From SAR116 cluster bacterium AG-337-N21 (lineage in GTDB: Bacteria > Pseudomonadota > Alphaproteobacteria > Puniceispirillales > Marisalimonadaceae): DNA of 64,000 nt. A model generated the notes under the pieces. That model searched no databases. It worked only from the letters and a program-made list of their open reading frames with translations, and was not told the DNA's origin. The translations under genes were made by a program, and so were the position numbers. Every line of letters starts with the position of its first letter. Positions within the stretch are counted from its first letter, which is position 1. The DNA lies in contig QBZZ01000006.1 of the NCBI GenBank assembly GCA_003282145.1, positions 30,868 through 94,867 of the forward strand, written 5' to 3'. Shown here in pieces: positions 1 to 64,000 of the stretch.

Positions 1-147
1 TGTATTAAAATGTATATTCATATTGTAAAACGATCTCCTTAAAATAGAGAAACTCAAAAGAAATTATTTGCACTAAAAAAATTTAAAGGCAATAATTTAG
101 ATGATAAATTAAAATAAATTTATTTCAATTATTACAAAGTAATTTTA

Positions 148-1191
148 ATGAAAAAAATAATATCTCCACATCTTGAGGTTAGGGAGGACTGGTTAAGTCA
201 ACTAATAGAAGAACCAATCTCACCTAATATGCCTATTATTGATCCACATCACCATCTTTGGAATGCAGGGTTTGGTAGATATTATGTTGAAGAACTATTA
301 GAAGATATACAGTTATCGGGTCATAATATTAGGGCAACTGTATACATTATGAGTTCGTCAAATACAACAATGTACGGCAAAGATGGTCCAGATGAATTCA
401 AGCCCCTAACTGAGATAGAATTTGCAACTAAGGAGGCTAAAAGAAGTGACCTCATTATCAATAATAAAGTTAAAGTCAACTCATCAATTGTTGGTTCACT
501 AGATCTAACTTTTGGCAATAAGTTAGAACCTGTAATTGAAAAAGCATTAGATATTAGCGAAGGAAGACTTAAAGGGATAAGAATGCTTTTAGCTTCCCAC
601 GCAGATCCAAGAATAACGTCAGGTGCAGTGAAATCAGATCTCAATCTTATGCTACATCCAAATTTTGTTGAAGGTGCAAGATGTCTTCAATCAGCTGGTT
701 TGTCATTAGACTTTTGGATTTATCACACTCAACTTAATGAAATGGAAAAAATAGCCAGAGCGCTTCCAGATTTAAACATAATTTTAAATCATATTGGCGG
801 GCCTATTCACCTTGGGGAGTATGAAGGAAAGCAAGCCCTAACCCATAGAGAATGGAGATCAGCTATGATGAGATTATCTAGATTACCAAATGTAAATGTA
901 AAATTAGGTGGTTTGGGAATGGCTGTAAATGGTGCCAAATTTCATTTGAATTCTAAGCCTCCACACTCAAAAGATTTATCTGAAATTTGGAAACCATGGA
1001 TTTATGAAACAATTAATATGTTTGGATTTGAAAGATGTATGTATGAAAGCAACTTTCCTGTTGATAAAGGGTCTTGTAGTTATGGATCTTTATGGAATGC
1101 GTTTAAAATAATTTCTGAAGACATGTCGGAAGAAGAAAAAAATAATTTATTTTATGAAAATGCTTCCAGAATATATAAAATAAAATTATGA
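148..1191 (+). CDS. Amidohydrolase family 2 (COG3618-type metal-dependent hydrolase)
   Basis: TIM-barrel metal hydrolase of the amidohydrolase-2 superfamily (2-pyrone-4,6-dicarboxylate lactonase/fuconolactonase relatives), 347 aa, a normal length. Seen: the N-terminal metal motif 'IDPHHHLW' near residues 31-38, 'GIRMLLA' near 143, the barrel-strand histidine in 'LNHIGGP' near 213, and the catalytic-aspartate segment 'YESNFPVDK' near 299-307. These hydrolyse lactones or decarboxylate ring-cleavage products in the cytoplasm. The substrate cannot be read from the sequence. It is followed closely by a luciferase-like monooxygenase, so the two may act on one substrate. Its ribosome binding site is weak. 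Confidence 0.85.
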   Translation: MKKIISPHLEVREDWLSQLIEEPISPNMPIIDPHHHLWNAGFGRYYVEELLEDIQLSGHNIRATVYIMSSSNTTMYGKDGPDEFKPLTEIEFATKEAKRSDLIINNKVKVNSSIVGSLDLTFGNKLEPVIEKALDISEGRLKGIRMLLASHADPRITSGAVKSDLNLMLHPNFVEGARCLQSAGLSLDFWIYHTQLNEMEKIARALPDLNIILNHIGGPIHLGEYEGKQALTHREWRSAMMRLSRLPNVNVKLGGLGMAVNGAKFHLNSKPPHSKDLSEIWKPWIYETINMFGFERCMYESNFPVDKGSCSYGSLWNAFKIISEDMSEEEKNNLFYENASRIYKIKL

Positions 1192-1215
1192 TTATTGTAT
1201 ATTGGGGTTAATCAA

Positions 1216-2247
1216 ATGCAAGTATCTATTCTAGAACAATCTGTTTCAGTAGAAGGAAAGCCGCAGACACACACTATTCAAGATAGTATCAATCTCGCTA
1301 TAAAAGCAGAACAACTCGGTTATAAAAGATTTTGGGTGTCAGAACATCACAATCATCCAACGATAATAGGAAGTGCCCCCGAAGTATTAATGGCTGCTAT
1401 TGCAACTCAAACGAAAATAATTCGAATTGGAAGTGCTGGTATTATGTTGCCTCATTATGCTCCATTTAAAGTTGCAGAACAATTTAAAGTTTTAGAAGCA
1501 ATAGCGCCTGGCAGAATAGACTTAGGACTTGGTAGAGCTCCAGGTTCCGATGGTAGAACTGCTCTAGCTTTAAATCCAAATAGCAGAGAAGATAGCCAAC
1601 AATTTCCTGGTAACGTTAGAGATTTAATGGCTTGGGTATCTAATGAAAAATTATTAGAAGGACATCCGTTTAGACATTTAGTTGCTCAACCTGAATCTAA
1701 AACACATCCAGAAATTTGGATGTTAGGAACTTCAAACTATGGAGCCCAACTTGCTGCATACCTTGGAATACCATATTGTTTTGCCCATTTCATAACTGAT
1801 GGCCAAGGAATGAAAAATACTATCGATCTGTACAAATCAGAATTTCGTCCAAGCAAAAATTTTAATAAACCAGTTGTGAATGTTTGCCTGTGGGCTTTAA
1901 CTGCTAAAACAGAAGAAGAAGCGAAATATCTTTTTGCTTCCAGAGCAGCATGGAAAATTGGAAGAAACTATGGTCACATTGGACCAATAACTGACCCTGA
2001 TAATGCATTAAATATAATTAACGAAAATAATTGGGATGAACAGTATGATTTTATGTTCAAAAACTCAATTGTTGGCGAAACTAGCAACACCAAAGAGAAA
2101 ATCACAAATTTAGTAAAAACCAATAATGTAGACGAGATTGCGATTTTGACTTGGTGTCATGACGAAAAAGCAAGAACTCGATCATATGAATTATTTGCAG
2201 ATCAATTTAAATTAAAGGCAAAAAAATCTCTCCAAAAAACTTGTTAA
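1216..2247 (+). CDS. LLM-class flavin-dependent monooxygenase (luciferase-like)
   Basis: Flavin-dependent monooxygenase of the bacterial luciferase-like family, a TIM barrel using reduced FMN. Seen: N-terminus 'MQVSILEQS' as in this family, 'WVSEHHN' near residues 40-46, 'LGLGRAPGSDGR' near 103-114, and 'WMLGTSNYGA' further on. The track starts at TTG 1195, but GGGG lies just upstream of ATG 1216 and that start gives the canonical family N-terminus, so I chose 1216 (343 aa). It lies about 25 bp after the amidohydrolase and is probably co-transcribed with it. The substrate is unknown. Confidence 0.85.
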   Translation: MQVSILEQSVSVEGKPQTHTIQDSINLAIKAEQLGYKRFWVSEHHNHPTIIGSAPEVLMAAIATQTKIIRIGSAGIMLPHYAPFKVAEQFKVLEAIAPGRIDLGLGRAPGSDGRTALALNPNSREDSQQFPGNVRDLMAWVSNEKLLEGHPFRHLVAQPESKTHPEIWMLGTSNYGAQLAAYLGIPYCFAHFITDGQGMKNTIDLYKSEFRPSKNFNKPVVNVCLWALTAKTEEEAKYLFASRAAWKIGRNYGHIGPITDPDNALNIINENNWDEQYDFMFKNSIVGETSNTKEKITNLVKTNNVDEIAILTWCHDEKARTRSYELFADQFKLKAKKSLQKTC

Positions 2248-2302
2248 TAATTAAAAATCAAATATAAATAGTGACATTTCACTTATTATTTAGGAGTTTC
2301 TT

Positions 2303-2908
2303 TTGTTATCTATTAATAACCTTATATATAGTGTTAAGTTATTTCTTACTCTTTTTATTATATTAATATTTACCGGATGTTCTCAAACTGACATGAAAGA
2401 ATTTCAAAATAACACTCCTAAATTAGATTTATTTTCCTTTTTTGAAGGAGATACAATTGCTTATGGAATTTTTGAAGACAGATTTGGTAACCTAAAGAGA
2501 CAATTTCGCGTAAATATTAATGGAAAAGTTGCTAATCAAATTCTTACACTAGATGAAGATTTTTTGTATGATGATGGCGAGCAGGCAAAACGAATATGGA
2601 AAATTGAAAAGAAAATAGATGATAATCAAAAAATTGTATATGAAGGTCAAGCTGACGATGTTGAAGGTAAAGCTTCAGGTTTAATTTCGGGTAATGCTCT
2701 AAACTGGTCATATGATATCTACTTAAACATTAAAGGAAGTGATATAAAAGTTCATTTTAATGATTGGATTTATAAACAAAGTAAGGATTTAGCTATTAAT
2801 AGAGCCTATGTTAGCAAGTTTGGAATTAATATTGGTTCTGTAACTTTAGTATTTCTGAGAGGAGATACTGCTAATAAAATTGGTCCTTTGGATTTACAAA
2901 AATGGTAG
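2303..2908 (+). CDS. DUF3833 family lipoprotein
   Basis: Predicted lipoprotein, 201 aa. An N-terminal hydrophobic segment ends in a lipobox-like 'IFTGC' (Cys about residue 26), so it is probably anchored in an envelope membrane. The remainder matches the DUF3833 pattern as I know it: 'FFEGDTIAYGIFEDRFG', 'LDEDFLYDDGE', a 'GQADDVEGKASG' block and 'NRAYVSKFGINIG'. The start is TTG with AGGAG about 6 bases upstream. It overlaps or abuts the next gene, a chalcone-isomerase-like secreted protein, a pairing common in Alphaproteobacteria near lipid-modifying genes. Molecular function is unknown. Confidence 0.82.
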   Translation: MLSINNLIYSVKLFLTLFIILIFTGCSQTDMKEFQNNTPKLDLFSFFEGDTIAYGIFEDRFGNLKRQFRVNINGKVANQILTLDEDFLYDDGEQAKRIWKIEKKIDDNQKIVYEGQADDVEGKASGLISGNALNWSYDIYLNIKGSDIKVHFNDWIYKQSKDLAINRAYVSKFGINIGSVTLVFLRGDTANKIGPLDLQKW

Positions 2909-2921
2909 GGTTAGAATAACT

Positions 2922-3464
2922 TTGAGATTTCTAATTTTATTATTCATTATGTTTAATACAAACATAGCCTTGTCTGAAACTCAAAATCAGGTATTTAAAA
3001 ATAAAATTTCCGAAACTATTCTTGAAAAGTTTATTCCAAACTTTAAATTTGTTGGGCAAGCAACTTATAAATTTCTTTTATTAGACATATATTATGCAAC
3101 ATTAATTTCTGGAACAGGTCATTACCCTTCAGATAAATTCGCTTTAATTTTAAGGTATAACAGAGATTTTACAAAAAAAAGTGTTGTCAAAGAAACAGTT
3201 GAACAACTTCAAAAACAAAAAAAGTATAGTGAAAGTGAATTAATTGCCTTGAAGCAATTATTAAATAAAACTTTTAGAACTATTAAAAAAAATGATCAGT
3301 TCATTGCTATAAAATTATTAGATAAAGGTATATTCTACTTCAAAAATGAAAAGGTTTTAGAAACTATTGATATGGATTTTTTAGATTTGTTTTTTAATAT
3401 ATGGCTTAGAGAAAATAGCCAAGATCCTGATTTTACAAAATCACTTTTAGGTAAAGATAATTAA
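2922..3464 (+). CDS. Chalcone-isomerase-like secreted protein
   Basis: Small exported protein resembling the bacterial chalcone-isomerase-like family, a non-enzymatic fold relative. After a signal peptide come 'KFVGQATYKFLLLDIYYATLISG' and 'FALILRYNRDFTK', the 'lg..iYda.L ... l.Y.rd' pattern of the family. The track start (ATG 2880) lies inside the upstream gene. TTG 2922, 12 bases after GGTAGGG, gives a compact signal peptide (MRFLILLFIMFNTNIALS), so I prefer it. The 2880 start remains possible. It is sandwiched between the DUF3833 lipoprotein and YciB, which supports an envelope or lipid role, but this is inference. Confidence 0.72.
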   Translation: MRFLILLFIMFNTNIALSETQNQVFKNKISETILEKFIPNFKFVGQATYKFLLLDIYYATLISGTGHYPSDKFALILRYNRDFTKKSVVKETVEQLQKQKKYSESELIALKQLLNKTFRTIKKNDQFIAIKLLDKGIFYFKNEKVLETIDMDFLDLFFNIWLRENSQDPDFTKSLLGKDN

Positions 3465-3476
3465 AGGAAATATTTT

Positions 3477-4016
3477 ATGCGTTTAAGTGCATTTTTTTTT
3501 GAAATTGTACCCATATCCGGTTTTTTTATTGGATCTCAGTATTATGATCTAATTATAGCAGCTTTTATTTCATTACTATTAAGTTTGTTTGTAATGGCTA
3601 CTTTTTATCTAGTAGAGAAAAGAATTTCTAAGTTTCAAATTTTTGCAATCTGTATGTCTGCTCTTTTTACACTATTTGCTTATTTATTTGAGAATGATCA
3701 ATTTGTAAAAATACAACCTACAATATTTAACGGTTTTTTTAGTTCAGTATTATTAATAGGAATTTTAAATAAAAAGGCAATGATGAAACAATTTTTTGGT
3801 TCTCAGTTTTTCCTAAATGACGATACTTGGTATAAATTAAGTTTAAGATGGGGATTATTTTTTTTATTTCTTACAATAATAAATGAAGTTGCCTGGAGAA
3901 ACCTAGAAACTGACGACTGGGTTTTTATAAAAGTCTTTATATTAACTCCCTTGATTGGAGTATTTATGCTTGCTCAACTACCACTTACTTTAAGGGGAAG
4001 AATTAAAGTTAAATAA
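3477..4016 (+). CDS. yciB: YciB/IspZ family inner-membrane protein (septation protein A)
   Basis: Integral membrane protein of the YciB/IspZ family, 179 aa with about five or six hydrophobic helices. Diagnostic segments seen: 'FFEIVPISGFFIG' at the N-terminus (family pattern 'lEl.P...FFi'), and near residues 118-152 'WYKLSLRWGLFF', 'NEVAWR' and 'WVFIKVF', which match the conserved C-terminal half. Known relatives affect envelope integrity and septation. The gene follows the chalcone-isomerase-like gene by 12 bases with AAAGGAA just upstream of ATG, so it is probably the last gene of a three-gene envelope operon. Confidence 0.85.
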   Translation: MRLSAFFFEIVPISGFFIGSQYYDLIIAAFISLLLSLFVMATFYLVEKRISKFQIFAICMSALFTLFAYLFENDQFVKIQPTIFNGFFSSVLLIGILNKKAMMKQFFGSQFFLNDDTWYKLSLRWGLFFLFLTIINEVAWRNLETDDWVFIKVFILTPLIGVFMLAQLPLTLRGRIKVK

Positions 4017-4069
4017 TTCTTAAAAATTAAAATATATTACAATATCCAATTAAATAAATGGGAGATCAA

Positions 4070-5227
4070 ATGAGTATTAAAATCAAAGATATAATTGTTC
4101 ATGTGATTAAATCAGAATTGGATATCCCTTTCGCTTTTTCACAAGGTTGGGTAAAAAAAAGATCTGCTACACTTGTAGAGATTAAAACTGATGAAGGGCA
4201 TACAGGTTGGGGAGAAGCTTTTTGTCAAGGATTAGAACCTCCTGAAATTTCGGCTGCTGTTATCGAAGCTGCGCTAAAACCCCTACTTTTAGAAGAATCA
4301 CCATTGGATATAGAGGTTCTTTGGCACAAAATGTATAATGCTACTAGAGACTTTGGTAGAAAAGGATCAGTAGTCTCGGGGATAAGCGCTGTTGATATTG
4401 CATTGTGGGATATTTTAGGAAAATTTCTCAATCAACCTATTCACCAACTATTGGGTGGTGCATTTAGAAAAAAAATTAAACCTTATGCTACTGGTTTTTA
4501 TAGAATTAAAGGTCAAGGAGAAGCAACAAGGTTAGCAGAAGAAGCTCTATCACATTTTGAAAATAAATTTGATCATATGAAGATTAAGCTGGGATTTGGT
4601 CTTCAAGATGATATTAAGTGTATGGAAGCTATATATAAAGTATTGGAAAATAAAAATGTAACATTAATGATTGATACTAATCATGCTTATGGAAGATCAG
4701 AAGCATTCACTTTAGGGGAAGCCCTTAAAGATTATAATTTACGATGGTATGAGGAACCAGTAACTCCTGAGGATATTCAAGGTTATACAGAGTTAAGATC
4801 AAAACTTAACATACCTATTGCAGGTGGTGAAAATGAACATACTCTTTACGGATTTAGGACACTATTTGAGGCTAAAGCTGTTGATATTGCTCAACCAGAC
4901 ATTGGATCCTGTGGTGGTATTTCTGGAGTAAGACACATTATTAATTTAGCTCAAAGTTTTGGTGTAGAAGTAAACCCACATGTATGGGGCTCTGCAGTTG
5001 CTCAGGCTGCGTCAATCCAAGTTATTGCATCTATTCCAACTACGCATCATTCAATTTATGCTCGATCTCCAATATTAGAATATGACCAATCAAGTCATCC
5101 TTTCAGAAGAGAGTTACTAGAAAATCCTCTTGAGTTAGACAACGGCATGGTCAATGTTTCATCAAAACCTGGTTTAGGTATTGAGATAAATTTAGACACA
5201 ATTAACAAATATAAGTGTAATTATTAA
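4070..5227 (+). CDS. Mandelate racemase/muconate lactonizing enzyme family protein (enolase superfamily)
   Basis: Enolase-superfamily acid-sugar dehydratase or cycloisomerase, about 385 aa. Seen, numbered from ATG 4070: KxK catalytic motif 'MKIKLGFG' (Lys near 171/173), metal ligands in 'MIDTNHAYG' (near 202), 'YEEPVTPED' (near 228) and 'GGENEH' (near 254), then the Asp-His dyad in 'PDIGSCGG' (near 277) and 'NPHVWGS' (near 304). All machinery for Mg2+-dependent proton abstraction is present. The ATG at 4058 overlaps the SD: GGGAG lies between it and ATG 4070, so 4070 is chosen. The substrate is unknown. An alpha/beta hydrolase and an exporter follow closely. Confidence 0.87.
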   Translation: MSIKIKDIIVHVIKSELDIPFAFSQGWVKKRSATLVEIKTDEGHTGWGEAFCQGLEPPEISAAVIEAALKPLLLEESPLDIEVLWHKMYNATRDFGRKGSVVSGISAVDIALWDILGKFLNQPIHQLLGGAFRKKIKPYATGFYRIKGQGEATRLAEEALSHFENKFDHMKIKLGFGLQDDIKCMEAIYKVLENKNVTLMIDTNHAYGRSEAFTLGEALKDYNLRWYEEPVTPEDIQGYTELRSKLNIPIAGGENEHTLYGFRTLFEAKAVDIAQPDIGSCGGISGVRHIINLAQSFGVEVNPHVWGSAVAQAASIQVIASIPTTHHSIYARSPILEYDQSSHPFRRELLENPLELDNGMVNVSSKPGLGIEINLDTINKYKCNY

Positions 5228-5238
5228 GATATTATAAA

Positions 5239-6342
5239 ATGATTGAATTAATAGATCCAATAATTAGTTGTAACAAGGTTGATATTTCAACGGGTCTTAA
5301 TGTTCACTATCTAGAAGCTTCCAAGAACAACAATAATCAGCCCATTGCTCTTTTACTTCATGGTTTTCCTGAGTTAAGTTTTAGTTGGCGAAAAATAATA
5401 CCAATTTTAGCTTATGAAGGCTTTAGAGTTATAGCGCCTGATATGAGAGGGTATGGCCTCACATCTGGAGGCACTAAAAAATATGATACAAACATATCTG
5501 AATACAGATTATTAAACCTGACTACAGATATACTTAGTTTGATCAGTGCACTTAAAATCAATAAAGTTGATTTATTAGTAGGACATGATGCTGGATCATC
5601 AGTCGCAGGAACGTCAGCCTTGATTAGACCTGACATATTCAAGTCAGTTGTAATGATGAGTGCTCCATTTACTGGCGCACCAAATATAGATAGTAATTTA
5701 TCATATCAAGATCCAATTCATAAAGACTTAGAAGAATTGAATCCTCCAAGAAAACACTATCAATGGTATTACTCTACCCCTGAGGCTAATAAAGACATGC
5801 ATCTGGATAGAGAAGGACTTCATAAGTTCCTAAGAGCTTACTATCATATGAAAAGTGCTGACTGGAAAGAAAACAATCCATATGAATTAGGTTCATGGAC
5901 AGCCATAAATTTGGCTAAAATGCCCGAATACTACATTATGAAGTTAGATCAGACAATGGTAGAAGCAGTTATGTCGCAATATCCAAAAGATAATTGTTAC
6001 GAAAATTGGCTAAATGACAAAGAATTGGAGATATATTCCAATAGTTTTCATTCCAATTCGTTTCAACCAGCTCTTAATTGGTATAGGTGCATGACATCAC
6101 CTTATCTAAATAGTGATTTGAAAGTTTTTTCAAATAAAAAAATTGAAGTACCTTCATGTTTTATTGCTGGAGAAAAAGACTGGGGGACTTTTCAAAAACC
6201 AGGTGCTTTAGATATAATGGAAAACACATTATGTACTAATTATTATGGTAGACATATTCTTAAAAATGCAGGACATTGGGTGCAACAAGAAAACCCTAAT
6301 GATGTAGCTGAAACATTATTAAACTTTTACAAAAATAATTAA
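5239..6342 (+). CDS. Alpha/beta hydrolase, epoxide hydrolase-like
   Basis: Soluble alpha/beta-hydrolase of the epoxide hydrolase/haloalkane dehalogenase type, 367 aa. Seen: oxyanion-hole motif 'LLLHGFPE' near residue 40, 'PDMRGYG' near 68, and nucleophile elbow 'VGHDAGS' near 118, with Asp rather than Ser as nucleophile. A cap domain follows, then 'AGEKDWG' (likely catalytic acid) and 'NAGHWVQQENP' (catalytic His). It starts 11 bases after the enolase-superfamily gene, suggesting one transcript. Hydrolysis of an epoxide or activated ester is likely; the substrate is unknown. Confidence 0.82.
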   Translation: MIELIDPIISCNKVDISTGLNVHYLEASKNNNNQPIALLLHGFPELSFSWRKIIPILAYEGFRVIAPDMRGYGLTSGGTKKYDTNISEYRLLNLTTDILSLISALKINKVDLLVGHDAGSSVAGTSALIRPDIFKSVVMMSAPFTGAPNIDSNLSYQDPIHKDLEELNPPRKHYQWYYSTPEANKDMHLDREGLHKFLRAYYHMKSADWKENNPYELGSWTAINLAKMPEYYIMKLDQTMVEAVMSQYPKDNCYENWLNDKELEIYSNSFHSNSFQPALNWYRCMTSPYLNSDLKVFSNKKIEVPSCFIAGEKDWGTFQKPGALDIMENTLCTNYYGRHILKNAGHWVQQENPNDVAETLLNFYKNN

Positions 6343-6357
6343 TTTTTAGGTAGAAAT

Positions 6358-7251
6358 TTGACTTTCTCAATATCTGGAAATCTTTTCAAGGGTATCGGAA
6401 TAGCGAGTATAGGTGCTTTAATTTTATCACCTGATACTCTTTTCATGAGATGGTCTGAAATGGATATTTGGTCTATGTTAGCTTGGAGGGGAATTGAGAT
6501 GGGTGTCATCTTAGTTTTTTTTTCAAGTTGTTTTAAAATTTATAGACAAAACTTTAAGTATGTCTATTCGAATGTCGGTCTAGGTATAATTTGCAGTCAA
6601 ATTGTAAGCTCTTTTTTCTTTACATATGGTGTAGCCGAAACGTCAGTTTCTCTGATACTATTTTGTTTAGCAACCTCTCCTATTTTTGCTTCTATTTTTT
6701 CAATATTTGTCCTTGGTGAAAAAACAACTAATTCAACATGGATTACAGCTTTTTTTGCTCTAATAGGCGTAGGAATTTCTGTTGCCAACGGTGATGAGGT
6801 TTTGAATGCCCCTCAAGGTAGCGTTTTAGTAGGTACTATATGCGGAGTAGGAGCATCAGCAACATTAGGTTTAAGTTTAGTTCTACTTAGATATAAGCCT
6901 AAAATTCCTGCTATGACAGTTACAGGCATAAGTGCTTTGGGTAACGGTTTTATTGGCTTACTGATAGTATCGCCCGGATTGCTTTTCCAAGGAGATATAT
7001 TATCAATTTCATTATCTGGATTAATTATACTGCCAATATCATTTGCTTGCTTAACTTTTGCAACACGTTACACACAAGCTTCAAATATTGGCCTTTTAAT
7101 GTTGTTAGAAACTGCTCTTGGACCATTTTGGGTATGGTTAGGAACAAATGAAACGCCAAATATCTTTATGATTTTTGGAGGAGTTATCGTAATTTTAAGT
7201 CTTGCTTGGTATATTTTAGTTGACCAAGTAAAAATTTCTTTGCCAAAATAA
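6358..7251 (+). CDS. EamA/DMT family transporter
   Basis: Ten-helix drug/metabolite transporter-type permease, 297 aa, with two EamA repeats. Each repeat ends in the characteristic block seen here as 'FVLGEKTTNSTWITAFFALIG' and, at the C-terminus, 'GTNETPNIFMIFGGVIVI'. It sits in the inner membrane and probably exports or imports a small metabolite handled by the neighbouring enzymes. The start is TTG with 'TTTTTAGG' about 9 bases upstream, 15 bases after the epoxide-hydrolase-like gene. It is one of three EamA genes in the window, including the frameshifted one near 60.5 kb. Confidence 0.85.
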   Translation: MTFSISGNLFKGIGIASIGALILSPDTLFMRWSEMDIWSMLAWRGIEMGVILVFFSSCFKIYRQNFKYVYSNVGLGIICSQIVSSFFFTYGVAETSVSLILFCLATSPIFASIFSIFVLGEKTTNSTWITAFFALIGVGISVANGDEVLNAPQGSVLVGTICGVGASATLGLSLVLLRYKPKIPAMTVTGISALGNGFIGLLIVSPGLLFQGDILSISLSGLIILPISFACLTFATRYTQASNIGLLMLLETALGPFWVWLGTNETPNIFMIFGGVIVILSLAWYILVDQVKISLPK

Positions 7252-7274
7252 TGACTATATTTTTGGATTAAGTT

Positions 7275-8897
7275 ATGTATGAAGTCAAAATAAAAGACTC
7301 CTATTTTGCGGCACAAAAAGATATGAAACTCATTAAAAAAACAATAGGTGAGTTTTTAAAAGAAGTTGCAACTACCAACCCTAACAATCAAGCCTTAGTT
7401 GAAATAGACCAAAATAATAAAGCAAATAGAAATTGGACTTATGAAGAACTTTATAATAATAGTTTAAAATTAGCAATTGCTTTATCAGGTCAGTTTAAAA
7501 AAGGTTCACGAGTAGTAATCTGGTCACCAAATAGTCCTGAATGGGTATTATTAGAGTATGCAGCAGCACTATCAGGAATAATAATTGTAACAGCAAACCC
7601 TTCCCTGCAAAAAAAAGAGCTTAAATATATAATTGAACAGTCACAATCTGAAGCTGTTTTTTACGTAAACAGTTTTAGAGGCAATAATATGAAAAAAATT
7701 GTTTTAGATGCAATTGAAGGTAATGAAAAAATCAAGAAAATAGTAAATCTTGAAAACGAAGGTGAATTATACTTTAAAAATCATACTAATAATAATTTAC
7801 CAAATGTTTATCCAAGCGATCCAGCTCAAATTCAATATACCTCAGGTACAACCGGATTTCCTAAGGGTGCAGTACTCACTCACTCTGGATTAATAAATAA
7901 TGCTTTTTTTTATTCAAATCGATGTGAGGTAAGTCAGAAGTCTTCCTGGATAAATATTATGCCATTATTTCATACTAGCGGATGTGGCATGGTAACACTA
8001 GGATGTTTAACTTCGAAATGTAGGATGATATTAACATCTTTTTTTGATCCAGAAAAAATTTTAAATCATATAAAAGATTTTGATGTAGACATTATCTTAG
8101 GTGTCCCAACTATGATTTTATCTATTTTAGAAGAACAAGAAAAGCAAAAGCATAAAATTAATTCTTTGAATTTAGTTAGTTGTGGTGGATCCAATGTAGC
8201 GCCTGAAATGGTAAAAAGAGTTCAGAAAGAATTCAATTGTAAGTTCTCAACACTTTATGGGCAAACCGAATATTGTCCAGTGATAACACAACATCATAAC
8301 AATGATAGTGTTGAGGATATATGCAATACAATTGGTCAACCAATTTCACATACTGAGGTGTCTATAAGAAGTATTAATAATAACAAAATTTGCCCAAGTA
8401 ATACTGTTGGAGAGATATGTGTTCGAGGACCAAGTACAATGCTTAAGTATTTTGCAAATAAAGAAGCAACTTCTGAAACAATTGACAAAAATAATTGGCT
8501 CCACACAGGTGACCTAGGTCGAATGGATAATAGAGGTTATGTAACAATAATAGGTAGAATCAAAGAAATGATTATTAGAGGAGGAGAAAATCATTTTCCA
8601 GCAGAAATTGAGAACGCTTTAAGAGAACATAAAAATATTTCAGATGTAGCAGTTGTTGGTATACCAGATAAAAAGTGGGGGGAACTAATAGTAGCTTTCA
8701 TAAAGTTTGAAGACAGTTTTCAAACTAATAAAGATGAGATGATTAAATTTTTTAGATCTAGAATGTCACCTCAAAAAACACCTAATTTGTGGTTTTCAGT
8801 AGATAAGTTTCCACTAACAGGATCAGGAAAAATACAAAAATTTATTTTAAAAAATAATTATTTAAAAAATAAAAATAATTTTAATGAAATACAATAA
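7275..8897 (+). CDS. Acyl-CoA synthetase (AMP-forming, class I adenylate-forming)
   Basis: ATP-dependent acyl-CoA ligase, 540 aa. Seen in order: P-loop 'YTSGTTGFPKGAVLTH' near 188-203, 'YGQTEYCP' near 327, 'WLHTGDLGRMD' near 408, hinge 'GRIKEMIIRGGENHFP' near 425, and the C-terminal catalytic lysine in 'TGSGKIQK' near 516-523. These are all conserved elements for adenylation and thioesterification. It activates a carboxylic acid, probably aliphatic or aromatic, to its CoA thioester. The crotonase 22 bases downstream would then process the product. A second Met at residue 17 is an alternative start. The substrate cannot be deduced. Confidence 0.88.
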   Translation: MYEVKIKDSYFAAQKDMKLIKKTIGEFLKEVATTNPNNQALVEIDQNNKANRNWTYEELYNNSLKLAIALSGQFKKGSRVVIWSPNSPEWVLLEYAAALSGIIIVTANPSLQKKELKYIIEQSQSEAVFYVNSFRGNNMKKIVLDAIEGNEKIKKIVNLENEGELYFKNHTNNNLPNVYPSDPAQIQYTSGTTGFPKGAVLTHSGLINNAFFYSNRCEVSQKSSWINIMPLFHTSGCGMVTLGCLTSKCRMILTSFFDPEKILNHIKDFDVDIILGVPTMILSILEEQEKQKHKINSLNLVSCGGSNVAPEMVKRVQKEFNCKFSTLYGQTEYCPVITQHHNNDSVEDICNTIGQPISHTEVSIRSINNNKICPSNTVGEICVRGPSTMLKYFANKEATSETIDKNNWLHTGDLGRMDNRGYVTIIGRIKEMIIRGGENHFPAEIENALREHKNISDVAVVGIPDKKWGELIVAFIKFEDSFQTNKDEMIKFFRSRMSPQKTPNLWFSVDKFPLTGSGKIQKFILKNNYLKNKNNFNEIQ

Positions 8898-8919
8898 TAT
8901 AAAATTTGAGGAATAAAAA

Positions 8920-9768
8920 ATGAAAACAGTTTTATATGAAAAAGATGGCCTGATTGGAAGGGTTACGCTGAATAGACCTGAAAAATTAAATGCTATAAAT
9001 GATGACATGCCTAGAGATTTAGAAGAAGCAATAACTCTTGCGAATGAAGACCCAGATATAAGTGTAATAATATTATCAGGAAATGGAAAAGCATTTTGTA
9101 GCGGATACGATTTATCTGAATACGCACAAGGAAATGAATCGAATAAATTTACCCAAAAAATGCCTTGGGATCCTATTAAAGACTATCAAACTATGTGGAA
9201 TGACACTCAACACTTCATGTCTATATGGAAATCGCTTAAGCCAGTTATTTGTAAAGTTCATGGTTTTGCAATTGCTGGTGGGTCAGACATTGCCCTTTGT
9301 TCAGATATGATAATAATGGCGGATAATGCTGAAATTGGTTATATGCCATCCAGAGTTTGGGGCACTCCTACAACAGCAATGTGGGTACATAGAATAGGTC
9401 CAGAAAAAGCAAAGAAAATGCTGTTTACAGGAGATAAAATAAATGGAAAAGAAGCGGAAAAAATTGGTTTAGTACTTGAATCAGTGTCACTGGAGAAATT
9501 AGATGAAAGAGTTGAAGCATTAGCCAATAGAATTAAAACTGTTCCCATAAACCAACTTGCAATGCAGAAAATGGTAATAAATCAGTACATGGAAACAAGT
9601 GGAATTACTCAAATGCAAAGATTATCAACAATATTTGATGGTATTTCCAGACACTCTCCAGAAGGAATTCAGTTTCAAAAAAGAGTAGAAGAAAAAGGCT
9701 GGAAAGAGGCGGTGAATGAAAGAGATCAAGGATTATACGATTGGTCAAAAAAGAAAAAATTTGATTAA
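8920..9768 (+). CDS. Enoyl-CoA hydratase/isomerase family protein (crotonase)
   Basis: Crotonase-fold protein, 282 aa. Seen: 'VTLNRPEKLNAIN' near 14-26, oxyanion-hole segment 'AFCSGYDLSEY' near 59-69, and the second oxyanion segment 'FAIAGGSDIALCSD' near 109-122. A strong SD (GAGG) precedes the ATG. It lies directly downstream of the acyl-CoA synthetase, which supports hydration, isomerisation or side-chain cleavage of the CoA ester made there. The canonical hydratase glutamate pair is not obvious, so isomerase, hydratase or hydrolase cannot be decided. Its 3' end carries a hairpin that may terminate the convergent HIT gene. Confidence 0.86.
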   Translation: MKTVLYEKDGLIGRVTLNRPEKLNAINDDMPRDLEEAITLANEDPDISVIILSGNGKAFCSGYDLSEYAQGNESNKFTQKMPWDPIKDYQTMWNDTQHFMSIWKSLKPVICKVHGFAIAGGSDIALCSDMIIMADNAEIGYMPSRVWGTPTTAMWVHRIGPEKAKKMLFTGDKINGKEAEKIGLVLESVSLEKLDERVEALANRIKTVPINQLAMQKMVINQYMETSGITQMQRLSTIFDGISRHSPEGIQFQKRVEEKGWKEAVNERDQGLYDWSKKKKFD

Positions 9769-9779
9769 ATAATCAAATT
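9745..9779 (-). terminator. Probable rho-independent terminator of the HIT gene
   Basis: On the minus strand the 10-bp arms AATTTGATTA and TAATCAAATT flank a 2-base loop, followed by a T-rich run (TTTTTTCTTTTTTG). This fits an intrinsic terminator for the HIT gene, and it overlaps that gene's stop codon and the 3' end of the crotonase gene. The hairpin is AT-only, hence moderate confidence. Confidence 0.4.
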
Positions 9780-10171
9780 GAAAATTCACTTATTAATTTA
9801 GATCTATATTCTTTTGTTTTTTCATCAAGATTATTAAAGTCGCTACCCCAAACAGGTCCTGGCCAAGCAGCGTCATTTTTTTTTCTTAAAACAATGTGTA
9901 AATGTAATTGTGAGACAACATTACCCAACATTCCAATATTTACTTTGTCATATTTTTCTGCAGATTTGATAAACTTTTCTAAATCAATAGCAAAATTCAT
10001 CAAGTAATTCCTTTCATTGATATTTAAATCACTTAATTCAGTTAAATTTGGTTTGTTAGGTATCAAAACAATCCAAAAAAATTCTCTAGCATTCATAAGT
10101 CTTACCTGAAAACTTTCTAATTCTTTTACAAGTATTGTGTCACTTTCTAATCTCATATCTAATTTAAACAC
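9773..10171 (-). CDS. HIT domain protein (histidine triad nucleotide-binding)
   Basis: Small HIT-superfamily protein, 132 aa. Near residues 87-97 it has 'GNVVSQLHLHIVLR', and then 'AAWPGPVWG'. This matches a HIT subgroup in which the first triad histidine is replaced by Gln (QLHLHIV). HIT proteins hydrolyse or transfer nucleotidyl groups (AMP-lysine, dinucleoside polyphosphates) in the cytosol. It is transcribed toward the crotonase gene, convergent with only 4 bases between them. A second HIT gene in this window (39.26 kb) is frameshifted and belongs to a different subgroup. Confidence 0.85.
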   Translation of the reverse strand: MFKLDMRLESDTILVKELESFQVRLMNAREFFWIVLIPNKPNLTELSDLNINERNYLMNFAIDLEKFIKSAEKYDKVNIGMLGNVVSQLHLHIVLRKKNDAAWPGPVWGSDFNNLDEKTKEYRSKLISEFSI

Positions 10172-10254
10172 TTCAAATTCCTATTGATTTAATCTAATTT
10201 TATATTGTCATAATTTTCAAGCTAGTTAACAGTTATAATATAAAGGATATTCTA

Positions 10255-11493
10255 ATGGTAAAAGAAACAAATATTTCAATCAATAGTGACAGACTATGGG
10301 ATAGCTTAATGACAATGGCTAAAATTGGGCCTGGAATTGCTGGAGGTAATAATAGACAAACTGTTACTGTAGAAGATGGAGAAGCAAGAAAATTATTACA
10401 AAAATGGTCTGAAGATGCTGGTATGACAATGAAAGTAGATGAGCTTGGATCAATGTTTTTTAAAAGAGAAGGAACAGATAAGAATGCACTTCCAGTTGTC
10501 ATTGGAAGCCATTTAGACACACAACCAACAGGCGGAAAATATGACGGTGTTCTCGGAGTTTTAGCTGGACTAGAAATTGTTAGAACTCTTAATGATTTAA
10601 ATATTCAAACAAAACATCCAATCTTAGTTGTAAATTGGACTAATGAAGAAGGTTCCCGTTTTCCTCCTGCAATGATGGCATCTGCAGGATATGCAGGAAT
10701 ATATGAGGTTAATACTCTTCTTTCAGCAAAAGATGCTGAAGGAAATATCTTTGGAGATGAGCTTGATAAAATAGGATGGAAAGGTTCTGAAACTGTTGGA
10801 TCACAAAAATTCCATTGTTACTATGAATTGCATATAGAACAAGGACCTATTCTTGAAACGGAAGAAGTTGACATAGGTATAGTCACGCACGGTCAAGGTC
10901 TAAAATGGTTGGAAGTTAAACTTTCTGGAGTTGAGCAACATACTGGTACTACTCCAATGAACGTTAGAAAAGATACATCACTTGCATTGTCTGAAATTAT
11001 TTTAGCCGTCAATCATATTGCAAATAAAAATCAACCAAATGCTCTTGGTAGCGTAGGTCATATTGAAGTGTCTCCTAATTCAAGAAATGTTATTGCAGGC
11101 AATTCACTTTTTACAGTTGATATAAGATCCCCAGATATTAACAAACTAGTAAAAATGGAAAATGAATTAAAACAAATGACTACTGATATATGTAAAAAAT
11201 ATAAGATTGAATTTGAAATGGATCAAATCGGAGGATTTGATCCTGTTGCTTTTGACAAAGAGTGTCTTAATAACATTCGTAATAGTGCCAATAAGTTCGG
11301 ATATTCTCATAAAGATATTGTTTCAGGTGCAGGACATGATGCTTGTTGGATAAACACTATTGCTCCCTCAGCAATGATAATGTGTCCATGCGTTGATGGA
11401 TTAAGCCATAATGAAGCAGAAGAAATAAAGCCTGAATGGGCATCTTCAAGCACCAATGTAATGCTTCACGCCGCCATTGCTTCAGCAACTTAA
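10255..11493 (+). CDS. Zn-dependent M20-family amidase (hydantoinase/carbamoylase type)
   Basis: Peptidase-M20 fold amidohydrolase of the N-carbamoyl-L-amino-acid hydrolase / allantoate amidohydrolase / beta-ureidopropionase family, 412 aa. Metal-site motifs seen: 'GSHLDTQPTGGKYDG' near 84-98 (His, bridging Asp), 'NEEGSRF' near 130-136 (Glu pair), 'ELHIEQGP' near 190-200, and 'SGAGHDACW' plus 'DGLSHNEAE' near the C-terminus. It cleaves a carbamoyl or ureido group, releasing NH3 and CO2, a nitrogen-scavenging role. A divergent relative lies at 53302-54570. It is followed convergently by the edd operon. Confidence 0.87.
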   Translation: MVKETNISINSDRLWDSLMTMAKIGPGIAGGNNRQTVTVEDGEARKLLQKWSEDAGMTMKVDELGSMFFKREGTDKNALPVVIGSHLDTQPTGGKYDGVLGVLAGLEIVRTLNDLNIQTKHPILVVNWTNEEGSRFPPAMMASAGYAGIYEVNTLLSAKDAEGNIFGDELDKIGWKGSETVGSQKFHCYYELHIEQGPILETEEVDIGIVTHGQGLKWLEVKLSGVEQHTGTTPMNVRKDTSLALSEIILAVNHIANKNQPNALGSVGHIEVSPNSRNVIAGNSLFTVDIRSPDINKLVKMENELKQMTTDICKKYKIEFEMDQIGGFDPVAFDKECLNNIRNSANKFGYSHKDIVSGAGHDACWINTIAPSAMIMCPCVDGLSHNEAEEIKPEWASSSTNVMLHAAIASAT

Positions 11494-11499
11494 AAGCTA

Positions 11500-13323
11500 T
11501 TAATAATTATTAATTATATCTAGGCCAGCTCCATTTTCGGCACTACTGGCATTTTGTCTTAATAATGAAAATAAATTTCTTCCAAATGTATTATTCTGAT
11601 TATTTTTTGAAGGCACTTTAATATCTCTTTTAGCAACGGTCTCATTAACTTCAATTCTTCCAGAAGTAGCATCAATATCAATGATGTCTCCATCTAAAAT
11701 TTTTCCAATTATACCATTATCTAAAGCTTCAGGAATAACATGAATAGCTGCTGGAACTTTACCAGATGCCCCAGACATCCTTCCATCAGTTAATAAGGCC
11801 ACTTTGAAACCTAAGTCTTGAATATTTGATAAAATTGGAGTTAAAGCGTGGAGTTCTGGCATTCCATTAGCTTTTGGACCTTGAAAACGAACAACAACAA
11901 CAACATCCTTGTTTAATAGACCTTTTTCATATGCTTTTTTAACATCAGTTTGATTATTAAAAACCATTGCCGGGGCTTTTATTTTTTGATTTTCAAAATC
12001 AACAGCAGAAATTTTAATTACCCCTTTACCAATATTACCTTTTAATATTTTTAATCCACCATTTTTTTGATGTGGTTTTTTTACATATTTCAAAATTTTA
12101 TTATCATAGGATTTTGATTTTGTTTTTTTCCAAAGTAATTCTGATTTTCCCAGAGTAGCTTCTGAAATATAATTAAAAATATTTTTTCCCCACACTGTTT
12201 TAGCAGTCCCATCTAACAAACCTGCGTCTAAAAGTTCTCCAATAATAAAGCTCATACCACCTGCAGCATGAAATTGATTTACATCCGCGCTGCCATTTGG
12301 ATACACCCTAGCCAACAAAGGTATTACTTCTGACAAATCTGCAAAATCTTCCCATAATAATTTAATTCCAGCTGCAGCAGCCATTGCAGGCAAGTGTAAA
12401 GTATGATTAGTTGATCCTCCTGTTGCAAGTAAACCAATAATCGCATTAACAAAACTTCTTTCATCAATAATTTTTCCAATAGGCCTAATATCATTTCCTT
12501 TTCTTGATATTAAAATTGCTTGTTGAGTTGCAGCTACATTATAAGCATTTCTCAAGTCACTGTGAGGATGAACAAATGCAGAACCAGGAAGGTGTAAACC
12601 CATAATTTCCATTAACATTTGATTTGAGTTGGCTGTCCCATAAAATGTACAAGTCCCTTCTCCATGATAAGCAGCAATTTCAACTTTTAGTAATTCCTCT
12701 CTGGTAGCTTTACCTTTAGCAAATTCATTTCTTATTCGATTTTTTTCTTCATTTGGCATTCCAGTAGACATGGGTCCAGCAGGTACAAAAATTATTGGTA
12801 GATGACCAAATGACAAAGATCCGATTACTAGTCCAGGTACAATTTTATCGCATACACCCAAACATAGTGCAGCATCATATACGCCATGGCTTAATGCTAC
12901 TGCAGTGGACATAGCAATAACATCTCTTGACATTAATGATAACTCCATGCCTGGTCTTCCTTGAGTGACCCCATCACACATTGCAGGTACAGCACCTGCC
13001 ATTTGTGCAGTAGCACCAAATTTATTTGCAGCTGCTTTAATTATTTTAGGAAAATGTTCTAGTGGTTTATGAGCTGAAAGCATGTCATTATAAGCAGAGA
13101 CAATACCTATATTTGGCTTTGAATTCATTAGTATTGAAGACTGTTCATCTATTGGAGCTGCAGCTGCAGCGTGAGCCATATTAGAGCATGAAACTTGACT
13201 TCTATCATTATCAATATCTTTTTCCATAGCATGAATATTATTTAAATAGCTTTGTCTAGTTAATTTGCTTCTTTCAATTATTCGTTTTGTGACATTAAGA
13301 ATTGTTGGGTGCAATTTACTCAT
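11500..13323 (-). CDS. edd: Phosphogluconate dehydratase (Entner-Doudoroff)
   Basis: Converts 6-phosphogluconate to 2-keto-3-deoxy-6-phosphogluconate. It is an IlvD/Edd-family Fe-S dehydratase of about 607 aa. Seen: 'GAVPAMCDGVTQGRPGMELS', 'ALCLGVCDKIVPG' and 'GTCTFYGTANSNQM' carry the expected cluster-region cysteines, and 'TDGRMSGASGKVPAA' is the conserved C-terminal segment. The track start is a TTG (13335); ATG 13323 (MSKLHPTILNVT) matches family starts and overlaps the pgl stop, so I chose it. It is the third gene of zwf-pgl-edd. KDPG aldolase (eda) is not in the window. Confidence 0.93.
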   Translation of the reverse strand: MSKLHPTILNVTKRIIERSKLTRQSYLNNIHAMEKDIDNDRSQVSCSNMAHAAAAAPIDEQSSILMNSKPNIGIVSAYNDMLSAHKPLEHFPKIIKAAANKFGATAQMAGAVPAMCDGVTQGRPGMELSLMSRDVIAMSTAVALSHGVYDAALCLGVCDKIVPGLVIGSLSFGHLPIIFVPAGPMSTGMPNEEKNRIRNEFAKGKATREELLKVEIAAYHGEGTCTFYGTANSNQMLMEIMGLHLPGSAFVHPHSDLRNAYNVAATQQAILISRKGNDIRPIGKIIDERSFVNAIIGLLATGGSTNHTLHLPAMAAAAGIKLLWEDFADLSEVIPLLARVYPNGSADVNQFHAAGGMSFIIGELLDAGLLDGTAKTVWGKNIFNYISEATLGKSELLWKKTKSKSYDNKILKYVKKPHQKNGGLKILKGNIGKGVIKISAVDFENQKIKAPAMVFNNQTDVKKAYEKGLLNKDVVVVVRFQGPKANGMPELHALTPILSNIQDLGFKVALLTDGRMSGASGKVPAAIHVIPEALDNGIIGKILDGDIIDIDATSGRIEVNETVAKRDIKVPSKNNQNNTFGRNLFSLLRQNASSAENGAGLDIINNY

Positions 13324-13933
13324 TGATTTTCTCAATAATAAAATTTTTGTGTTTGTTTTTTAATAAATAATGAATTGGATATGTTTCATCATTTTTAGCA
13401 AGTTCTAAAATGTTTTGTTTTGCTTTACCTTTAACTAATAAAATTATTAATTCACTACTCATAATCAAAGATAAGTTCATTGTTATTCTTGGAAGAAAAG
13501 GATTACCCTGCGGCGATGTTTTAAATATTTTGTGATTTGCATCTATACTGTAACCCTCTTTATCCCCAATCATACTAGGAAATAAAGAAGCGAAATGACC
13601 ATCTTCTCCCATACCAATTAAAGTAACATCAAAAGGGATTTTAAACTTTTTATTAAAGATTAAGTCTTCTGATAAAGGAAAAAAATTAGCATTTTTAGCT
13701 TTGTTTATAAAAAAATACTGTGATAAAAGTTTTTGATTACTATTTTCATTTTGGGGATCAACTAGTCTATCATCAACCAGGGTTATTTGTACCTTCGACC
13801 AAGCAAGTTCAATTTGAGATAAATCTTTAAAGATCTTAATTGGACTACTTCCACCAGGTACGACTAAACTAGCGGTTCCAAATTTGTTTATAGATTTTTT
13901 TAGTTTATCTGAAATTAAATTTACCACATTCAT
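13316..13933 (-). CDS. pgl: 6-phosphogluconolactonase
   Basis: Hydrolyses 6-phosphoglucono-lactone to 6-phosphogluconate. A DevB/Pgl-type protein of 205 aa. Seen: 'LVVPGGSSPIKIFKDL' near 23-38, 'TLVDDRLVD' near 52-60, and 'IGMGEDGHFASLFP' near 105-118, all standard family motifs. The start codon overlaps the zwf stop (ATGA), and the stop overlaps the edd start, so translational coupling is likely. It lies in the middle of the three-gene oxidative hexose-phosphate operon. Confidence 0.92.
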   Translation of the reverse strand: MNVVNLISDKLKKSINKFGTASLVVPGGSSPIKIFKDLSQIELAWSKVQITLVDDRLVDPQNENSNQKLLSQYFFINKAKNANFFPLSEDLIFNKKFKIPFDVTLIGMGEDGHFASLFPSMIGDKEGYSIDANHKIFKTSPQGNPFLPRITMNLSLIMSSELIILLVKGKAKQNILELAKNDETYPIHYLLKNKHKNFIIEKINE

Positions 13934-15372
13934 GATTTATCATCTTTTGGATCAATCCATTTATGTCCATCTCCACAAAGTATTTTGTCTTCCGGCCCCA
14001 TAGTTCCAGTCCTGTACAGTTGAGGCTCTTGAGTTTTTGCAATTTCAACTATTGGGTCAATATAATCCCATGCAGCGAGGACTTCATCAGATCTCATAAA
14101 AAGAGTTTGGTTTCCTCTTACTACATCCATAAGGAGACGTTCATAAGCATCTGGAAGTCTGTCAGTAAACGTATCACCAAAAGATAAATTTAATTCTGAT
14201 GGGAAAAACCGCATTCCTCCTGGTCCAGGAGCTTTAGAAGTTAGCTTTAATTTTAGACCTTCTTCGGGCTGAACTCTAATTATCAATCTGTTTGGGTTAT
14301 CTTGAGCATCTTTAGTAAACTTTGAAAATATGTCATGAGGTTTGTTTTTAAATGTAATAATAATTTCACTTGCTCTGTTAGATAATTTTTTTCCTGTCCT
14401 CACATAAAAAGGAACCCCTGCCCATCGCCAATTATTAATAATAACTTTAAGTGCAACAAAAGTTTCAGTATTAGAATTTTTACCTAATTCGTCAGAAAAG
14501 CTTCGATATTGTCCAGTTTGCACTTCATCATCAGTTATTGGTTTCAGTGCTTTTAATACTCTTAATTTTTCGTCTCTTAATTGATCTGCTTCATAAAAAG
14601 ATGGAGGTTCCATTGCTATTAAACAAATCAACTGTAGCAAATGATTTTGTAACATATCTCTAATTGCACCATACTCATTATAATAGGAAATCCTTTCCTT
14701 AACTCCAATTGTTTCAGAAACAGTAATCTGCACATGGTCAATGTTATTATTATTCCACTGATTTTCAAAAAATGTATTTGCAAATCTCAATGCCATTAGA
14801 TTTTGGACAGTTTCTTTTCCTAAATAGTGATCAATTCTGTAAATTTGACCTTCCTTAAAAACACTTGAAATTTCGTTATTAATTTCAATAGCAGTTTTTT
14901 TATTTTTTCCAATAGGCTTTTCAATTACAAGTCTACTTTGTGGAACATTTAAACCTGAATCTCTAATAAATTTGCAACTGTTACCAAAAAGACTTGAAGC
15001 TATTGCCAAATAAAAAATTATAGGTCTGTTTTCATCAAATTTTTCTTTTATTATTTTTACTAAATCTAAATGTCCATTTCCAGACACAACATCTAATTCG
15101 ACTAATTTTATGATCTTTATAAAATTATTCCAATTTTCTAAGTTGTTATCTTCACTTTTGATTGCTTCATTACAATTTGATTGCAACTCTAAAAAAAAGT
15201 CTTTTTTAGATTTTATATATTTATCACACAATATTATGTTTGATTGAGCATCTATTTGATTATCTAAAAATCTCCAAAATAGAGCAGGTAATATCTTGCT
15301 CTTTGAAAGATTCCCAGTTCCTCCAACAATTATAAACTCACTTGGAACAATATTTGATTTTTCAGGAACCAT
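13930..15372 (-). CDS. zwf: Glucose-6-phosphate 1-dehydrogenase
   Basis: Oxidises glucose-6-phosphate to the lactone with NAD(P)+. 480 aa, a typical length. Seen: N-terminal Rossmann motif 'VGGTGNLSKSK' near 17-27, the catalytic motif 'RIDHYLGKETVQN' near 179-191, 'VRTGKKL' near 315-325, and 'FSFGDTF'-like and 'DAYERLLMD' segments toward the C-terminus. It is the first gene of zwf-pgl-edd, with a divergent intergenic region (15373-15495) that should hold its promoter. The neighbouring edd indicates that carbon goes to the Entner-Doudoroff route. Confidence 0.94.
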   Translation of the reverse strand: MVPEKSNIVPSEFIIVGGTGNLSKSKILPALFWRFLDNQIDAQSNIILCDKYIKSKKDFFLELQSNCNEAIKSEDNNLENWNNFIKIIKLVELDVVSGNGHLDLVKIIKEKFDENRPIIFYLAIASSLFGNSCKFIRDSGLNVPQSRLVIEKPIGKNKKTAIEINNEISSVFKEGQIYRIDHYLGKETVQNLMALRFANTFFENQWNNNNIDHVQITVSETIGVKERISYYNEYGAIRDMLQNHLLQLICLIAMEPPSFYEADQLRDEKLRVLKALKPITDDEVQTGQYRSFSDELGKNSNTETFVALKVIINNWRWAGVPFYVRTGKKLSNRASEIIITFKNKPHDIFSKFTKDAQDNPNRLIIRVQPEEGLKLKLTSKAPGPGGMRFFPSELNLSFGDTFTDRLPDAYERLLMDVVRGNQTLFMRSDEVLAAWDYIDPIVEIAKTQEPQLYRTGTMGPEDKILCGDGHKWIDPKDDKS

Positions 15373-15495
15373 GACAACTCATTTTAATTTTTTATAATAA
15401 TTTATTATATCTCTTATTGTCATAAATTATTGTAAATTATTATAGTTTAAGTTTAATGTTGATTAAATTCTTAGCAATATTATTGGGGGATATTT

Positions 15496-16404
15496 ATGAC
15501 TGAATCAATTGCCTTTATTGGATTAGGAGCTATGGGTGGGCCTATGGCTCAGAACATAATAAGAAAAGGGTCTAAAGTATCGGTTTATGATGTGGTTACT
15601 GAGAAAATGGATCCTGTAGTAAAAGTTGGGGGAACACCAGGTAAATCTCTTAAAGATACTATTAAAAATGCAGAAATAATAATAACGATGTTACCCTCAA
15701 CTGAGAATGTTAAGTCAGTTTTAACTGACACAGAAGGTGTCTTATCATTCGCTAAACCTAACACTATTATTTTAGACATGAGCACAATAGCTCCAACTGG
15801 GACTGACGAAGTATATAGAGAGTGCAAGGAAAAAAATGTAACATTCATCGATGCCCCGGTTGGTAGATTAGTAAGCCATGCAATTTCAGGTGACTCACTT
15901 TTTATGGTTGGTTGTGATAATGAAGATGCTTTTAAAAAAATTGAGCCATTATTAAATGCAATGGGTACAACTATAATACGTTGTGGAAAAGTAGGATCTG
16001 GGATTAGAGCTAAAGTTGTAAATAATTTTCAAATTTTAAGCATCGCCCAAATTACTGCTGAAGCATTAACACTGGCTCAAAAAATTGGTTTAGACCTTGA
16101 TACTTTTAAAGAAGTCAATGCGGGAACCACTGCTAACAATGGTCAATTTCATATTAATTTTTTATCTAAAGTCCTTCAAAATGACATAGAGCCTGGCTTT
16201 ACGATTGATCTTGCTCATAAAGATATGGGCTTGGCTATTGAAACTGCAAATAGTTTTAGAGTGGGCTTACCAGTAGGTTCTTCAGTTCAAGCTGTTTATG
16301 GCCAGGCTAGATCAGGAAAATTTGCAAAAAAAGATTTCAGTGCTTTACTTGACTATGCTTGTGAACTAGCGGGAGTTAATCCACCAAGAATTAAAAAAAG
16401 TTAG
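15496..16404 (+). CDS. Beta-hydroxyacid dehydrogenase (3-hydroxyisobutyrate / tartronate semialdehyde reductase family)
   Basis: NAD(P)-dependent beta-hydroxyacid dehydrogenase, 302 aa. Seen: 'IAFIGLGAMGGPMAQN' near 5-20 (Rossmann), 'DAPVGRLVSHA' near 119-129 (family usually DAPVSGG, so this variant lacks the usual Ser-Gly-Gly), and the catalytic lysine in 'RAKVVNNFQ' near 171-179. The C-terminal helical domain contains 'DLAHKDMGLA'. It reduces or oxidises a short hydroxyacid or semialdehyde. The start follows a GGGGGA SD. It is divergent from zwf and convergent with the SDR of the next operon. Confidence 0.87.
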   Translation: MTESIAFIGLGAMGGPMAQNIIRKGSKVSVYDVVTEKMDPVVKVGGTPGKSLKDTIKNAEIIITMLPSTENVKSVLTDTEGVLSFAKPNTIILDMSTIAPTGTDEVYRECKEKNVTFIDAPVGRLVSHAISGDSLFMVGCDNEDAFKKIEPLLNAMGTTIIRCGKVGSGIRAKVVNNFQILSIAQITAEALTLAQKIGLDLDTFKEVNAGTTANNGQFHINFLSKVLQNDIEPGFTIDLAHKDMGLAIETANSFRVGLPVGSSVQAVYGQARSGKFAKKDFSALLDYACELAGVNPPRIKKS

Positions 16405-16419
16405 TTATTAAAACATAAA

Positions 16420-17193
16420 TTAGACTACAGGACACAATCCTCCATCTAAATTTATAGCTGTTCCTGTAATGTAACCACTTCTATCAGAGGATAGAAAAGC
16501 AACTAAATTTGCATAATCAATTTCTTCACCAACTTTACCCATTGGTACCTTTTTAGACATTTCTTTATATAAATCATTTACATCTCCTGAACCAACCTTA
16601 CGGTCCCATTGAGCACTTTTGATTAATCCAATACATATAGTATTTACTCTAATATTATCTTTTGCATATTCATTAGCTAGAGATTTTGTTAAATTAATAC
16701 CAGCTGCTCTTGTAACTGTCGTAGGGAGTGAGCCAGCATTAGGAGCTTTACCTCCACCAATTGTAGCATTAATTATAACTCCCTTATCATTTGATTTCAT
16801 ATAAGGAATAACTAATCTACACATTCTAATAGTCGACATTAATTTTAAATTGATATCATCTTCCCAGTTTTTATCTGAGACATCCTCAAATAATGCAGCT
16901 GCTGACGCTCCAGCGTTATTAACTAAAATATCAATTTTTTTAAATTTTGAAATGGTCTCTTCAACAAGTCTCTTGCAATCCTCTGCTTTACTAACATCAG
17001 CTTGTATAGCTAAAACATTATTATTTGTATTTTCTGAAATTGTTTTCGCCTTTTCATTCAAATAATCTCCTCTTCTTCCACAGATTATTACTTTTGCCCC
17101 CTCAGAAGATAATAATTCAGCTGATGCATAACCTAGCCCGTCACTGCCACCTGTTATGAGAATTACTTTATCTTTCAAATCCAAATTAAACAT
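16420..17193 (-). CDS. Short-chain dehydrogenase/reductase with atypical active site
   Basis: Classical-length SDR, 257 aa from ATG 17193. Seen: 'ILITGGSDGLGYASAELL' (TGxxxGxG cofactor motif), 'ADVSKAED', 'LVNNAGAS', and 'GYITGTAINLDGGL' at the C-terminus. The active-site region reads 'GSLPTTVTRAAGINLTKSL', so the usual Tyr and Lys of YxxxK appear as Thr and Arg. It may not be a standard oxidoreductase. The track start (TTG 17220) is rejected because AAGGAG sits 6 bases before ATG 17193. It is the last gene of the TPP-enzyme/Gfo-Idh operon. Confidence 0.83.
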   Translation of the reverse strand: MFNLDLKDKVILITGGSDGLGYASAELLSSEGAKVIICGRRGDYLNEKAKTISENTNNNVLAIQADVSKAEDCKRLVEETISKFKKIDILVNNAGASAAALFEDVSDKNWEDDINLKLMSTIRMCRLVIPYMKSNDKGVIINATIGGGKAPNAGSLPTTVTRAAGINLTKSLANEYAKDNIRVNTICIGLIKSAQWDRKVGSGDVNDLYKEMSKKVPMGKVGEEIDYANLVAFLSSDRSGYITGTAINLDGGLCPVV

Positions 17194-17232
17194 TTTATGC
17201 TCCTTATTAGTAGTAAACAATCAAACTCTTAT

Positions 17233-18276
17233 CTAAATCTTAATAGTTTTTTCCCTTTTTGAAGACTCTAGTATAGATAATGCTACTTTCAAAGTAAGTT
17301 CAGCGTCTAAAGCTCCAGTTATTGGTTCGACGTCTCTGTTAATGACATCCTTAAAATGACTAATTTGCAATGCATAAGCATCAATTTTATTTGAATTTAT
17401 TTGAATTGCTTCTATTTCATCTTTCCAATTTTGACCTTTATTTTTGTATTTCCATAATTTAAGATTTGGAAACTCTAAAGACCCTTCAGTGCCTATGATT
17501 CTCAAATTATTTTCTTTTAAATGTGGCAAATGAATATTTTCACCAGTCCCAGTCTCCCATGACCAAGGAGATGTTCCACCATCAGTAATTAGGAAATTTC
17601 CTATTAATCCACTTTTAAATTTTAAGTTTGTACTAAGTGTATCTTCTTTTTCAAAATTATTTATATTATTAGAAGAAAAGGCTGAAACTGCTTCTACTTC
17701 ACCAAAAATAAATCTTAAGTAATCAATGTCATGAATTAAGTTAGTTATTACCGGACCAGCGCTAATCTTTTTTCTCCAACCGGGATCAAAATAGTCATTA
17801 TCTTTTCTTAATGCCCAAACTCCTGAAAGACCAATAATTTTCCCAATTTCCCCATTTTTAACTATTTCTTTTGCCTTTCTTACCAATGGATAAAATCTTC
17901 TTTGATGACCAACTAAAACCTTACAATTATTTTCTTCTGCAACTTTAGCAATTGTTTGAGCCTCTGATACATCAGCAGAAATTGGTTTTTCGATTAAAAC
18001 ATCCAAACCAAGTTCTAAAGCAGCTAATGTATTTTCATAATGAAGGATCGTCGGAGTGGATATAATAACACCATCTATTTCTGATTTTTTTCTTAAATCG
18101 ATTAAGTTTTTATATATAGGTATATTCTCATTATCGCAAAATTGTTTAGACTCATCGCTTATATCTATAATTCCACTAAGATTTACGTTTTGATTTTCAT
18201 TAATTGCCATTAGATGTCTTTTACCAATTGTTCCAACACCGTGAACAGCAATGTTAATTATCTTTTTTTTTAACAT
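17233..18276 (-). CDS. Gfo/Idh/MocA family NAD(P)-dependent oxidoreductase
   Basis: Sugar or inositol dehydrogenase-type oxidoreductase, 347 aa. Seen: N-terminal 'IAVHGVGTIGKRHLMAI' Rossmann motif, 'GVIISTPTILHYE' near 69-81, and the family signature 'VLIEKPISADVSEA' near 93-106, followed by the 'VGHQRRFYP' segment. The C-terminal alpha/beta domain includes 'GTEGSLEFP'. Its start overlaps the stop of the TPP-enzyme beta subunit by one base (TAATG), so it is translationally coupled. It probably oxidises or reduces the sugar-like substrate of this operon. Substrate unknown. Confidence 0.87.
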   Translation of the reverse strand: MLKKKIINIAVHGVGTIGKRHLMAINENQNVNLSGIIDISDESKQFCDNENIPIYKNLIDLRKKSEIDGVIISTPTILHYENTLAALELGLDVLIEKPISADVSEAQTIAKVAEENNCKVLVGHQRRFYPLVRKAKEIVKNGEIGKIIGLSGVWALRKDNDYFDPGWRKKISAGPVITNLIHDIDYLRFIFGEVEAVSAFSSNNINNFEKEDTLSTNLKFKSGLIGNFLITDGGTSPWSWETGTGENIHLPHLKENNLRIIGTEGSLEFPNLKLWKYKNKGQNWKDEIEAIQINSNKIDAYALQISHFKDVINRDVEPITGALDAELTLKVALSILESSKREKTIKI

Positions 18277-18845
18277 TATGATTTGATAGAACTCATAAAC
18301 CTGTTGATAGATACTGATCCATCAAAAGAATGAGGGAAAACCAAGGGTGTAGCCTTAGCTTGACATTTAACAACTATTAAAGAAGGACCTTCCTCATCAT
18401 AAATTGTATTTATTATTTTTTCATAATCATTTTCATTGGTAACAGTATAAGAGTTACTAATTCCTGAACCTTTAGCGATTAATTCTAAATTACTCTTGCC
18501 AGCAGTGGCCGTTGGCTGGCTACCTGTTTCAACATATGATTCATTATCTAACACAACTATTGTCAGATTATTAACGGGATGATTTGCAACTGTCGCCATA
18601 GAACCTAAACTCATCAATGTGTCGCCATCACCAGTAAATAATAATATTCTTAAATTTGGTTGTGACTTTGCAAGTCCTAATGCAAACGGAATTGACTGAC
18701 CCATAGCGCCAATAAAACCAAAATTACCTTTATTGTCTCCTGCAGACATAATATCCCAGGTTGATGTTCCAATCCCACTAACAACTCTAAGATTATCTTT
18801 CCTATTTTTCAAAATTTTTTGTACAAAAGGTCTTCTATCAATCAT
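18276..18845 (-). CDS. TPP-dependent decarboxylase, beta (TPP-binding) subunit, sulfopyruvate/phosphonopyruvate decarboxylase-like
   Basis: C-terminal (Pyr/PP-binding) half of a split thiamine-diphosphate enzyme, 189 aa. Seen: 'GAMGQSIPFALGLA' and the ThDP motif starting 'FTGDGDTLMSLGSMATV' near 70-86 and ending about 27 residues later at 'VVLDNESY' (GDG...N Mg2+-binding pattern). Architecture and lengths match ComD/ComE sulfopyruvate decarboxylase and phosphonopyruvate decarboxylase relatives. The partner alpha subunit is 6 bases upstream. The substrate, a 2-oxo acid, is inferred from family only. Confidence 0.8.
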   Translation of the reverse strand: MIDRRPFVQKILKNRKDNLRVVSGIGTSTWDIMSAGDNKGNFGFIGAMGQSIPFALGLAKSQPNLRILLFTGDGDTLMSLGSMATVANHPVNNLTIVVLDNESYVETGSQPTATAGKSNLELIAKGSGISNSYTVTNENDYEKIINTIYDEEGPSLIVVKCQAKATPLVFPHSFDGSVSINRFMSSIKS

Positions 18846-18851
18846 AATTAT

Positions 18852-19391
18852 TTATCCATTTTTAAATTGTTTAGCACCAATCATTTTTTGAGATAACAAA
18901 ACAGCTGCTGAACGGTTTGTATTAAAAGCAAATCTAGCAGCTGCATCAACAGTTGACCCAACTTCATCTTTATAATCTGCTCTAAATACTTTAATGTCCA
19001 TTGCTTCCAAAACTTTTGGAGTGCCTAAACCCATAGGAACTTGCCAAGGAATAAATTCTCCCCACTCACCTCTCATGGAAACTATCGTTAGAAAAGGTAT
19101 TCTGCAAATATTTGGTAAAGCAAGAGCATTAATACAGTTTCCAACACCGCTTGATTGCATTAACAAAGCACTCTTTCTACCACCAGCATATGCTCCACAA
19201 GATAAACCGACTCCGTCCTGTTCTGTAGTCAGAGTAACCACATCAATCTCATTGTCTTTTTCACATAAATTAATAAGGGGAGTGTGACCAGCGTCTGGAA
19301 CATGAGATACCATTGTAATATTAAGATCTTTAAAAACTACATAAATATCATTACGCCAATCTTTATTTATTCCTGTCATGATTTTATCCAT
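18852..19391 (-). CDS. TPP-dependent decarboxylase, alpha (Pyr-domain) subunit, sulfopyruvate/phosphonopyruvate decarboxylase-like
   Basis: N-terminal half of the split thiamine-diphosphate enzyme, 179 aa. Seen: 'VSHVPDAGHTPLI' near 29-41, the cofactor-activating glutamate in 'TLTTEQDGVGLSCGAYAGG' near 54-72, and 'LLMQSSGVGNCINAL' near 76-90. These match alpha subunits of sulfopyruvate decarboxylase. It is the first gene of a four-gene minus-strand operon (alpha, beta, Gfo/Idh, SDR). Alternative: phosphonopyruvate decarboxylase or a related 2-oxoacid decarboxylase. No phosphonate or sulfonate gene is adjacent, so neither can be asserted. Confidence 0.8.
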   Translation of the reverse strand: MDKIMTGINKDWRNDIYVVFKDLNITMVSHVPDAGHTPLINLCEKDNEIDVVTLTTEQDGVGLSCGAYAGGRKSALLMQSSGVGNCINALALPNICRIPFLTIVSMRGEWGEFIPWQVPMGLGTPKVLEAMDIKVFRADYKDEVGSTVDAAARFAFNTNRSAAVLLSQKMIGAKQFKNG

Positions 19392-19542
19392 TCGTTTTTG
19401 ACACTACACATGTTAATTTGTAATTCAAATATTTCAAGTTTGAAGATTAATTTAGTATTAGTATTTACTTATTTCATATATGCTAATTACTCATTAGTTA
19501 TAAACCATAATTAAACAGAAATTCTAGATAAAGGTTTACTGA

Positions 19543-20289
19543 ATGAGTGAAAATAAAAATAAAGTCGCAATCGTGACTGGGGCAGCTAAAAATATTGGTA
19601 GAGCAACATGTGATAGTTTATCTAAATTAGGTTATAATATACTAGTTCACGCTAATTCTGATAAAGATGGAGCTGATGAAACAATTAAAATTATTCAAAA
19701 AAATAATATTTCAACAAGTCGAATTATAGGTGATTTAACAAAACCAGAAACGTCTAAAGAACTGGTTTTTGAAGCATCAAAATTAGGTGATATCTCTGTT
19801 TTAATAAATAATGCATCTCAAAGAGAATTTAATAAATTTGAAGATATGACATTCGATGAATGGAGATTTGTGATGTCGATAAACCTTGACGCATTATTTC
19901 ACACTTGTAAGGCAATCCTACCTGAAATGAAAAAGAGTAGCTGGGGACGAATAGTGAATTTAGGTGGCTTATCTGCTCATATTAGTGCAATTGGTAGAGC
20001 GCACGTAATTACTTCAAAAACTGCAGTAGTTGGTTTTACAAGAGCATTAGCTATGGAGTATGCAGAAACAGGAATTACAATTAATACTGTAGTACCTGGT
20101 TTAATTGATACTGTTAGAGGTGCTTCAGCTGGACGTAGTTTAGTTCATCCCTCGCATTCAAATCCACCTGTCGGTAGAAAGGGATATCCAGAAGAAGTTG
20201 CAACAATGATATCTAATTTATGTGGTCCAAATTCTGACTTTATTACAGGGCAAACTATACATGTTAATGGTGGTAGTTATTTCCCATAA
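19543..20289 (+). CDS. SDR family protein lacking the canonical catalytic tyrosine
   Basis: FabG-like short-chain dehydrogenase, 248 aa. Seen: 'AIVTGAAKNIGRATCDSL' near 9-26, 'GDLTKPET' near 63, 'VLINNASQREF' near 85, 'GRIVNLGGLSA' near 137, and 'DFITGQTIHVNGG' at the C-terminus. At the YxxxK position the sequence is 'GRAHVITSKTAVVG': the lysine is kept, but the tyrosine column holds Val with an adjacent His. This fits a non-canonical SDR subgroup. It is divergent from the TPP operon and 12 bases before an EamA gene, so it is probably co-transcribed with that. Confidence 0.83.
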   Translation: MSENKNKVAIVTGAAKNIGRATCDSLSKLGYNILVHANSDKDGADETIKIIQKNNISTSRIIGDLTKPETSKELVFEASKLGDISVLINNASQREFNKFEDMTFDEWRFVMSINLDALFHTCKAILPEMKKSSWGRIVNLGGLSAHISAIGRAHVITSKTAVVGFTRALAMEYAETGITINTVVPGLIDTVRGASAGRSLVHPSHSNPPVGRKGYPEEVATMISNLCGPNSDFITGQTIHVNGGSYFP

Positions 20290-20301
20290 TATTATGAATT
20301 T

Positions 20302-21192
20302 ATGACTAGTAAATCTGTCAATGGTTTATCTGCATCTTTTCTAATAATATTCTCTGTTTTACTTGGATTAAATCAGGTGTTAGTAAAATTAGTTAATGTA
20401 GGAATGCATCCTGTTTTTCAAGTGGCTATGAGATCAATATTAGCCATTTTACCAATCTTAATTTATTGTTATGTTACAAAAAAGAAAATAGATTTTTTTG
20501 ACGGCAGTTTTTTTCCTGGTGTAATTGCAGGTATTTTATTTGCAATTGAATTTATTTTTTTATTTTCAGCTTTAGATTATTCCACTGTAACTCGTGTTTC
20601 ACTAATCTTTTATACAATGCCAGTATGGCTGACTCTTGGAGCACATTTTTTAATAAAAGATGATAAACTTAACATGAACAAATCTTTGGGTTTAATAATT
20701 GCTTTAACCGGGTTAATACTTGCAGTTTACCAACCTATATCAAGTTATAGTCTCAATCAATTTTATGGAGATATATTCTCAATTTTAGCAAGTTTTTGTT
20801 GGGCTATCATTGCTATAATGCTTAAAACAAGTCGTCTAAAAAGATCTTCTCCAGAAACACAATTACTATATCAGCTTATAGTATCTGGAATTATATTATT
20901 ACCAATATCGTTACTTTTAGACGACTTTATTCGTGATTTAAATACTCAGTTGATACTAATTTTTTCATTTCAAGTAATTGTTATAATGTGCATGGGGTTT
21001 GTAGGTTGGTTATGGGTTATGTCAAGATACTCTGCAAGTAGTACTAGTTCTTTTGCATTCTTAACGCCAATTTTTGGGGTTTTATTCGGATGGTTAATCA
21101 TGGATGACATAATAAATGAACAAATTTATTTATCATTATTTTTAACATGTCTAGGAATTTATCTTATTAATAAAAAAACCAATAAAATTTAG
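20302..21192 (+). CDS. EamA/DMT family transporter
   Basis: Inner-membrane permease with about ten helices and two EamA repeats, 296 aa. Seen: 'LGLNQVLVKLV' in helix 1, 'DDKLNMNKSLGLIIALTGLILAV' at the end of repeat 1, and 'SFAFLTPIFGVLFGWLIMDD' in repeat 2 (family pattern 'l.P....l.....l.E'). It lies 12 bases after the SDR and its end overlaps the 3' end of the convergent helicase gene by 4 bases. A transporter for the SDR's substrate or product is plausible but unproven. Confidence 0.85.
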   Translation: MTSKSVNGLSASFLIIFSVLLGLNQVLVKLVNVGMHPVFQVAMRSILAILPILIYCYVTKKKIDFFDGSFFPGVIAGILFAIEFIFLFSALDYSTVTRVSLIFYTMPVWLTLGAHFLIKDDKLNMNKSLGLIIALTGLILAVYQPISSYSLNQFYGDIFSILASFCWAIIAIMLKTSRLKRSSPETQLLYQLIVSGIILLPISLLLDDFIRDLNTQLILIFSFQVIVIMCMGFVGWLWVMSRYSASSTSSFAFLTPIFGVLFGWLIMDDIINEQIYLSLFLTCLGIYLINKKTNKI

Positions 21193-23162
21193 TTTTCCTT
21201 TTTCTTGGCTCGTTTATTTAGTGTTGTTTTTTTGTTAGTTTCTTGTGTTTTCTTAATTTTCAAAGTACCAGATTTCTTTTTGTGTTTAAAGTTTGTGTCC
21301 AAGCTTGCAAAATTCTTCTTTTGCTTTTTTCGTCTACTTAGAGGTTCACTATTTACTGAAACTAAATTATCAACACTAAAATCTTTTTCTACAAAATTAT
21401 CAGCAAATGGAAAAAATTTTGTTTTTCTTTTTTCTGTTTTTTTCCACCGTTCGGATTTCCGTTTACCTTTAAAATGACGGGTGTTTTCCTCTTTTAGCTT
21501 CTTAAAATCTTGATTTCTTCCTCCTTTTCTACTTCTATTGGGATCACTTCTGTTAGAAGTATAATTTTCAAGAGGTTTTTCAAGTAATCTAACCATAATA
21601 TGCCGTTCTATAGGTTTTTTGTTAGCTGCCAATTCTTTGAGGGTTGAAGAGGTCTCTTCTGATATCTCGATAAAGGTTACTTTTGGTTGAATTTTTATAG
21701 AGCCTATATCTTTCTTTGATAAGTTGCCAGCCTTGCATAACATAGCAACTAACCATCTAGGTTCAGCAGTATCGTCTTTACCAACTGAAAGTTCAAACCA
21801 AATGCTATTTTGAAAACCATTTCCTTTTGATCGCCCTTCACTTTTATCTGATGGATTTCGTAAATCCTCTGGAGCAGATAAATCTTTACCTACTAATCGG
21901 TAATAGGCAGCAGCTAATTGTTCTATTGAATTTTTTGAAATTAGTTCATTAACTAATTCTTGTTCATCACCAGTTATAGGATCTTCTAAAATTTTATTTT
22001 CAACAATTCTTTTTTTGTCTTCCTTTAGAATTTCTTCTCGAGAAGGAGGAGAAGCCCAAATGGGCTTTACATTTGCCTGTCCAAACAGACGTTCTGCAAT
22101 CCTTGATCTATTTTGAGGAACCAGTACAGCACAAACACCTTTTCTACCTGCCCTACCAGTTCTTCCACTTCTGTGAAGCAATGTATCAGAGGTTCTTGGA
22201 ATATCGGCATGTATTACTAAGTCAAGATTAGGTAAGTCAAGACCTCTTGCCGCAACGTCAGTTGCCACGCATACTCTTGCCCTAGACGTTCTCATGGCTT
22301 GAAGAGCCATATTTCTTTCATTTTGACTTAATTCACCCGAAAGAGCTACAGCGGATATGCCTCTGTTTGTCAAACGGCTTGTCATATGGTTAACAGCAAT
22401 TCTAGTAGCACAAAATATAATAGCGTTAGTTGCTTCGTAATATCTTAGAGTATTTATTATAGCATTTTCTTGATCACTCATTACAATTTTGAAAGCCCTA
22501 TATTCAATATCAACATGTTGTGAGTTTGACTTTCCAATGGAGATTCTAACTGCATCTTTTTGATAACGCTTAGCGAGATTAGCAATACCTTTTGGAACAG
22601 TCGCTGAAAACATCAATGTTTGTCTGTCGTCTGGAGTTGTATCTAAAATCGACTCTAAGTCTTCTCGAAAACCCATGTCCAACATTTCATCTGCTTCATC
22701 AAGCACAACAGTTTTAATGTTTGACACATTAAAATAGTTTCTTTCAATGTGATCCTTTAAACGACCAGGAGTTCCTACTACAATATTAGGTTTTGTCTCT
22801 AAATTTCTTTTTTCTGTTCGTATGTCCATACCACCAACACATGAAGCAATTTTTGCTTCAGATGATGCCAAAAGCCAACTAAGTTCATTTTTGACTTGAA
22901 GGGCAAGTTCTCTTGTAGGTACAATAATTAGAGCCTCTGGTGACTTAGGAGTTTTGAAAAAGGAATTATCCGAAAGAATATTTTCTACAATTGCTAATCC
23001 AAAAGCAATAGTTTTACCTGAGCCAGTTTGTGCCGATACAAGTAAATCCAGTCCTGAGTAGTCATCTTTAAATACTTCTTCTTGAACAGGGGTTAAACTT
23101 TCATATCCCTTGTCTGACATTGCCTTTACTATAGGTGCTGGTATCCCTGATGCTTCTAACAT
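21189..23162 (-). CDS. DEAD-box ATP-dependent RNA helicase with DbpA-like RNA-binding domain
   Basis: RNA helicase, 657 aa. Helicase motifs in order: Q-motif 'SLTPVQEEVF', 'SAQTGSGKT' near 43-51, 'PTRELALQ' near 85, 'DEADEMLDMGF' near 156, 'MFSATVP' near 186, and 'HRSGRTGRAGRKG' near 328. After the helicase core, 'IWFELSVGKDDTAEPRWLV' through 'SIKIQPKVTFIEI' resembles the DbpA RNA-binding domain of DeaD/CsdA proteins. The C-terminal 120 residues are highly basic and low complexity, as expected for RNA contact. Probable ribosome assembly or cold-adaptation role. Confidence 0.92.
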   Translation of the reverse strand: MLEASGIPAPIVKAMSDKGYESLTPVQEEVFKDDYSGLDLLVSAQTGSGKTIAFGLAIVENILSDNSFFKTPKSPEALIIVPTRELALQVKNELSWLLASSEAKIASCVGGMDIRTEKRNLETKPNIVVGTPGRLKDHIERNYFNVSNIKTVVLDEADEMLDMGFREDLESILDTTPDDRQTLMFSATVPKGIANLAKRYQKDAVRISIGKSNSQHVDIEYRAFKIVMSDQENAIINTLRYYEATNAIIFCATRIAVNHMTSRLTNRGISAVALSGELSQNERNMALQAMRTSRARVCVATDVAARGLDLPNLDLVIHADIPRTSDTLLHRSGRTGRAGRKGVCAVLVPQNRSRIAERLFGQANVKPIWASPPSREEILKEDKKRIVENKILEDPITGDEQELVNELISKNSIEQLAAAYYRLVGKDLSAPEDLRNPSDKSEGRSKGNGFQNSIWFELSVGKDDTAEPRWLVAMLCKAGNLSKKDIGSIKIQPKVTFIEISEETSSTLKELAANKKPIERHIMVRLLEKPLENYTSNRSDPNRSRKGGRNQDFKKLKEENTRHFKGKRKSERWKKTEKRKTKFFPFADNFVEKDFSVDNLVSVNSEPLSRRKKQKKNFASLDTNFKHKKKSGTLKIKKTQETNKKTTLNKRAKKKEN

Positions 23163-23334
23163 TTACAACTTTCAAATTAAAAAAGAGACTTATCTTGAAA
23201 TTAAAAAAATATTTCAATTTTAATATAAATAATTACTAGACTGATCTTTTAGTCTTCAATATCAATAAAGTAAAGCTTTAGAGCTCTTTAGTTGTATAAT
23301 AAAAAGTTCTATAAACAACAAAGACCGTAAATAG

Positions 23335-24516
23335 ATGAATAATAAATATGATGTAATAGTAATAGGTGCTGGGGCTGCAGGCTTAATGTGCTCAATAGAA
23401 GCAGGCAAAAGAGGTAAAAGCGTATGTCTACTAGAACACACCTCGAAAATTGCTGAAAAAATTAGAATCTCAGGGGGTGGAAGGTGTAATTTTACAAACT
23501 TGTACAGTGATGATAATAATTTTTTGTCTGAAAATATACATTTTTGTAAATCTGCATTCTCAAAATATACTCAACTCGACTTCATCAATTTAGTCAAAAA
23601 ACATTCGATAGAATTTCATGAAAAAAAGCTAGGTCAATTATTCTGTAATAAATCTGCAAAAGATATAATAGAAATGTTGATCTCTGAGTGCGAAAAACAA
23701 AGAGTAAAAATTAAAATTGAAACTAAAATTAATACCCTCAATAAAACTAAAGATTGTTACGTTATAAAAACTAACACAGGTGATTTATTTTCTTCTTCTA
23801 TCGTTATTGCTACTGGTGGTTTATCTATACCAAAAATTGGGGCTACTGACTTCGGTTATAAGGTTGCAAAACAATTTAATTTGAAAGTTACTAAACTCTA
23901 TCCAGCCTTAGTACCCTTAATTTTTGACAATGAAATGTTAGAATTTTGCAAATCACTTGCTGGGATCTCTGTAAATGCTTCAGTTAAAATAAATAAAACA
24001 GTCTTCGATGAAGGTTTAATTTTCACACATAGAGGTATTAGTGGCCCATCAATATTACAAATATCTTCTTTTTGGAAAGCTGCAAAACCTGTAACAATCA
24101 ACCTTCTACCAGAATATGACCTTGATCAAATATTAAAAGCAAGAAGGGTAGAAACGCCTAAACAAAATATATCTAGAATTTTGTCAGATTATTTACCAAA
24201 TAGACTAGCTGAGGCTGTTTGTAATAAGCTTAAAATAAATATAAAGATTGCTGACACTTCGAATGAAAATATTAAAAAAATTTCTGAATTCGTAAACCAA
24301 TGGACTGTTATTCCAATTGGTACAGAAGGCTACAAAACAGCTGAGGTAACTTTGGGAGGTGTTGATACCAAAGAAATATCTTCTTCTACTATGGAATGTA
24401 AAAAACATTCTGGATTATATTTTATTGGAGAAGTTTTAGATGTTACAGGTCACTTGGGTGGACATAATTTTCAATGGGCTTGGTCAAGTGGTTTTTTAGC
24501 AGGTCAAAACGTATAA
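23335..24516 (+). CDS. NAD(P)/FAD-dependent oxidoreductase, HI0933/BaiN-like flavoprotein
   Basis: Flavoprotein of the HI0933/YhiN/BaiN family, 393 aa. Seen: dinucleotide motif 'VIVIGAGAAGLMCSIEAGKRG' at the N-terminus, the family signature 'KIRISGGGRCNFTN' near 43-56, 'VIATGGLSIPKIGATDFGY' near 155-173, 'LIFTHRGISGPSILQIS', and C-terminal 'GEVLDVTGHLGGHNFQWAWSSG'. Members bind FAD, but physiological substrates are mostly undefined. It has its own upstream region with a TAGACT-containing stretch (23233-23270) only loosely like the repeats described below. It ends 2 bases before the convergent LysR gene. Confidence 0.88.
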   Translation: MNNKYDVIVIGAGAAGLMCSIEAGKRGKSVCLLEHTSKIAEKIRISGGGRCNFTNLYSDDNNFLSENIHFCKSAFSKYTQLDFINLVKKHSIEFHEKKLGQLFCNKSAKDIIEMLISECEKQRVKIKIETKINTLNKTKDCYVIKTNTGDLFSSSIVIATGGLSIPKIGATDFGYKVAKQFNLKVTKLYPALVPLIFDNEMLEFCKSLAGISVNASVKINKTVFDEGLIFTHRGISGPSILQISSFWKAAKPVTINLLPEYDLDQILKARRVETPKQNISRILSDYLPNRLAEAVCNKLKINIKIADTSNENIKKISEFVNQWTVIPIGTEGYKTAEVTLGGVDTKEISSSTMECKKHSGLYFIGEVLDVTGHLGGHNFQWAWSSGFLAGQNV

Positions 24517-24517
24517 T

Positions 24518-25462
24518 TTAAATTATGGTCCTTTTAGCAGCTTCAGAATTATGGTCACCTGCTTCATCCCAATATGGAACTGGTCCGTAAATTTCAATTA
24601 AAAAATCAAGGAATGCTCTTACTTTTGGAGATAAATGTTTGCCACTTGGGTAAACAGCATAAATTGGAACATCTTCTTGAACATACTCATCTAAAATTGA
24701 TACCAGAGTTCCTGCCGCTAAATGTCTTCCAACAACAAATCTTGATAACATTGCGAGTCCACCACCATTGATTGCTGACCTTAGAATTGCATCCCCATGA
24801 TTTAATTGTAATTTCCCTTTTGCATGAATTAATTTGATTTTACCATCTACGAGAAAATGCCAATCATTATAGGGATTACCGTTTCGGAAGGAAATGATTT
24901 CATGATCTAGAATTTCGTCAGGATGATTAGGTTTTCCATGCTTTTTAATATATTCTGGTGAGGCGAATAAAGTTCTTGGGTTTTGTGCAAGCTTTCGTGC
25001 AATTAATGAGGAATCCTTCATGACAGCAATTCTAATTCCTAGATCTATATTATTATCAATAAGATCTACTACTTCATCAGAAATAATCATTTCTATTTCT
25101 ACCTCAGGATAACGCTCTCTAAATTTTGGGAGATGTGGTGCTATATGTCTGTAAGAAAAAGTTCCAGGAGCTGTAATTCGCAAGTGCCCTCTGGGTGCAT
25201 TCGTTGCACTTGAAATAGCTGCTTCAGCTTCATCAACATCTCCAATAATTCTTCTTGCTCTATCTAAATATGCAAATCCAACCTCTGTAAGTGATACAGA
25301 CCTAGTCGTTCTATTTAATAATCTTGCACCTAACCTATCTTCTAATGCTGATATATTTTTTGAGACAACTGAAGGAGATAAATCAAGCTCTCTACCTGCT
25401 TTAGCAAGTGAACCATTGTCAGCAATTGAGACGAAAACTCTCATTCCAGATATTAAATCCAT
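24518..25462 (-). CDS. LysR family transcriptional regulator
   Basis: LysR-type regulator, about 314 aa. Seen: N-terminal winged HTH 'FVSIADNGSLAKAGRELDLSPS' with 'LEDRLGARLLNRTTRSVSLTEVG' completing the domain, then a periplasmic-binding-protein-like effector domain ('RGHLRITAPGTFSYRHIAPHLP'). The closest style is the CrgA/DmlR-like subgroup. The TTG track start (25480) is rejected because AAAGGA lies 6 bases before ATG 25462. It is next to the tRNA-Ser and has no divergent partner gene, so its target cannot be guessed. Confidence 0.88.
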   Translation of the reverse strand: MDLISGMRVFVSIADNGSLAKAGRELDLSPSVVSKNISALEDRLGARLLNRTTRSVSLTEVGFAYLDRARRIIGDVDEAEAAISSATNAPRGHLRITAPGTFSYRHIAPHLPKFRERYPEVEIEMIISDEVVDLIDNNIDLGIRIAVMKDSSLIARKLAQNPRTLFASPEYIKKHGKPNHPDEILDHEIISFRNGNPYNDWHFLVDGKIKLIHAKGKLQLNHGDAILRSAINGGGLAMLSRFVVGRHLAAGTLVSILDEYVQEDVPIYAVYPSGKHLSPKVRAFLDFLIEIYGPVPYWDEAGDHNSEAAKRTII

Positions 25463-25612
25463 TAAACATCCTTTAGACAAAAATTATACATAACATAATC
25501 ATTTTTATTTTTGTAGGTTGCATTAAAAAAACTTGAAATAGTAGGTATATTTGCGTATTACGAAATGGCATACGGCGTGAATTAGGACATCCAAGACATA
25601 AAACGAGTCTGC

Positions 25613-25704
25613 GGAGGGATGGCTGAGTGGCTGAAGGCGCCGGTTTGCTAAATCGTTAAAGGGAGTAATCCCTTTCGGGGGTTCGAATCCCCCTCCCTCC
25701 GCCA
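25613..25704 (+). tRNA. tRNA-Ser (anticodon GCU)
   Basis: A complete class-II tRNA with an encoded CCA. Acceptor arms GGAGGGA (25613-25619) and TCCCTCC (25694-25700) pair perfectly. The D-arm 'GGCTGAGTGGCTGAAGGC', anticodon loop TTGCTAA (anticodon GCT, 25647-25649), a long variable arm (GGGAGTAATCCC) and T-arm 'GGGGGTTCGAATCCCCC' are all present. It decodes AGC/AGU. The ORF track's minus-strand 60-aa ORF over it is an artefact. The tRNA 3' end is followed by an integrase remnant, so it served as an integration site. Confidence 0.97.
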
Positions 25705-25846
25705 TTAAGATAACTTCCTTATGTCATACTATGTCATAAACCTTAGGATACACGGGAAGTTGTTGACGAAGGCTCTTCATACTATTTCATTATAAATCAT
25801 CTTTAATCAAACCAACTTGTGGGCCAAGTTGTAGACCGGAGATGAC

Positions 25847-25915
25847 ATGAGAAAATTAAATGCAAAACAATTACAAACTTTACCTAATGACAAATATCAT
25901 GATGGGAATGGCCTC
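25847..25915 (+). pseudogene. Remnant of tyrosine-recombinase (DUF4102-type integrase) N-terminus
   Basis: The first 23 codons read MRKLNAKQLQ... followed by 'KYHDGNGLTL'. This resembles the start of P4-type phage integrases, where 'kL.a......k...yhDG.GLyL' is the typical N-terminal arm-binding domain opening. Similarity stops around 25915, and the frame then runs into antisense of an adenylate cyclase fragment and ends at 26062. Its position about 140 bases after a tRNA 3' end, in the same orientation, is where such integrases sit. Only a stub is left, with no catalytic domain. Confidence 0.6.
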
Positions 25916-26032
25916 ACATTGACGCAAATTATGGATGGTTTCGCTTTCATCTGTTTCCATATGTTTGCTATAACCAACAATATCCGTTGCAAAGATGACT
26001 GCAATTTTGCGTTCAATTTTTTCCTTAACCAT
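25907..26032 (-). pseudogene. Remnant of class III adenylate/guanylate cyclase N-terminus
   Basis: Reading the minus strand from ATG 26032 gives MVKEKIERKIAVIFATDIVG followed by YSKHMETDESETIHNLRQCE. This is the start of the class III nucleotide cyclase catalytic domain ('RkLA.i.atDvvGYS.lme.dE..t...l..c'), including the first metal-binding Asp in 'ATDIVGYS'. Similarity breaks off after about 42 codons, where the sequence becomes the integrase stub in antisense. It is not in the ORF track. Clearly truncated and non-functional. Confidence 0.65.
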
Positions 26033-26120
26033 GATTACTCACAAAAATATTTTAACTATTAGATCTTAACCGAAGATAATGGCATCCGTAAAGATACTGT
26101 CCAAATGAATCTACCAAACC

Positions 26121-26161
26121 AACCCTAAAGGTCCGTGGTCCATGGACCTTGGACCAGGGTT
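26121..26161. repeat. 41-base near-perfect palindrome (GGTCC/GGACC)
   Basis: Arms AACCCT/AGGGTT enclose GGTCCGTGGTCCATGGACC plus TTGGACC, forming an almost continuous stem centred on CCATGG with small bulges (AAA, GT/TT). It is much more GC-rich than its surroundings. A related unit, GGTCCGTGGT..., lies at 28097-28119 next to the recQ stop, so this looks like an interspersed palindromic repeat rather than a one-off terminator (no T-tract follows). Confidence 0.7.
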
Positions 26162-26259
26162 CATTGATGGGTTGGTGGAATTGATTAGATATGTTTTTAT
26201 TTGTAACTTGATGATTTATATTTAGGATTATTTATTAAGTAATTTAAGGAGGTAATTTT

Positions 26260-26928
26260 ATGAAAAATTACGATGAGGAGAGATCAGAAAAACTTCTGAA
26301 ATTATATTCTGGTGCAATTACTGACATAATGGACTCAATTAGTCCAGATTATAGAAATCAAACACTTCCGAGTGATCTACGTCCACTAACCTCAAACATG
26401 AAAGTAGCAGGCCCTGTATACACAGTAAGGGGTAATAAAAGATTTTATGATGATGGTCACGATCCAAGATATAAACAAATGGATATGTTAGACGGAATTT
26501 TTCCTGGTAGTATTATTGTAATGGACTCAGGAGATGAAAAATCCGCTGCACATTGGGGTGAACTGATGAGTAAAACTTCAATGGAAAAAGGTTCTAAAGG
26601 TGCAATAATTCATGGGGGTATAAGAGATACTGAAGAAATCATAAAACATGAATTTCCAGTCTTCGCCTGTTATCACTCTCCCTTAACTGCAGTTTATAGA
26701 TATAATATTATAGATTTTAATAATCCTATAATAATTGGAGAGGTTAAAATTAATCCAGGAGATTATGTTTTTGGGGATATAGATGGTGTTATTTGTATTC
26801 CAAAAGAAATTATTGATGATGTAATTAACCAAGCTGAAGAAGTAAAAGAAAAAGAAGATATTGTAAGAGAAGAGCTTTCTGCGGGGAAAAATATTAGAGA
26901 CTTATTTGAAAAATATAGAGTATTTTAG
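26260..26928 (+). CDS. RraA family protein (HMG aldolase / oxaloacetate decarboxylase-like)
   Basis: RraA-fold protein, 222 aa. Seen: 'LYSGAITDIMDS' near the N-terminus, 'GSIIVMDSGDEKSAAHWGELMS' near 87-108, the metal/substrate segment 'GAIIHGGIRDTEEI' near 118-131 (Arg-Asp pair) and 'VFGDIDGVICIP' near 180. This is the pattern of class II pyruvate aldolases such as 4-hydroxy-4-methyl-2-oxoglutarate aldolase. True RNase E inhibition is unlikely to be its main role. Strong SD (AAGGAGG). A 55-aa small ORF follows 7 bases downstream. Confidence 0.85.
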   Translation: MKNYDEERSEKLLKLYSGAITDIMDSISPDYRNQTLPSDLRPLTSNMKVAGPVYTVRGNKRFYDDGHDPRYKQMDMLDGIFPGSIIVMDSGDEKSAAHWGELMSKTSMEKGSKGAIIHGGIRDTEEIIKHEFPVFACYHSPLTAVYRYNIIDFNNPIIIGEVKINPGDYVFGDIDGVICIPKEIIDDVINQAEEVKEKEDIVREELSAGKNIRDLFEKYRVF

Positions 26929-26935
26929 TTAAAAA

Positions 26936-27103
26936 ATGATACCAAATAAAGAACAAAGACAAATAGAATTGCTAAAGATTCTTGCTAAAGGTTGCAAAAA
27001 GCACCCTGCTTATAGAGCTATTAGAAAAGCAACTGAACGTTGCGAAGAGTGTGTGCTTGTTTGGCAAGCTAGAGTTGAGCTTAATAAGCTAGAAGAGAAC
27101 TGA
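26936..27103 (+). CDS. 55-aa cysteine-containing small protein, paralog 1
   Basis: Too short for the ORF track. ATG 26936 to TGA 27103 encodes 55 residues with core 'ILAKGCKKHPAYRAIRKA' and 'TERCEECV', three cysteines (positions 20, 36, 39; CxxC), then 'WQARVELN'. A paralog at 44224-44391 is about 80% identical (44/55) while the DNA differs mostly at synonymous positions, so both are real, selected genes. Small and basic; the cysteines could bind a metal. It sits between rraA and an esterase whose SD overlaps this stop. Function unknown; I do not recognise a named family. Confidence 0.75.
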   Translation: MIPNKEQRQIELLKILAKGCKKHPAYRAIRKATERCEECVLVWQARVELNKLEEN

Positions 27104-27118
27104 GGAGTAATTATAAAA

Positions 27119-28012
27119 ATGACTGATAACTTAGTTCTTAAAGATATTATCAATGCAAAACGAAAAAATCCTTACACAGAAAATAAAACTATAAATCAGT
27201 TGCGAGAAGAAACTACAACTGCGGGCGCTTTAATTCCTTTACCAGAGAATACTAAATTCGAAAGAATACTAGCTGAAAATGTTTACGCAGAATGGATTAC
27301 ATGTGGAGAAGTTGATACTGACAAAACATTCATGTTTATTCATGGCGGTGGATACTATAGAGGCTCAATTGCTGCAACACGTGCAACCGTTGCAAGGATA
27401 TCTGCTGAAGCTAAAGTAAGATGTTTATCAATAGAGTACAGATTAGCTCCAGAACATCCTTTTCCAGCTGCTATTGATGATACATATACAGCTTATAATT
27501 GGCTTATTAAAGAGGGCTTGAAACCTAAAAATATTATTGTTAGTGGGCAATCTGCTGGTGGTGGATTATGTTTAGCATTACTGCTGAAAATCAAAAAAAA
27601 TAAAGGTTTTCAGCCAAAAGGTGCTGTTGCTTTAAGCCCTTGGACAGACCTTTCTCAATCAGGTAAAACGATGATTACGAATGCAAATATTGATCCGGTA
27701 ATTAGTAAAAAATATCTGGATAGAATGGCTAACTTATACCTTTCTAAAACTCCAAGTGATACTCCTTTAGCATCTCCACTTTATGGTAATTTATCTGGTT
27801 TGCCACCTATACTAGTTCAAGTCGGTTCTGCTGAAACGATGTTGGATGATAGTAAAAGATTTGTAGAAAGAGCAAAAGAAGCAAAAGTAGATGTGCAAAT
27901 TGAAGTTTGGAAAGATATGTTTCATGGATGGCATGGAAGCGCACATATTTTAAAAGATGCGGAAGAGGCAATAAAGAGTATAGGATTATTTTGTAGGAAA
28001 TTATTTAATTAA
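27119..28012 (+). CDS. Alpha/beta hydrolase, hormone-sensitive-lipase-type esterase
   Basis: HSL-family (bacterial family IV) esterase, 297 aa. Seen: oxyanion motif 'FIHGGGYYRGS' near 73-83, 'LSIEYRLAPEHPFPAAIDD' near 104-122, nucleophile elbow 'VSGQSAGGGL' near 140-149, the acid region 'VQVGSAETMLDDS', and the catalytic His in 'FHGWHG'. Cytoplasmic hydrolysis of short-chain esters is expected. AGGAG lies 13 bases before the ATG and overlaps the stop of the 55-aa gene, so rraA, the small ORF and the esterase are probably one transcript. Confidence 0.88.
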   Translation: MTDNLVLKDIINAKRKNPYTENKTINQLREETTTAGALIPLPENTKFERILAENVYAEWITCGEVDTDKTFMFIHGGGYYRGSIAATRATVARISAEAKVRCLSIEYRLAPEHPFPAAIDDTYTAYNWLIKEGLKPKNIIVSGQSAGGGLCLALLLKIKKNKGFQPKGAVALSPWTDLSQSGKTMITNANIDPVISKKYLDRMANLYLSKTPSDTPLASPLYGNLSGLPPILVQVGSAETMLDDSKRFVERAKEAKVDVQIEVWKDMFHGWHGSAHILKDAEEAIKSIGLFCRKLFN

Positions 28013-28096
28013 ATAACTTACATGATAAAAAACTTGCAATTTAAACTAATAAAACACAACTTTCCAGTACCCTTAGTACGGTCATAGATGCGCATT

Positions 28097-28119
28097 GGTC
28101 CGTGGTTCTTGGTTCATGG
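28097..28119. repeat. Partial copy of the GGTCC palindromic repeat
   Basis: GGTCCGTGGTTCTTGGTTCATGG shares its first ten bases with the 26121-26161 palindrome and keeps the GGTYC word pattern, but has lost self-complementarity. It abuts the recQ stop codon (28114), which lies inside it. Confidence 0.45.
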
Positions 28120-29937
28120 GTGCTTTGAGTGCTTGGAAATTAAATCAATAAATATCAAACCATATTTTTTTAATTTTGCTGGCCCTACTCCGTCTATTTC
28201 AAGCATATCTATCTCATTTTTTGGTCTTCTTTGTGACATTTGAATTAATGTACTATCGTGAAATATAGTAAATGCAGGGAGATTTTGTTTTTTTGCAATA
28301 TCTAGTCTTAATGACTTTAGGTTGTTTAACAAAGTACTATCTACGTCTGTTAGATCTCTGTTTAAATATTTTGGAGCTTTAGTATTTTCTTTTATAGATT
28401 TTATAGAAATGTCTTTATACATAAATTTATTTTTATTTTTTAAAACATCAACACCTGTATTAGTAATTTGAATTGCACCGTATTTCTGAAAATTTATTTT
28501 TAAATGCCCATAAGCAAGCATCTGTCTTAGAAATGATTGCCAAAATTCCTTAGATTTGTCATTTCCTATTCCATAAACAGAAAGATTTTGATGACCTTTA
28601 TCAAATACTTTTTTATCCTCTGATCCCCTAAGTACATTAATAATATGAACCTGACCAAAAAACTGACCAGTTCGATATATAGTGGAAAGAAGTTTTTGAG
28701 CCAATATTGTACCATCAATTAGTGCTGGTGGGTTAAGGCAGTTATCGCAATTATTACAATTTTCTGACTTTTCATCAAAATATCCTAATAAAACTTTTCT
28801 ACGACATTCAGGAGTTTCGCAATAAGATAATAAATAGTCTAATCGTTTATTTTCATGAAATTTGAATTTTTCTTCAGAAATGTTTTCATCTATCATTCTT
28901 CTTCTAATAACTAAGTCATCTAAACCATAAATTAACAATGTATCAGATGCTTTACCATCCCGGCCTGCTCTACCTATTTCTTGAGAATAAGCTTCGACGC
29001 TCCCTGGAAGATTTAAATGAATAACAAACCTAATATCTGGTTTATCAATGCCCATTCCAAATGCAATTGTGGCTACAACAATGTGTGCTTGATCAGTCAT
29101 AAATTTGTTTTGTACATTTTTTCTTACTTGACCATCCAATCCTGCGTGGTAGGTGCTAGCGTTGAAGCCTTTATCAATTAAAAATGAAGTGACTTCCTCA
29201 GTTTTTTTCTTTGATAAACAATAAATTATTCCTGATTGAGTTTTTCTTGGATTTAAATATTCAATTAACTGAGCTTTCCAATTTGTTTTTTGACTTATTG
29301 AAAGGCTTAAATTGGGCCTGTCTAGACTTGCAATAAATACTTTAACGTTTTTATTAAATATCTTTTCAAGAATATCTAATCTGGTTGATTTATCAGCTGT
29401 TGCAGTAAACCCAATAATATTGCTATTTGGAAATAATAACTTCAATTTTGATAATGCATTATAATCAGGTCTAAAATGATGGCCCCATTTGGATACACAG
29501 TGAATTTCATCTATGACAAACAGACCTATTTCCATGGTTTTTAAATCGTTAATAATATTTTCTGTCATAAGTCTTTCTGGTGACATATAAATAATTTTTG
29601 AATTTCCATTTTTGAAGTTTTTCCAAGATGTAATTCTTTCGCTATAAGATAAGTCGGAATGAATTTTCTCTGCTTGAACCCCACACTCTTTTAATGCTGA
29701 AATCTGGTCATCCATAAGTGAAATTAGCGGTGAAATAATTATAGTTTTCTTTGAAGAAATAATTGCTGGTATTTGATAACACAATGATTTACCTGCACCA
29801 GTAGGCATAATAGCAAGGGTATGATTTTCAGAGAGAACAGTTTCTATAATCTCTTTTTGCTCATATTTGTATGAGGAGTAGCCGAAAGTGTCACGTAATA
29901 CGTCAAAAGCTTTAGTATTTAATTCATTTATATTCAT
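28114..29937 (-). CDS. recQ: ATP-dependent DNA helicase RecQ
   Basis: RecQ helicase for recombination and replication repair, 607 aa. Seen: Walker A 'MPTGAGKSLCYQIPA' near 45-59, 'ISPLISLMDDQ' near 70, a DEIH box with 'CVSKWGHHFRPDY' near 142-158, 'GFTATAD', 'QEIGRAGRDG' near 324, zinc-site cysteines (CETPEC ... CNNCDNC) near 372-402, a winged-helix RQC region and an HRDC domain at the C-terminus ('QNLPAFTIFHDSTL', 'EIDGVGPAKLKKYG'). The gene ends inside a GGTCC repeat, which may have altered its last residues. Confidence 0.93.
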   Translation of the reverse strand: MNINELNTKAFDVLRDTFGYSSYKYEQKEIIETVLSENHTLAIMPTGAGKSLCYQIPAIISSKKTIIISPLISLMDDQISALKECGVQAEKIHSDLSYSERITSWKNFKNGNSKIIYMSPERLMTENIINDLKTMEIGLFVIDEIHCVSKWGHHFRPDYNALSKLKLLFPNSNIIGFTATADKSTRLDILEKIFNKNVKVFIASLDRPNLSLSISQKTNWKAQLIEYLNPRKTQSGIIYCLSKKKTEEVTSFLIDKGFNASTYHAGLDGQVRKNVQNKFMTDQAHIVVATIAFGMGIDKPDIRFVIHLNLPGSVEAYSQEIGRAGRDGKASDTLLIYGLDDLVIRRRMIDENISEEKFKFHENKRLDYLLSYCETPECRRKVLLGYFDEKSENCNNCDNCLNPPALIDGTILAQKLLSTIYRTGQFFGQVHIINVLRGSEDKKVFDKGHQNLSVYGIGNDKSKEFWQSFLRQMLAYGHLKINFQKYGAIQITNTGVDVLKNKNKFMYKDISIKSIKENTKAPKYLNRDLTDVDSTLLNNLKSLRLDIAKKQNLPAFTIFHDSTLIQMSQRRPKNEIDMLEIDGVGPAKLKKYGLIFIDLISKHSKHP

Positions 29938-30158
29938 AGTAAAAGGTTAATGTTTTTGATTTATAATTAATATTTAAAAATCAATAAATTTTTTAATATT
30001 TTTTTAAAGATAGACTTGTAATCAAAATAGGGAAATATTAAGTATCATTTAGGTATTTAATTACTAACTTGTACGCCTCGGCATCCCGCCTAAAATACTA
30101 AAGCAGTGTCCTAAATAACTTCAAATAATTTTAAATTTAATTCTCAAGGATAATAATT

Positions 30159-30647
30159 ATGAATACTATTAAGAAACTATTTTTTGCAATAGCCATGCTT
30201 ATATTACCGTTAGCTGCCAACGCTGACGGCCATGGTACGAAAAAAGATATTGTTGATACCGCAATAGCTAATGGCTCATTCACCACTCTAGTAACAGCTG
30301 TGAAAGCAGCGGGCTTGGTGGACACTCTCAAAGGAAAAGGACCGTTTACAGTATTTGCTCCTACGGATGCTGCTTTTTCCAAGCTTCCTAAAGGAACTAT
30401 AGACAGCCTACTTAAGCCTGAAAATAAGAGTAAACTTGTAGCGATTCTTACACATCATGTCATATCAGGAGCTGTACCTTCTGCAGATGTTATTAGTAAG
30501 AAACTATCCCCCAAAACAGTTAACGGTTCCTCCCTCTCAATTGATGGAACAATGGGAGTAATGGTCAGTGGAGCAAAAGTTATAGCTGCAGATGTAAAAG
30601 CATCCAACGGTATAATTCATGTTATTGATAAGGTTCTTCTGCCTTAA
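30159..30647 (+). CDS. Secreted fasciclin (FAS1) domain protein
   Basis: Exported single-FAS1-domain protein, 162 aa. A signal peptide ([20 protein letters not shown], cleavage near 22) is followed by one fasciclin domain with both conserved boxes: '[17 protein letters not shown]' near 66-82 and '[13 protein letters not shown]' at the C-terminus. Such periplasmic or secreted adhesion-like proteins are common in marine bacteria; the role is undefined. It has its own upstream region and is followed by a strong intrinsic terminator, so it is probably monocistronic. Confidence 0.92.
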
Positions 30648-30680
30648 TTATAAATATTTAAGGATAGTTTTTATCATATT

Positions 30681-30719
30681 AAAGAGAGGTGAATAACAAT
30701 ATTCACCTCTTTTTTTTTT
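30681..30719 (+). terminator. Rho-independent terminator after the fasciclin gene
   Basis: A perfect 11-bp stem AGAGGTGAATA/TATTCACCTCT with a 4-base loop (ACAA), followed by an uninterrupted T-tract of nine bases. It lies 34 bases after the fasciclin stop. This is the clearest intrinsic terminator in the window. Confidence 0.92.
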
Positions 30720-30924
30720 GTATATATAAATACTTTCCATTTTGATAAAAGGCTCGGGGTTATGTATATGATAAATAAAATTGAGAAGGTGGTTAGGCCA
30801 GAAGCGAAATGTTCGTAACTCCCATATCTACACTGTGGCGGTAAATGCAACCCAAAAGTTACCGAATGTGTGCAAAGAGCTCCGTATTGAGCCAGATGAG
30901 ACTTAAGCTTTAGTATTTAATTCA

Positions 30925-31305
30925 TTAATTAAATCCACAATGTTGCCTTTTAAACTTGGCACCAAAAGGAGTTAGTGCGTCAATTAAATCTTGTTTAGAA
31001 TTGCCAAAAACTAGCCATTCTTTAAAGTCAACATGTTGCGTTACTTCTTCGGCTATAGGGCTTGACATATGGTTGTTCAAACGTTGCATTGCACCATCAC
31101 TATCAATAAATGACTCTACTAATGTTGCTTCTGAATTATCATCAGACAAATGCCACTCATAACTTATAGTTTTTTCTTCTTTTAAATTAAACACATATTT
31201 TGCAGCACGTTCTTTTGACCATGTTAGAAATTCATTAGCATCAGATTTGATACTACATTGAATGACAAATATTATTCTTTGTGTTTTTGAATTTAATTCT
31301 TTCAT
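30925..31305 (-). CDS. Dimeric alpha/beta-barrel (ABM-like) hypothetical protein
   Basis: Small cytoplasmic protein, 126 aa. The pattern 'RAAKYVFNLKEEKTISYEWHLSDDNSEATLVESFIDSDGAMQRLN' resembles antibiotic-biosynthesis-monooxygenase/ferredoxin-like barrel proteins, in which a 'YEW...D......E.F.D..A...H' strand-helix pattern recurs. The C-terminus 'DALTPFGAKFKRQHCGFN' suggests a conserved family, but I cannot name it. No signal peptide. Convergent with a possible coding remnant at 30781-30903. Function unknown. Confidence 0.6.
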   Translation of the reverse strand: MKELNSKTQRIIFVIQCSIKSDANEFLTWSKERAAKYVFNLKEEKTISYEWHLSDDNSEATLVESFIDSDGAMQRLNNHMSSPIAEEVTQHVDFKEWLVFGNSKQDLIDALTPFGAKFKRQHCGFN

Positions 31306-31455
31306 AATATTATCCTAATTTAATTCAATTTAATCAGATAGGTAAATAATAAATAATAACATATTTGAAGATAAATTATTTATTTATATTTATATTTATA
31401 TTTTATAATCAATAGATATGCTTAAAGTCAGATATATTATGTGGAGAAAATTTGT

Positions 31456-32127
31456 ATGCAAATTGGTTTGATTGGTGGCATTGGGCCTGCTGCAACGGAT
31501 TTTTACTATCGGAGTTTGATAGAAAAATTTGCATCCGAAGAAAAGAATTTGGATATGACAATTGTACACGCGGATGCCCCAACTCTAATTAAAAATTTGA
31601 TGGACGATAACAAAGATGGACAAGTAGCAATCTATAATGATTTAACGCTAAGACTAAAAAAAGCAGGAGCTAACTTTGTCGCTATTACTTCTATCGCTGG
31701 TCATTTCTGTATTGAAAAGTTCAAAGAAAAATCTGTGCTGCCAGTGGTAGACCTTTTGTCCTGTGTGCAAAAAGAAATTAAACGCAGGGGCTATAAAAGA
31801 ATTGGCATCATTGGTACCAAACCAGTTATGGTGTCAAAATTTTATTCAATGATAACATCAGCCGAAGTATTTATGCCAGAGGATAACCTTTTAGATAAAG
31901 TGCACGAAGCATATGCAGAAATGGCAACTTTGGGTCGTGCAAATAATGAACAAAAAGAAATATTTGAAAAAGCATGTAATCAATTTCTTAGTAAGAATAA
32001 GGTCGATGCAATAATGCTTGGAGGGACTGACCTAGCCTTGATTTATCGATCAGACAATGTTGATTTTAAATTAATTGATTGTGCAAAAATCCATGTAGAA
32101 GAATTATTCCGCTTGAATGTCAATTAA
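31456..32127 (+). CDS. Aspartate/glutamate racemase-like protein lacking both catalytic cysteines
   Basis: Asp/Glu racemase superfamily fold, 223 aa from ATG 31456. Seen: 'IGLIGGIGPAATDFYYRSL' at the N-terminus is clearly aspartate-racemase-like. The first catalytic region, normally 'CNTAH', reads 'ITSIAGHFC', and the second, normally 'GCTE', reads 'LGGTDLAL', so both catalytic cysteines appear replaced. A cofactor-free racemase reaction is therefore doubtful. The GTG track start (31441) is rejected because GGAG lies 9 bases before ATG 31456. Epoxide hydrolase follows. Confidence 0.78.
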   Translation: MQIGLIGGIGPAATDFYYRSLIEKFASEEKNLDMTIVHADAPTLIKNLMDDNKDGQVAIYNDLTLRLKKAGANFVAITSIAGHFCIEKFKEKSVLPVVDLLSCVQKEIKRRGYKRIGIIGTKPVMVSKFYSMITSAEVFMPEDNLLDKVHEAYAEMATLGRANNEQKEIFEKACNQFLSKNKVDAIMLGGTDLALIYRSDNVDFKLIDCAKIHVEELFRLNVN

Positions 32128-32168
32128 ATATTTATATCATTAACTTTTATCATACTTTTATTTTTAAA

Positions 32169-33317
32169 ATGAAAATAGACCCTTTTAAAATATCCTATCC
32201 CAAACAAAGAATTGTGGAAATTAAAGAAAAAGTTGAAATGTTTCCATGGCATGAAATGCCTAAAGAAGCTGGCTGGTCTTTTGGAACAAATATAGATTAC
32301 ATGAAGAATTTAGCTGATTATTGGACCAAGAAATATGATTGGGAATCTCAGGAGTACAAATTAAATCAACAGCCTAATTATATTACAAAAGTAGATGATA
32401 TTGATATTCATTTCATTTTTAAAAAATCTTCTTCCCCAAAGGCTATCCCGTTAATTTTAATTCACGGATGGCCCGGCTCAATAGTTGAATTTCTGGAAAT
32501 CATTGAACCACTTTGTGAACCAGAAAAATATGGGAATAAAGACGAAATTTGTTTTGATATTATTGCTCCCTCTATTCCTGGTTTTGCTTTTTCTGGGAAA
32601 CCGGCTAATCCGATTGGACCAAGAAGAATTGCTGAGATTTTTAATAAACTTATGACGGAAAATCTTGGTTATGAAAGATATGTTGCTCAAGGAGGTGATT
32701 GGGGTAGTGCAATTTCTACATGGCTTGGTTTTGATCACTCAAAAAATTGTAAAGGTATTCATATTAACATGCTTCCAGCAAGACATATAGATGGGCCAAA
32801 AACAGAGGAAGAAAAAAGTTGGGAAAAGCAATTTAATTTAGATTATGTCTCTCAAAGTGGATATTTTGCTATACAAAGTACAAAACCTCAAACACTTAGT
32901 TACGCTATGATGGAAAGCCCATTAGGTGTAGCTGCTTGGATAGTAGAAAAATTTTACCATTGGTCTGATTTAAAAGATGGAAGTCTAGATTTGACATACC
33001 AAAAAGACGATTTATTAACCAATATTATGATCTATATTCTAACTAAATCATTTAATACGTCATCTTGGATTTATTACGGCAGAGTTAAAGAAGGAGGACG
33101 AATTCTCTCTAATGATGGCAGAAGGGTGGAGGTTCCAACTGGATGTGCTGTTTATCCAAAAGAGTTTTTATCGTGGCCTCCTAAGTCCTATGTGGAAAGG
33201 CTTTTTAACTTAGTGCATTGGACTGAAATGAACAAAGGTGGTCATTTTGCAGCTCTTGAGCAGCCCTCTTCTCTAATAAAAGACATTCGAGACTTTTACA
33301 AAAAAGTTTGGTTGTAA
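32169..33317 (+). CDS. Epoxide hydrolase with EHN N-terminal domain
   Basis: Alpha/beta-hydrolase of the microsomal epoxide hydrolase-like group, about 382 aa. Seen: N-terminal EHN domain (start through 'YWTKKYDWESQEYKLNQ'), oxyanion motif 'LIHGWPGS' near 98-105, nucleophile elbow 'AQGGDWGSAIS' (Asp nucleophile) near 172-182, and the catalytic His region 'NKGGHFAALEQP' near the C-terminus. The track start (32079) overlaps the upstream gene; ATG 32169 gives the usual EHN start. It hydrates epoxides to diols. Substrate unknown. Confidence 0.85.
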   Translation: MKIDPFKISYPKQRIVEIKEKVEMFPWHEMPKEAGWSFGTNIDYMKNLADYWTKKYDWESQEYKLNQQPNYITKVDDIDIHFIFKKSSSPKAIPLILIHGWPGSIVEFLEIIEPLCEPEKYGNKDEICFDIIAPSIPGFAFSGKPANPIGPRRIAEIFNKLMTENLGYERYVAQGGDWGSAISTWLGFDHSKNCKGIHINMLPARHIDGPKTEEEKSWEKQFNLDYVSQSGYFAIQSTKPQTLSYAMMESPLGVAAWIVEKFYHWSDLKDGSLDLTYQKDDLLTNIMIYILTKSFNTSSWIYYGRVKEGGRILSNDGRRVEVPTGCAVYPKEFLSWPPKSYVERLFNLVHWTEMNKGGHFAALEQPSSLIKDIRDFYKKVWL

Positions 33318-33753
33318 GGACAGAATTAACTTAAGGCTTTATAATTGATATCTGGCCATTAGTTAGTTGCCTGGAGGAGCATCTAATTTTTAGGATAAGG
33401 GTAGCTTTTAACATCAAGAATTTTTCAAATCTAAACTAAATTAAAGTAAGTTGTAGACTAATTTGTAGACTAAATAATTATTATTCTATAAAATCTAATT
33501 AAATCAGATGATTAAAATGAAATAATGAGGAGGTTCCCTCCACCATAATTTATAGAAACGTTTAATATAAACAAATATAAAAATAATCATATGAAACTTT
33601 AAAAAGCTAGCCTAGTTTTTTTTGAGGTTGCCGAACTTATAAAGTGTATTTCTAATTTATATTATTCCTTTTTCATGCAATTAATATATGTATTAATAAT
33701 ATCTTTAAATGTGTAACTAATTATTTTGAAAATATTTAAATTTATATATCTTA
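33318..33753. other. 436-base intergenic region with repeat and possible attachment-site relic
   Basis: No gene. It contains one copy of the TAGACT element (33451-33500) and TCCCTCCACCAT (33535-33546), which matches the end of the tRNA-Ser gene in 11 of 12 bases. GGAGG-TTC-CCTCC also forms a small hairpin here. The remaining 200 bases up to the HtrA-like gene are AT-rich with no feature I can support. Confidence 0.5.
33451..33500 (+). repeat. TAGACT element, copy A
   Basis: TAGACTAA and TAGACT lie 12 bases apart, then TATAAAAT begins 18 bases after TTGTAG, a sigma70-like spacing. The next plus-strand gene is the HtrA-like protein, about 260 bases downstream. It aligns without gaps to copies B-E. 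Confidence 0.6.
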
Positions 33754-34800
33754 ATGTCTATAAGTCCTAATATTGCAAAGGAATATTTAAGATTGTCTAA
33801 GTTGAACCTGATTATAATAATTTTTTTCTATAAATTTTGTTTCCTAATATCCCTTAAGATATTCGCTCAAGAAACTATTTTGAAAAAAGAGAAATTTAAT
33901 GATTTATATAATTCAATTGTAAGTATTCATTCAATAATTCCAAATGAAGCAAGAACTTCAAAGAGTCTTGGAACTGTTAGGCAAGGTAGTGGAGTAGTAA
34001 TTGATAATACAATTATACTTACAATCGGCTATATTGTTCTAGAGGCGAACGAAATCACCATTGGCTTACTAAATGGAAAAAAAATACCCGGAAGATTAAT
34101 TGCGTACGATTTTGAAACTGGCTTTGGTTTAGTCTCCCCTATAGTTCCGACAAAATTAAATTCTCTAAAAATGGGTGACTCAAGTAACATTAAAATGGAC
34201 GATTCTATTTTTATACTTCCTTCACCAAATATAGGTGTTGGCTCGTTAGCTAAAATGGTTTCCAGAAGGCCATTCGCTGGTTGGTGGGAATATTACTTAG
34301 AGAAACCTATTTACACATTACCAAATAATCCAGCTTGGGCAGGAGCGCCTTTAATTAATTACAAAGGTGAAATAGTAGGAATAGGTTCGCTGTTTATTAG
34401 AGATGCTGTAAGCCCTGAAATAATATCTCCGGGAAACATGTTTGTTCCTATTAATCTATTAAAACCAATCATAAAAGATTTAGTAAGATATGGTCGTAGA
34501 ACTTCAAATATTAATCCTTATATTGGATTATCTTCGGATGATAATAGTGGTAGAATAGTTGTCAATAAAGTTAGTAAAGATGGACCTTCTTATAAAGCTG
34601 GAATTAAGCCAAATGATGTAATAACAGGAGTTAATGGGCGATTAGTTAATAATTTAGAAACTTTTTATAAAGCTGTCTGGAGTTCAGGAAATTACGGAGT
34701 AATGATTAAAGTTGACATAATTCGGAATGGAAAAAAAATGAATTTTAACATTAATACAACAAATAGAATGGATTATTATCTTAAAAGCAACTCATACTAA
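33754..34800 (+). CDS. HtrA/DegP-like S1C protein with degenerate catalytic triad
   Basis: Exported trypsin-like protein with a C-terminal PDZ domain, 348 aa. A hydrophobic segment near 17-38 acts as signal or anchor. The protease-like core shows 'RQGSGVVIDNTIILTIGYIV', 'AYDFETGFGLV' and 'NNPAWAGAPLINYKGEIVGIG', where active proteases have TNHHVV, D..TDLALL and GNSGGPL. His, Asp and Ser all appear replaced. PDZ: 'VSKDGPSYKAGIKPNDVITGVNGR' near 275-300. This suggests a non-proteolytic scaffold or peptide-binding protein. No obvious SD. Confidence 0.8.
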   Translation: MSISPNIAKEYLRLSKLNLIIIIFFYKFCFLISLKIFAQETILKKEKFNDLYNSIVSIHSIIPNEARTSKSLGTVRQGSGVVIDNTIILTIGYIVLEANEITIGLLNGKKIPGRLIAYDFETGFGLVSPIVPTKLNSLKMGDSSNIKMDDSIFILPSPNIGVGSLAKMVSRRPFAGWWEYYLEKPIYTLPNNPAWAGAPLINYKGEIVGIGSLFIRDAVSPEIISPGNMFVPINLLKPIIKDLVRYGRRTSNINPYIGLSSDDNSGRIVVNKVSKDGPSYKAGIKPNDVITGVNGRLVNNLETFYKAVWSSGNYGVMIKVDIIRNGKKMNFNINTTNRMDYYLKSNSY

Positions 34801-34825
34801 ATTGTCATATTTAAATATTATATAA

Positions 34826-35380
34826 ATGAAAGTTTTTCAAAAATTAGATGATTTTTTGGACTTTGCCTGGGGACAGATTTCTAGGGGAAAGGCTGACAAA
34901 AAATCTCCCGCGAGGCACCCTACTTTTGTGACGTCAAGTGCTGATGGTTTTCCAAATGCTCGTACTTTAGTGATGAGACGGAGCGATAGGAAAAATAACC
35001 AAATAGAGTTCCACACTGACACCGCTTCTTCAAAAATGTTGGTCCTCGAGGAGAACCCACGAGCTGGAATTCACATTTGGCTGCCAAAAGTTCAATTACA
35101 AATTCAGATAGAAGTTGTTGTTGAAGTGAATGTTGGCGACATTATCATTCCAAACTGGAAAAATGTTCCAACTAGCTCTAGGACCGCTTATGGAACTATT
35201 CCTAGCCCTGGTACCGTCATTGGAAGCTCCCATGCCTATGATTATGCCCCAGATCATAAACGTTTTGCCGTTTTGGTATGTCATATACAATCAATTCAGC
35301 TTCTGCTTTTAGGCGCTAAACATACTCGTGCTTATTACAAAAATACTACTAATTGGCAAGGAGAATGGTTATCTCCTTAA
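34826..35380 (+). CDS. Pyridoxamine 5'-phosphate oxidase-family FMN-binding protein
   Basis: PNPOx-like split-barrel protein, 184 aa, similar to the Alr4036-type FMN-binding domain. Seen: 'PARHPTFVTSSADGFPNARTLVMRR' and 'IEFHTDTASSKMLVLEENPRAGIHIW', matching the 'R.vvLR....l.f.tD.rS.K...l..nP' family pattern. It is probably a flavin-binding enzyme of undefined substrate, not necessarily vitamin B6 synthesis. Its base composition looks clearly higher in G+C than its neighbours, suggesting recent acquisition. A TAGACT element follows the stop. Confidence 0.8.
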   Translation: MKVFQKLDDFLDFAWGQISRGKADKKSPARHPTFVTSSADGFPNARTLVMRRSDRKNNQIEFHTDTASSKMLVLEENPRAGIHIWLPKVQLQIQIEVVVEVNVGDIIIPNWKNVPTSSRTAYGTIPSPGTVIGSSHAYDYAPDHKRFAVLVCHIQSIQLLLLGAKHTRAYYKNTTNWQGEWLSP

Positions 35381-35381
35381 A

Positions 35382-35432
35382 TTGAAGACTAATTTTTAGA
35401 CTGAAAGATTGTTTTTCAATAAAATATGATGA
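35382..35432 (+). repeat. TAGACT element, copy D
   Basis: AAGACTAA and TAGACT 12 bases apart, then AATAAA 18 bases after TTTTAG. It lies between the PNPOx-like gene and the small membrane protein gene, ending about 90 bases before the latter's ATG. Weaker than copies A and B but ungapped. Confidence 0.5.
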
Positions 35433-35520
35433 TTATTATAGAATAACAAAAAAATACTCTCTATTTTAAATTCAGAAAATATTGTAATTTCTGCAAAACA
35501 TGCAAGTCAAAAGGTTAAAA

Positions 35521-35733
35521 ATGAAAGAAGATTATAAAGTAGACCCAAGAAAAATACACATTGATCAACGCAAAAAAGATACAAGACGTGATGCATGGGA
35601 TAGAGATCATATGCCAGTAGATTGGAAGAAGTCTGCGCCAAAAAGTAATAAACAAATATCAAATGCGGCACCAGTTTTTGTATTTGCTTTTTTCTATATT
35701 TGTTTATTAATAATGATTGATTCGGCAACCTAA
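35521..35733 (+). CDS. Small single-pass membrane protein, hypothetical
   Basis: Short protein of 70 aa from ATG 35521. A charged N-terminal half ('DPRKIHIDQRKKDTRRDAWDRDHMPVDWKK') is followed by one hydrophobic helix ('PVFVFAFFYICLLIMI') at the C-terminus, so the topology is tail-anchored with the charged part cytosolic. The track start at 35500 lies upstream of the SD: AAAAGG sits about 6 bases before ATG 35521. A TAGACT element lies about 90-140 bases upstream. I do not recognise the family; function unknown. Confidence 0.6.
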   Translation: MKEDYKVDPRKIHIDQRKKDTRRDAWDRDHMPVDWKKSAPKSNKQISNAAPVFVFAFFYICLLIMIDSAT

Positions 35734-36090
35734 ATAATTCACAAATTTTACATTATATTCATTCTTTATTATTTGCCTATACTACAAAAATCCGAAACTA
35801 CACCAGACAACATCATCCCTTATATCAAAAGTTTAAGCCCTTCATTAGATCAAAAATTTTTTATAGAATTTTTCATATAATTTGTTAAGTCATTTACACA
35901 GCAAATGATTTGAGATAGGACTTTAGTAATTCATAGATTTTTATTTTCTCCTAACCTAATTTATAAATAAGTTTTCTAAATTTGCTTCTAGAATTAATCC
36001 ATTGTTGCAGTCGAAATTTTATACTTTGTTACATGATTGAGTGAAATTTAGCAAATAAGATAAATAATATTAAAAAGCGAAAAGTTTTAG
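35734..36090. other. 357-base intergenic region, nothing recognised
   Basis: AT-rich stretch between a plus-strand and a minus-strand 3' end. I see no ORF of note, no RNA gene and no clear hairpin with a T-tract. It could hold a degraded gene, but I cannot support one. Confidence 0.4.
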
Positions 36091-36501
36091 TTATATTCTA
36101 TTTCCTCTTAATGCAAAATATAGTCCACCAAACCATAAAATTACATGAAAATTATCATATAGGATAACGTCCAAAAATGACTCAGGCTTTCCTATCCATA
36201 TTACACCAGTCATTATAGAGCCAATAGTGAAACCACTGAATCTGGTTATCATATCACCAATAATTGACAACTTATTAACTAATAATTGAAATATTCCTCC
36301 AACTAACAAACCAAAACCAGAACCAAGCTCTCCATAAACTACAAACCACCAAACTAAAAAAGGTAAGTCAAAAGATTGTGCATCTTCAATGTTTACTGGA
36401 TATTTGGAAATACCTTGTTGAATAAAAACAATTATAAGAGGTATTCTTAACAACCAATGAGACATACAGAATTCTGGTATTTTATTTACAATATTTTGCA
36501 T
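36091..36501 (-). CDS. DoxX-like integral membrane protein
   Basis: Membrane protein of 136 aa with about four hydrophobic helices. 'HWLLRIPLIIVFIQQGISKYP' at the start and 'WWFVVYGELGSGFGLLVGG' resemble the DoxX family pattern, in which helix 1 ends in 'hG..K' and helix 2 carries an Glu/Gly-rich turn. An alternative start is Met 13. It ends 11 bases after the upstream NAD-epimerase gene, so the two are probably co-transcribed. DoxX proteins are linked to redox processes; the function here is undefined. Confidence 0.6.
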   Translation of the reverse strand: MQNIVNKIPEFCMSHWLLRIPLIIVFIQQGISKYPVNIEDAQSFDLPFLVWWFVVYGELGSGFGLLVGGIFQLLVNKLSIIGDMITRFSGFTIGSIMTGVIWIGKPESFLDVILYDNFHVILWFGGLYFALRGNRI

Positions 36502-36512
36502 TTATTAATCCA

Positions 36513-37409
36513 TTAGACTTTAAAATAATTTTTCCAATCATGTATTGGTTTAAAGCCAAGTCTTTCTCTAATTTTTTTGCTAGATAGAATTGACTCATAT
36601 TCTCCCATTTCTCTTTTCATTTTTACATTGGGAAAGAATTGATTAATAATTTCTTTAGTTGCTAAATTTACGGAGTTGTTATCATGAGTAACATTAAAAA
36701 CTTCGTAACCAAAGCCATCTTTTTTAATACAAAGTTCAATTGCTTGGGCTAAATCTCTTGCATCAATATAATTAAAAAGATTTCTTAATCTTACTTTTGG
36801 ACTATTACAAAATTCTTTAAACCTATGATATTCATTGGGTTCAATAATATTTCCAATTCTCAATGCATAAATATCAATACCAGTTCTTTTTTGAAATGCT
36901 TTGCCAATTTGTTCATTCAAAACTTTTGAAAGCCCATAGCTATCCGTAGGGCTTGTTTCATAATCTTCTTCAATTGGAAGCCATTTAGGAATTGGATTAC
37001 CCTGGGCAAAACAAAAACCATATGTAGTTTCCGAGGATGCAAAGATAATTTTTTTAATTCCTAGTTTCGTAGCTGCCTCTATAACATTATAAGTACCTAA
37101 TGTATTGATGCGAAAAGTTTCATTATCTGGCTTAACTAAAATTCTTGGTATAGCTGCTAAATGAACAACTGCTCTGAAAATTTTTAAACCTTCACCTGAT
37201 TTAAGTTCTGGTATATTTGCATAGCCAGATAAAGCATTAAAGATTTGACCAGAATCAGTTATATCTAAATTTATATTATCTACTCCATCCATCACAAGTG
37301 GAACAAGATCAGCATTTACGACGGAATATCCTTTTTCTAACAAATATGGGATTAAATGCTTACCAGCTTTTCCACTTCCACCAGTTACAAATATTTTAGG
37401 TTTAGTCAT
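36513..37409 (-). CDS. NAD(P)-dependent epimerase/dehydratase (extended SDR)
   Basis: Extended short-chain dehydrogenase, 298 aa. Seen: 'IFVTGGSGKAGKHLIPYLLEKG' (TGxxGxxG) near 5-26, 'VVHLAAIPRI', 'IIFASSETTYGF' (active-site Ser/Thr) near 120-131, and the YxxxK motif 'DSYGLSKVLNEQ' near 157-168. This is intact catalytic machinery for NAD-dependent sugar chemistry; the closest flavour is uronate or UDP-sugar dehydrogenase/epimerase. It is divergent from the CMD-family gene and followed by the DoxX-like gene. Confidence 0.83.
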   Translation of the reverse strand: MTKPKIFVTGGSGKAGKHLIPYLLEKGYSVVNADLVPLVMDGVDNINLDITDSGQIFNALSGYANIPELKSGEGLKIFRAVVHLAAIPRILVKPDNETFRINTLGTYNVIEAATKLGIKKIIFASSETTYGFCFAQGNPIPKWLPIEEDYETSPTDSYGLSKVLNEQIGKAFQKRTGIDIYALRIGNIIEPNEYHRFKEFCNSPKVRLRNLFNYIDARDLAQAIELCIKKDGFGYEVFNVTHDNNSVNLATKEIINQFFPNVKMKREMGEYESILSSKKIRERLGFKPIHDWKNYFKV

Positions 37410-37445
37410 GAATTCCTCAAAAGATATAATTTTCTAAAATAATTA

Positions 37446-37498
37446 TTTTAGACTAAATTATGGATTGAATAAATATTATTCTAAAAATTAATTAAATC
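37446..37498 (+). repeat. TAGACT element, copy E
   Basis: TAGACTAA, then TGGATT 12 bases later, then TAAAAA 18 bases after TTATGG. It lies in the divergent promoter region, ending about 43 bases before the AhpD-like gene. It is the most divergent copy. Confidence 0.45.
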
Positions 37499-37540
37499 GA
37501 ATGAGAAAATATTGTTACTCTTGAAAAGAAAGGTTATCTA

Positions 37541-37945
37541 ATGCCCACTTTATCACCACCTCAAGATCCAGAATCTAACCCTCGTGTGAAAGCTATTTTC
37601 GATGATATTCGTGCCACGCGTGGCAACGATTTCATAAATAATTTATGGTACTATCTTGCCTTCAATGCAGATTTGCTTGAGAATACTTGGAATGATGTAA
37701 AATCAGTGATGGCTAGACCTAGTCATCTAGATCCTATGACCAAAGAACTTATCTATGCAGCTGTTTCTATAGCTAATAGTTGTGAGTACTGTATTCACTC
37801 TCATACTGCTGCAGCTAGAGCCAAAGGCATGAATGATGAAGTATATGCCGAGTTTCTATCTATTGTGTCTCTTGCTGGCAGGACTAATCATCTTCTAAAT
37901 GGAATCAAAGTTCCCATAGACCCTGAATTTAATAATCAAGATTAG
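37541..37945 (+). CDS. Carboxymuconolactone decarboxylase/AhpD-like protein
   Basis: CMD-family helical protein, 134 aa. Seen: the redox-type motif 'SCEYCIHSHTAAARAKG' near 84-100 (CxxC...H, as in AhpD-like alkylhydroperoxidase accessory proteins) and 'LDPMTKELIYAAVSIAN' before it. It could act as a peroxide-reducing thiol protein or as a gamma-carboxymuconolactone decarboxylase relative; the CxxC favours the former. Preceded by an SD (AAAGG) and TAGACT copy E. RidA-family and GATase genes follow on the same strand. Confidence 0.83.
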   Translation: MPTLSPPQDPESNPRVKAIFDDIRATRGNDFINNLWYYLAFNADLLENTWNDVKSVMARPSHLDPMTKELIYAAVSIANSCEYCIHSHTAAARAKGMNDEVYAEFLSIVSLAGRTNHLLNGIKVPIDPEFNNQD

Positions 37946-37994
37946 TTGATTTTTTTAATTAAACTTTAGATATGTATAATGAAAGGATTTGAAA

Positions 37995-38405
37995 ATGATT
38001 ACCCGGTACACCAGCCCGAAAGTGAGCGAACCTGCACCCAAGCTTTGGTCTAATTGTATTGTATGTGACGGCATAGCATACATTGCTGGATTAACGTCAC
38101 GAAATGCGGATGGCATGACAATTGATGGTAAGGATGAATACGAACAAACCAAAATCATTTTTGAAAAACATAAGGCTTTGATTGAAGTAGCTGGTGGCAC
38201 AATGGCTGACTTCACCAAACTGACCATTTTTGTGACACGCATTCAAAATAACGATATGGTCTGGAAGGCTAGGGCTGAGTTCTTTGAAGGCAATTTTCCA
38301 GCCTGTTCCCTAGTCGAAGTTTCAAACTTAGCTAGTCCTGAAATATATGTGGAAATTGAAGGCATTGCCCATATAGGAAAAGGTGTCCAAAAAGATAACT
38401 CATAA
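37995..38405 (+). CDS. RidA family protein (enamine/imine deaminase-like)
   Basis: Rid (YjgF/YER057c/UK114) family protein, about 136 aa. Seen: 'CDGIAYIAGLTSRNADGMTIDG' near 20-45, 'QTKIIFEKHKALIEVAGGTMADFTKLTIFVT' (family 'q....l.ni...L..aG....dvvk.t.yl'), and 'PACSLVEVSNLASPEIYVEIEGIA' at the C-terminus. The subgroup cannot be set; the Arg required for RidA deaminase activity is not evident in the 'PACSLVEV' segment, so it may be another Rid class. Start moved from TTG 37989 to ATG 37995 (AAAGGA 7 bases upstream). Confidence 0.83.
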   Translation: MITRYTSPKVSEPAPKLWSNCIVCDGIAYIAGLTSRNADGMTIDGKDEYEQTKIIFEKHKALIEVAGGTMADFTKLTIFVTRIQNNDMVWKARAEFFEGNFPACSLVEVSNLASPEIYVEIEGIAHIGKGVQKDNS

Positions 38406-38495
38406 ATTTAGAAGCTAAAACATACACTGAAAAACTATTAATATATATGTATGGATAAAGCCAATGATTAATATAGAGTACTGAGGAATTTATTT

Positions 38496-39206
38496 TTGTT
38501 TAATTTATGTACTTTACAAGCTGGACCAATTAACAAAGATCTTATTTTAGATCACCCTTCATACGATCAAATGTTTTCATTACTTTTGAAAGATAAAATT
38601 AAACATTGGAATGTAAATGTTTTTAATATTTACGAAGATATTTTTCCACAAGATTTAGCTTATTATAATGGATTTATTATAACTGGAAGCGCTTACGGAG
38701 TTTACGAAAATCATAAATGGATTAAAAAACTTTTCGATATTATTAATAAAATTGTTAAGTTTAAAATTCCTTTGCTTGGAATATGCTTTGGACATCAAGC
38801 TATTGCTCAAGCTTTAGGTGGACATGTAACAAAATCTTCAAAAGGTTGGGGCATTGGAATAAAAGAAATAACAACTAAGAAATATAGTAGTTTGTTAGGT
38901 GATTTTAATAAATTAAACTTAATTTTCTTCCATCAAGATCAAGTTGTTAAACTTCCGAAAGAAGCAGAATTGTTAGCTAGTAACTCATTCTGTGATATGA
39001 CTTCTTTTTCAATTGGCGATTCAGTCCTAACTCTTCAAGCTCATCCTGAATTTAATAATGATTTTAGCCTGAAACTATTAAAAGCAAGAAAATCTAATAT
39101 TGAACTTTTAACTTACTTAGAGGCAGTAAACGAACTTAAAACATTAGATCATGATGGTGAACTTATTACACCTAACATTATCAAATTCCTTGAGCAAAAA
39201 TGTTAA
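38496..39206 (+). CDS. Class I glutamine amidotransferase-like protein
   Basis: GATase1-domain protein, 236 aa. Seen: the nucleophile motif 'LLGICFGHQAIAQALGG' near 93-109 (catalytic Cys) and 'LQAHPEFN' near 183-190 (catalytic His), with 'HQDQVVKLP' between them. This is the pattern of guaA-like or gamma-glutamyl-hydrolase-like stand-alone glutaminases that release ammonia or cleave gamma-glutamyl compounds. TTG start with GAGGA 8 bases upstream. Which substrate it serves is unknown; no obvious synthetase partner is adjacent. Confidence 0.83.
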   Translation: MFNLCTLQAGPINKDLILDHPSYDQMFSLLLKDKIKHWNVNVFNIYEDIFPQDLAYYNGFIITGSAYGVYENHKWIKKLFDIINKIVKFKIPLLGICFGHQAIAQALGGHVTKSSKGWGIGIKEITTKKYSSLLGDFNKLNLIFFHQDQVVKLPKEAELLASNSFCDMTSFSIGDSVLTLQAHPEFNNDFSLKLLKARKSNIELLTYLEAVNELKTLDHDGELITPNIIKFLEQKC

Positions 39207-39257
39207 TATTAATTTTTAATTCAGTGATATAATTAGAAATATATTGAAGGATTGATT

Positions 39258-39633
39258 TTGAGTAATTGTATTTTTTGTAACTTACCACCACAGAAAATAG
39301 TTCATGAATATAAACATTTTTATGTAATAAGAGATGCTTTTCCAGTTACTCCACTACAACTCACTAATAATAACAAAAAGACATGTTGTAAGTTATTTTC
39401 AATGCTCAAAAGCAGAACTTGAAGAAATACCAATAATATTAGATACACAAAAAACAGAACTAAAATACTTAGATAATGAAATAACAGGTTACAATATTGG
39501 AATGAATATAGGAGAAGATGCAGGTCAATCTATTTTTCACTATCATATTCGTATAATTCCTAGAAGAGAGGATGACACTCCTAACCCTAGAGGTGGAATA
39601 AAGGGAGTCATAACTGAGAAACAAAATTACTAA
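39258..39633 (+). pseudogene. HIT family hydrolase, frameshifted and with altered triad
   Basis: TTG 39258 reads MSNCIFCNLPPQKIVHE then 'FYVIRDAFPVTP', a normal HIT start, then fails. The frame +1 from it (ORF 39334) continues with 'NSLIITKRHVVSYFQCSK' and 'GMNIGEDAGQSIFHYHIRIIPRR'. One extra base (or two missing) around 39355 explains the break. The histidine triad reads HYHIRII, the third His replaced by Arg. It is about 125 residues if corrected. It could be a decaying gene or a sequence error; the changed His favours decay. Confidence 0.75.
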
Positions 39634-39714
39634 TTTTTTAAAAAATCTATTTAAAAAACAAAAAAAAACTAACAAGATCCTTTACTGTAGAATAATTTTT
39701 AAAGGACTAGATAT

Positions 39715-40455
39715 ATGTATAAATTAATTATTTTGTTTCTAAGTTTTTTTTGCCCCTTAGCTTTAGGGAATGGATATACATATGCTGAAGAACAAACTTG
39801 TATTTCATCGGACGGATCACCAAACCATGAAATAGGAAATTTTCCTACGCGAGGTAATCCTCATAAATTTAAAAAACAGAAAATTAAATTCTGTTTTTCA
39901 AAGAATCCAATAAAAACAAATAAAAATAAATATATTGCTTCAGTTGTTGGCGTTACCCTCACGGGCATTCCAATTAGACCTGGAACTGTAGATTGGTATG
40001 ATAAAAACTCTCCAAGAAAGCATAGCAAAGATAAATCATCGGGATTAAATTTGGAAGCAATAAGACCATATGAAAAAATATTTGGAATAGATAGATATAA
40101 TGGTCATGTCGATCATAGAGGGTTGTACCACTACCATAAGTCAAACTCTTTATTACTATTAAATGGTAAACCTCTAATTGGTTATGCAGCTGATGGATTT
40201 GAAATTTTTTATATTCCTAATAAGGTAAAATCTTCATGGCAAATTAAAAAAGGCAATAGAAAAGTCGAACCTTTTGGAAAATATGATGGCGCATTCAAAG
40301 AAGATTACATATTTGTTGCAGGTAGTGGAGATTTAGATGAATGCAATGGTAAGTTTGTTAATGGTATATATAAGTATTTTGCGACTGAGACTTTTCCTTT
40401 TTTCCCGAGATGCCATTGGGGTAAAATTTCAAAAGATTTTGGACAAAAAAGATAA
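39715..40455 (+). CDS. Secreted YHYH-domain protein
   Basis: Exported protein of 246 aa. A signal peptide (MYKLIILFLSFFCPLALGNG) is followed by a body matching the YHYH domain as I know it: 'RYNGHVDHRGLYHYHKSN' near 137-150 carries the name-giving motif, with 'GYAADGFEIFY' after it and the conserved C-terminal pieces 'LDECNG' and 'YFATETFPFFPRCHWG'. Cysteines suggest disulfides in the envelope. YHYH proteins are undercharacterised; periplasmic or extracellular location is the safe inference. AAGGA lies 10 bases before ATG. Confidence 0.82.
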   Translation: MYKLIILFLSFFCPLALGNGYTYAEEQTCISSDGSPNHEIGNFPTRGNPHKFKKQKIKFCFSKNPIKTNKNKYIASVVGVTLTGIPIRPGTVDWYDKNSPRKHSKDKSSGLNLEAIRPYEKIFGIDRYNGHVDHRGLYHYHKSNSLLLLNGKPLIGYAADGFEIFYIPNKVKSSWQIKKGNRKVEPFGKYDGAFKEDYIFVAGSGDLDECNGKFVNGIYKYFATETFPFFPRCHWGKISKDFGQKR

Positions 40456-40600
40456 TAAACTTTCTTAATTTATAGGTCATCCTTTGCAACATATTCTGTC
40501 ACTATAGAATAAATCTATTACCTATATAGAATTTTAAAATTGAATATTATTTATTCATCAATAAAATATTAATTTTTTATATTTGAAGTTGGAGATAAAG

Positions 40601-40894
40601 ATGTTTTGTATTGTTTGTAGTGTCAGATATTCTAACCCGAAATTAATGCACGTAGGACATCAATATATGGCAGATAATTTTGATCCTAAAACGTTTAATG
40701 GGCTCATAGAATTCAAATCTTTTCATATAACTCCTGATAAGGGATTAGGTATTTTTACTTTTAACAATCAAGAAAATTTAAAGAAGCATTTGTCTGACGT
40801 AAAAAACTTCAATAAGGATTACGAAGATAGATTTTCGTGTAAAATTACAGTAGATACTGGAATTGTAAATCCTGATTTATACTATAAAGCGTAA
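40601..40894 (+). CDS. Small hypothetical protein, possible ABM-like barrel
   Basis: 97 aa from ATG 40601, with GGAG 7 bases upstream. The track start (TTG 40583) lies before this SD and is rejected. 'SFHITPDKGLGIFTFNNQENLKKHLSDVKNF' could form a strand-helix pattern of ferredoxin-like dimeric barrels, but this is weak. Two cysteines early (CIVCS). I recognise no named family. No signal peptide. Function unknown. Confidence 0.5.
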   Translation: MFCIVCSVRYSNPKLMHVGHQYMADNFDPKTFNGLIEFKSFHITPDKGLGIFTFNNQENLKKHLSDVKNFNKDYEDRFSCKITVDTGIVNPDLYYKA

Positions 40895-41103
40895 ACTAAA
40901 AGATTGTATAAATTAAAATATTATAGATGTTTGATAAAATAAATAATGCTAATTAATTTACAGATTTTATGCATTATAAATTTCAGCCTATAAACCAAGT
41001 GCCGACAAAAATTGTTGAGTAAATTATTGAAATAGTTATATAAAAATCCTTAATATTTAAGATAATAGCATTTTCATTTTTTATCTTATATAAATTGTTA
41101 TCA

Positions 41104-43353
41104 TTATTTCACTTCAAACAATATAACAGCAAAGAGATTATCCTTATCTGTCCATGTTGCAATTTTGTTGAAACCAGACAAAGAAGCCAATTCTAGAAAT
41201 TCATGAATATGATATTTATATGAATTTTCTGTATGGATTGTTTCTCCAGCTGTAAAGAAAAATCTTTCTTTACCAATATTAACAACCTGATCAATGCAAC
41301 TTTCAAGATGCATTTCTATTCTACCTTCAAAAGTATTATAGCGAGCAATGTGACGAAACAAATTTAAATTGAAATCAGCACCTAATTCTTGGTTGATTCT
41401 AGAAAGCAGGTTTTTATTAAAAGCTTCAGTAATACCATATTTGTCGTCATATGCTTTAATAAGCATTTCATGATCTTTCTTTAAATCGACACCTATTAGC
41501 AATTTTCCATTTTTACCAACAGTTTTACAGATTGTCTGTAAAAAAGCTGTGGCATCGGCTGGCTCAAAATTGCCAATGGTTGAACCTGGGAAAAACGCAA
41601 CTTTAGACTTTGGAATACGTTGAGACGTTGGAATTTTAAGTGGGGAAGTAAAATCAGAAGCAACTGTTAAAACCTCAAGTTTTGGATAGGCCTTACTTAC
41701 TATTCTTGCAGAATCTTGTAGCTGTTCCTCTGAAATGTCTATTGCACATAGTGAAACGGGTTTATTTAATGAATCTAGTAGTATACGCACCTTCTCAAGA
41801 GAACCCGAACCGTATTCAATTAGTGTTATGTCCGGACCAAGATATTTTGCAATTTCATTTGCATTTTTATTAAGAATATCAATCTCTGTATTTGTTGGGT
41901 AATACACATCAAGTTTACAAATCTTTTCGAATAATTTTGCACCTTTAAGATCATAAAGATACTTAGATGATGTTCGTTTGGGTATTTTACCTAATCCTGA
42001 AATTACATGATCTAAAAATATATCTTTATTACTATTATCATTAGCATATACATTATTCGTAGAAGCAAATTTATCTTTAGCTAAACGTATTCCTGAAAAT
42101 TGCCAGCGTGCACTTGGAGGAAAAAAATTCCGATAAGAAGCTCTTATATGTTCTGAAGGGGTTGCGCACGAACCACCTCGTAAGACCATCTGACCAGACA
42201 TAAACTTGCCATTATATTCTCCTACAGCACCTTCAGGAATGTGGTAGCCTGGATAAGGATTGAACGAACTTTGGGTCCATTCCCATACATCTCCATAAAT
42301 TTGTGAAACACCATCTTTTTTTGAAGGTCGAGGGTCAAATATATTAGCATCAGCAAAATGTCCATCTAATTCATAAGAGTTGGCAATAATTTCCCATTCA
42401 GCTTCTCGAGGTAACCTGGCATTTGTCCATCGAGCAAAAGCGTCTGCTTCATAATAACTTACATGGCAAACTGGAGCATTCAGATTAATTGGACGCATAC
42501 CACTCATTGTAAAATTAGACCAAGTACCATCATCATTTTTGTGCCAATACATTGGAGCTTCCCAATTTTCTTTTCGACACAGGGCCCAACCATCAGATAA
42601 CCAAAAATCAGCCCTGTTGTAACCATCATCTTCGATAAAATTAATATACTCACGATTAGATACTGGATATTTTGCTAAATGAAATGGTTCAAGCCAAATT
42701 TTATGTCGTGGGCCTTCAGCATCAAAAACAAAATCTTTGCCAGAATATCCAACTTCAACAAGTCCTCCAGGATGGTCTGTCCAACTATTTTCAGTTACAC
42801 TCAATGCTAAAGTTGGGGGATACTCTTTGTAAACAGGATATAATGGATTTCTTGAAAGAGCATGTTTGATGTCTGTTATTAAAAGTTCTTGATGTTGTTG
42901 TTCGTGATTAATACCAAGCTCTATTAACTGCAAAACATCTGATGTTGGCTTAGTTTGAAAGTAATCTCTCATTGCTTTATCTACATGATCTCTATATTCG
43001 TATACTTCAGCTGATGAAGGACGGGTTATCATGCCTCTTTCAGGTCTTGCGTGACGATCCCCTATTTGCTCATAATAAGAATTAAACAAAAAATTGTAGT
43101 TAGGATGAAATTCCTGATAATCACTTACAAATCTTTTAAGGACAAATGTTTCAAAAAACCAAGTGGTATGAGCTAAATGCCATTTAGTTGGACTTGCATC
43201 AGGCATTGACTGAATACATTGATCTGCTTCACTCAAAGGTGATGATAGTTTTAGAGTTTGATCACGTACCTTGTTATAAAAACTTGCTAAATGATCATTT
43301 AAAGATATTTTTTTATAATTTATAGATGATTTAAAAATGATGTTTCTCTGCAA
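41104..43353 (-). CDS. egtBD: Fused ergothioneine biosynthesis protein EgtB-EgtD
   Basis: One 749-aa ORF joining two enzymes. Residues about 15-430 are EgtB: DinB-like iron site ('KWHLAHTTWFFETF' near 57-70; HxxxH at 150-154 in 'NHEQQHQELLIT'), then the FGE/sulfatase-modifying fold with 'VLRGGSCATPSEHIRASYRNFF' and 'RWQFSGIRLA'. Residues about 445-749 are EgtD, histidine trimethyltransferase: 'YYPTNTEIDIL', SAM motif 'LIEYGSGSLEKV', 'FFPGSTIGNFEP'. EgtD makes hercynine; EgtB adds sulfur. The B-D order is the reverse of fungal Egt1. Separate egtA, egtC and egtE are absent nearby. Start TTG. Confidence 0.9.
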   Translation of the reverse strand: MQRNIIFKSSINYKKISLNDHLASFYNKVRDQTLKLSSPLSEADQCIQSMPDASPTKWHLAHTTWFFETFVLKRFVSDYQEFHPNYNFLFNSYYEQIGDRHARPERGMITRPSSAEVYEYRDHVDKAMRDYFQTKPTSDVLQLIELGINHEQQHQELLITDIKHALSRNPLYPVYKEYPPTLALSVTENSWTDHPGGLVEVGYSGKDFVFDAEGPRHKIWLEPFHLAKYPVSNREYINFIEDDGYNRADFWLSDGWALCRKENWEAPMYWHKNDDGTWSNFTMSGMRPINLNAPVCHVSYYEADAFARWTNARLPREAEWEIIANSYELDGHFADANIFDPRPSKKDGVSQIYGDVWEWTQSSFNPYPGYHIPEGAVGEYNGKFMSGQMVLRGGSCATPSEHIRASYRNFFPPSARWQFSGIRLAKDKFASTNNVYANDNSNKDIFLDHVISGLGKIPKRTSSKYLYDLKGAKLFEKICKLDVYYPTNTEIDILNKNANEIAKYLGPDITLIEYGSGSLEKVRILLDSLNKPVSLCAIDISEEQLQDSARIVSKAYPKLEVLTVASDFTSPLKIPTSQRIPKSKVAFFPGSTIGNFEPADATAFLQTICKTVGKNGKLLIGVDLKKDHEMLIKAYDDKYGITEAFNKNLLSRINQELGADFNLNLFRHIARYNTFEGRIEMHLESCIDQVVNIGKERFFFTAGETIHTENSYKYHIHEFLELASLSGFNKIATWTDKDNLFAVILFEVK

Positions 43354-43555
43354 AAATTATCGTTATGATACTTATAATAGAATTGATTGCAACTGATAAC
43401 TCTTAATTTAATTTACTTATGCGTTGGTAAGGTTTAAAGACTTAGTCTTTTTTTAATATTAGCAATAATGAATTTGTAAATAATATTCATTGTTAAGTAA
43501 ATTATTACTAATTTTAAGTTATAAATTTTTCTAAACTAAGTTCAAAAAAGAGAGT

Positions 43556-44200
43556 ATGCAAATGTATTATGAAACAAATAAAAATGATCACGGATTACCT
43601 TACAACCCTTTCAAAGCTCTAACAGTTCCGCGTCCAATTGGGTGGATTAGTACAGTAAGTAAAAATGGCATAGGAAACCTTGCACCATATAGTTATTTCA
43701 ATGGACTTTCTTATGATCCTCCATTTGTAATGTTCTCAGCTGGCAATCGTGCAGATGGAAGTAAGAAAGATAGTGTTTTAAATGCTGAAGAAACAGGTGA
43801 ATTTGTGGTTAACATGAGCACCTGGGACACACGTCACCAAATGAATGATACAAGTTGGATAATGGAACCAAATACAGATGAATTAGAAAAAACTGGTTTA
43901 ACCGCTATAGATTCATTCGAAGTAAAGCCAAAAAGAGTTGCAGAGTCTCCTGTGCATTTTGAGTGTAAATATCACCAAACAGTTAAACTTCCAGGAAAAG
44001 GAGGTTTGCACAACGTTGTATTTGGACAAGTTATTGGTATTCATATCAAAGATGAATTTATAACTGATGATGGGATAGTTGATACGCTAAAAATGAAGGT
44101 TATCGCTCGATTAGGTTACAATGACTACACTTTAGTAGAGAAAACTTTTTCAATTATTGACTTCAAAGATAAAGGAAAAATGACAAAAAGTTGGAGATAA
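43556..44200 (+). CDS. Flavin reductase-like domain protein
   Basis: FMN-binding split-barrel flavin reductase-like protein, 214 aa. Seen: 'PYNPFKALTVPRPIGWISTVSKNGIGNLAPYSYFNGLSYDPP', the family entry ('.pRPi.wvsT.d..G..NlaP.S.f...s..PP'), and 'VVNMSTWDTRHQMN'. These proteins supply reduced flavin or act directly as oxidoreductases with undefined acceptors. It starts after a GAGAG SD; a second ATG at 43562 is possible. The 55-aa small protein paralog follows 23 bases downstream. Confidence 0.85.
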   Translation: MQMYYETNKNDHGLPYNPFKALTVPRPIGWISTVSKNGIGNLAPYSYFNGLSYDPPFVMFSAGNRADGSKKDSVLNAEETGEFVVNMSTWDTRHQMNDTSWIMEPNTDELEKTGLTAIDSFEVKPKRVAESPVHFECKYHQTVKLPGKGGLHNVVFGQVIGIHIKDEFITDDGIVDTLKMKVIARLGYNDYTLVEKTFSIIDFKDKGKMTKSWR

Positions 44201-44223
44201 TAATAAAACTGTAAGGAAATAAT

Positions 44224-44391
44224 ATGATTGATCATAAATTAGAAAGACAAGTGGTATTACTTAAGATACTTGCTAAAGGGTGTAAAAAGCACCCTGCTTA
44301 TAGAGCAATTAGAAAAGCTACTGAACGATGTGAAGAGTGTGTGGTTATATGGCAAGCACGTGTTGAACTTAATGAAATAGAAACAAATTAA
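44224..44391 (+). CDS. 55-aa cysteine-containing small protein, paralog 2
   Basis: Not in the ORF track. ATG 44224 to TAA 44391, 55 residues with GTAAGGAA 9 bases upstream. The core ILAKGCKKHPAYRAIRKA and TERCEECV is identical to paralog 1 (26936-27103); differences cluster at the N-terminus and last residues. Cysteines at 20, 36 and 39 are kept. Substitutions between the copies are mostly synonymous in the core, so purifying selection is inferred. It sits between a flavin reductase-like gene and a TAGACT element leading to the AidB-like gene. Unknown function. Confidence 0.75.
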   Translation: MIDHKLERQVVLLKILAKGCKKHPAYRAIRKATERCEECVVIWQARVELNEIETN

Positions 44392-44392
44392 T

Positions 44393-44442
44393 TTGCAGAC
44401 TAAACTGTAGACTGAATAATCATAATTCTATAAAATATTATT
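44393..44442 (+). repeat. TAGACT element, copy B
   Basis: CAGACTAA and TAGACT 12 bases apart, then TATAAA 18 bases after CTGTAG. About 84% identical to copy A by eye. It begins right after the 55-aa gene stop and places the TATAAA 45 bases before the TTG start of the AidB-like gene, a good promoter position. Confidence 0.6.
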
Positions 44443-44478
44443 ATCATAAATTTAAAATAAAGTAAGGCAAATATAAAG

Positions 44479-46143
44479 TTGGATTCAATTAATAATATTC
44501 CAGATAGTAAAGGGGCCAACGCATATCATAGAGATAAATCTTTTTCAAAATTATTAGAATTCTATAGTGGGAAAGATATGTTATCTAAAATAGAAAGTCA
44601 GTTTATAGAGCTAGGAGAAATTGTAGGCAATCAATTAGAAGATTTAGCTTTAACTGCAGACAAAAACTCACCAAAACTTTCTAAAAGAGCTAGGGACGGT
44701 TCTTTTACTAATACAATTGAAAAACATCCAGACTTTATAAAATTAGAAAAATATGCATTTGAAAGATTTGGATTAGCAGCTATGTCTCATAGGCATGGAG
44801 TTTTTGGAATGCAGCAGAAACTTCCACCAATAGTGAAATATGGATTGACTTTTTTATTTGTTCAAAGTGAATTTGGTTTATGTTGTCCATTAAGCATGAC
44901 AGATTCCCTGACCAGAACTTTAAGAAAGTTTGGAGACAACAAAATAGTTGATAAATTTATTAATCAATTAACATCTCAAAATTTAGATGAACTCTTTCAA
45001 GGTGCAATGTTTATGACAGAACAGCATGCTGGTTCTGATGTTGGATCAATTGACACTTATGCTGAAAATATAGATGGACAGTGGTATCTTACAGGAGACA
45101 AGTGGTTTTGTTCTAACCCTGACGCTGATCTTGCTATGGTTTTAGCTAGATACGATAAAAATATAAGTGGTACTAAAGGACTTGCTCTATTTCTTCTACC
45201 TAAAAGACTAGATTCTGGAAAACTTAATAGTTACGAAATAATAAGATTAAAAGATAAGTTAGGTGGAAGATCATTTGCAAGTGGAGAAATTAGACTTAAT
45301 AAAGCTTCAGCTTATATTGTTGGAGATCCCCAAAAAGGTTTTAAACAGATGACAGACATGATTAACATGTCAAGATTATCTAATGGCGTTAGAGCATCTG
45401 GAATGATGCAAAGGTGTCTTCAAGAAAGCCTTTTTATATCAAATACACGTTATGCATTTAAACAAAAATTAATTGATATTCCTTTGATGCAGAAGCAACT
45501 GCTGAAGATGCTTATAATTACTGAGGCATCAAGATCAATGGTATTCAAAGCATCGGAACTCCTAGAAAAAGCTGATAATGGAGATAGTATATCACAGAAT
45601 ATTTTCAGAATTATTACTCCATTGATTAAGTTCAGAGCTTGTAGAGATGTAAGAAAAATTGCAGGCGATGCTATGGAAATTAGAGGTGGATCAGGTTATA
45701 TCGAAGAGTGGCTTGATCCAAAAATTCTAAGAGATTCTCACCTTGGTTCTATATGGGAAGGAACAAGTAATATTATATCTTTAGATACTATACGAGCTTT
45801 AAAAAAAGATAATAATATAGAAACTTTAAAATACTATCTAATTCAAGTTGTACAAACGACAAAAAAAAATGAACATACAGAAAACTTATTATGTGCAATA
45901 GATAATGTTTTTAGTTTTGTAAGAACAGAAATACAAGAGGATTTCACATCTTCTTCAAGAAAAATATCTTCTTCACTATACTATTTATGTGCATCTATCT
46001 TTTTAAATTCTGAAGGACAATACTGTAAAAGTTTGGCTAATAGGAAAAAAATAAGTGAATTGCTTATTAAATATAAAATTAATCAAAATAGCCCTCTTGA
46101 AAGAGACAATTTAGATTTTGATTTAATCTGTCAATTTATTTAA
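44479..46143 (+). CDS. Acyl-CoA dehydrogenase, AidB-like
   Basis: FAD-dependent acyl-CoA dehydrogenase-superfamily protein, 554 aa, longer than ordinary ACADs and in the AidB size range. Seen: 'AMFMTEQHAGSDVGSIDTYA' near 176-195 (flavin/substrate loop), 'WYLTGDKWFCSNPDADLAMVLARY' near 203-226 and 'GGSGYIEEWLDPKILRDSHLGSIWEGTSNI' near 411-440, all typical of the AidB branch. E. coli AidB is linked to alkylation stress, but many relatives are plain dehydrogenases. TTG start, TATAAA of TAGACT copy B just upstream. Confidence 0.87.
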   Translation: MDSINNIPDSKGANAYHRDKSFSKLLEFYSGKDMLSKIESQFIELGEIVGNQLEDLALTADKNSPKLSKRARDGSFTNTIEKHPDFIKLEKYAFERFGLAAMSHRHGVFGMQQKLPPIVKYGLTFLFVQSEFGLCCPLSMTDSLTRTLRKFGDNKIVDKFINQLTSQNLDELFQGAMFMTEQHAGSDVGSIDTYAENIDGQWYLTGDKWFCSNPDADLAMVLARYDKNISGTKGLALFLLPKRLDSGKLNSYEIIRLKDKLGGRSFASGEIRLNKASAYIVGDPQKGFKQMTDMINMSRLSNGVRASGMMQRCLQESLFISNTRYAFKQKLIDIPLMQKQLLKMLIITEASRSMVFKASELLEKADNGDSISQNIFRIITPLIKFRACRDVRKIAGDAMEIRGGSGYIEEWLDPKILRDSHLGSIWEGTSNIISLDTIRALKKDNNIETLKYYLIQVVQTTKKNEHTENLLCAIDNVFSFVRTEIQEDFTSSSRKISSSLYYLCASIFLNSEGQYCKSLANRKKISELLIKYKINQNSPLERDNLDFDLICQFI

Positions 46144-46154
46144 CTATTTGCAAA

Positions 46155-46202
46155 ATGGTAGACTAATTTGTGGACTTCACAATTATAATTTTTAAACAAA
46201 AT
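46155..46202 (+). repeat. TAGACT element, copy C
   Basis: TAGACTAA and TGGACT 12 bases apart, TTGTGG, then TTAAAC 18 bases on. It lies just after the AidB-like gene stop and about 95 bases before the exported rhodanese gene. The -10-like part is poor, so the promoter reading is weaker here. Confidence 0.5.
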
Positions 46203-46295
46203 GATATTAACACTAATTTTTTTTACTATATTTATTGTGATCAAATAATTAAAAAACTAATATCGAATTCAAATAAAAAAAGGATTTAGATAATT

Positions 46296-46709
46296 ATGTT
46301 AATTAGGTTTGTTATAAAAATCGTTTGTTTTTTGTTAAGCATTAAGTTTGCATTTGCTGATATTGTTGATGTTAACAATGAACAGATAAAAGAATTATCA
46401 AAAATTAATATTCCAATAGTGGATATAAGAAGAAGTTCAGAGTGGGACCAAACCGGAGTAGTGCCCAAAAGTATTTTGCTAACCTTTTTTGATAAAAAGG
46501 GAAATTATAATTTTGATAAATGGTATGAAAATTTACGCTTAAAAATTAATGACGGAAAACCAATTATATTAATCTGCAGAAGCGGTAGAAGAACGAGAAT
46601 AATAGCCGAAATGATGGATAAAAAATTTGATAATGTTATATATAATGCAAAATACGGAATAAACTCTTGGATTGATGAAAAATTAATAACAGTTAAACCA
46701 TATCATTAA
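46296..46709 (+). CDS. Exported rhodanese-like domain protein
   Basis: Periplasmic single-domain rhodanese, 137 aa. A signal peptide (MLIRFVIKIVCFLLSIKFAFA, cleaved near 21) precedes the rhodanese fold: 'VDIRRSSEWDQTGVVPKSILL' near 42-62 and the active-site loop 'ILICRSGRRTRIIAEMM' near 90-106, with the catalytic Cys present (CRSGRRT). It transfers sulfane sulfur or acts as a thiol carrier in the periplasm. TAGACT copy C lies upstream. Confidence 0.86.
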   Translation: MLIRFVIKIVCFLLSIKFAFADIVDVNNEQIKELSKINIPIVDIRRSSEWDQTGVVPKSILLTFFDKKGNYNFDKWYENLRLKINDGKPIILICRSGRRTRIIAEMMDKKFDNVIYNAKYGINSWIDEKLITVKPYH

Positions 46710-46751
46710 TCCAATAATTATTTAATTTAATTTAATTTATGATATTTATGA

Positions 46752-47288
46752 TTAATTTCTTAATTCTTTTATAGCGCTTGCAATATCTTCGTCTTGTATG
46801 TTTACGGCTTCTCTTTTTATTCTTAACTCATGTGCTTTCTCTAATACATTTGCATGCGTAAAACCAATAGGTGGGTCAAATTTATAACTGGCAAGTTCTA
46901 TAAGTAAACCTAATGGTTCTCTAAAGTAAATTGAATCCATAAATCCCCTATCTTTAATACCTGTATTTGCAAAGCCATTTTCATTTAAATTTTTTTCAGC
47001 TATACGAATAGTGCTTTGACTTACCCAAAAAGCAACATGATGAACACCCCCACACTCATTCTTTATTTTTTGTTTGTCTGGAATTATGTTTTCGTTTGTA
47101 AAAATGGTCACAGTAGTACCGTCTCCACAATCAAAATATAAGTGATTAGTATTTAAGTCATCCAAATTTGGCTGTTCAAAAATAAACTTCATTCCAAGGA
47201 TTTTTTGCCAGAAATTTATAGAGGTTTCTTTATTAGCCCCATTTAATGTAATGTGATGTATGCCTTGGGCTTGTATTATACTTCTCAT
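46752..47288 (-). CDS. VOC family protein (glyoxalase/ring-cleaving dioxygenase superfamily)
   Basis: Vicinal-oxygen-chelate protein, 178 aa, with two beta-alpha-beta-beta-beta modules. Seen: 'GIHHITLNGANKETSINFWQKILGM' (first metal His) near 9-33, 'HLYFDCGDGTTVTIF' near 49-63, 'GGVHHVAFWVS' (second-module His) near 81-91, and 'DSIYFREPLGLLIELA' (metal Glu) near 118-133. Probably a metal-dependent isomerase or ring-cleaving dioxygenase of the MhqO/LinE style. Substrate unknown. Convergent with the rhodanese gene. Confidence 0.82.
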   Translation of the reverse strand: MRSIIQAQGIHHITLNGANKETSINFWQKILGMKFIFEQPNLDDLNTNHLYFDCGDGTTVTIFTNENIIPDKQKIKNECGGVHHVAFWVSQSTIRIAEKNLNENGFANTGIKDRGFMDSIYFREPLGLLIELASYKFDPPIGFTHANVLEKAHELRIKREAVNIQDEDIASAIKELRN

Positions 47289-47481
47289 TTTCTACCTTTT
47301 GAATTATTTTTAATATAAATAAAATTCATAAGAAACTTTTAATTTATCCTAGTGACAAATTCAATCTTCACAAATAATTAATTAGGGTTATTAAATAGAA
47401 ATTAATAATTTTTTGGTAAGCTCTCTATTCATTTATTGGTTTATAAATTAATATTTAATTATTTAATTTCAGTAGTAACAA

Positions 47482-48285
47482 ATGACAAAAATTTCATCAA
47501 TTATAATTTACGGAATTAGTATTTACTTATTATTAATTCTAATCATGTTTATTTTTCAAAGATCATTGTTGTATCAACCATCTAGAGAGAAACTTGATGT
47601 TTCGTACTATAATAATTCTGGGTTGAAAAAAATTAATTTCACTACTCAAGATGGAATTGTTTTGAAATCTCTATTTAAAAAACCATCTAAAAGTGAGAAT
47701 AATACTATAGTTGTGTTTCACGGCAATGCAGGCCATATAGGCCACAGAGTCCAAAAATTTAAACCCTTTATGGACGCAGGCTATGGTTTGTTATTGCTTG
47801 AGTATAGAGGCTATGGAGAAAACAAAGGTAAACCTACAGAAAGTGGTCTTTACTTGGACGGTAAAGCAGCTTTAGATTTTTTAACTAATTATAATATTCC
47901 TGTAAACAAAACTATTCTTTACGGAGAGTCTTTAGGATGTGGGTTAGCTGTGAAATTTTCAATAGAAGAAAGTTTTAAAGCAACTATTTTAGAAGCTCCT
48001 TATACATCCATAGCAGACGTAGCTATGCGCCAATACTGGTATCTTCCTGCTAGGTGGTTAGTTTTAGATCGTTATGATATTATTAATAAAGTAAAGAATA
48101 TTAATTCACCATTACTTGTTTTACATGGTTTAAAAGATAAAATAATCAGTATAGAATTTGGTAAAAGGGTTTTTAATTCTGCTCCAAAACCAAAAGAGGC
48201 CCTTTATATTCCTGAAGCTGGGCATAATAATCTTTATGAATTTGATACATATAAAAAAGTAATAAGTTTTCTAAAACAAAATTAA
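47482..48285 (+). CDS. BEM46-like alpha/beta hydrolase, membrane-anchored
   Basis: Serine alpha/beta-hydrolase of the BEM46/YfhR type, 267 aa. One N-terminal transmembrane helix ('IIIYGISIYLLLILIMFIF') is followed by 'LLYQPSRE', 'VVFHGNAGHIGHR' (oxyanion region) near 75-87, 'LEYRGYGENKGKPTE' near 101, the nucleophile elbow 'ILYGESLGCGLA' near 151-162, and 'LHGLKDKII' and 'AGHNN' for acid and His. Probably faces the periplasm or membrane surface; an esterase or lipase-like function is likely. Confidence 0.85.
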   Translation: MTKISSIIIYGISIYLLLILIMFIFQRSLLYQPSREKLDVSYYNNSGLKKINFTTQDGIVLKSLFKKPSKSENNTIVVFHGNAGHIGHRVQKFKPFMDAGYGLLLLEYRGYGENKGKPTESGLYLDGKAALDFLTNYNIPVNKTILYGESLGCGLAVKFSIEESFKATILEAPYTSIADVAMRQYWYLPARWLVLDRYDIINKVKNINSPLLVLHGLKDKIISIEFGKRVFNSAPKPKEALYIPEAGHNNLYEFDTYKKVISFLKQN

Positions 48286-48365
48286 TAAGTTTTATAAATG
48301 TAATCTATTTATAAAATTAACTTCGAATTCTTTCATCTATATAAATAAAGTGATAAGATGAAAAT

Positions 48366-49709
48366 ATGAACAAACTAACAACCAGTGATTCATTATCATT
48401 AAGAGATGAACTTCATGCTAGACCTTATATTAAGTTAGGCAACAATCTAAGAACTTTTCACTTTGCGTATTTAATAAAAGACAATGATGAAAAGAATGCT
48501 TGGAATTATCTAAGCAAATATTTAAAGAAATTAAATTTTCAAAGTTTACCAAAAGAGCCATCAAAATACTGGGTAGCTGAGGGAAAAGATTTGATTATCC
48601 GATATGAATGTCATACAGAATTCATATCACTTACATTAATATATCCCAATAAAATTGAAGGTGATAATAAAAACATACCAAAATTGTTCGATGTAAAATT
48701 TTTAAATTTATTACCAAAAGTTTTTTTAGAAAAGTTTCCTGGACAACATTTTTTGTCATCATGGATTGAAATGGCACAATCTAATCACAATTTCAAACCA
48801 ATTGATATTGAGAAATTTTTTTTCCATGATAATTTTGCAGGCTCAAACGTTGCTGAAGATGGAGCTAAAGTTTTCATGTCTTTTAAATCTGACAGGACTG
48901 ATTTTCTTGGTTCTGGATTTAGAAGAGTATTTATACAAAATAAAAATCTTAGAACAAGAAGAACCGGAAGGCTTCTTCAGAGAATTGTTGAACTTGAGAC
49001 TTACCAGGTACTTTCTTTATTGGGCTTAAGTCAAGTCAGAGAACAAAGTTTTCATTTAAGTAATCTTGAGAAACAAATCACAGAAATTACAAAATCAGTT
49101 TCTAAAACTACAGAGAAAAATTTAGACAAAAAATCAATAGCTTATCCAGATTTTCAAAAAGATTTAAACCAACTTTCTTATGTTGTTGCCAAAATAGAAG
49201 AAATAGATTCTTTTACCAACTACCGTCTATCAGCAACAGCCGCTTATTACAAACTAGTAGAACAAAGGGTAAAAGATTTACGAGAAGAACGTCTAGAATC
49301 CTTTCAGACAAATGATGAATTTTTAAGTAGAAGATTACAACCTGCTGTTAGGACTAGTGAAGCTTTTTCAAGAAGATTGGAGTCATTAGCTACAAGAGCA
49401 CAAAGAGCAGATAATCTTGTTAGAACCCAAATAGAAATGGGTGTTCAAATTCAAAATAAAAATTTATTGGAGTCCATGGAATTAAGAGCAAGAGCTCAAC
49501 TTAGATTACAAGAAACCGTAGAGTCTTTGTCAATTGTTGCAATAACATACTATATTATTGGTCTGTTGAGCACTTTGATTGACCCAGTAAATTTTGATAA
49601 AGTGTTTTTTAGCAAACAAGTTTTTCTAGCGTTTTGTGTTCCAATTATTCTTCTCCTAATTTGGTTTATAGCAAAAATGGTACGAAAGAAAATTAATAAG
49701 ATAAAATAG
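48366..49709 (+). CDS. DUF3422 family membrane protein
   Basis: 447-aa protein matching the DUF3422 family: 'LRDELHARPYIKL' near the start ('.L..EvHaRP'), 'GSNVAEDGAKVFMSFKSDRTDFLGSGFRRV' in the middle, and a coiled region followed by two C-terminal transmembrane helices ('LSIVAITYYIIGLL', 'FLAFCVPIILLLIWFIA'). Long helical stretches (about 240-390) suggest an oligomeric coiled coil. DUF3422 proteins are conserved in Alphaproteobacteria but lack an established function. Monocistronic by spacing. Confidence 0.82.
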   Translation: MNKLTTSDSLSLRDELHARPYIKLGNNLRTFHFAYLIKDNDEKNAWNYLSKYLKKLNFQSLPKEPSKYWVAEGKDLIIRYECHTEFISLTLIYPNKIEGDNKNIPKLFDVKFLNLLPKVFLEKFPGQHFLSSWIEMAQSNHNFKPIDIEKFFFHDNFAGSNVAEDGAKVFMSFKSDRTDFLGSGFRRVFIQNKNLRTRRTGRLLQRIVELETYQVLSLLGLSQVREQSFHLSNLEKQITEITKSVSKTTEKNLDKKSIAYPDFQKDLNQLSYVVAKIEEIDSFTNYRLSATAAYYKLVEQRVKDLREERLESFQTNDEFLSRRLQPAVRTSEAFSRRLESLATRAQRADNLVRTQIEMGVQIQNKNLLESMELRARAQLRLQETVESLSIVAITYYIIGLLSTLIDPVNFDKVFFSKQVFLAFCVPIILLLIWFIAKMVRKKINKIK

Positions 49710-49754
49710 TATATGGACTATAGTCTAAAAAAATAAAGTAAAGGTGTCCCTCCA

Positions 49755-51230
49755 ATGAAAATATATAATCATTATATAAATGGCAAAGAAATGGAGCCAA
49801 ATAGTAAAAAATATTTTAAAACAGAAAATCCCTACACCTGTGAAAAATGGGCAAAAATTGCTAAGGGTGATTCGCACGACGTTGATATAGCTGTAAATGT
49901 TGCAAAAGAAGCCTTTGAAAAAAAATGGTCTAAAACCAAACCTACAGAAAGAGGAAAATTACTTGTAAAACTTGCTGAGCTTGTTGAAAGAGACTTTCAA
50001 AGATTAGGTGAAATAGAGGTTCAAGATAATGGTAAGTTGATCGCAGAAATGAGTGCTCAAACAAAATATCTTGCCGAATGGTATAGGTATTTTGGTGGTC
50101 TTGCAGATAAAGTTGAAGGATCAGTATTACCCTCAGATAAACCTGGTATATTTAATTTTACAAAATATGAGCCATATGGTGTTATCGGAATGATTACAGC
50201 GTGGAACTCTCCTTTACTACTTTTATCTTGGAAACTTGCTCCAGCATTAGCAGCAGGAAATACAGCAGTAATTAAGCCATCTGAGTTTACTTCTGCTTCT
50301 ACTTTAGAATTCATGAAATTAATTTCAGAAGCGGGATTCCCCGACGGTGTTGTTAATTGTGTTACAGGTATGGGTATTGACGTTGGACAACCACTTGTTG
50401 AACACAAACATATTTCAAAAATTGCATTTACTGGATCAGATGTTTCAGGTCAAAAAATCTATGAAACAGCTGCAAAAAAAATTATGCCTGTATCTTTAGA
50501 ACTTGGCGGTAAATCACCTAATATTGTTTTTGAAGATGCTGATTTTGAAGCTGCAATAATGGGTGTAATATCAGGAATATTTGCAGCAACAGGACAAACT
50601 TGTATAGCAGGGTCTCGTTTATTACTTCAGGATTCTATTTATGAAAAGTTTGTGAAAAGACTTGTTGAAGTTGCAAGGGAAGCAAAAATAGGTGATCCAA
50701 TGTCACTTGATACACATGTAGGTCCTGTAACAACACAGCCACAATTTGACAAAATCATGAGTTACATAGAAATTGCAAAATCAGAAGGTGCAAAATGTGT
50801 TCTAGGTGGAAAAGCTTACTCTGGGGAGAATGTTAGAGGAAATAGATTTGTTGAGCCAACAATTTTTACCGATGTTAATAATGAAATGAGAATTGCTCAA
50901 GAAGAAGTATTTGGTCCTGTTTTATCTATCATTCGTTTTAGGGATGAAGAAGAAGCTATAAAAGTAGGTAATGATGTTATATTTGGTCTAGCAGCTGGTG
51001 TATGGACTAACAATATTGGAAGAGCGCTTAGAATGTCAGACTCTCTGAGAGCTGGCACCGTTTGGGTTAATACTTATAGAGCAGTTAGCTTTATGTCCCC
51101 TTTTGGTGGTTACAAAAGATCAGGACGCGGAAGAGAAAGTGGACAAGAATCTATAAAAGAATTTTTACAGACGAAGTCAGTATGGATAGCAGAACAAACA
51201 TCCATTTTAAATCCTTTTATTATTAGATAA
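49755..51230 (+). CDS. NAD(P)-dependent aldehyde dehydrogenase
   Basis: Aldehyde dehydrogenase superfamily, 491 aa, a normal length. Seen: 'ITAWNSPLLLLSWKLAPALAAGNTAVIKPSE' near 143-173, 'FTGSDVSGQKI' near 221, the catalytic base segment 'LELGGKSPNIVFEDAD' near 247-262, and the nucleophile 'AATGQTCIAGSR' near 276-287 with Cys present. C-terminal 'AQEEVFGPVLSI' and 'GGYKRSGRGRESG' complete the pattern. It oxidises an aldehyde to an acid; substrate unknown. An inverted AT repeat lies near its stop, before the convergent biotin-carrier gene. Confidence 0.9.
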   Translation: MKIYNHYINGKEMEPNSKKYFKTENPYTCEKWAKIAKGDSHDVDIAVNVAKEAFEKKWSKTKPTERGKLLVKLAELVERDFQRLGEIEVQDNGKLIAEMSAQTKYLAEWYRYFGGLADKVEGSVLPSDKPGIFNFTKYEPYGVIGMITAWNSPLLLLSWKLAPALAAGNTAVIKPSEFTSASTLEFMKLISEAGFPDGVVNCVTGMGIDVGQPLVEHKHISKIAFTGSDVSGQKIYETAAKKIMPVSLELGGKSPNIVFEDADFEAAIMGVISGIFAATGQTCIAGSRLLLQDSIYEKFVKRLVEVAREAKIGDPMSLDTHVGPVTTQPQFDKIMSYIEIAKSEGAKCVLGGKAYSGENVRGNRFVEPTIFTDVNNEMRIAQEEVFGPVLSIIRFRDEEEAIKVGNDVIFGLAAGVWTNNIGRALRMSDSLRAGTVWVNTYRAVSFMSPFGGYKRSGRGRESGQESIKEFLQTKSVWIAEQTSILNPFIIR

Positions 51231-51247
51231 TAAAAATTATTATAATT

Positions 51248-51463
51248 TTAGAAGTCATAGACTACTTCTAATAATTTATCTCCTTCACTAATCAAATCAC
51301 CTTCTTTAATAAAAATATCTATAATTTTTCCTCTTTTTTTAGCCGTAATTGGGATATGCATTTTCATGCATTCTATCACTAATAGATCTGTGTCTTCTTC
51401 TATAATTTGATTTTTTGAAACTAATATCTTTATTAATGTTCCAGAAACTTCAGAGTAAATCAT
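51248..51463 (-). CDS. Stand-alone biotin carboxyl carrier domain
   Basis: Biotinyl-lipoyl-domain protein, only 71 aa. Carries the biotinylation motif 'LLVIECMKMHIPITA' near 27-41, where the lysine of MKM accepts biotin, and the usual flanking turns ('EEDTDLLV', 'EGDLISEGDKLLEVV'). It shuttles carboxyl groups between a biotin carboxylase and the carboxyltransferase directly upstream (51484-53031), 20 bases apart and probably one operon. No biotin carboxylase gene lies in the window. Confidence 0.87.
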   Translation of the reverse strand: MIYSEVSGTLIKILVSKNQIIEEDTDLLVIECMKMHIPITAKKRGKIIDIFIKEGDLISEGDKLLEVVYDF

Positions 51464-51483
51464 TATTTAACCTTATTCATATT

Positions 51484-53031
51484 CTATGGTCTCATTGTTC
51501 TACTAGTCATTCCTATTTTTCTCAAAGGTGCTGCTAAATCGGCAAATTCACACATAATTTTACGTGTATTTCTTGGATCTATAATTTCTTCTATCAAGAA
51601 AGTTTCAGCTGACCTTAGAGGTGATCTCAATTTATTCAATCTCGTAGTTATTTTTTCTAGTTCAGCTTTAGGATCGTTTGAATTTTCTATATCAGACTTG
51701 TAGGCAGCTTCAATCCCTCCTTCAAGAGGCAAAGATCCCCAACGAGCTGAAGGCCATGCGCATCTTGAGATATAACTGCTACCTCTTTTATGAGCGGCGC
51801 CGGCTACACCAAAACAATTTCTCATTATTATTGACAACCATGGTGTTGTAGTTTGCCAGATGGCCGACATAGCTCTAACACCTTCTTTAATTGTACCTTT
51901 TTTTTCGGCATCTAAACCAACTTGGAAACCTGGACAGTCTACTAAATAAATAACAGGTAAATGAAATGTTTCAGCTAAATCAACAAACTTTTGTACCTTT
52001 TTACATGTATCAGATGTCCAACAGCCACCATAAGAATATGGATCACTAGCCATTAGAGCTATTGACCATCCATTAATTCTACAAAAACCTGTAACAATTG
52101 ATTTACCATATTCTTTTCCAATTTCAAAAAAAGTATTCTTATCCACCAATTCTTCAATTATTGGTCTTATTTTATATACAGATTTAATATCTCTTGGAAT
52201 GGCATCAATCAACCATTCTGACGTTCTGTTTGGATTATCTTCCGTGCTTAATTGTTCAGTCAATTGATAAACTGAATTTGGTAGATAAGATAAAAATTTT
52301 TTTGCAGAGTTAAAGGCCTCTTCTTCTGTATCAACAGCAGCGTCAACTGCTCCTGATTTTAATTGAATTTCATAACCACCTAATTCATTTTTTGTTAACT
52401 TTTGACCTATCTGTTCAACAACAGGTGGACCGGCTACAAAAACAGCAGATTTTTCTTTAACCATGACCGAATAATGAGAGCATGCAAGGTGTGCGGCTCC
52501 CAGACCTGCTACGGAGCCAAGCCCTAGAGCCACTCTTGGAATAGTTCCCATACTCTCTACGACTAAATTCCAACCTTCCACTTCAGGTACATTTGCTCTA
52601 CCTGTAGTTTCAATTGTTTTGACTGACCCTCCTCCACCAGAACCTTCAACTATTCTAATCAAAGGTAGTTGAAGAGACAATGCCATCTGTTCACATTTTA
52701 GATGTTTTTCTCTAATTGAAGCATCAGCAGAACCACCTCTTAACGTAAAATCATCTCCTCCTACAACGATATTTCTTCCATCAATTTTTGCATTACCAAA
52801 AATAAAGTTAGATCCACTGAAATTAACTAAATCATTATTCTCATCGTAAGTAGCTGATCCTGAAATCTTTCCTATTTCATGAAAAGATGATTTGTCAGTA
52901 AGAATATTAATTCTTTCTCTGATTGTATAACGACCAGAATCATGTTGTTTTTTTACTCTTTCATTGCCACCTAGATTTTCAGAAAGTTTTTCTCGAATTA
53001 ATTTTTCTTCTAATTCTTTTTTCCAACTCAT
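51484..53031 (-). CDS. Acyl-CoA carboxylase carboxyltransferase subunit
   Basis: Carboxyltransferase of the propionyl-/acetyl-/methylcrotonyl-CoA carboxylase family, 515 aa. Seen: N-terminal half with 'RYTIRERINILTDKSSFHEIG', 'GDDFTLRGGSADASIREKHLKCEQMA' and 'IVEGSGGGGSV', then the second half with 'DKNTFFEIGKEYGKSIVTGFCRINGW', 'FLVDCPGFQVG'-like text ('VIYLVDCPGFQVGLDAEK') and 'FGVAGAAH'. Both crotonase-fold halves are present. Which acyl-CoA it carboxylates is not determinable; the biotin carboxylase must come from elsewhere in the genome. Confidence 0.88.
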   Translation of the reverse strand: MSWKKELEEKLIREKLSENLGGNERVKKQHDSGRYTIRERINILTDKSSFHEIGKISGSATYDENNDLVNFSGSNFIFGNAKIDGRNIVVGGDDFTLRGGSADASIREKHLKCEQMALSLQLPLIRIVEGSGGGGSVKTIETTGRANVPEVEGWNLVVESMGTIPRVALGLGSVAGLGAAHLACSHYSVMVKEKSAVFVAGPPVVEQIGQKLTKNELGGYEIQLKSGAVDAAVDTEEEAFNSAKKFLSYLPNSVYQLTEQLSTEDNPNRTSEWLIDAIPRDIKSVYKIRPIIEELVDKNTFFEIGKEYGKSIVTGFCRINGWSIALMASDPYSYGGCWTSDTCKKVQKFVDLAETFHLPVIYLVDCPGFQVGLDAEKKGTIKEGVRAMSAIWQTTTPWLSIIMRNCFGVAGAAHKRGSSYISRCAWPSARWGSLPLEGGIEAAYKSDIENSNDPKAELEKITTRLNKLRSPLRSAETFLIEEIIDPRNTRKIMCEFADLAAPLRKIGMTSRTMRP

Positions 53032-53301
53032 TTTAAATTATCAAACCCTATAACTTATTTTTTCACAAAATTATAAATTTTATGTTATTTAACATTTTAA
53101 TGTTTTCATAAAAAATTAATATAAACAACATCAAAAAAGTTTCCATAAAATGATAACTATTAAGTGTGTTTAATAACACAAAACTTATTAGTATTTCTCA
53201 ATGTTAAATATAAAAAGTTAGGTTAAACGTTATTATTTCTTTGCATTTTTTAGTGAATTTAATAACTTAAAGTTATAAATTAAGTAAGGATTACATAAGA
53301 A

Positions 53302-54570
53302 ATGGAATTCGATATTGAATCAAATATTTCTTTTATAGAAGATAAAATAAATGCTTTAGGACAAATTACCGATCAAGAAAAACCTTATACGAGGATTGTA
53401 TTTAGTAAAGAATTTTATGATGGACGATCGTGGCTTAACGACCAATTTAAGTCTCTTGGCTTATCAATTTTAACTGATGAAGCAGGTAACTTAGTTGGTC
53501 TTTTAAAGACAAATAAAAAAACAGAAAAACTTGTTATATTAGGATCACACATTGATACCGTTCCATCTGGTGGCCGTTTTGACGGTGTGGCTGGAGTTGT
53601 TTCAGCTTTATGTGTCATGAATCATATAATTAATAATAACATTAATTTACCCTTTGATTTAGCAGTCTATGATTATTTGGGAGAAGAATTGAACGATTGG
53701 GGAACTTCATGTATTGGAAGCAGAGGTATTGGAGGAGTTCTTAACCAAGAAATTTTGTCTAGAAAAAACACATCAGGTTTAGTTTTAAGCGAAGAAATTG
53801 ATAAAATTGGAGGAAATACTAAACTCCTAAATAATCCACTTCCAATAACAAAAAATATTTTAGCATGTCTAGAACTACATATTGAACAAGGAAAAATTTT
53901 AGAAGATAGAAAAATCGATATAGGAGTTGTTAGATCTATACCTAGTATTTCTAGATTTAGTGTTACGATCAAAGGTCAAGCAGGCCATAGCGGTACTATT
54001 TTAATGAACCAAAGAAGTGACGCTTTAGTAACTGCTTCTGAAATAATTTCTTTTGTAAATAAATCTGCAATAAAACTGTCTCAAAAAAGTAATCAACATT
54101 TTGTTGCTACCATTGGAAAAATAAATGTTCATCCAAATTCAGCTGCTATTATTCCGGGATTAGTCGACATGACAATTGATCTTAGAGCAACAAGTAAAAA
54201 TTCAAGGCAGGAATTTTTAAATATTTTGGAGAAAAAAATTGCATTTTTAAATGACACTTCTTCTTGTAATATTAACATTAAAGACATAGCCTTTGCACCA
54301 TTTGTAGAGATGAATAAAGACTTAATCCAACTATTTAAAAGTTCGGCTAACTCACTTGGACTTTCGAATAATATTATGGATAGCGGTGCAGGTCATGATA
54401 CAGCACAACTCTCAAGGGTAGTCCCGGCTGGAATGATATTTATCCCTTGTAAAGATGGACTCAGTCATTGCCCAGAAGAATATGCAGAAGCTTCTGACAT
54501 ATCAAAAGGGACAGCAGTTTTGTGGAAAATGGTTGAAAAACTAGCTATTCAAAATATTAATAAAACTTAA
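53302..54570 (+). CDS. Zn-dependent M20-family amidase (hydantoinase/carbamoylase type), second copy
   Basis: Relative of the gene at 10255-11493, 422 aa. Seen: 'ILGSHIDTVPSGGRFDGVAG' near 75-94 (metal His/Asp), 'YDYLGEELNDWG' near 121-132 (Glu pair; note LGEE rather than NEEG), 'ELHIEQGKILE' near 190-200, 'AGHSGTILM' near 227, and 'DSGAGHDTAQLSRVVPAGM' and 'DGLSHCPEEYA' at the C-terminus. N-carbamoyl or allantoate-type amidase likely. It is divergent from the carboxyltransferase gene across a 270-base promoter region with AACATT/AATGTT palindromes. Confidence 0.86.
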   Translation: MEFDIESNISFIEDKINALGQITDQEKPYTRIVFSKEFYDGRSWLNDQFKSLGLSILTDEAGNLVGLLKTNKKTEKLVILGSHIDTVPSGGRFDGVAGVVSALCVMNHIINNNINLPFDLAVYDYLGEELNDWGTSCIGSRGIGGVLNQEILSRKNTSGLVLSEEIDKIGGNTKLLNNPLPITKNILACLELHIEQGKILEDRKIDIGVVRSIPSISRFSVTIKGQAGHSGTILMNQRSDALVTASEIISFVNKSAIKLSQKSNQHFVATIGKINVHPNSAAIIPGLVDMTIDLRATSKNSRQEFLNILEKKIAFLNDTSSCNINIKDIAFAPFVEMNKDLIQLFKSSANSLGLSNNIMDSGAGHDTAQLSRVVPAGMIFIPCKDGLSHCPEEYAEASDISKGTAVLWKMVEKLAIQNINKT

Positions 54571-54596
54571 CATTATTTTTTAAACTGTTAAGTTTT
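54562..54596. terminator. Bidirectional terminator between convergent genes
   Basis: A perfect 11-bp stem AAAACTTAACA / TGTTAAGTTTT with a 13-base AT loop, flanked by A-rich and T-rich sequence on both sides. It lies between the M20 gene (+) and the MmgE/PrpD gene (-) and overlaps the latter's stop codon. AT-only arms lower confidence slightly. Confidence 0.7.
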
Positions 54597-55974
54597 AAAT
54601 GATTTTAAATAAATCTATAATATTACTTTTTGTTTCAATATTCAAAATAAAATCAATAAATTGGTCTATTTTATCTGTCTTAATTTTCTTTTTTGAGGAC
54701 TGACAGCAAATCTCAAATTTCTTTAAATATTCTTTTTCTGATAATGGAAACTTTGGATGACCGTATACATTATCAAGTTTAATTTCGATTTTTTTATTAT
54801 TTTCTAATATTACCGTAAAAACTTGCGGTGTAAGAACTTTTTCATCTAACTCTTTATTTTTTAACATTGTTATTTTCTTGGAAAAATTGAGAGTTTCTTG
54901 GTTATCTAAGTATTTTCTATCTGTAAACGTTTCTATGTCTAAATGGTCATTGATCATAAAACTTGCTCCAACAAATTTAGCACATAGCTTTGAATAATTT
55001 GTTGTAAGATCCTTAACAACTGGTCTAGATACTAATTTGTGAACTCCTGGTGGCACATGACAAACAATTGATTTAATATTATCTTTTTTTAATTGATGTT
55101 TTGTTTTTAAGTCTTTAATTGCATGTACTAGACCATGAGTCAATCTTCCACTTGGATATGGCTTATGCGCTAATTCATTTACCATCCAATGCTTACCAAT
55201 ATTTTCTTTCATATATTCCAAATCAAACTGATTATTTTCAATTAAATTGAAATATCCATGTTCTCCATTAAAAACTCTTTTGGGTCCTGGAAACCCTGCA
55301 ATAGTCAAATCCATTGAGGCTAAAGCTGCTTTCGCGTTAAATCCTACTTGAAGACCTAAAATTGGGACTCCTTCAACATGAGACTGCATATTACCACAAG
55401 TCTGAGAATACATAATTCCTAATGCATTATTAATTTCAACCGACAAGAAATTTTCAATTTTTGATAAGGCTGCGATAGCTCCAAAACCACTTGCTGTTGC
55501 AGGCCTGAAAAATTTTAATTCTCCTTTAGCACTTATACCTAAGAATGAAGCTATATCTATTCCTAAAGCTAAAGAAAGTAAGAAATCCTTGCCACTTACT
55601 GGAGATCCGTTTCTATTTTTAATTTCACAATGTGAAAGTGTTGCACTCAAAATTGCTGCCATTGGATGAACAACTGCACCCTCGTGAATACAGTCAAACT
55701 CTAGACAATGAATTTGGTACGCGTTTATTAAAGTGGTTGCGTCTCTTGAATAATTTTCCCATGTTCCTAAAATTGTACATTCACTTCCATTAGACCAAGA
55801 TTTTGCAACTTTTTTAAGTTCGGTTAAATTTGCTCCAGTACTTCCAGCTATTCCAACTCCAATAGTGTCTAATAGAAATTTTTTAAGATTTTTAATAGTT
55901 TTATTATCTAAATCTTCAAATTTTGAATTTGCTATATGTTTAGTAAACAAGTCTGCAGTTTCAATTTTCATCAT
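54595..55974 (-). CDS. MmgE/PrpD family protein
   Basis: MmgE/PrpD-fold protein, 459 aa, a normal length. Seen: 'LLDTIGVGIAGSTGANLTEL' near 33-52, 'AYQIHCLEFDCIHEGAVVHPMAAILSATL' near 91-119 (the family's DxxH..HP pattern), and 'KPYPSGRLTHGLVHAI' near 265-280. The best-known member dehydrates 2-methylcitrate; others act on itaconate-like acids or are isomerases/decarboxylases. It is downstream of the VOC and cupin genes on the same strand and probably shares their transcript. Confidence 0.84.
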   Translation of the reverse strand: MMKIETADLFTKHIANSKFEDLDNKTIKNLKKFLLDTIGVGIAGSTGANLTELKKVAKSWSNGSECTILGTWENYSRDATTLINAYQIHCLEFDCIHEGAVVHPMAAILSATLSHCEIKNRNGSPVSGKDFLLSLALGIDIASFLGISAKGELKFFRPATASGFGAIAALSKIENFLSVEINNALGIMYSQTCGNMQSHVEGVPILGLQVGFNAKAALASMDLTIAGFPGPKRVFNGEHGYFNLIENNQFDLEYMKENIGKHWMVNELAHKPYPSGRLTHGLVHAIKDLKTKHQLKKDNIKSIVCHVPPGVHKLVSRPVVKDLTTNYSKLCAKFVGASFMINDHLDIETFTDRKYLDNQETLNFSKKITMLKNKELDEKVLTPQVFTVILENNKKIEIKLDNVYGHPKFPLSEKEYLKKFEICCQSSKKKIKTDKIDQFIDFILNIETKSNIIDLFKII

Positions 55975-55999
55975 AATTCCTTAATGAAATTTATTTAAT

Positions 56000-56812
56000 T
56001 TACGTTTTTCTAATGTTTTGATTTATCTCTATTATATTTGCATTAGGATCAAATAAATAAACTTGGTGAATGTCTGGCATTGCATAAACTTTAGCATCTG
56101 TAAAAGGTATTGCTAACTTTTCAAGTTTTATTAAGAATTGATTAATATCTTTGATATTAAAAGCTGGGTGTCCACCAATAGTTGGATTATGAATGAATTT
56201 GTTTCTCCAGCTAAATAAAAAATCTGCTTTATTTATGTGTATTCCAGAATGATTGTTATCTAAATTAAAAATTGCTAATTGATTTGGATTAATATTTACA
56301 TCTCCCAGCTCAGGTGGAGCCAACCACTTACCCTCTGTCATATTAAAATTTTTATTGAGGAAATTTACGGATAACCTTACATCGTAACATTCAAGATTTA
56401 TATGATGAAAATTCCATATATAATTAAAATCGTTTTGCGGTAATTGGGTAGTTTGGTCTTTTTCAACCAATTCAATATAATTAAGTCCGGGTTCTTGTAG
56501 CATTATAGAATGCCTTGATTTATTAAATGAATAATTAATATTATTTTTATCTAAGTCTTTAGTGATTAGATCTAATTCATTTAATGCTATTGTTGGAAAA
56601 GTTCTCCTACTTTGTAAAATATTATCTTTGCCTAGTTCATTTTTTAACTTGTATAAACGTAATTCTATATCTCCTCCAAAAACAAAACATTCTTCATCAG
56701 TATCTAAATTTTCGTTATTGCTAGTTTTATCGTTTAATAAAAAGTTGTAAAAATTTTTCGATTTTTCTAAATCAAATACTGGTATTGAAATTCTTGATAA
56801 TTTCCAATTCAT
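56000..56812 (-). CDS. Two-domain VOC family protein
   Basis: 270 aa with two VOC repeats. First: 'LSRISIPVFDLEKSKNFYNFLL' and 'ECFVFGGDIELRLYKL'; second: 'NFHHINLECYDVRLSVNFLNKNFNM' near 128-152, 'HPAFNIKDINQFLIKL' near 218, and 'DIHQVYLFDPNANIIEINQN' near 247-266. The metal site (His, His/Gln, Glu) is readable in the second repeat; the first looks degenerate. Probably an isomerase or dioxygenase in the catabolic cluster 53.3-59.4 kb. Cupin gene directly upstream (10 bases). Confidence 0.77.
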   Translation of the reverse strand: MNWKLSRISIPVFDLEKSKNFYNFLLNDKTSNNENLDTDEECFVFGGDIELRLYKLKNELGKDNILQSRRTFPTIALNELDLITKDLDKNNINYSFNKSRHSIMLQEPGLNYIELVEKDQTTQLPQNDFNYIWNFHHINLECYDVRLSVNFLNKNFNMTEGKWLAPPELGDVNINPNQLAIFNLDNNHSGIHINKADFLFSWRNKFIHNPTIGGHPAFNIKDINQFLIKLEKLAIPFTDAKVYAMPDIHQVYLFDPNANIIEINQNIRKT

Positions 56813-56821
56813 TTAAATTTT

Positions 56822-57196
56822 TTAATCTTTATTTAAAGACACTGTTTCAAATTCAGCGGGACTTGTGATTTCTATTAACTCGAGATCATCTGAATGTTTA
56901 ATTTCCCTATGATGAATTTCAGGTGGTTGGTAAACAACGTCTCCCTCATTTAATGTAAAAGTCCCTTCTCCTTTATACTCAAATTCGACAGAACCCTTTA
57001 AAATGTAAACCATTTGAAAATTCAGTTTATGATAATGCCACTCACCATTGGCGTGCTTTCCTTCAATCGCCTTAATTACATTAGCACCAAAACCACCAGA
57101 AGTTGCTTCTTCTATTCCTAAGTTTTTATAGGCAAAAAACCCTCTTAATCCCGATTCAAAATTATTTTCTTTTGATCTTGTAATTTTAAACTTCAT
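56822..57196 (-). CDS. Cupin domain protein
   Basis: Single-domain cupin, 124 aa. Seen: 'WHYHKLNFQMVYILKGSVEFEYKGEGTFTLNEGDVVYQPPEIHHREIKHSDDLELIEI', which contains the two cupin motifs (G..H.H...E..y.l.G near 56-71 and G....P...H near 84-97). Metal-binding residues appear mostly present, with a cysteine-free pocket. Function could be isomerase, dioxygenase or ligand binding. It stands between the enolase-superfamily gene and the VOC gene, an arrangement typical of hydroxy-acid catabolic clusters. Confidence 0.82.
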   Translation of the reverse strand: MKFKITRSKENNFESGLRGFFAYKNLGIEEATSGGFGANVIKAIEGKHANGEWHYHKLNFQMVYILKGSVEFEYKGEGTFTLNEGDVVYQPPEIHHREIKHSDDLELIEITSPAEFETVSLNKD

Positions 57197-57282
57197 ATAA
57201 TCCTCATCTGAATTTATTTATTATCTTAAAGTATTATATATTAATCAAAATTAAATAAAACGATATATTGGTGTTAGCGCAT

Positions 57283-58353
57283 TTAAAAGGTACAAATTTC
57301 TGATTTGAAATCCATACCATGGCCAGGTCGATTAGTTGGTTTTAACATTCCATCTGTAGGTAACAATGGCTCTTTCCAAAGATGATCATACCATCCCATA
57401 TATTCAAGCCACGAAGGGTTCTCTATTGAAGCTACAATATGTATAGATAGTTCAGGAAACATATGAGGTGCTATTTTAATTCCATATTTGTTAGCTAAAT
57501 TACAAGTATGTAATAAATTAGTATATCCACCTCTCATTATATCGGGCTGTAAAACAGATATTTTTTTGCTCTTCATGAAAGGAAGTAAATCATGGTGTGT
57601 AAAATTATTTTCTCCTGTAACTATTGGTATTTCAGTTGAATTACAAATTTTTTCATAACCCTCAAAATCATCAGCCATTACAGGCTCTTCAAGCCATTCA
57701 GGTCTATACTCTTCAATTTTTTCACAAACATTTATAGTTTCTTCAACGGACCATCCTTGGTTTACATCAATCATTAATCCAATGTTATTTCCTATTGTAC
57801 TTCTCATGTCTTTTACATTCTGAATATCTTCGCTATTTGTAAAACAATGACCAACTTGCATTTTGATAGACTTAAATCCCATACTTACATAATTTTGAGC
57901 CTTTTCAATCATACCATCATGCCCTAAGCCTCGGTAACAACCAGACCCATAAATAGGAAGAGGATCGTCTTTTCCCTTCCAAATTTGCCATAAAGGCAAT
58001 TGTTTTGACCTGCCATAACAATCCCAAAGGGCAATATCTATAGCTGACATAGCCATAACAGATATACCCATTCTTCCTTGTATAAATGTGGCTTTCCACA
58101 TTTTATCCCACAAGGACAAAATATTTTCTATTGTTTCCCCTATTAGCAACGGCTTTAACATTTCATTGATGCACATCTCCAAAGTTTTCAATCCTCCTGC
58201 CAATGGATGAAGATGCCCAGTACCAATTACACCATCTTTTGTTTCAATTTGAACAATTAATAAATCTATCTTTTCTAAAGTTAAAAATCCTGTTTTTGGA
58301 GGGTCTGTAAAAGGCACCGAAGTTAATTTTGTTTTTATAGAGGTGATAATCAC
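57283..58353 (-). CDS. Mandelate racemase/muconate lactonizing enzyme family protein, second copy
   Basis: Enolase-superfamily enzyme, 356 aa. Seen: 'MSAIDIALWDCYGR' near 102-115, 'FKSIKMQVGHCF' near 165-176, where the second lysine of KxK is Gln, 'MIDVNQGWSVE' near 197 (metal Asp), 'WLEEPVMADDF' near 222 (metal Glu), 'IVTGENNFTHHD' near 245 (metal Glu), and 'LQPDIMRGG' and 'APHMFPE' (Asp-His dyad). One-base proton abstraction with a KxQ variant. Dehydratase of an acid sugar likely; only modest similarity to the copy at 4070. Confidence 0.85.
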   Translation of the reverse strand: MIITSIKTKLTSVPFTDPPKTGFLTLEKIDLLIVQIETKDGVIGTGHLHPLAGGLKTLEMCINEMLKPLLIGETIENILSLWDKMWKATFIQGRMGISVMAMSAIDIALWDCYGRSKQLPLWQIWKGKDDPLPIYGSGCYRGLGHDGMIEKAQNYVSMGFKSIKMQVGHCFTNSEDIQNVKDMRSTIGNNIGLMIDVNQGWSVEETINVCEKIEEYRPEWLEEPVMADDFEGYEKICNSTEIPIVTGENNFTHHDLLPFMKSKKISVLQPDIMRGGYTNLLHTCNLANKYGIKIAPHMFPELSIHIVASIENPSWLEYMGWYDHLWKEPLLPTDGMLKPTNRPGHGMDFKSEICTF

Positions 58354-58481
58354 GTGATTTTCTCTTCATTTATATTTTTTTGTAATTTTAACCTTTGTAA
58401 ATCACTTTACTCAAGATTTTTAGTTTGATTTACTTATTTATTCATTCATTATTTGTTAAATAACGTTTTTGAGGGCTAGAT

Positions 58482-59384
58482 ATGGATGCATTAATTGACG
58501 GAATAAAGGTGCCAACTTCTCTTTTGGATAACCTCTATGAAACTGATTTAAATAAATCTAACAATTTAGACCTTGAATTTGCTTTAGAAAAAGATGGATA
58601 CATTTTTTTAAGAAATATTATTGACGAAAAAAAAATTAAACAAGCTCGAGAAGATATCTTTAAAAAACTAAATGAGGTTGATGAACTTTCAAATCCATTC
58701 ACTGAAGGAATAGCGTCAGGTAATTCAAATAGAGATAAATTATTCAATGATAGAGGGGGTTTTTGGAAAAACGTAAGTGCCATTAAATCACTTAGGAGGG
58801 TTACTAATGGAAAAAAATTAGAAAATATATTTACAAGAATTTTTAAAACTCCGTCTGTAGGTTTTGATTTTATATTTTTAAGGGCTGTTGCAGGAGGTAA
58901 ATTTACTCATATGCATTGTGACGCTGGCTTTTTTACGCGCAAAACTCATAAAGTTTTAACATGTTGGCTCGTTTTTACTGAAGTTACTATTGATAGGGGA
59001 CCATTATTTGTAATTAAAAACTCTCATAAATTTGATGATATCAAAGAAAAGTATAATGGGTTTGATGTTGATAAACACAAAAATAAAAAGGCTACAATAA
59101 GCACACATCCTGTTGATTTTGCCAAAAAAAGAAATACAAAAATTCTTACAGCTGAATTTAAACCTGGCGATGCACTGATATTTGGAATGTATACTGTTCA
59201 TGGAACACTTGAGAATCACTCTAAAGATAATAAAATTCGTTTAACTTGTGATATACGTTTCCAACCAAAAAATGAACCAAAGGATCCTCGATATTTTGGA
59301 ACTAATCCTGGAGGGACAACAGGAGCTGGATATGGAGAACTAAATAGTGCAAGACCACTGAATGAAGATTGGCATATTAGATAA
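58482..59384 (+). CDS. Phytanoyl-CoA dioxygenase (PhyH)-family 2OG-Fe(II) oxygenase
   Basis: Non-heme iron 2-oxoglutarate oxygenase of the PhyH type, 300 aa. The facial triad can be read: His145-x-Asp147 in 'FTHMHCDAGFF' and His240 in 'YTVHGTLENHS', with the 2OG-binding Arg253 in 'NKIRLTCDIRFQP'. Complete PhyH core; soluble. PhyH enzymes hydroxylate a wide range of substrates, so the target is not known. It is divergent from the enolase-superfamily gene, suggesting a shared regulatory region (58354-58481). Confidence 0.86.
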   Translation: MDALIDGIKVPTSLLDNLYETDLNKSNNLDLEFALEKDGYIFLRNIIDEKKIKQAREDIFKKLNEVDELSNPFTEGIASGNSNRDKLFNDRGGFWKNVSAIKSLRRVTNGKKLENIFTRIFKTPSVGFDFIFLRAVAGGKFTHMHCDAGFFTRKTHKVLTCWLVFTEVTIDRGPLFVIKNSHKFDDIKEKYNGFDVDKHKNKKATISTHPVDFAKKRNTKILTAEFKPGDALIFGMYTVHGTLENHSKDNKIRLTCDIRFQPKNEPKDPRYFGTNPGGTTGAGYGELNSARPLNEDWHIR

Positions 59385-59458
59385 TATTTAAAAATAAAGA
59401 ATTAATTTTTAATATAAATTTTATTTTATTATTTTGGAAATAAGGCTATTGATTTTTT

Positions 59459-60133
59459 ATGGCTAATATTAATATTGAGGAGAGTTGGAAAATAGAACTC
59501 ATAGATGAGTTTAATTCTACATACATGTCTAAGCTTCGCGTATTTTTAAAAAAACAACTTCTTTTGAAAAAAAAAATATATCCTCCTATGAATAAAATTT
59601 TTAATGCTTTTAATCTAACTCCTTTAGACAAAGTTAAGGTTGTTATAGTGGGACAAGATCCATATCATGGAGAAGGTCAAGCTAATGGATTGAGTTTTTC
59701 AGTTGAAGAATTTATGAAGATTCCACCCTCACTTCAAAATATTTTTAGAGAATTGTTTACAGATTTAAGATTAACTTCACCTCAAAATGGCAATCTGGAG
59801 TATTGGGCTAAGCAGGGTGTGTTAATGCTTAATAGTAGTTTGACTGTTGAAAAAGGTATGCCTGGTTCTCATCAGGGTAAGGGATGGGAAAAATTCACTG
59901 ACAAAGTATTAGAGATAATCAACGAAAAAAAACATAATATTGTGTTCATATTATGGGGTAAAAAGGCACAAGAAAAAGGAGATTTTTTAGACAGAGATCG
60001 TCACTTAGTAATTGAAAGCGTCCATCCTTCACCTTTTTCAGTTCATAATGGTTTTTTTGGATCAAAACCTTTTTCAAAAACTAACCAATATCTAAAAAAA
60101 AATAATATTCAGCCTATTGATTGGCAACTTTAA
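59459..60133 (+). CDS. ung: Uracil-DNA glycosylase (family 1)
   Basis: Removes uracil from DNA, 224 aa, normal length. Seen: water-activating motif 'VIVGQDPYHGEGQANGLSFSV' near 62-82 (catalytic Asp67), 'GVLMLNSSLTVEKGMPGSHQGKGWEKFT' near 118-145, and the minor-groove loop 'HPSPFSVHNGFFGSKPFS' near 187-204. All family-1 hallmarks are present. Housekeeping base-excision repair. It lies next to a frameshifted transporter gene, with no obvious operon partner. Confidence 0.95.
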   Translation: MANINIEESWKIELIDEFNSTYMSKLRVFLKKQLLLKKKIYPPMNKIFNAFNLTPLDKVKVVIVGQDPYHGEGQANGLSFSVEEFMKIPPSLQNIFRELFTDLRLTSPQNGNLEYWAKQGVLMLNSSLTVEKGMPGSHQGKGWEKFTDKVLEIINEKKHNIVFILWGKKAQEKGDFLDRDRHLVIESVHPSPFSVHNGFFGSKPFSKTNQYLKKNNIQPIDWQL

Positions 60134-60198
60134 ACAGGAGTTTATGTTACGTTTTATATATATTTTAAAAAGCTTGTTCTTGTTTGTGTTTGTTTAAT

Positions 60199-61150
60199 AT
60201 GAATAACGTTAACAACTCTAAAGGTATTATATTAGTCCTTATTGCAATGGCAACTTTTTCAGTGCACGATGCAATAATTAAGTTTATTTTTAAAGAAGCA
60301 GCGTTATATGAAATTTATTTTGGAAGGACATTAATAGCTGCAGTATTATCTGCTTTATATTTATTATTAACAAATCAAAAAATTATATTTAAAACTGGCT
60401 ATCCTATTTTATCAATTGTAAGAGTTATTTTACATTTTTTGGCTTTTAGTTTTTTATTTCATTTCTTTGACCTACATGTCACTGGCAGTCGCAACAGCTT
60501 TATATTTTTCAACACCCCTTTTTATGTCTATACTAGCTAAATTATTTTTAAAAGAAGATATAGGTATAAGAAGATGGTTAGCTATATTATTTGGTTTTAT
60601 TGGTATATTTGTAATTTTAAATCCTGATTTTAGAGATTTTGACTTCAAAAATTTACTACCTGTAGTTTGCGCTTTATTTTATGCTTCATCAATGACTATA
60701 TCAAAAAAAACTGCTGATAAAGATAATGTTCATACTCAACTTTTTTATTTCTATATCATTACAATCACAATTTGTTTTACCATGTTCTTATTGTCTGGCT
60801 CTGGACAATTTAATAGATTTGATGATCCAACGATGCAATTTATTTTTCGAGATTGGTTTTTTAATCCTAATTTTACATGGAAATATATTATAGCAATGGG
60901 AATTTTGGCATCTGTTGCTTTCACTTGTATATTTAAAGCTTACACTTCTTACTCTACCTCAATTACTTCAATATTTGAATACTCATTAATAATATGGTCA
61001 GTAATTATTGGATATATTATTTTTAACGATATACCTACTTTTAGAACGTTTGTAGGCATAATTTTGGTAGTAGGCGCAGGTATATTTATTTTTATAAGAG
61101 AAGAAACAAAAAAACAAAAAATAACTATTGAGACACCTTTAAGAAGATAG
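60199..61150 (+). pseudogene. EamA/DMT transporter, frameshifted at a T6 run
   Basis: Two ORFs in adjacent frames make one permease: 'KGIILVLIAMATFSVHDAIIKFIF' through 'ILHFLAFSF' (60199-60540), continued by 'YMSLAVATALYFSTPLFMSIL' to the end (60467-61150). The frames join at TTTTTT (60450-60455); dropping one T restores a 300-residue ten-helix EamA protein with intact repeat 2. The homopolymer site suggests either a recent inactivating slip, phase variation or a sequencing error. Every other feature of the family is conserved, so decay is at most recent. Confidence 0.8.
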
Positions 61151-61209
61151 AAAAATAAGACTTATTTTAAATATATTGACTAATATATTATAACTTAAAA
61201 AGGATGATA

Positions 61210-61647
61210 ATGAATAATCAACATAAAGGAGTTAAAGCCCTATATAATTTTGTTGATGCATTTAACAGTGTAGAAAAGAATAAGATTATAAATAACCTTC
61301 ATTTTCCTCATTATGTTCATTCAAATGGAAATGAACCTGTAATATACGAAACTGGAGAAGATTTTTGGAAATCTTTAAAAATACAATTTGATCAAATGAT
61401 AAATGGTGAATATTGGCATTATTCAACATTAGATAAATGTGAAATAATAAATGAGACTGATAAGACGATACAATGTCTTGTTGAATTTAATAGACGAACT
61501 AAAGATAAAAAAAGTTATGGTACGGCTAAAGGAATATGGATTTCTACTTTAAGAAGAAATATTTGGGGACTACAAATTCGTTCAATGATACCTGTATCAG
61601 GCACAATAAGTGCTTTAGCTGGAACTAAAATGAATAATGATCAATAA
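61210..61647 (+). CDS. NTF2/SnoaL-like protein, hypothetical
   Basis: Small cytoplasmic protein, about 145 aa. 'VKALYNFVDAFNSVEKNKIINNLHFPHYVHSNGNEPVIYETGEDFWKSL' has the NTF2-like cone pattern (helix, 'D..a....hfP.v....g'). The middle 'VEFNRRTKDKKSYGTAKGIWISTLRRNIWGLQIRSM' fits later strands. No catalytic residues can be named. ATG 61210 chosen: AAAAAGGA lies 6 bases upstream, and the track ATG 61204 overlaps that SD. The stop overlaps the next gene by 11 bases, so they are coupled. Confidence 0.65.
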   Translation: MNNQHKGVKALYNFVDAFNSVEKNKIINNLHFPHYVHSNGNEPVIYETGEDFWKSLKIQFDQMINGEYWHYSTLDKCEIINETDKTIQCLVEFNRRTKDKKSYGTAKGIWISTLRRNIWGLQIRSMIPVSGTISALAGTKMNNDQ

Positions 61648-62629
61648 ATCAATAAATTTAAATGAAATTAGTTTTATTGGTAAAGATTTATCAAGACCAG
61701 AATGTGTTTTAGTTGATAAACAACAAACATTGCATATAGCTGACTGGCGTGGAGGAGTGACTTTGATTTTTCCAGATGGGTTTCAGCAAACAATTATAGC
61801 AAACGGTGATTTTAAACCCAAACCAAATGGAATAGCCCTTCATCCAGAAAAAGGATGGTTAATAGCTCATCTTGGAGATGATAAGGGTGGTGTTTTCAAA
61901 TTAGATAATGAGGGCAACCTTTCTCCCATTCTGCTTGAAATAAATGGAAAACCTCTTCCACCAACAAATTATGTCCATATTGACAGTATCGGACGAATTT
62001 GGATAACCGTAAGTACTCGAATTATTCCTAGAATTTTAGCTTGTAAACCAAATTTCAATGATGGATTTATTATTTTGATTGATCAAAACGGTCCTAGGAT
62101 TGTCGCAGATAATTTAGGTTTTACTAATGAATGTCTTATCCATCCAATAACTGGGGATCTATTTGTAAACGAAACATTTTCTCGATGCTTATCTAAATTT
62201 GAAGTTTTGCCCAATGGTAACTTAATAAATAAAAAAATTGTGACTGAATTTGGAATTGGAGAATTTCCTGATGGTCTTGCTTTTGATACAGATGGTGGTG
62301 TCTGGGTGACATGCATTGTTAGTAATAAACTAATTTACGTAAATCAAAATGGCCATAAAGAAACTATTATTGATGACAGTGATTTTGATCACATATCTAA
62401 TGTTGAAAATGCCTATCAAAAAGGAATTTTAGAAAGGAAACATCTTGATAATATTGTGAGTCATAAGCTCATGAATATTTCAAGTATAGCTTTTGGAGGA
62501 CTGGATTTGAAAACAGTGTTTCTTGGGTGTCTGCTTGGTGATCGGATTTCTACATTTAAATCAGAAAAGGCTGGGCTTCCACCATCTCATTGGAAACCAA
62601 TAAAATTGGTGAATAAGAATTATTCATGA
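61637..62629 (+). CDS. SMP-30/gluconolactonase-like beta-propeller protein
   Basis: SMP-30/gluconolaconase/LRE-like six-bladed beta-propeller, 330 aa. Repeated blades can be read as 'GGVTLIFPDGFQQTIIANG', 'PNGIALHPEKGWLIAHLGDDKGGVFKLDNEGN', 'FPDGLAFDTDGGVWVTCIVSNKLIYV' and 'SSIAFGGLDLKTVFLGCLLGDRI'. Usually a metal-dependent lactonase; the Glu/Asn/Asp ligands cannot be assigned with certainty. Overlaps the NTF2-like gene by 11 bases. A lactonase working with an acid-sugar pathway would fit this genome. Confidence 0.8.
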   Translation: MINKSINLNEISFIGKDLSRPECVLVDKQQTLHIADWRGGVTLIFPDGFQQTIIANGDFKPKPNGIALHPEKGWLIAHLGDDKGGVFKLDNEGNLSPILLEINGKPLPPTNYVHIDSIGRIWITVSTRIIPRILACKPNFNDGFIILIDQNGPRIVADNLGFTNECLIHPITGDLFVNETFSRCLSKFEVLPNGNLINKKIVTEFGIGEFPDGLAFDTDGGVWVTCIVSNKLIYVNQNGHKETIIDDSDFDHISNVENAYQKGILERKHLDNIVSHKLMNISSIAFGGLDLKTVFLGCLLGDRISTFKSEKAGLPPSHWKPIKLVNKNYS

Positions 62630-62644
62630 GTAATTAAGTAGATA

Positions 62645-63139
62645 TTGGAAATTGTTTTGATTAAATTACTAAATTATATTGTTATAGTATTTATTTATTT
62701 TATGAGTTTTAGCTTAGCTAATTGTAAAAGCTTGGATAATTCTATTAGAATAATTGATGGCGACACTATCATTTTAAATTCTGAAAAAATAAGATTCTAT
62801 GGGATTGATACTCCAGAAAAGAAACAAAAGTGTAAAAATAGAAATGGTTTATCATACCCTTGTGGTGAGTTTGCCACTAATGAACTAAAAAAGATTATAA
62901 GTTCAGGCCAATTATTTTGTAAAAAAAGGGCTACAGATAGATACGGTAGATCAATTTCAATCTGTTATGTCAACGGTGTAGATATTAATTCTCTAATGGT
63001 AAAAAATGGGTGGGCTTTAGCCTATAGAAAATACTCGAGGGATTATATTGACGAAGAAAAGGAGGCTAAAGATAAAAAAATGGGGATGTGGGCTGGTAAA
63101 TTTATAGCTCCTTGGAAATGGCGAAAGCTTAAACGATAA
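62645..63139 (+). CDS. Secreted thermonuclease (SNase-like) family protein
   Basis: Staphylococcal-nuclease-like protein, 164 aa. An N-terminal hydrophobic segment (VIVFIYFMSFSLANC) acts as signal peptide or lipobox-like end. Then the SNase core: 'IRIIDGDTIILNSEKIRFYGIDTPEK' near 34-58 with catalytic-site residues (Asp, Arg, Asp/Glu) and 'RATDRYGRSISICYV' near 97-111, 'MVKNGWALAYRKYS'. Cleaves nucleic acid extracellularly or in the periplasm, releasing phosphorus or nucleotides. TTG 62657 could be the true start, after GGAA. Confidence 0.85.
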   Translation: MEIVLIKLLNYIVIVFIYFMSFSLANCKSLDNSIRIIDGDTIILNSEKIRFYGIDTPEKKQKCKNRNGLSYPCGEFATNELKKIISSGQLFCKKRATDRYGRSISICYVNGVDINSLMVKNGWALAYRKYSRDYIDEEKEAKDKKMGMWAGKFIAPWKWRKLKR

Positions 63140-63146
63140 AATATAA

Positions 63147-63685
63147 TTACCTCCATTTAGGACCATAATACCATGCAACTAAAGAACGTCTTGTTCCAAA
63201 AGTAACTGGTGACACCCTATGCCTAAGGTATGACAGAAATATTGTCACGGTACCCTGTGGTTTGAAATCAACGTTGGTCTTGATTTCATCAAATTCAAAA
63301 TTTCCCCAATATATTCATTACTATCACTCAATTGTATTTTGACGGACAATTTTCTATCCATATCGTCCTGACCATTCCAGTTAACATCATGATGCCAGTC
63401 ATACTGTCCTTTGTCGTTATGTCTATATTCTATAAATTGCATTTCTGAATTATTTTTAATGTCAATTTGGAAAGCTTTATTTGCTTTTAAAACATATTCC
63501 CATAATAGCATTTTAATCCATTTATCTGATAGCCGGCATATTTTACTCCTTCTAATATTTTGCATGGGCCCATATGAAGAAAAAATAGATGCGTTAGATA
63601 AAGGTGTTTTATTTGCAATATTTAAAATTTTTGAAATTTTTTCTTTAGATATAGTATTTTGCCATACTTGGAATAGCTCTCGCAC
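63147..63685 (-). pseudogene. 2OG-Fe(II) oxygenase, frameshifted near its centre
   Basis: Minus-strand GTG start, 'MQFIEYRHNDKGQYDWHHDVNWNGQDDMDRKLSVKIQLSDSN' near 82-123 carrying HxD. The track ORF ends at 63245, but in the next frame the protein continues 'NFEFDEIKTNVDFKPQGTV', 'FLSYLRHRVSPVTFGTRRSLVAWYYGPKWR' and stops at 63147. One base is missing at the CCCC run (63304-63307). All iron and 2OG ligands (HxD, RH, R) are intact across the join, about 180 residues in total. Frameshift at a homopolymer may be an error or recent. Confidence 0.8.
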
Positions 63686-63747
63686 AATTCTTAACCTAAA
63701 TTATAAAGTAATATGTTAAAAGTAATTAAATTTAATTAAACTGTAAA

Positions 63748-64000
63748 TTATGCAATGTAACCTTTAGGTAATTTTTTAGGTTTTGGTTTTAGAAGTGTTT
63801 TTAAGTGAGCAATTTCTTCATCTGCTTTTTTTAGCTCAGCTTGTTCAGCTTCTCTGACTTCATTATTCATGTTTTTTTGAGCTCTTAATCGTCTCAATTC
63901 ATACATTCTATCTTCTTCTTCTTCCGAAAGTTCGTTCTCGTCTCTCTCTTCGAGCAATTCAAGTTCAGTTTTTTTAACTTCTCCTTCAAGACTTTCTTCG
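63748..64000 (-). CDS. Charged helical protein, partial at right edge
   Basis: The minus-strand frame is open to the edge of the window, so the N-terminus is missing and the track start (TTG 63957) is not a real one. The visible part is rich in Glu, Lys and Arg ('EEEEDRMYELRRLRAQKNMNNEVREAEQAELKKADEEIAHLKTLL') and reads as a coiled coil, ending 'KPKKLPKGYIA'. I do not recognise a family. It may be a short cytoplasmic structural protein. Confidence 0.45.
   Translation of the reverse strand, partial: EESLEGEVKKTELELLEERDENELSEEEEDRMYELRRLRAQKNMNNEVREAEQAELKKADEEIAHLKTLLKPKPKKLPKGYIA

Follow-up and report, generated by a model that had tools for sequence, protein, structure and literature searches.

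The window (the whole stretch of DNA that was analysed, 64 000 nucleotides) carries a gene for an HtrA-like protein, referred to below as pseudo-HtrA or the window protein. The features of the locus are collected in Table 1. The nearest named records to the window protein were SAR116 single-cell genomes, at 86–90% protein identity. No neighbour of the gene was conserved beyond close relatives. DUF992 as an upstream neighbour was rejected: apart from a pair of Neorhizobium records, only one more locus shared it.

Table 1. Features of the pseudo-HtrA locus and of the associated tRNA gene (window coordinates).
Feature	Position	Strand	Basis or remark
tRNA-Ser(GCT), apparent island target	25613..25704	+	ends CCCTCCGCCA
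Probable 95-bp attachment arm ('TAGACT copy A')	33451..33545	+	12-bp direct repeat in two copies, 33451-33474; IHF consensus AATCAGATGATTA, 33502-33514; displaced tRNA-Ser 3' end GGTTCCCTCCACCA, ending 33545
Pseudo-HtrA gene	33754..34800	+	ORF of 348 aa; probable true start TTG 33793, after AAGGA
Signal peptide (predicted), residues 14-38, LSKLNLIIIIFFYKFCFLISLKIFA	33793..33867	+	hydropathy and sequence
Trypsin-like (pseudoprotease) domain, residues 78-210	33985..34383	+	Pfam
Tyr93, catalytic His position, in LTIGYIV	34030..34032	+	alignment; Tyr in 165/169 members
Gly123, catalytic Asp position, in ETGFGLV	34120..34122	+	alignment; Gly in 169/169 members
Trp178-Glu179-Tyr180, family-specific invariant	34285..34293	+	family alignments
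Ala196, catalytic Ser position, in NPAWAGAPL	34339..34341	+	alignment
PDZ domain, residues 255-334	34516..34755	+	Pfam; carboxylate loop NPYIGLS at its very start, P255 and G258 invariant
C-terminal tail SNSY, PDZ-ligand-like	34786..34797	+	sequence; unstructured in model
PNPOx-like flavoprotein gene	34826..35380	+	adjoins pseudo-HtrA in close relatives only

Start, domains and structure model

The annotated ATG at 33754 is probably not the start of the gene, since it is absent from one orthologue (L004), while an AAGGA-like site and the TTG at 33793 are kept in four genomes; this TTG is the probable start. Read from it, the protein opens with a signal peptide of classical type, whose last letters ...LKIFA precede Q39 (an FAQ end). 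Export of the proteins was called heuristically, from hydropathy. The window protein would be an exported envelope protein located in the periplasm.

Pfam profiles gave Trypsin_2 (E 2.7e-11) followed by PDZ_2 (E 1.8e-16), both above the curated cut-off and in the domain order of HtrA (S1C) proteases. A model was computed with AlphaFold2 from a 52-sequence alignment; its mean pLDDT was 94.5 and the only segment below 50 was the last four residues. The best PDB matches of the model were DegP, DegQ, DegS, mycobacterial HtrA and plant Deg1, with TM-scores of about 0.45–0.6 over the full length, values that the long N-terminal helix and the orientation of the domains probably depress. DegP, DegQ and DegS (HtrA, MEROPS S1C) were the best matches by both sequence and structure and share with pseudo-HtrA a signal peptide, a trypsin-like double barrel and a PDZ domain with a carboxylate-binding loop. 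Pseudo-HtrA differs from DegP and DegQ in lacking the triad, in having one PDZ domain instead of two and in carrying family-specific invariants in its loops. The window protein fell below the cut-off of every NCBIfam model, those for Do/DegP/DegQ/DegS/HhoA included (best score 90.2 bits against a required 416.2, TIGR02037); the Do-family model matched 52/52 members of the family alignment, as distant relatives.

Loss of the triad across the family

Catalytic positions were placed by a phmmer alignment with solved DegP and DegQ chains and by a MAFFT alignment with SAR116 DegP proteins, whose triads are intact. Both put Tyr93, Gly123 and Ala196 at the three positions. The first-pass annotation had reported all three residues as replaced in exactly these motifs and the barrel and PDZ domain as intact; the alignments, the PDZ_2 match and the confident model with its structure matches agree with it.

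The survey was extended to an alignment of 169 family members, the window protein included, nearly all from Alphaproteobacteria. The His-Asp-Ser triad was absent from every one. The His position is occupied by Tyr (165 members), Phe (3) or His (1, L183), and L183 has Gly and Pro at the remaining two. The Asp position is invariably Gly. The Ser position is mostly Gly, Ala or Ser, the Ser being kept in 28. No His column exceeded 62% in this alignment. The window protein has one Cys and only one His; this residue, H59, is not conserved, most orthologues having Asp or Arg in its place. An active site elsewhere in the window protein was excluded because no His is conserved among the 169 members. 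The source genome (about 2.04 Mb, 55 contigs) also encodes a DegP-like protein whose HDS triad is intact.

Purifying selection acts on the pseudo-HtrA gene: dN/dS was 0.12–0.26 in ten SAR116 pairs. Since none of the 169 members has the triad and dN/dS is this low, its loss is not an effect of chance or of sequencing. The window protein is almost certainly a catalytically dead protease. The earlier view of a pseudoprotease rather than a degrader has good support in these sequence data (the three replaced residues, a triad-free family, the intact PDZ domain and the selection regime). A protease using an unusual mechanism, independent of the triad, might be suspected from the intact fold and PDZ domain and from the Ser kept in 28 of the 169 members; it is very unlikely, as Gly fills the Asp position throughout, most members have Ala or Gly in place of the Ser, and no His is conserved that could act as a base.

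Orthologues were found in 29/136 genomes of the order (E <= 1e-25), a patchy distribution within SAR116, and matches in 95/385 sampled genomes of the class (E <= 1e-22), often two per genome. A phylum-wide sample gave matches in 36/399 genomes, only two of these outside the class. Two single-contig genomes of 1.2 Mb (G233 and G507) also retain the gene. The patchiness in SAR116, the island junction next to the gene and an in-frame TAG in one relative (G097) are what a decaying pseudogene or functionless island cargo might show. This explanation is hardly credible: it is contradicted by the dN/dS of the ten pairs, frames are open in nearly all copies found in the order-wide search and motifs are invariant across the class. 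The copy with the in-frame TAG (L067, G097:C180:5282-6166), an orthologue from the SAR116 order, could be either damaged or misassembled.

Several residues are invariant in the family and missing from DegP (F174, W178-E179-Y180, P190, N228, P232 and P255); R76, Y93, E97 and G123 were listed as further family-only invariants. By alignment, these residues seem to lie in segments corresponding to the regulatory and active-site loops of HtrA, in place of the catalytic loops. All the family motifs are present in the window protein: TIGY...EA, G-x-G in the Asp loop, FxGxWEY, P190, NM..P and P255 with G258, together with the lost triad. Loss of the triad is a class-wide trait of a family and not an oddity of one protein, a point that the first-pass annotation had missed. 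The window protein belongs to this large family of dead alphaproteobacterial HtrA proteins, which probably lost the triad before its members diverged.

Members on plasmid records came from Neorhizobium, Rhizobium, Pararhizobium, Phyllobacterium and Azospirillum and, where annotated at all, mostly bear the RefSeq label 'S1C family serine protease'. The family, present in about a quarter of the sampled alphaproteobacterial genomes and often twice, is named in most public records that give it a name after an activity whose classical mechanism is impossible in 169/169 members, and NCBIfam offers no model that covers it. Literature searches returned no description of this pseudo-HtrA family. A 2008 survey of 'serine protease homologues' treated the same concept, trypsin-family proteins without catalytic residues (2/247 in 91 genomes), and in the portion consulted described no family of this kind (PMC2605481). 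Pseudoproteases of the HtrA fold are already known; the present family is broad, unnamed and mislabelled.

Exported and non-exported forms and their possible roles

The family splits into exported members, among them the window protein, and members without a signal peptide. A quick ML tree gathered those without the signal mainly into one derived clade, and the signal peptide was apparently lost separately in the L098/L100 pair; the root of this tree is uncertain, because support is by SH-aLRT only and the outgroup branch is long. The clade includes L095, L106, L109, L112, L113, L138 and others; WxIPPxxQPRPxDxxFDLD is an example of their N-termini, and their C-termini are polar (-LH, -LQ). These paralogues are presumably cytoplasmic forms of pseudo-HtrA.

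The two forms also differ at the C-terminus. The window protein ends in -NSY, a hydrophobic last residue behind Ser, which is a PDZ-ligand-like pattern. In a non-redundant set, a C-terminal Y, F, L, I or V was found in 52/55 exported members, mostly behind Ser or Thr, and in 1/56 non-exported members; among neighbouring genes the frequency was 24%. This association comprises only two phylogenetically independent contrasts (sign test, p 0.5), is not statistically established and may for that reason reflect shared ancestry. The tail of the exported form resembles, at the level of sequence pattern, the C-terminal ligands of HtrA PDZ domains. The carboxylate loop of these domains follows the pattern R/K-XXX-G-phi (PMC11642142), and it is retained across the 169-member alignment as [RKNQ]P[WY][LI]G. 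The split between exported and non-exported members offers a clean comparison for the function of the tail.

The likely role of the exported protein is in binding or as an adaptor, without proteolysis; its partner may be an active HtrA. The evidence counted for this role comprises the loss of the triad, the DegP of the same genome, the dN/dS values, the family invariants, the PDZ domain, the HtrA-like model, the signal peptide, the tail and the retention in 1.2 Mb genomes. Against it count the failure to find a conserved neighbour gene that would indicate a partner and the two contrasts behind the tail pattern. In the proposed mechanism, pseudo-HtrA would act in the periplasm and bind envelope proteins or peptides. 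Its former regulatory and active-site loops would have become a fixed binding surface and its PDZ domain would bind C-terminal peptides. The tail of the exported form, -[S/T]-[Y/F/L], would engage a PDZ domain. This could be its own, in self-assembly or gating, or one on an active HtrA, for example DegP. The earlier suggestion of a binding or sensory protein is a reasonable conjecture in view of the PDZ loop that is kept, the loops specific to the family and the tail.

DegP-type proteins have chaperone roles. Pseudo-HtrA might likewise be an independent holdase or ligand sensor, its dead protease domain and PDZ domain binding unfolded envelope proteins or a small ligand with no HtrA partner. 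All the active-site loops are fixed in forms peculiar to the family, and no conserved gene pointing to a partner was found in the neighbourhoods of family members, as this explanation would have it. It is a tentative possibility: the PDZ-ligand-like tail of exported members would be superfluous in a plain holdase, and there is one PDZ domain only, in contrast to the cage-forming DegP.

The adaptor role has an analogue in MamO of magnetosomes. Like pseudo-HtrA, MamO is an HtrA-derived dead protease of Alphaproteobacteria accompanied by an active HtrA; it is no longer proteolytic, binds metal and activates MamE, which is an active protease (PMC4794232). It is the experimental precedent for a dead HtrA activating an active one. 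Its triad is degenerate, with Thr for Ser and the catalytic residues properly placed, and it has a di-His metal site and a C-terminal transporter domain (PMC4794232). Pseudo-HtrA instead has Tyr, Gly and one of Gly, Ala or Ser at the catalytic positions, a PDZ domain and no conserved His; the window protein, with its one non-conserved His, has no such metal site and ends after the PDZ domain. Magnetotactic delta- and gammaproteobacteria also have inactive MamE duplicates, HtrA copies without the triad (PMC4794232). These are narrow in distribution and magnetosome-bound, whereas the pseudo-HtrA family spans many alphaproteobacterial families.

A metal-binding pseudoprotease similar to MamO was also considered, as MamO binds transition metals (PMC4794232) and the MamE and MamO profiles match some members weakly. 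The MamO profile matched only 6/52 members (best E 1.5e-6). The metal role of MamO is not transferable to pseudo-HtrA because no His or Cys is conserved anywhere in the family; this highly improbable explanation was dropped.

The adaptor proposal can be extended to a general pairing of pseudoprotease and protease in the alphaproteobacterial envelope. The exported tail [S/T]-[Y/F/L] would dock on the PDZ domain of an active HtrA and mimic a misfolded client, thereby switching or targeting proteolysis, as in the MamO–MamE pair; the paralogue without a signal peptide would have lost the tail and taken a separate cytoplasmic role. In this general form the proposal is speculative and rather unlikely to hold. 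If gating of HtrA or a dead chaperone proved true, MamO would be one instance of a common pseudoprotease strategy.

The TAGACT element and other genes of the window

The TAGACT copy A noted earlier upstream of the gene is real (33451-33472). This 22-mer has two copies with three mismatches, at 35382 and 46156; none is expected by chance. Weaker copies lie at 35382, about 37449, 44396 and 46156, others at loci L292-L311, and SAR116 genomes contain 1–6 copies. A 41-bp extension of the 22-mer was present in 25/40 genomes of the genus, and its reversed pattern gave no matches in these 40 genomes. The full unit is about 95 bp long with abrupt ends. Comparison of 49 sites, in pairs with both flanks available, gave 24 sharing only the left flank, 17 only the right and 11 both. 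An IHF consensus was found downstream in 31/46 sites (about 0.007 expected for each), and a core resembling the 3' end of tRNA-Ser ends 28/46 sites, 26 of the 28 at exactly 95 bp. A search of Rfam gave a chance-level match only.

A promoter or regulon was first entertained from the repeat, a TATAAAAT box and the genus-wide spread; it was dropped, the elements being junctions of about 95 bp that carry both an IHF consensus and the displaced 3' end of a tRNA-Ser. Copy A is unlikely to have a regulatory function. It is better read as the distal attachment arm of an integrative element targeted to tRNA-Ser, marking a genomic-island junction. Such an arm would combine a pair of integrase arm sites with an IHF site and the tRNA fragment that was displaced; genomic islands are known to have this arrangement (PMC4383910). 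The TAGACT units of SAR116 are apparent recombination junctions, arms of tRNA-Ser-targeted elements piling up in tandem. An integrase-like N-terminal remnant lies at 25847, after tRNA-Ser(GCT), and at L303 an intact integrase follows one TAGACT copy. Within 25613-26062, the truncated integrase-like N-terminus (MRKLNAKQLQTLPNDKYHDGNG...) stands behind TTGTRGRCC repeats; we read this piece as what is left of the island's integrase end.

Pseudo-HtrA lies just beyond the junction, and close relatives keep the gene while the left side changes (the window against L032 and L033). The junction may contribute to the patchy presence of the gene near this site. In other SAR116 lineages the gene occupies other genomic contexts.

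Two further genes of the window were noted. A small exported rhodanese-like protein of 137 aa is encoded at 46296-46709 (+), downstream of a degenerate TAGACT copy. A single ORF at 41104-43353 (-) combines DinB_2, FGE-sulfatase and histidine-specific methyltransferase domains, and its product resembles a fusion of EgtB and EgtD, a protein for ergothioneine synthesis.
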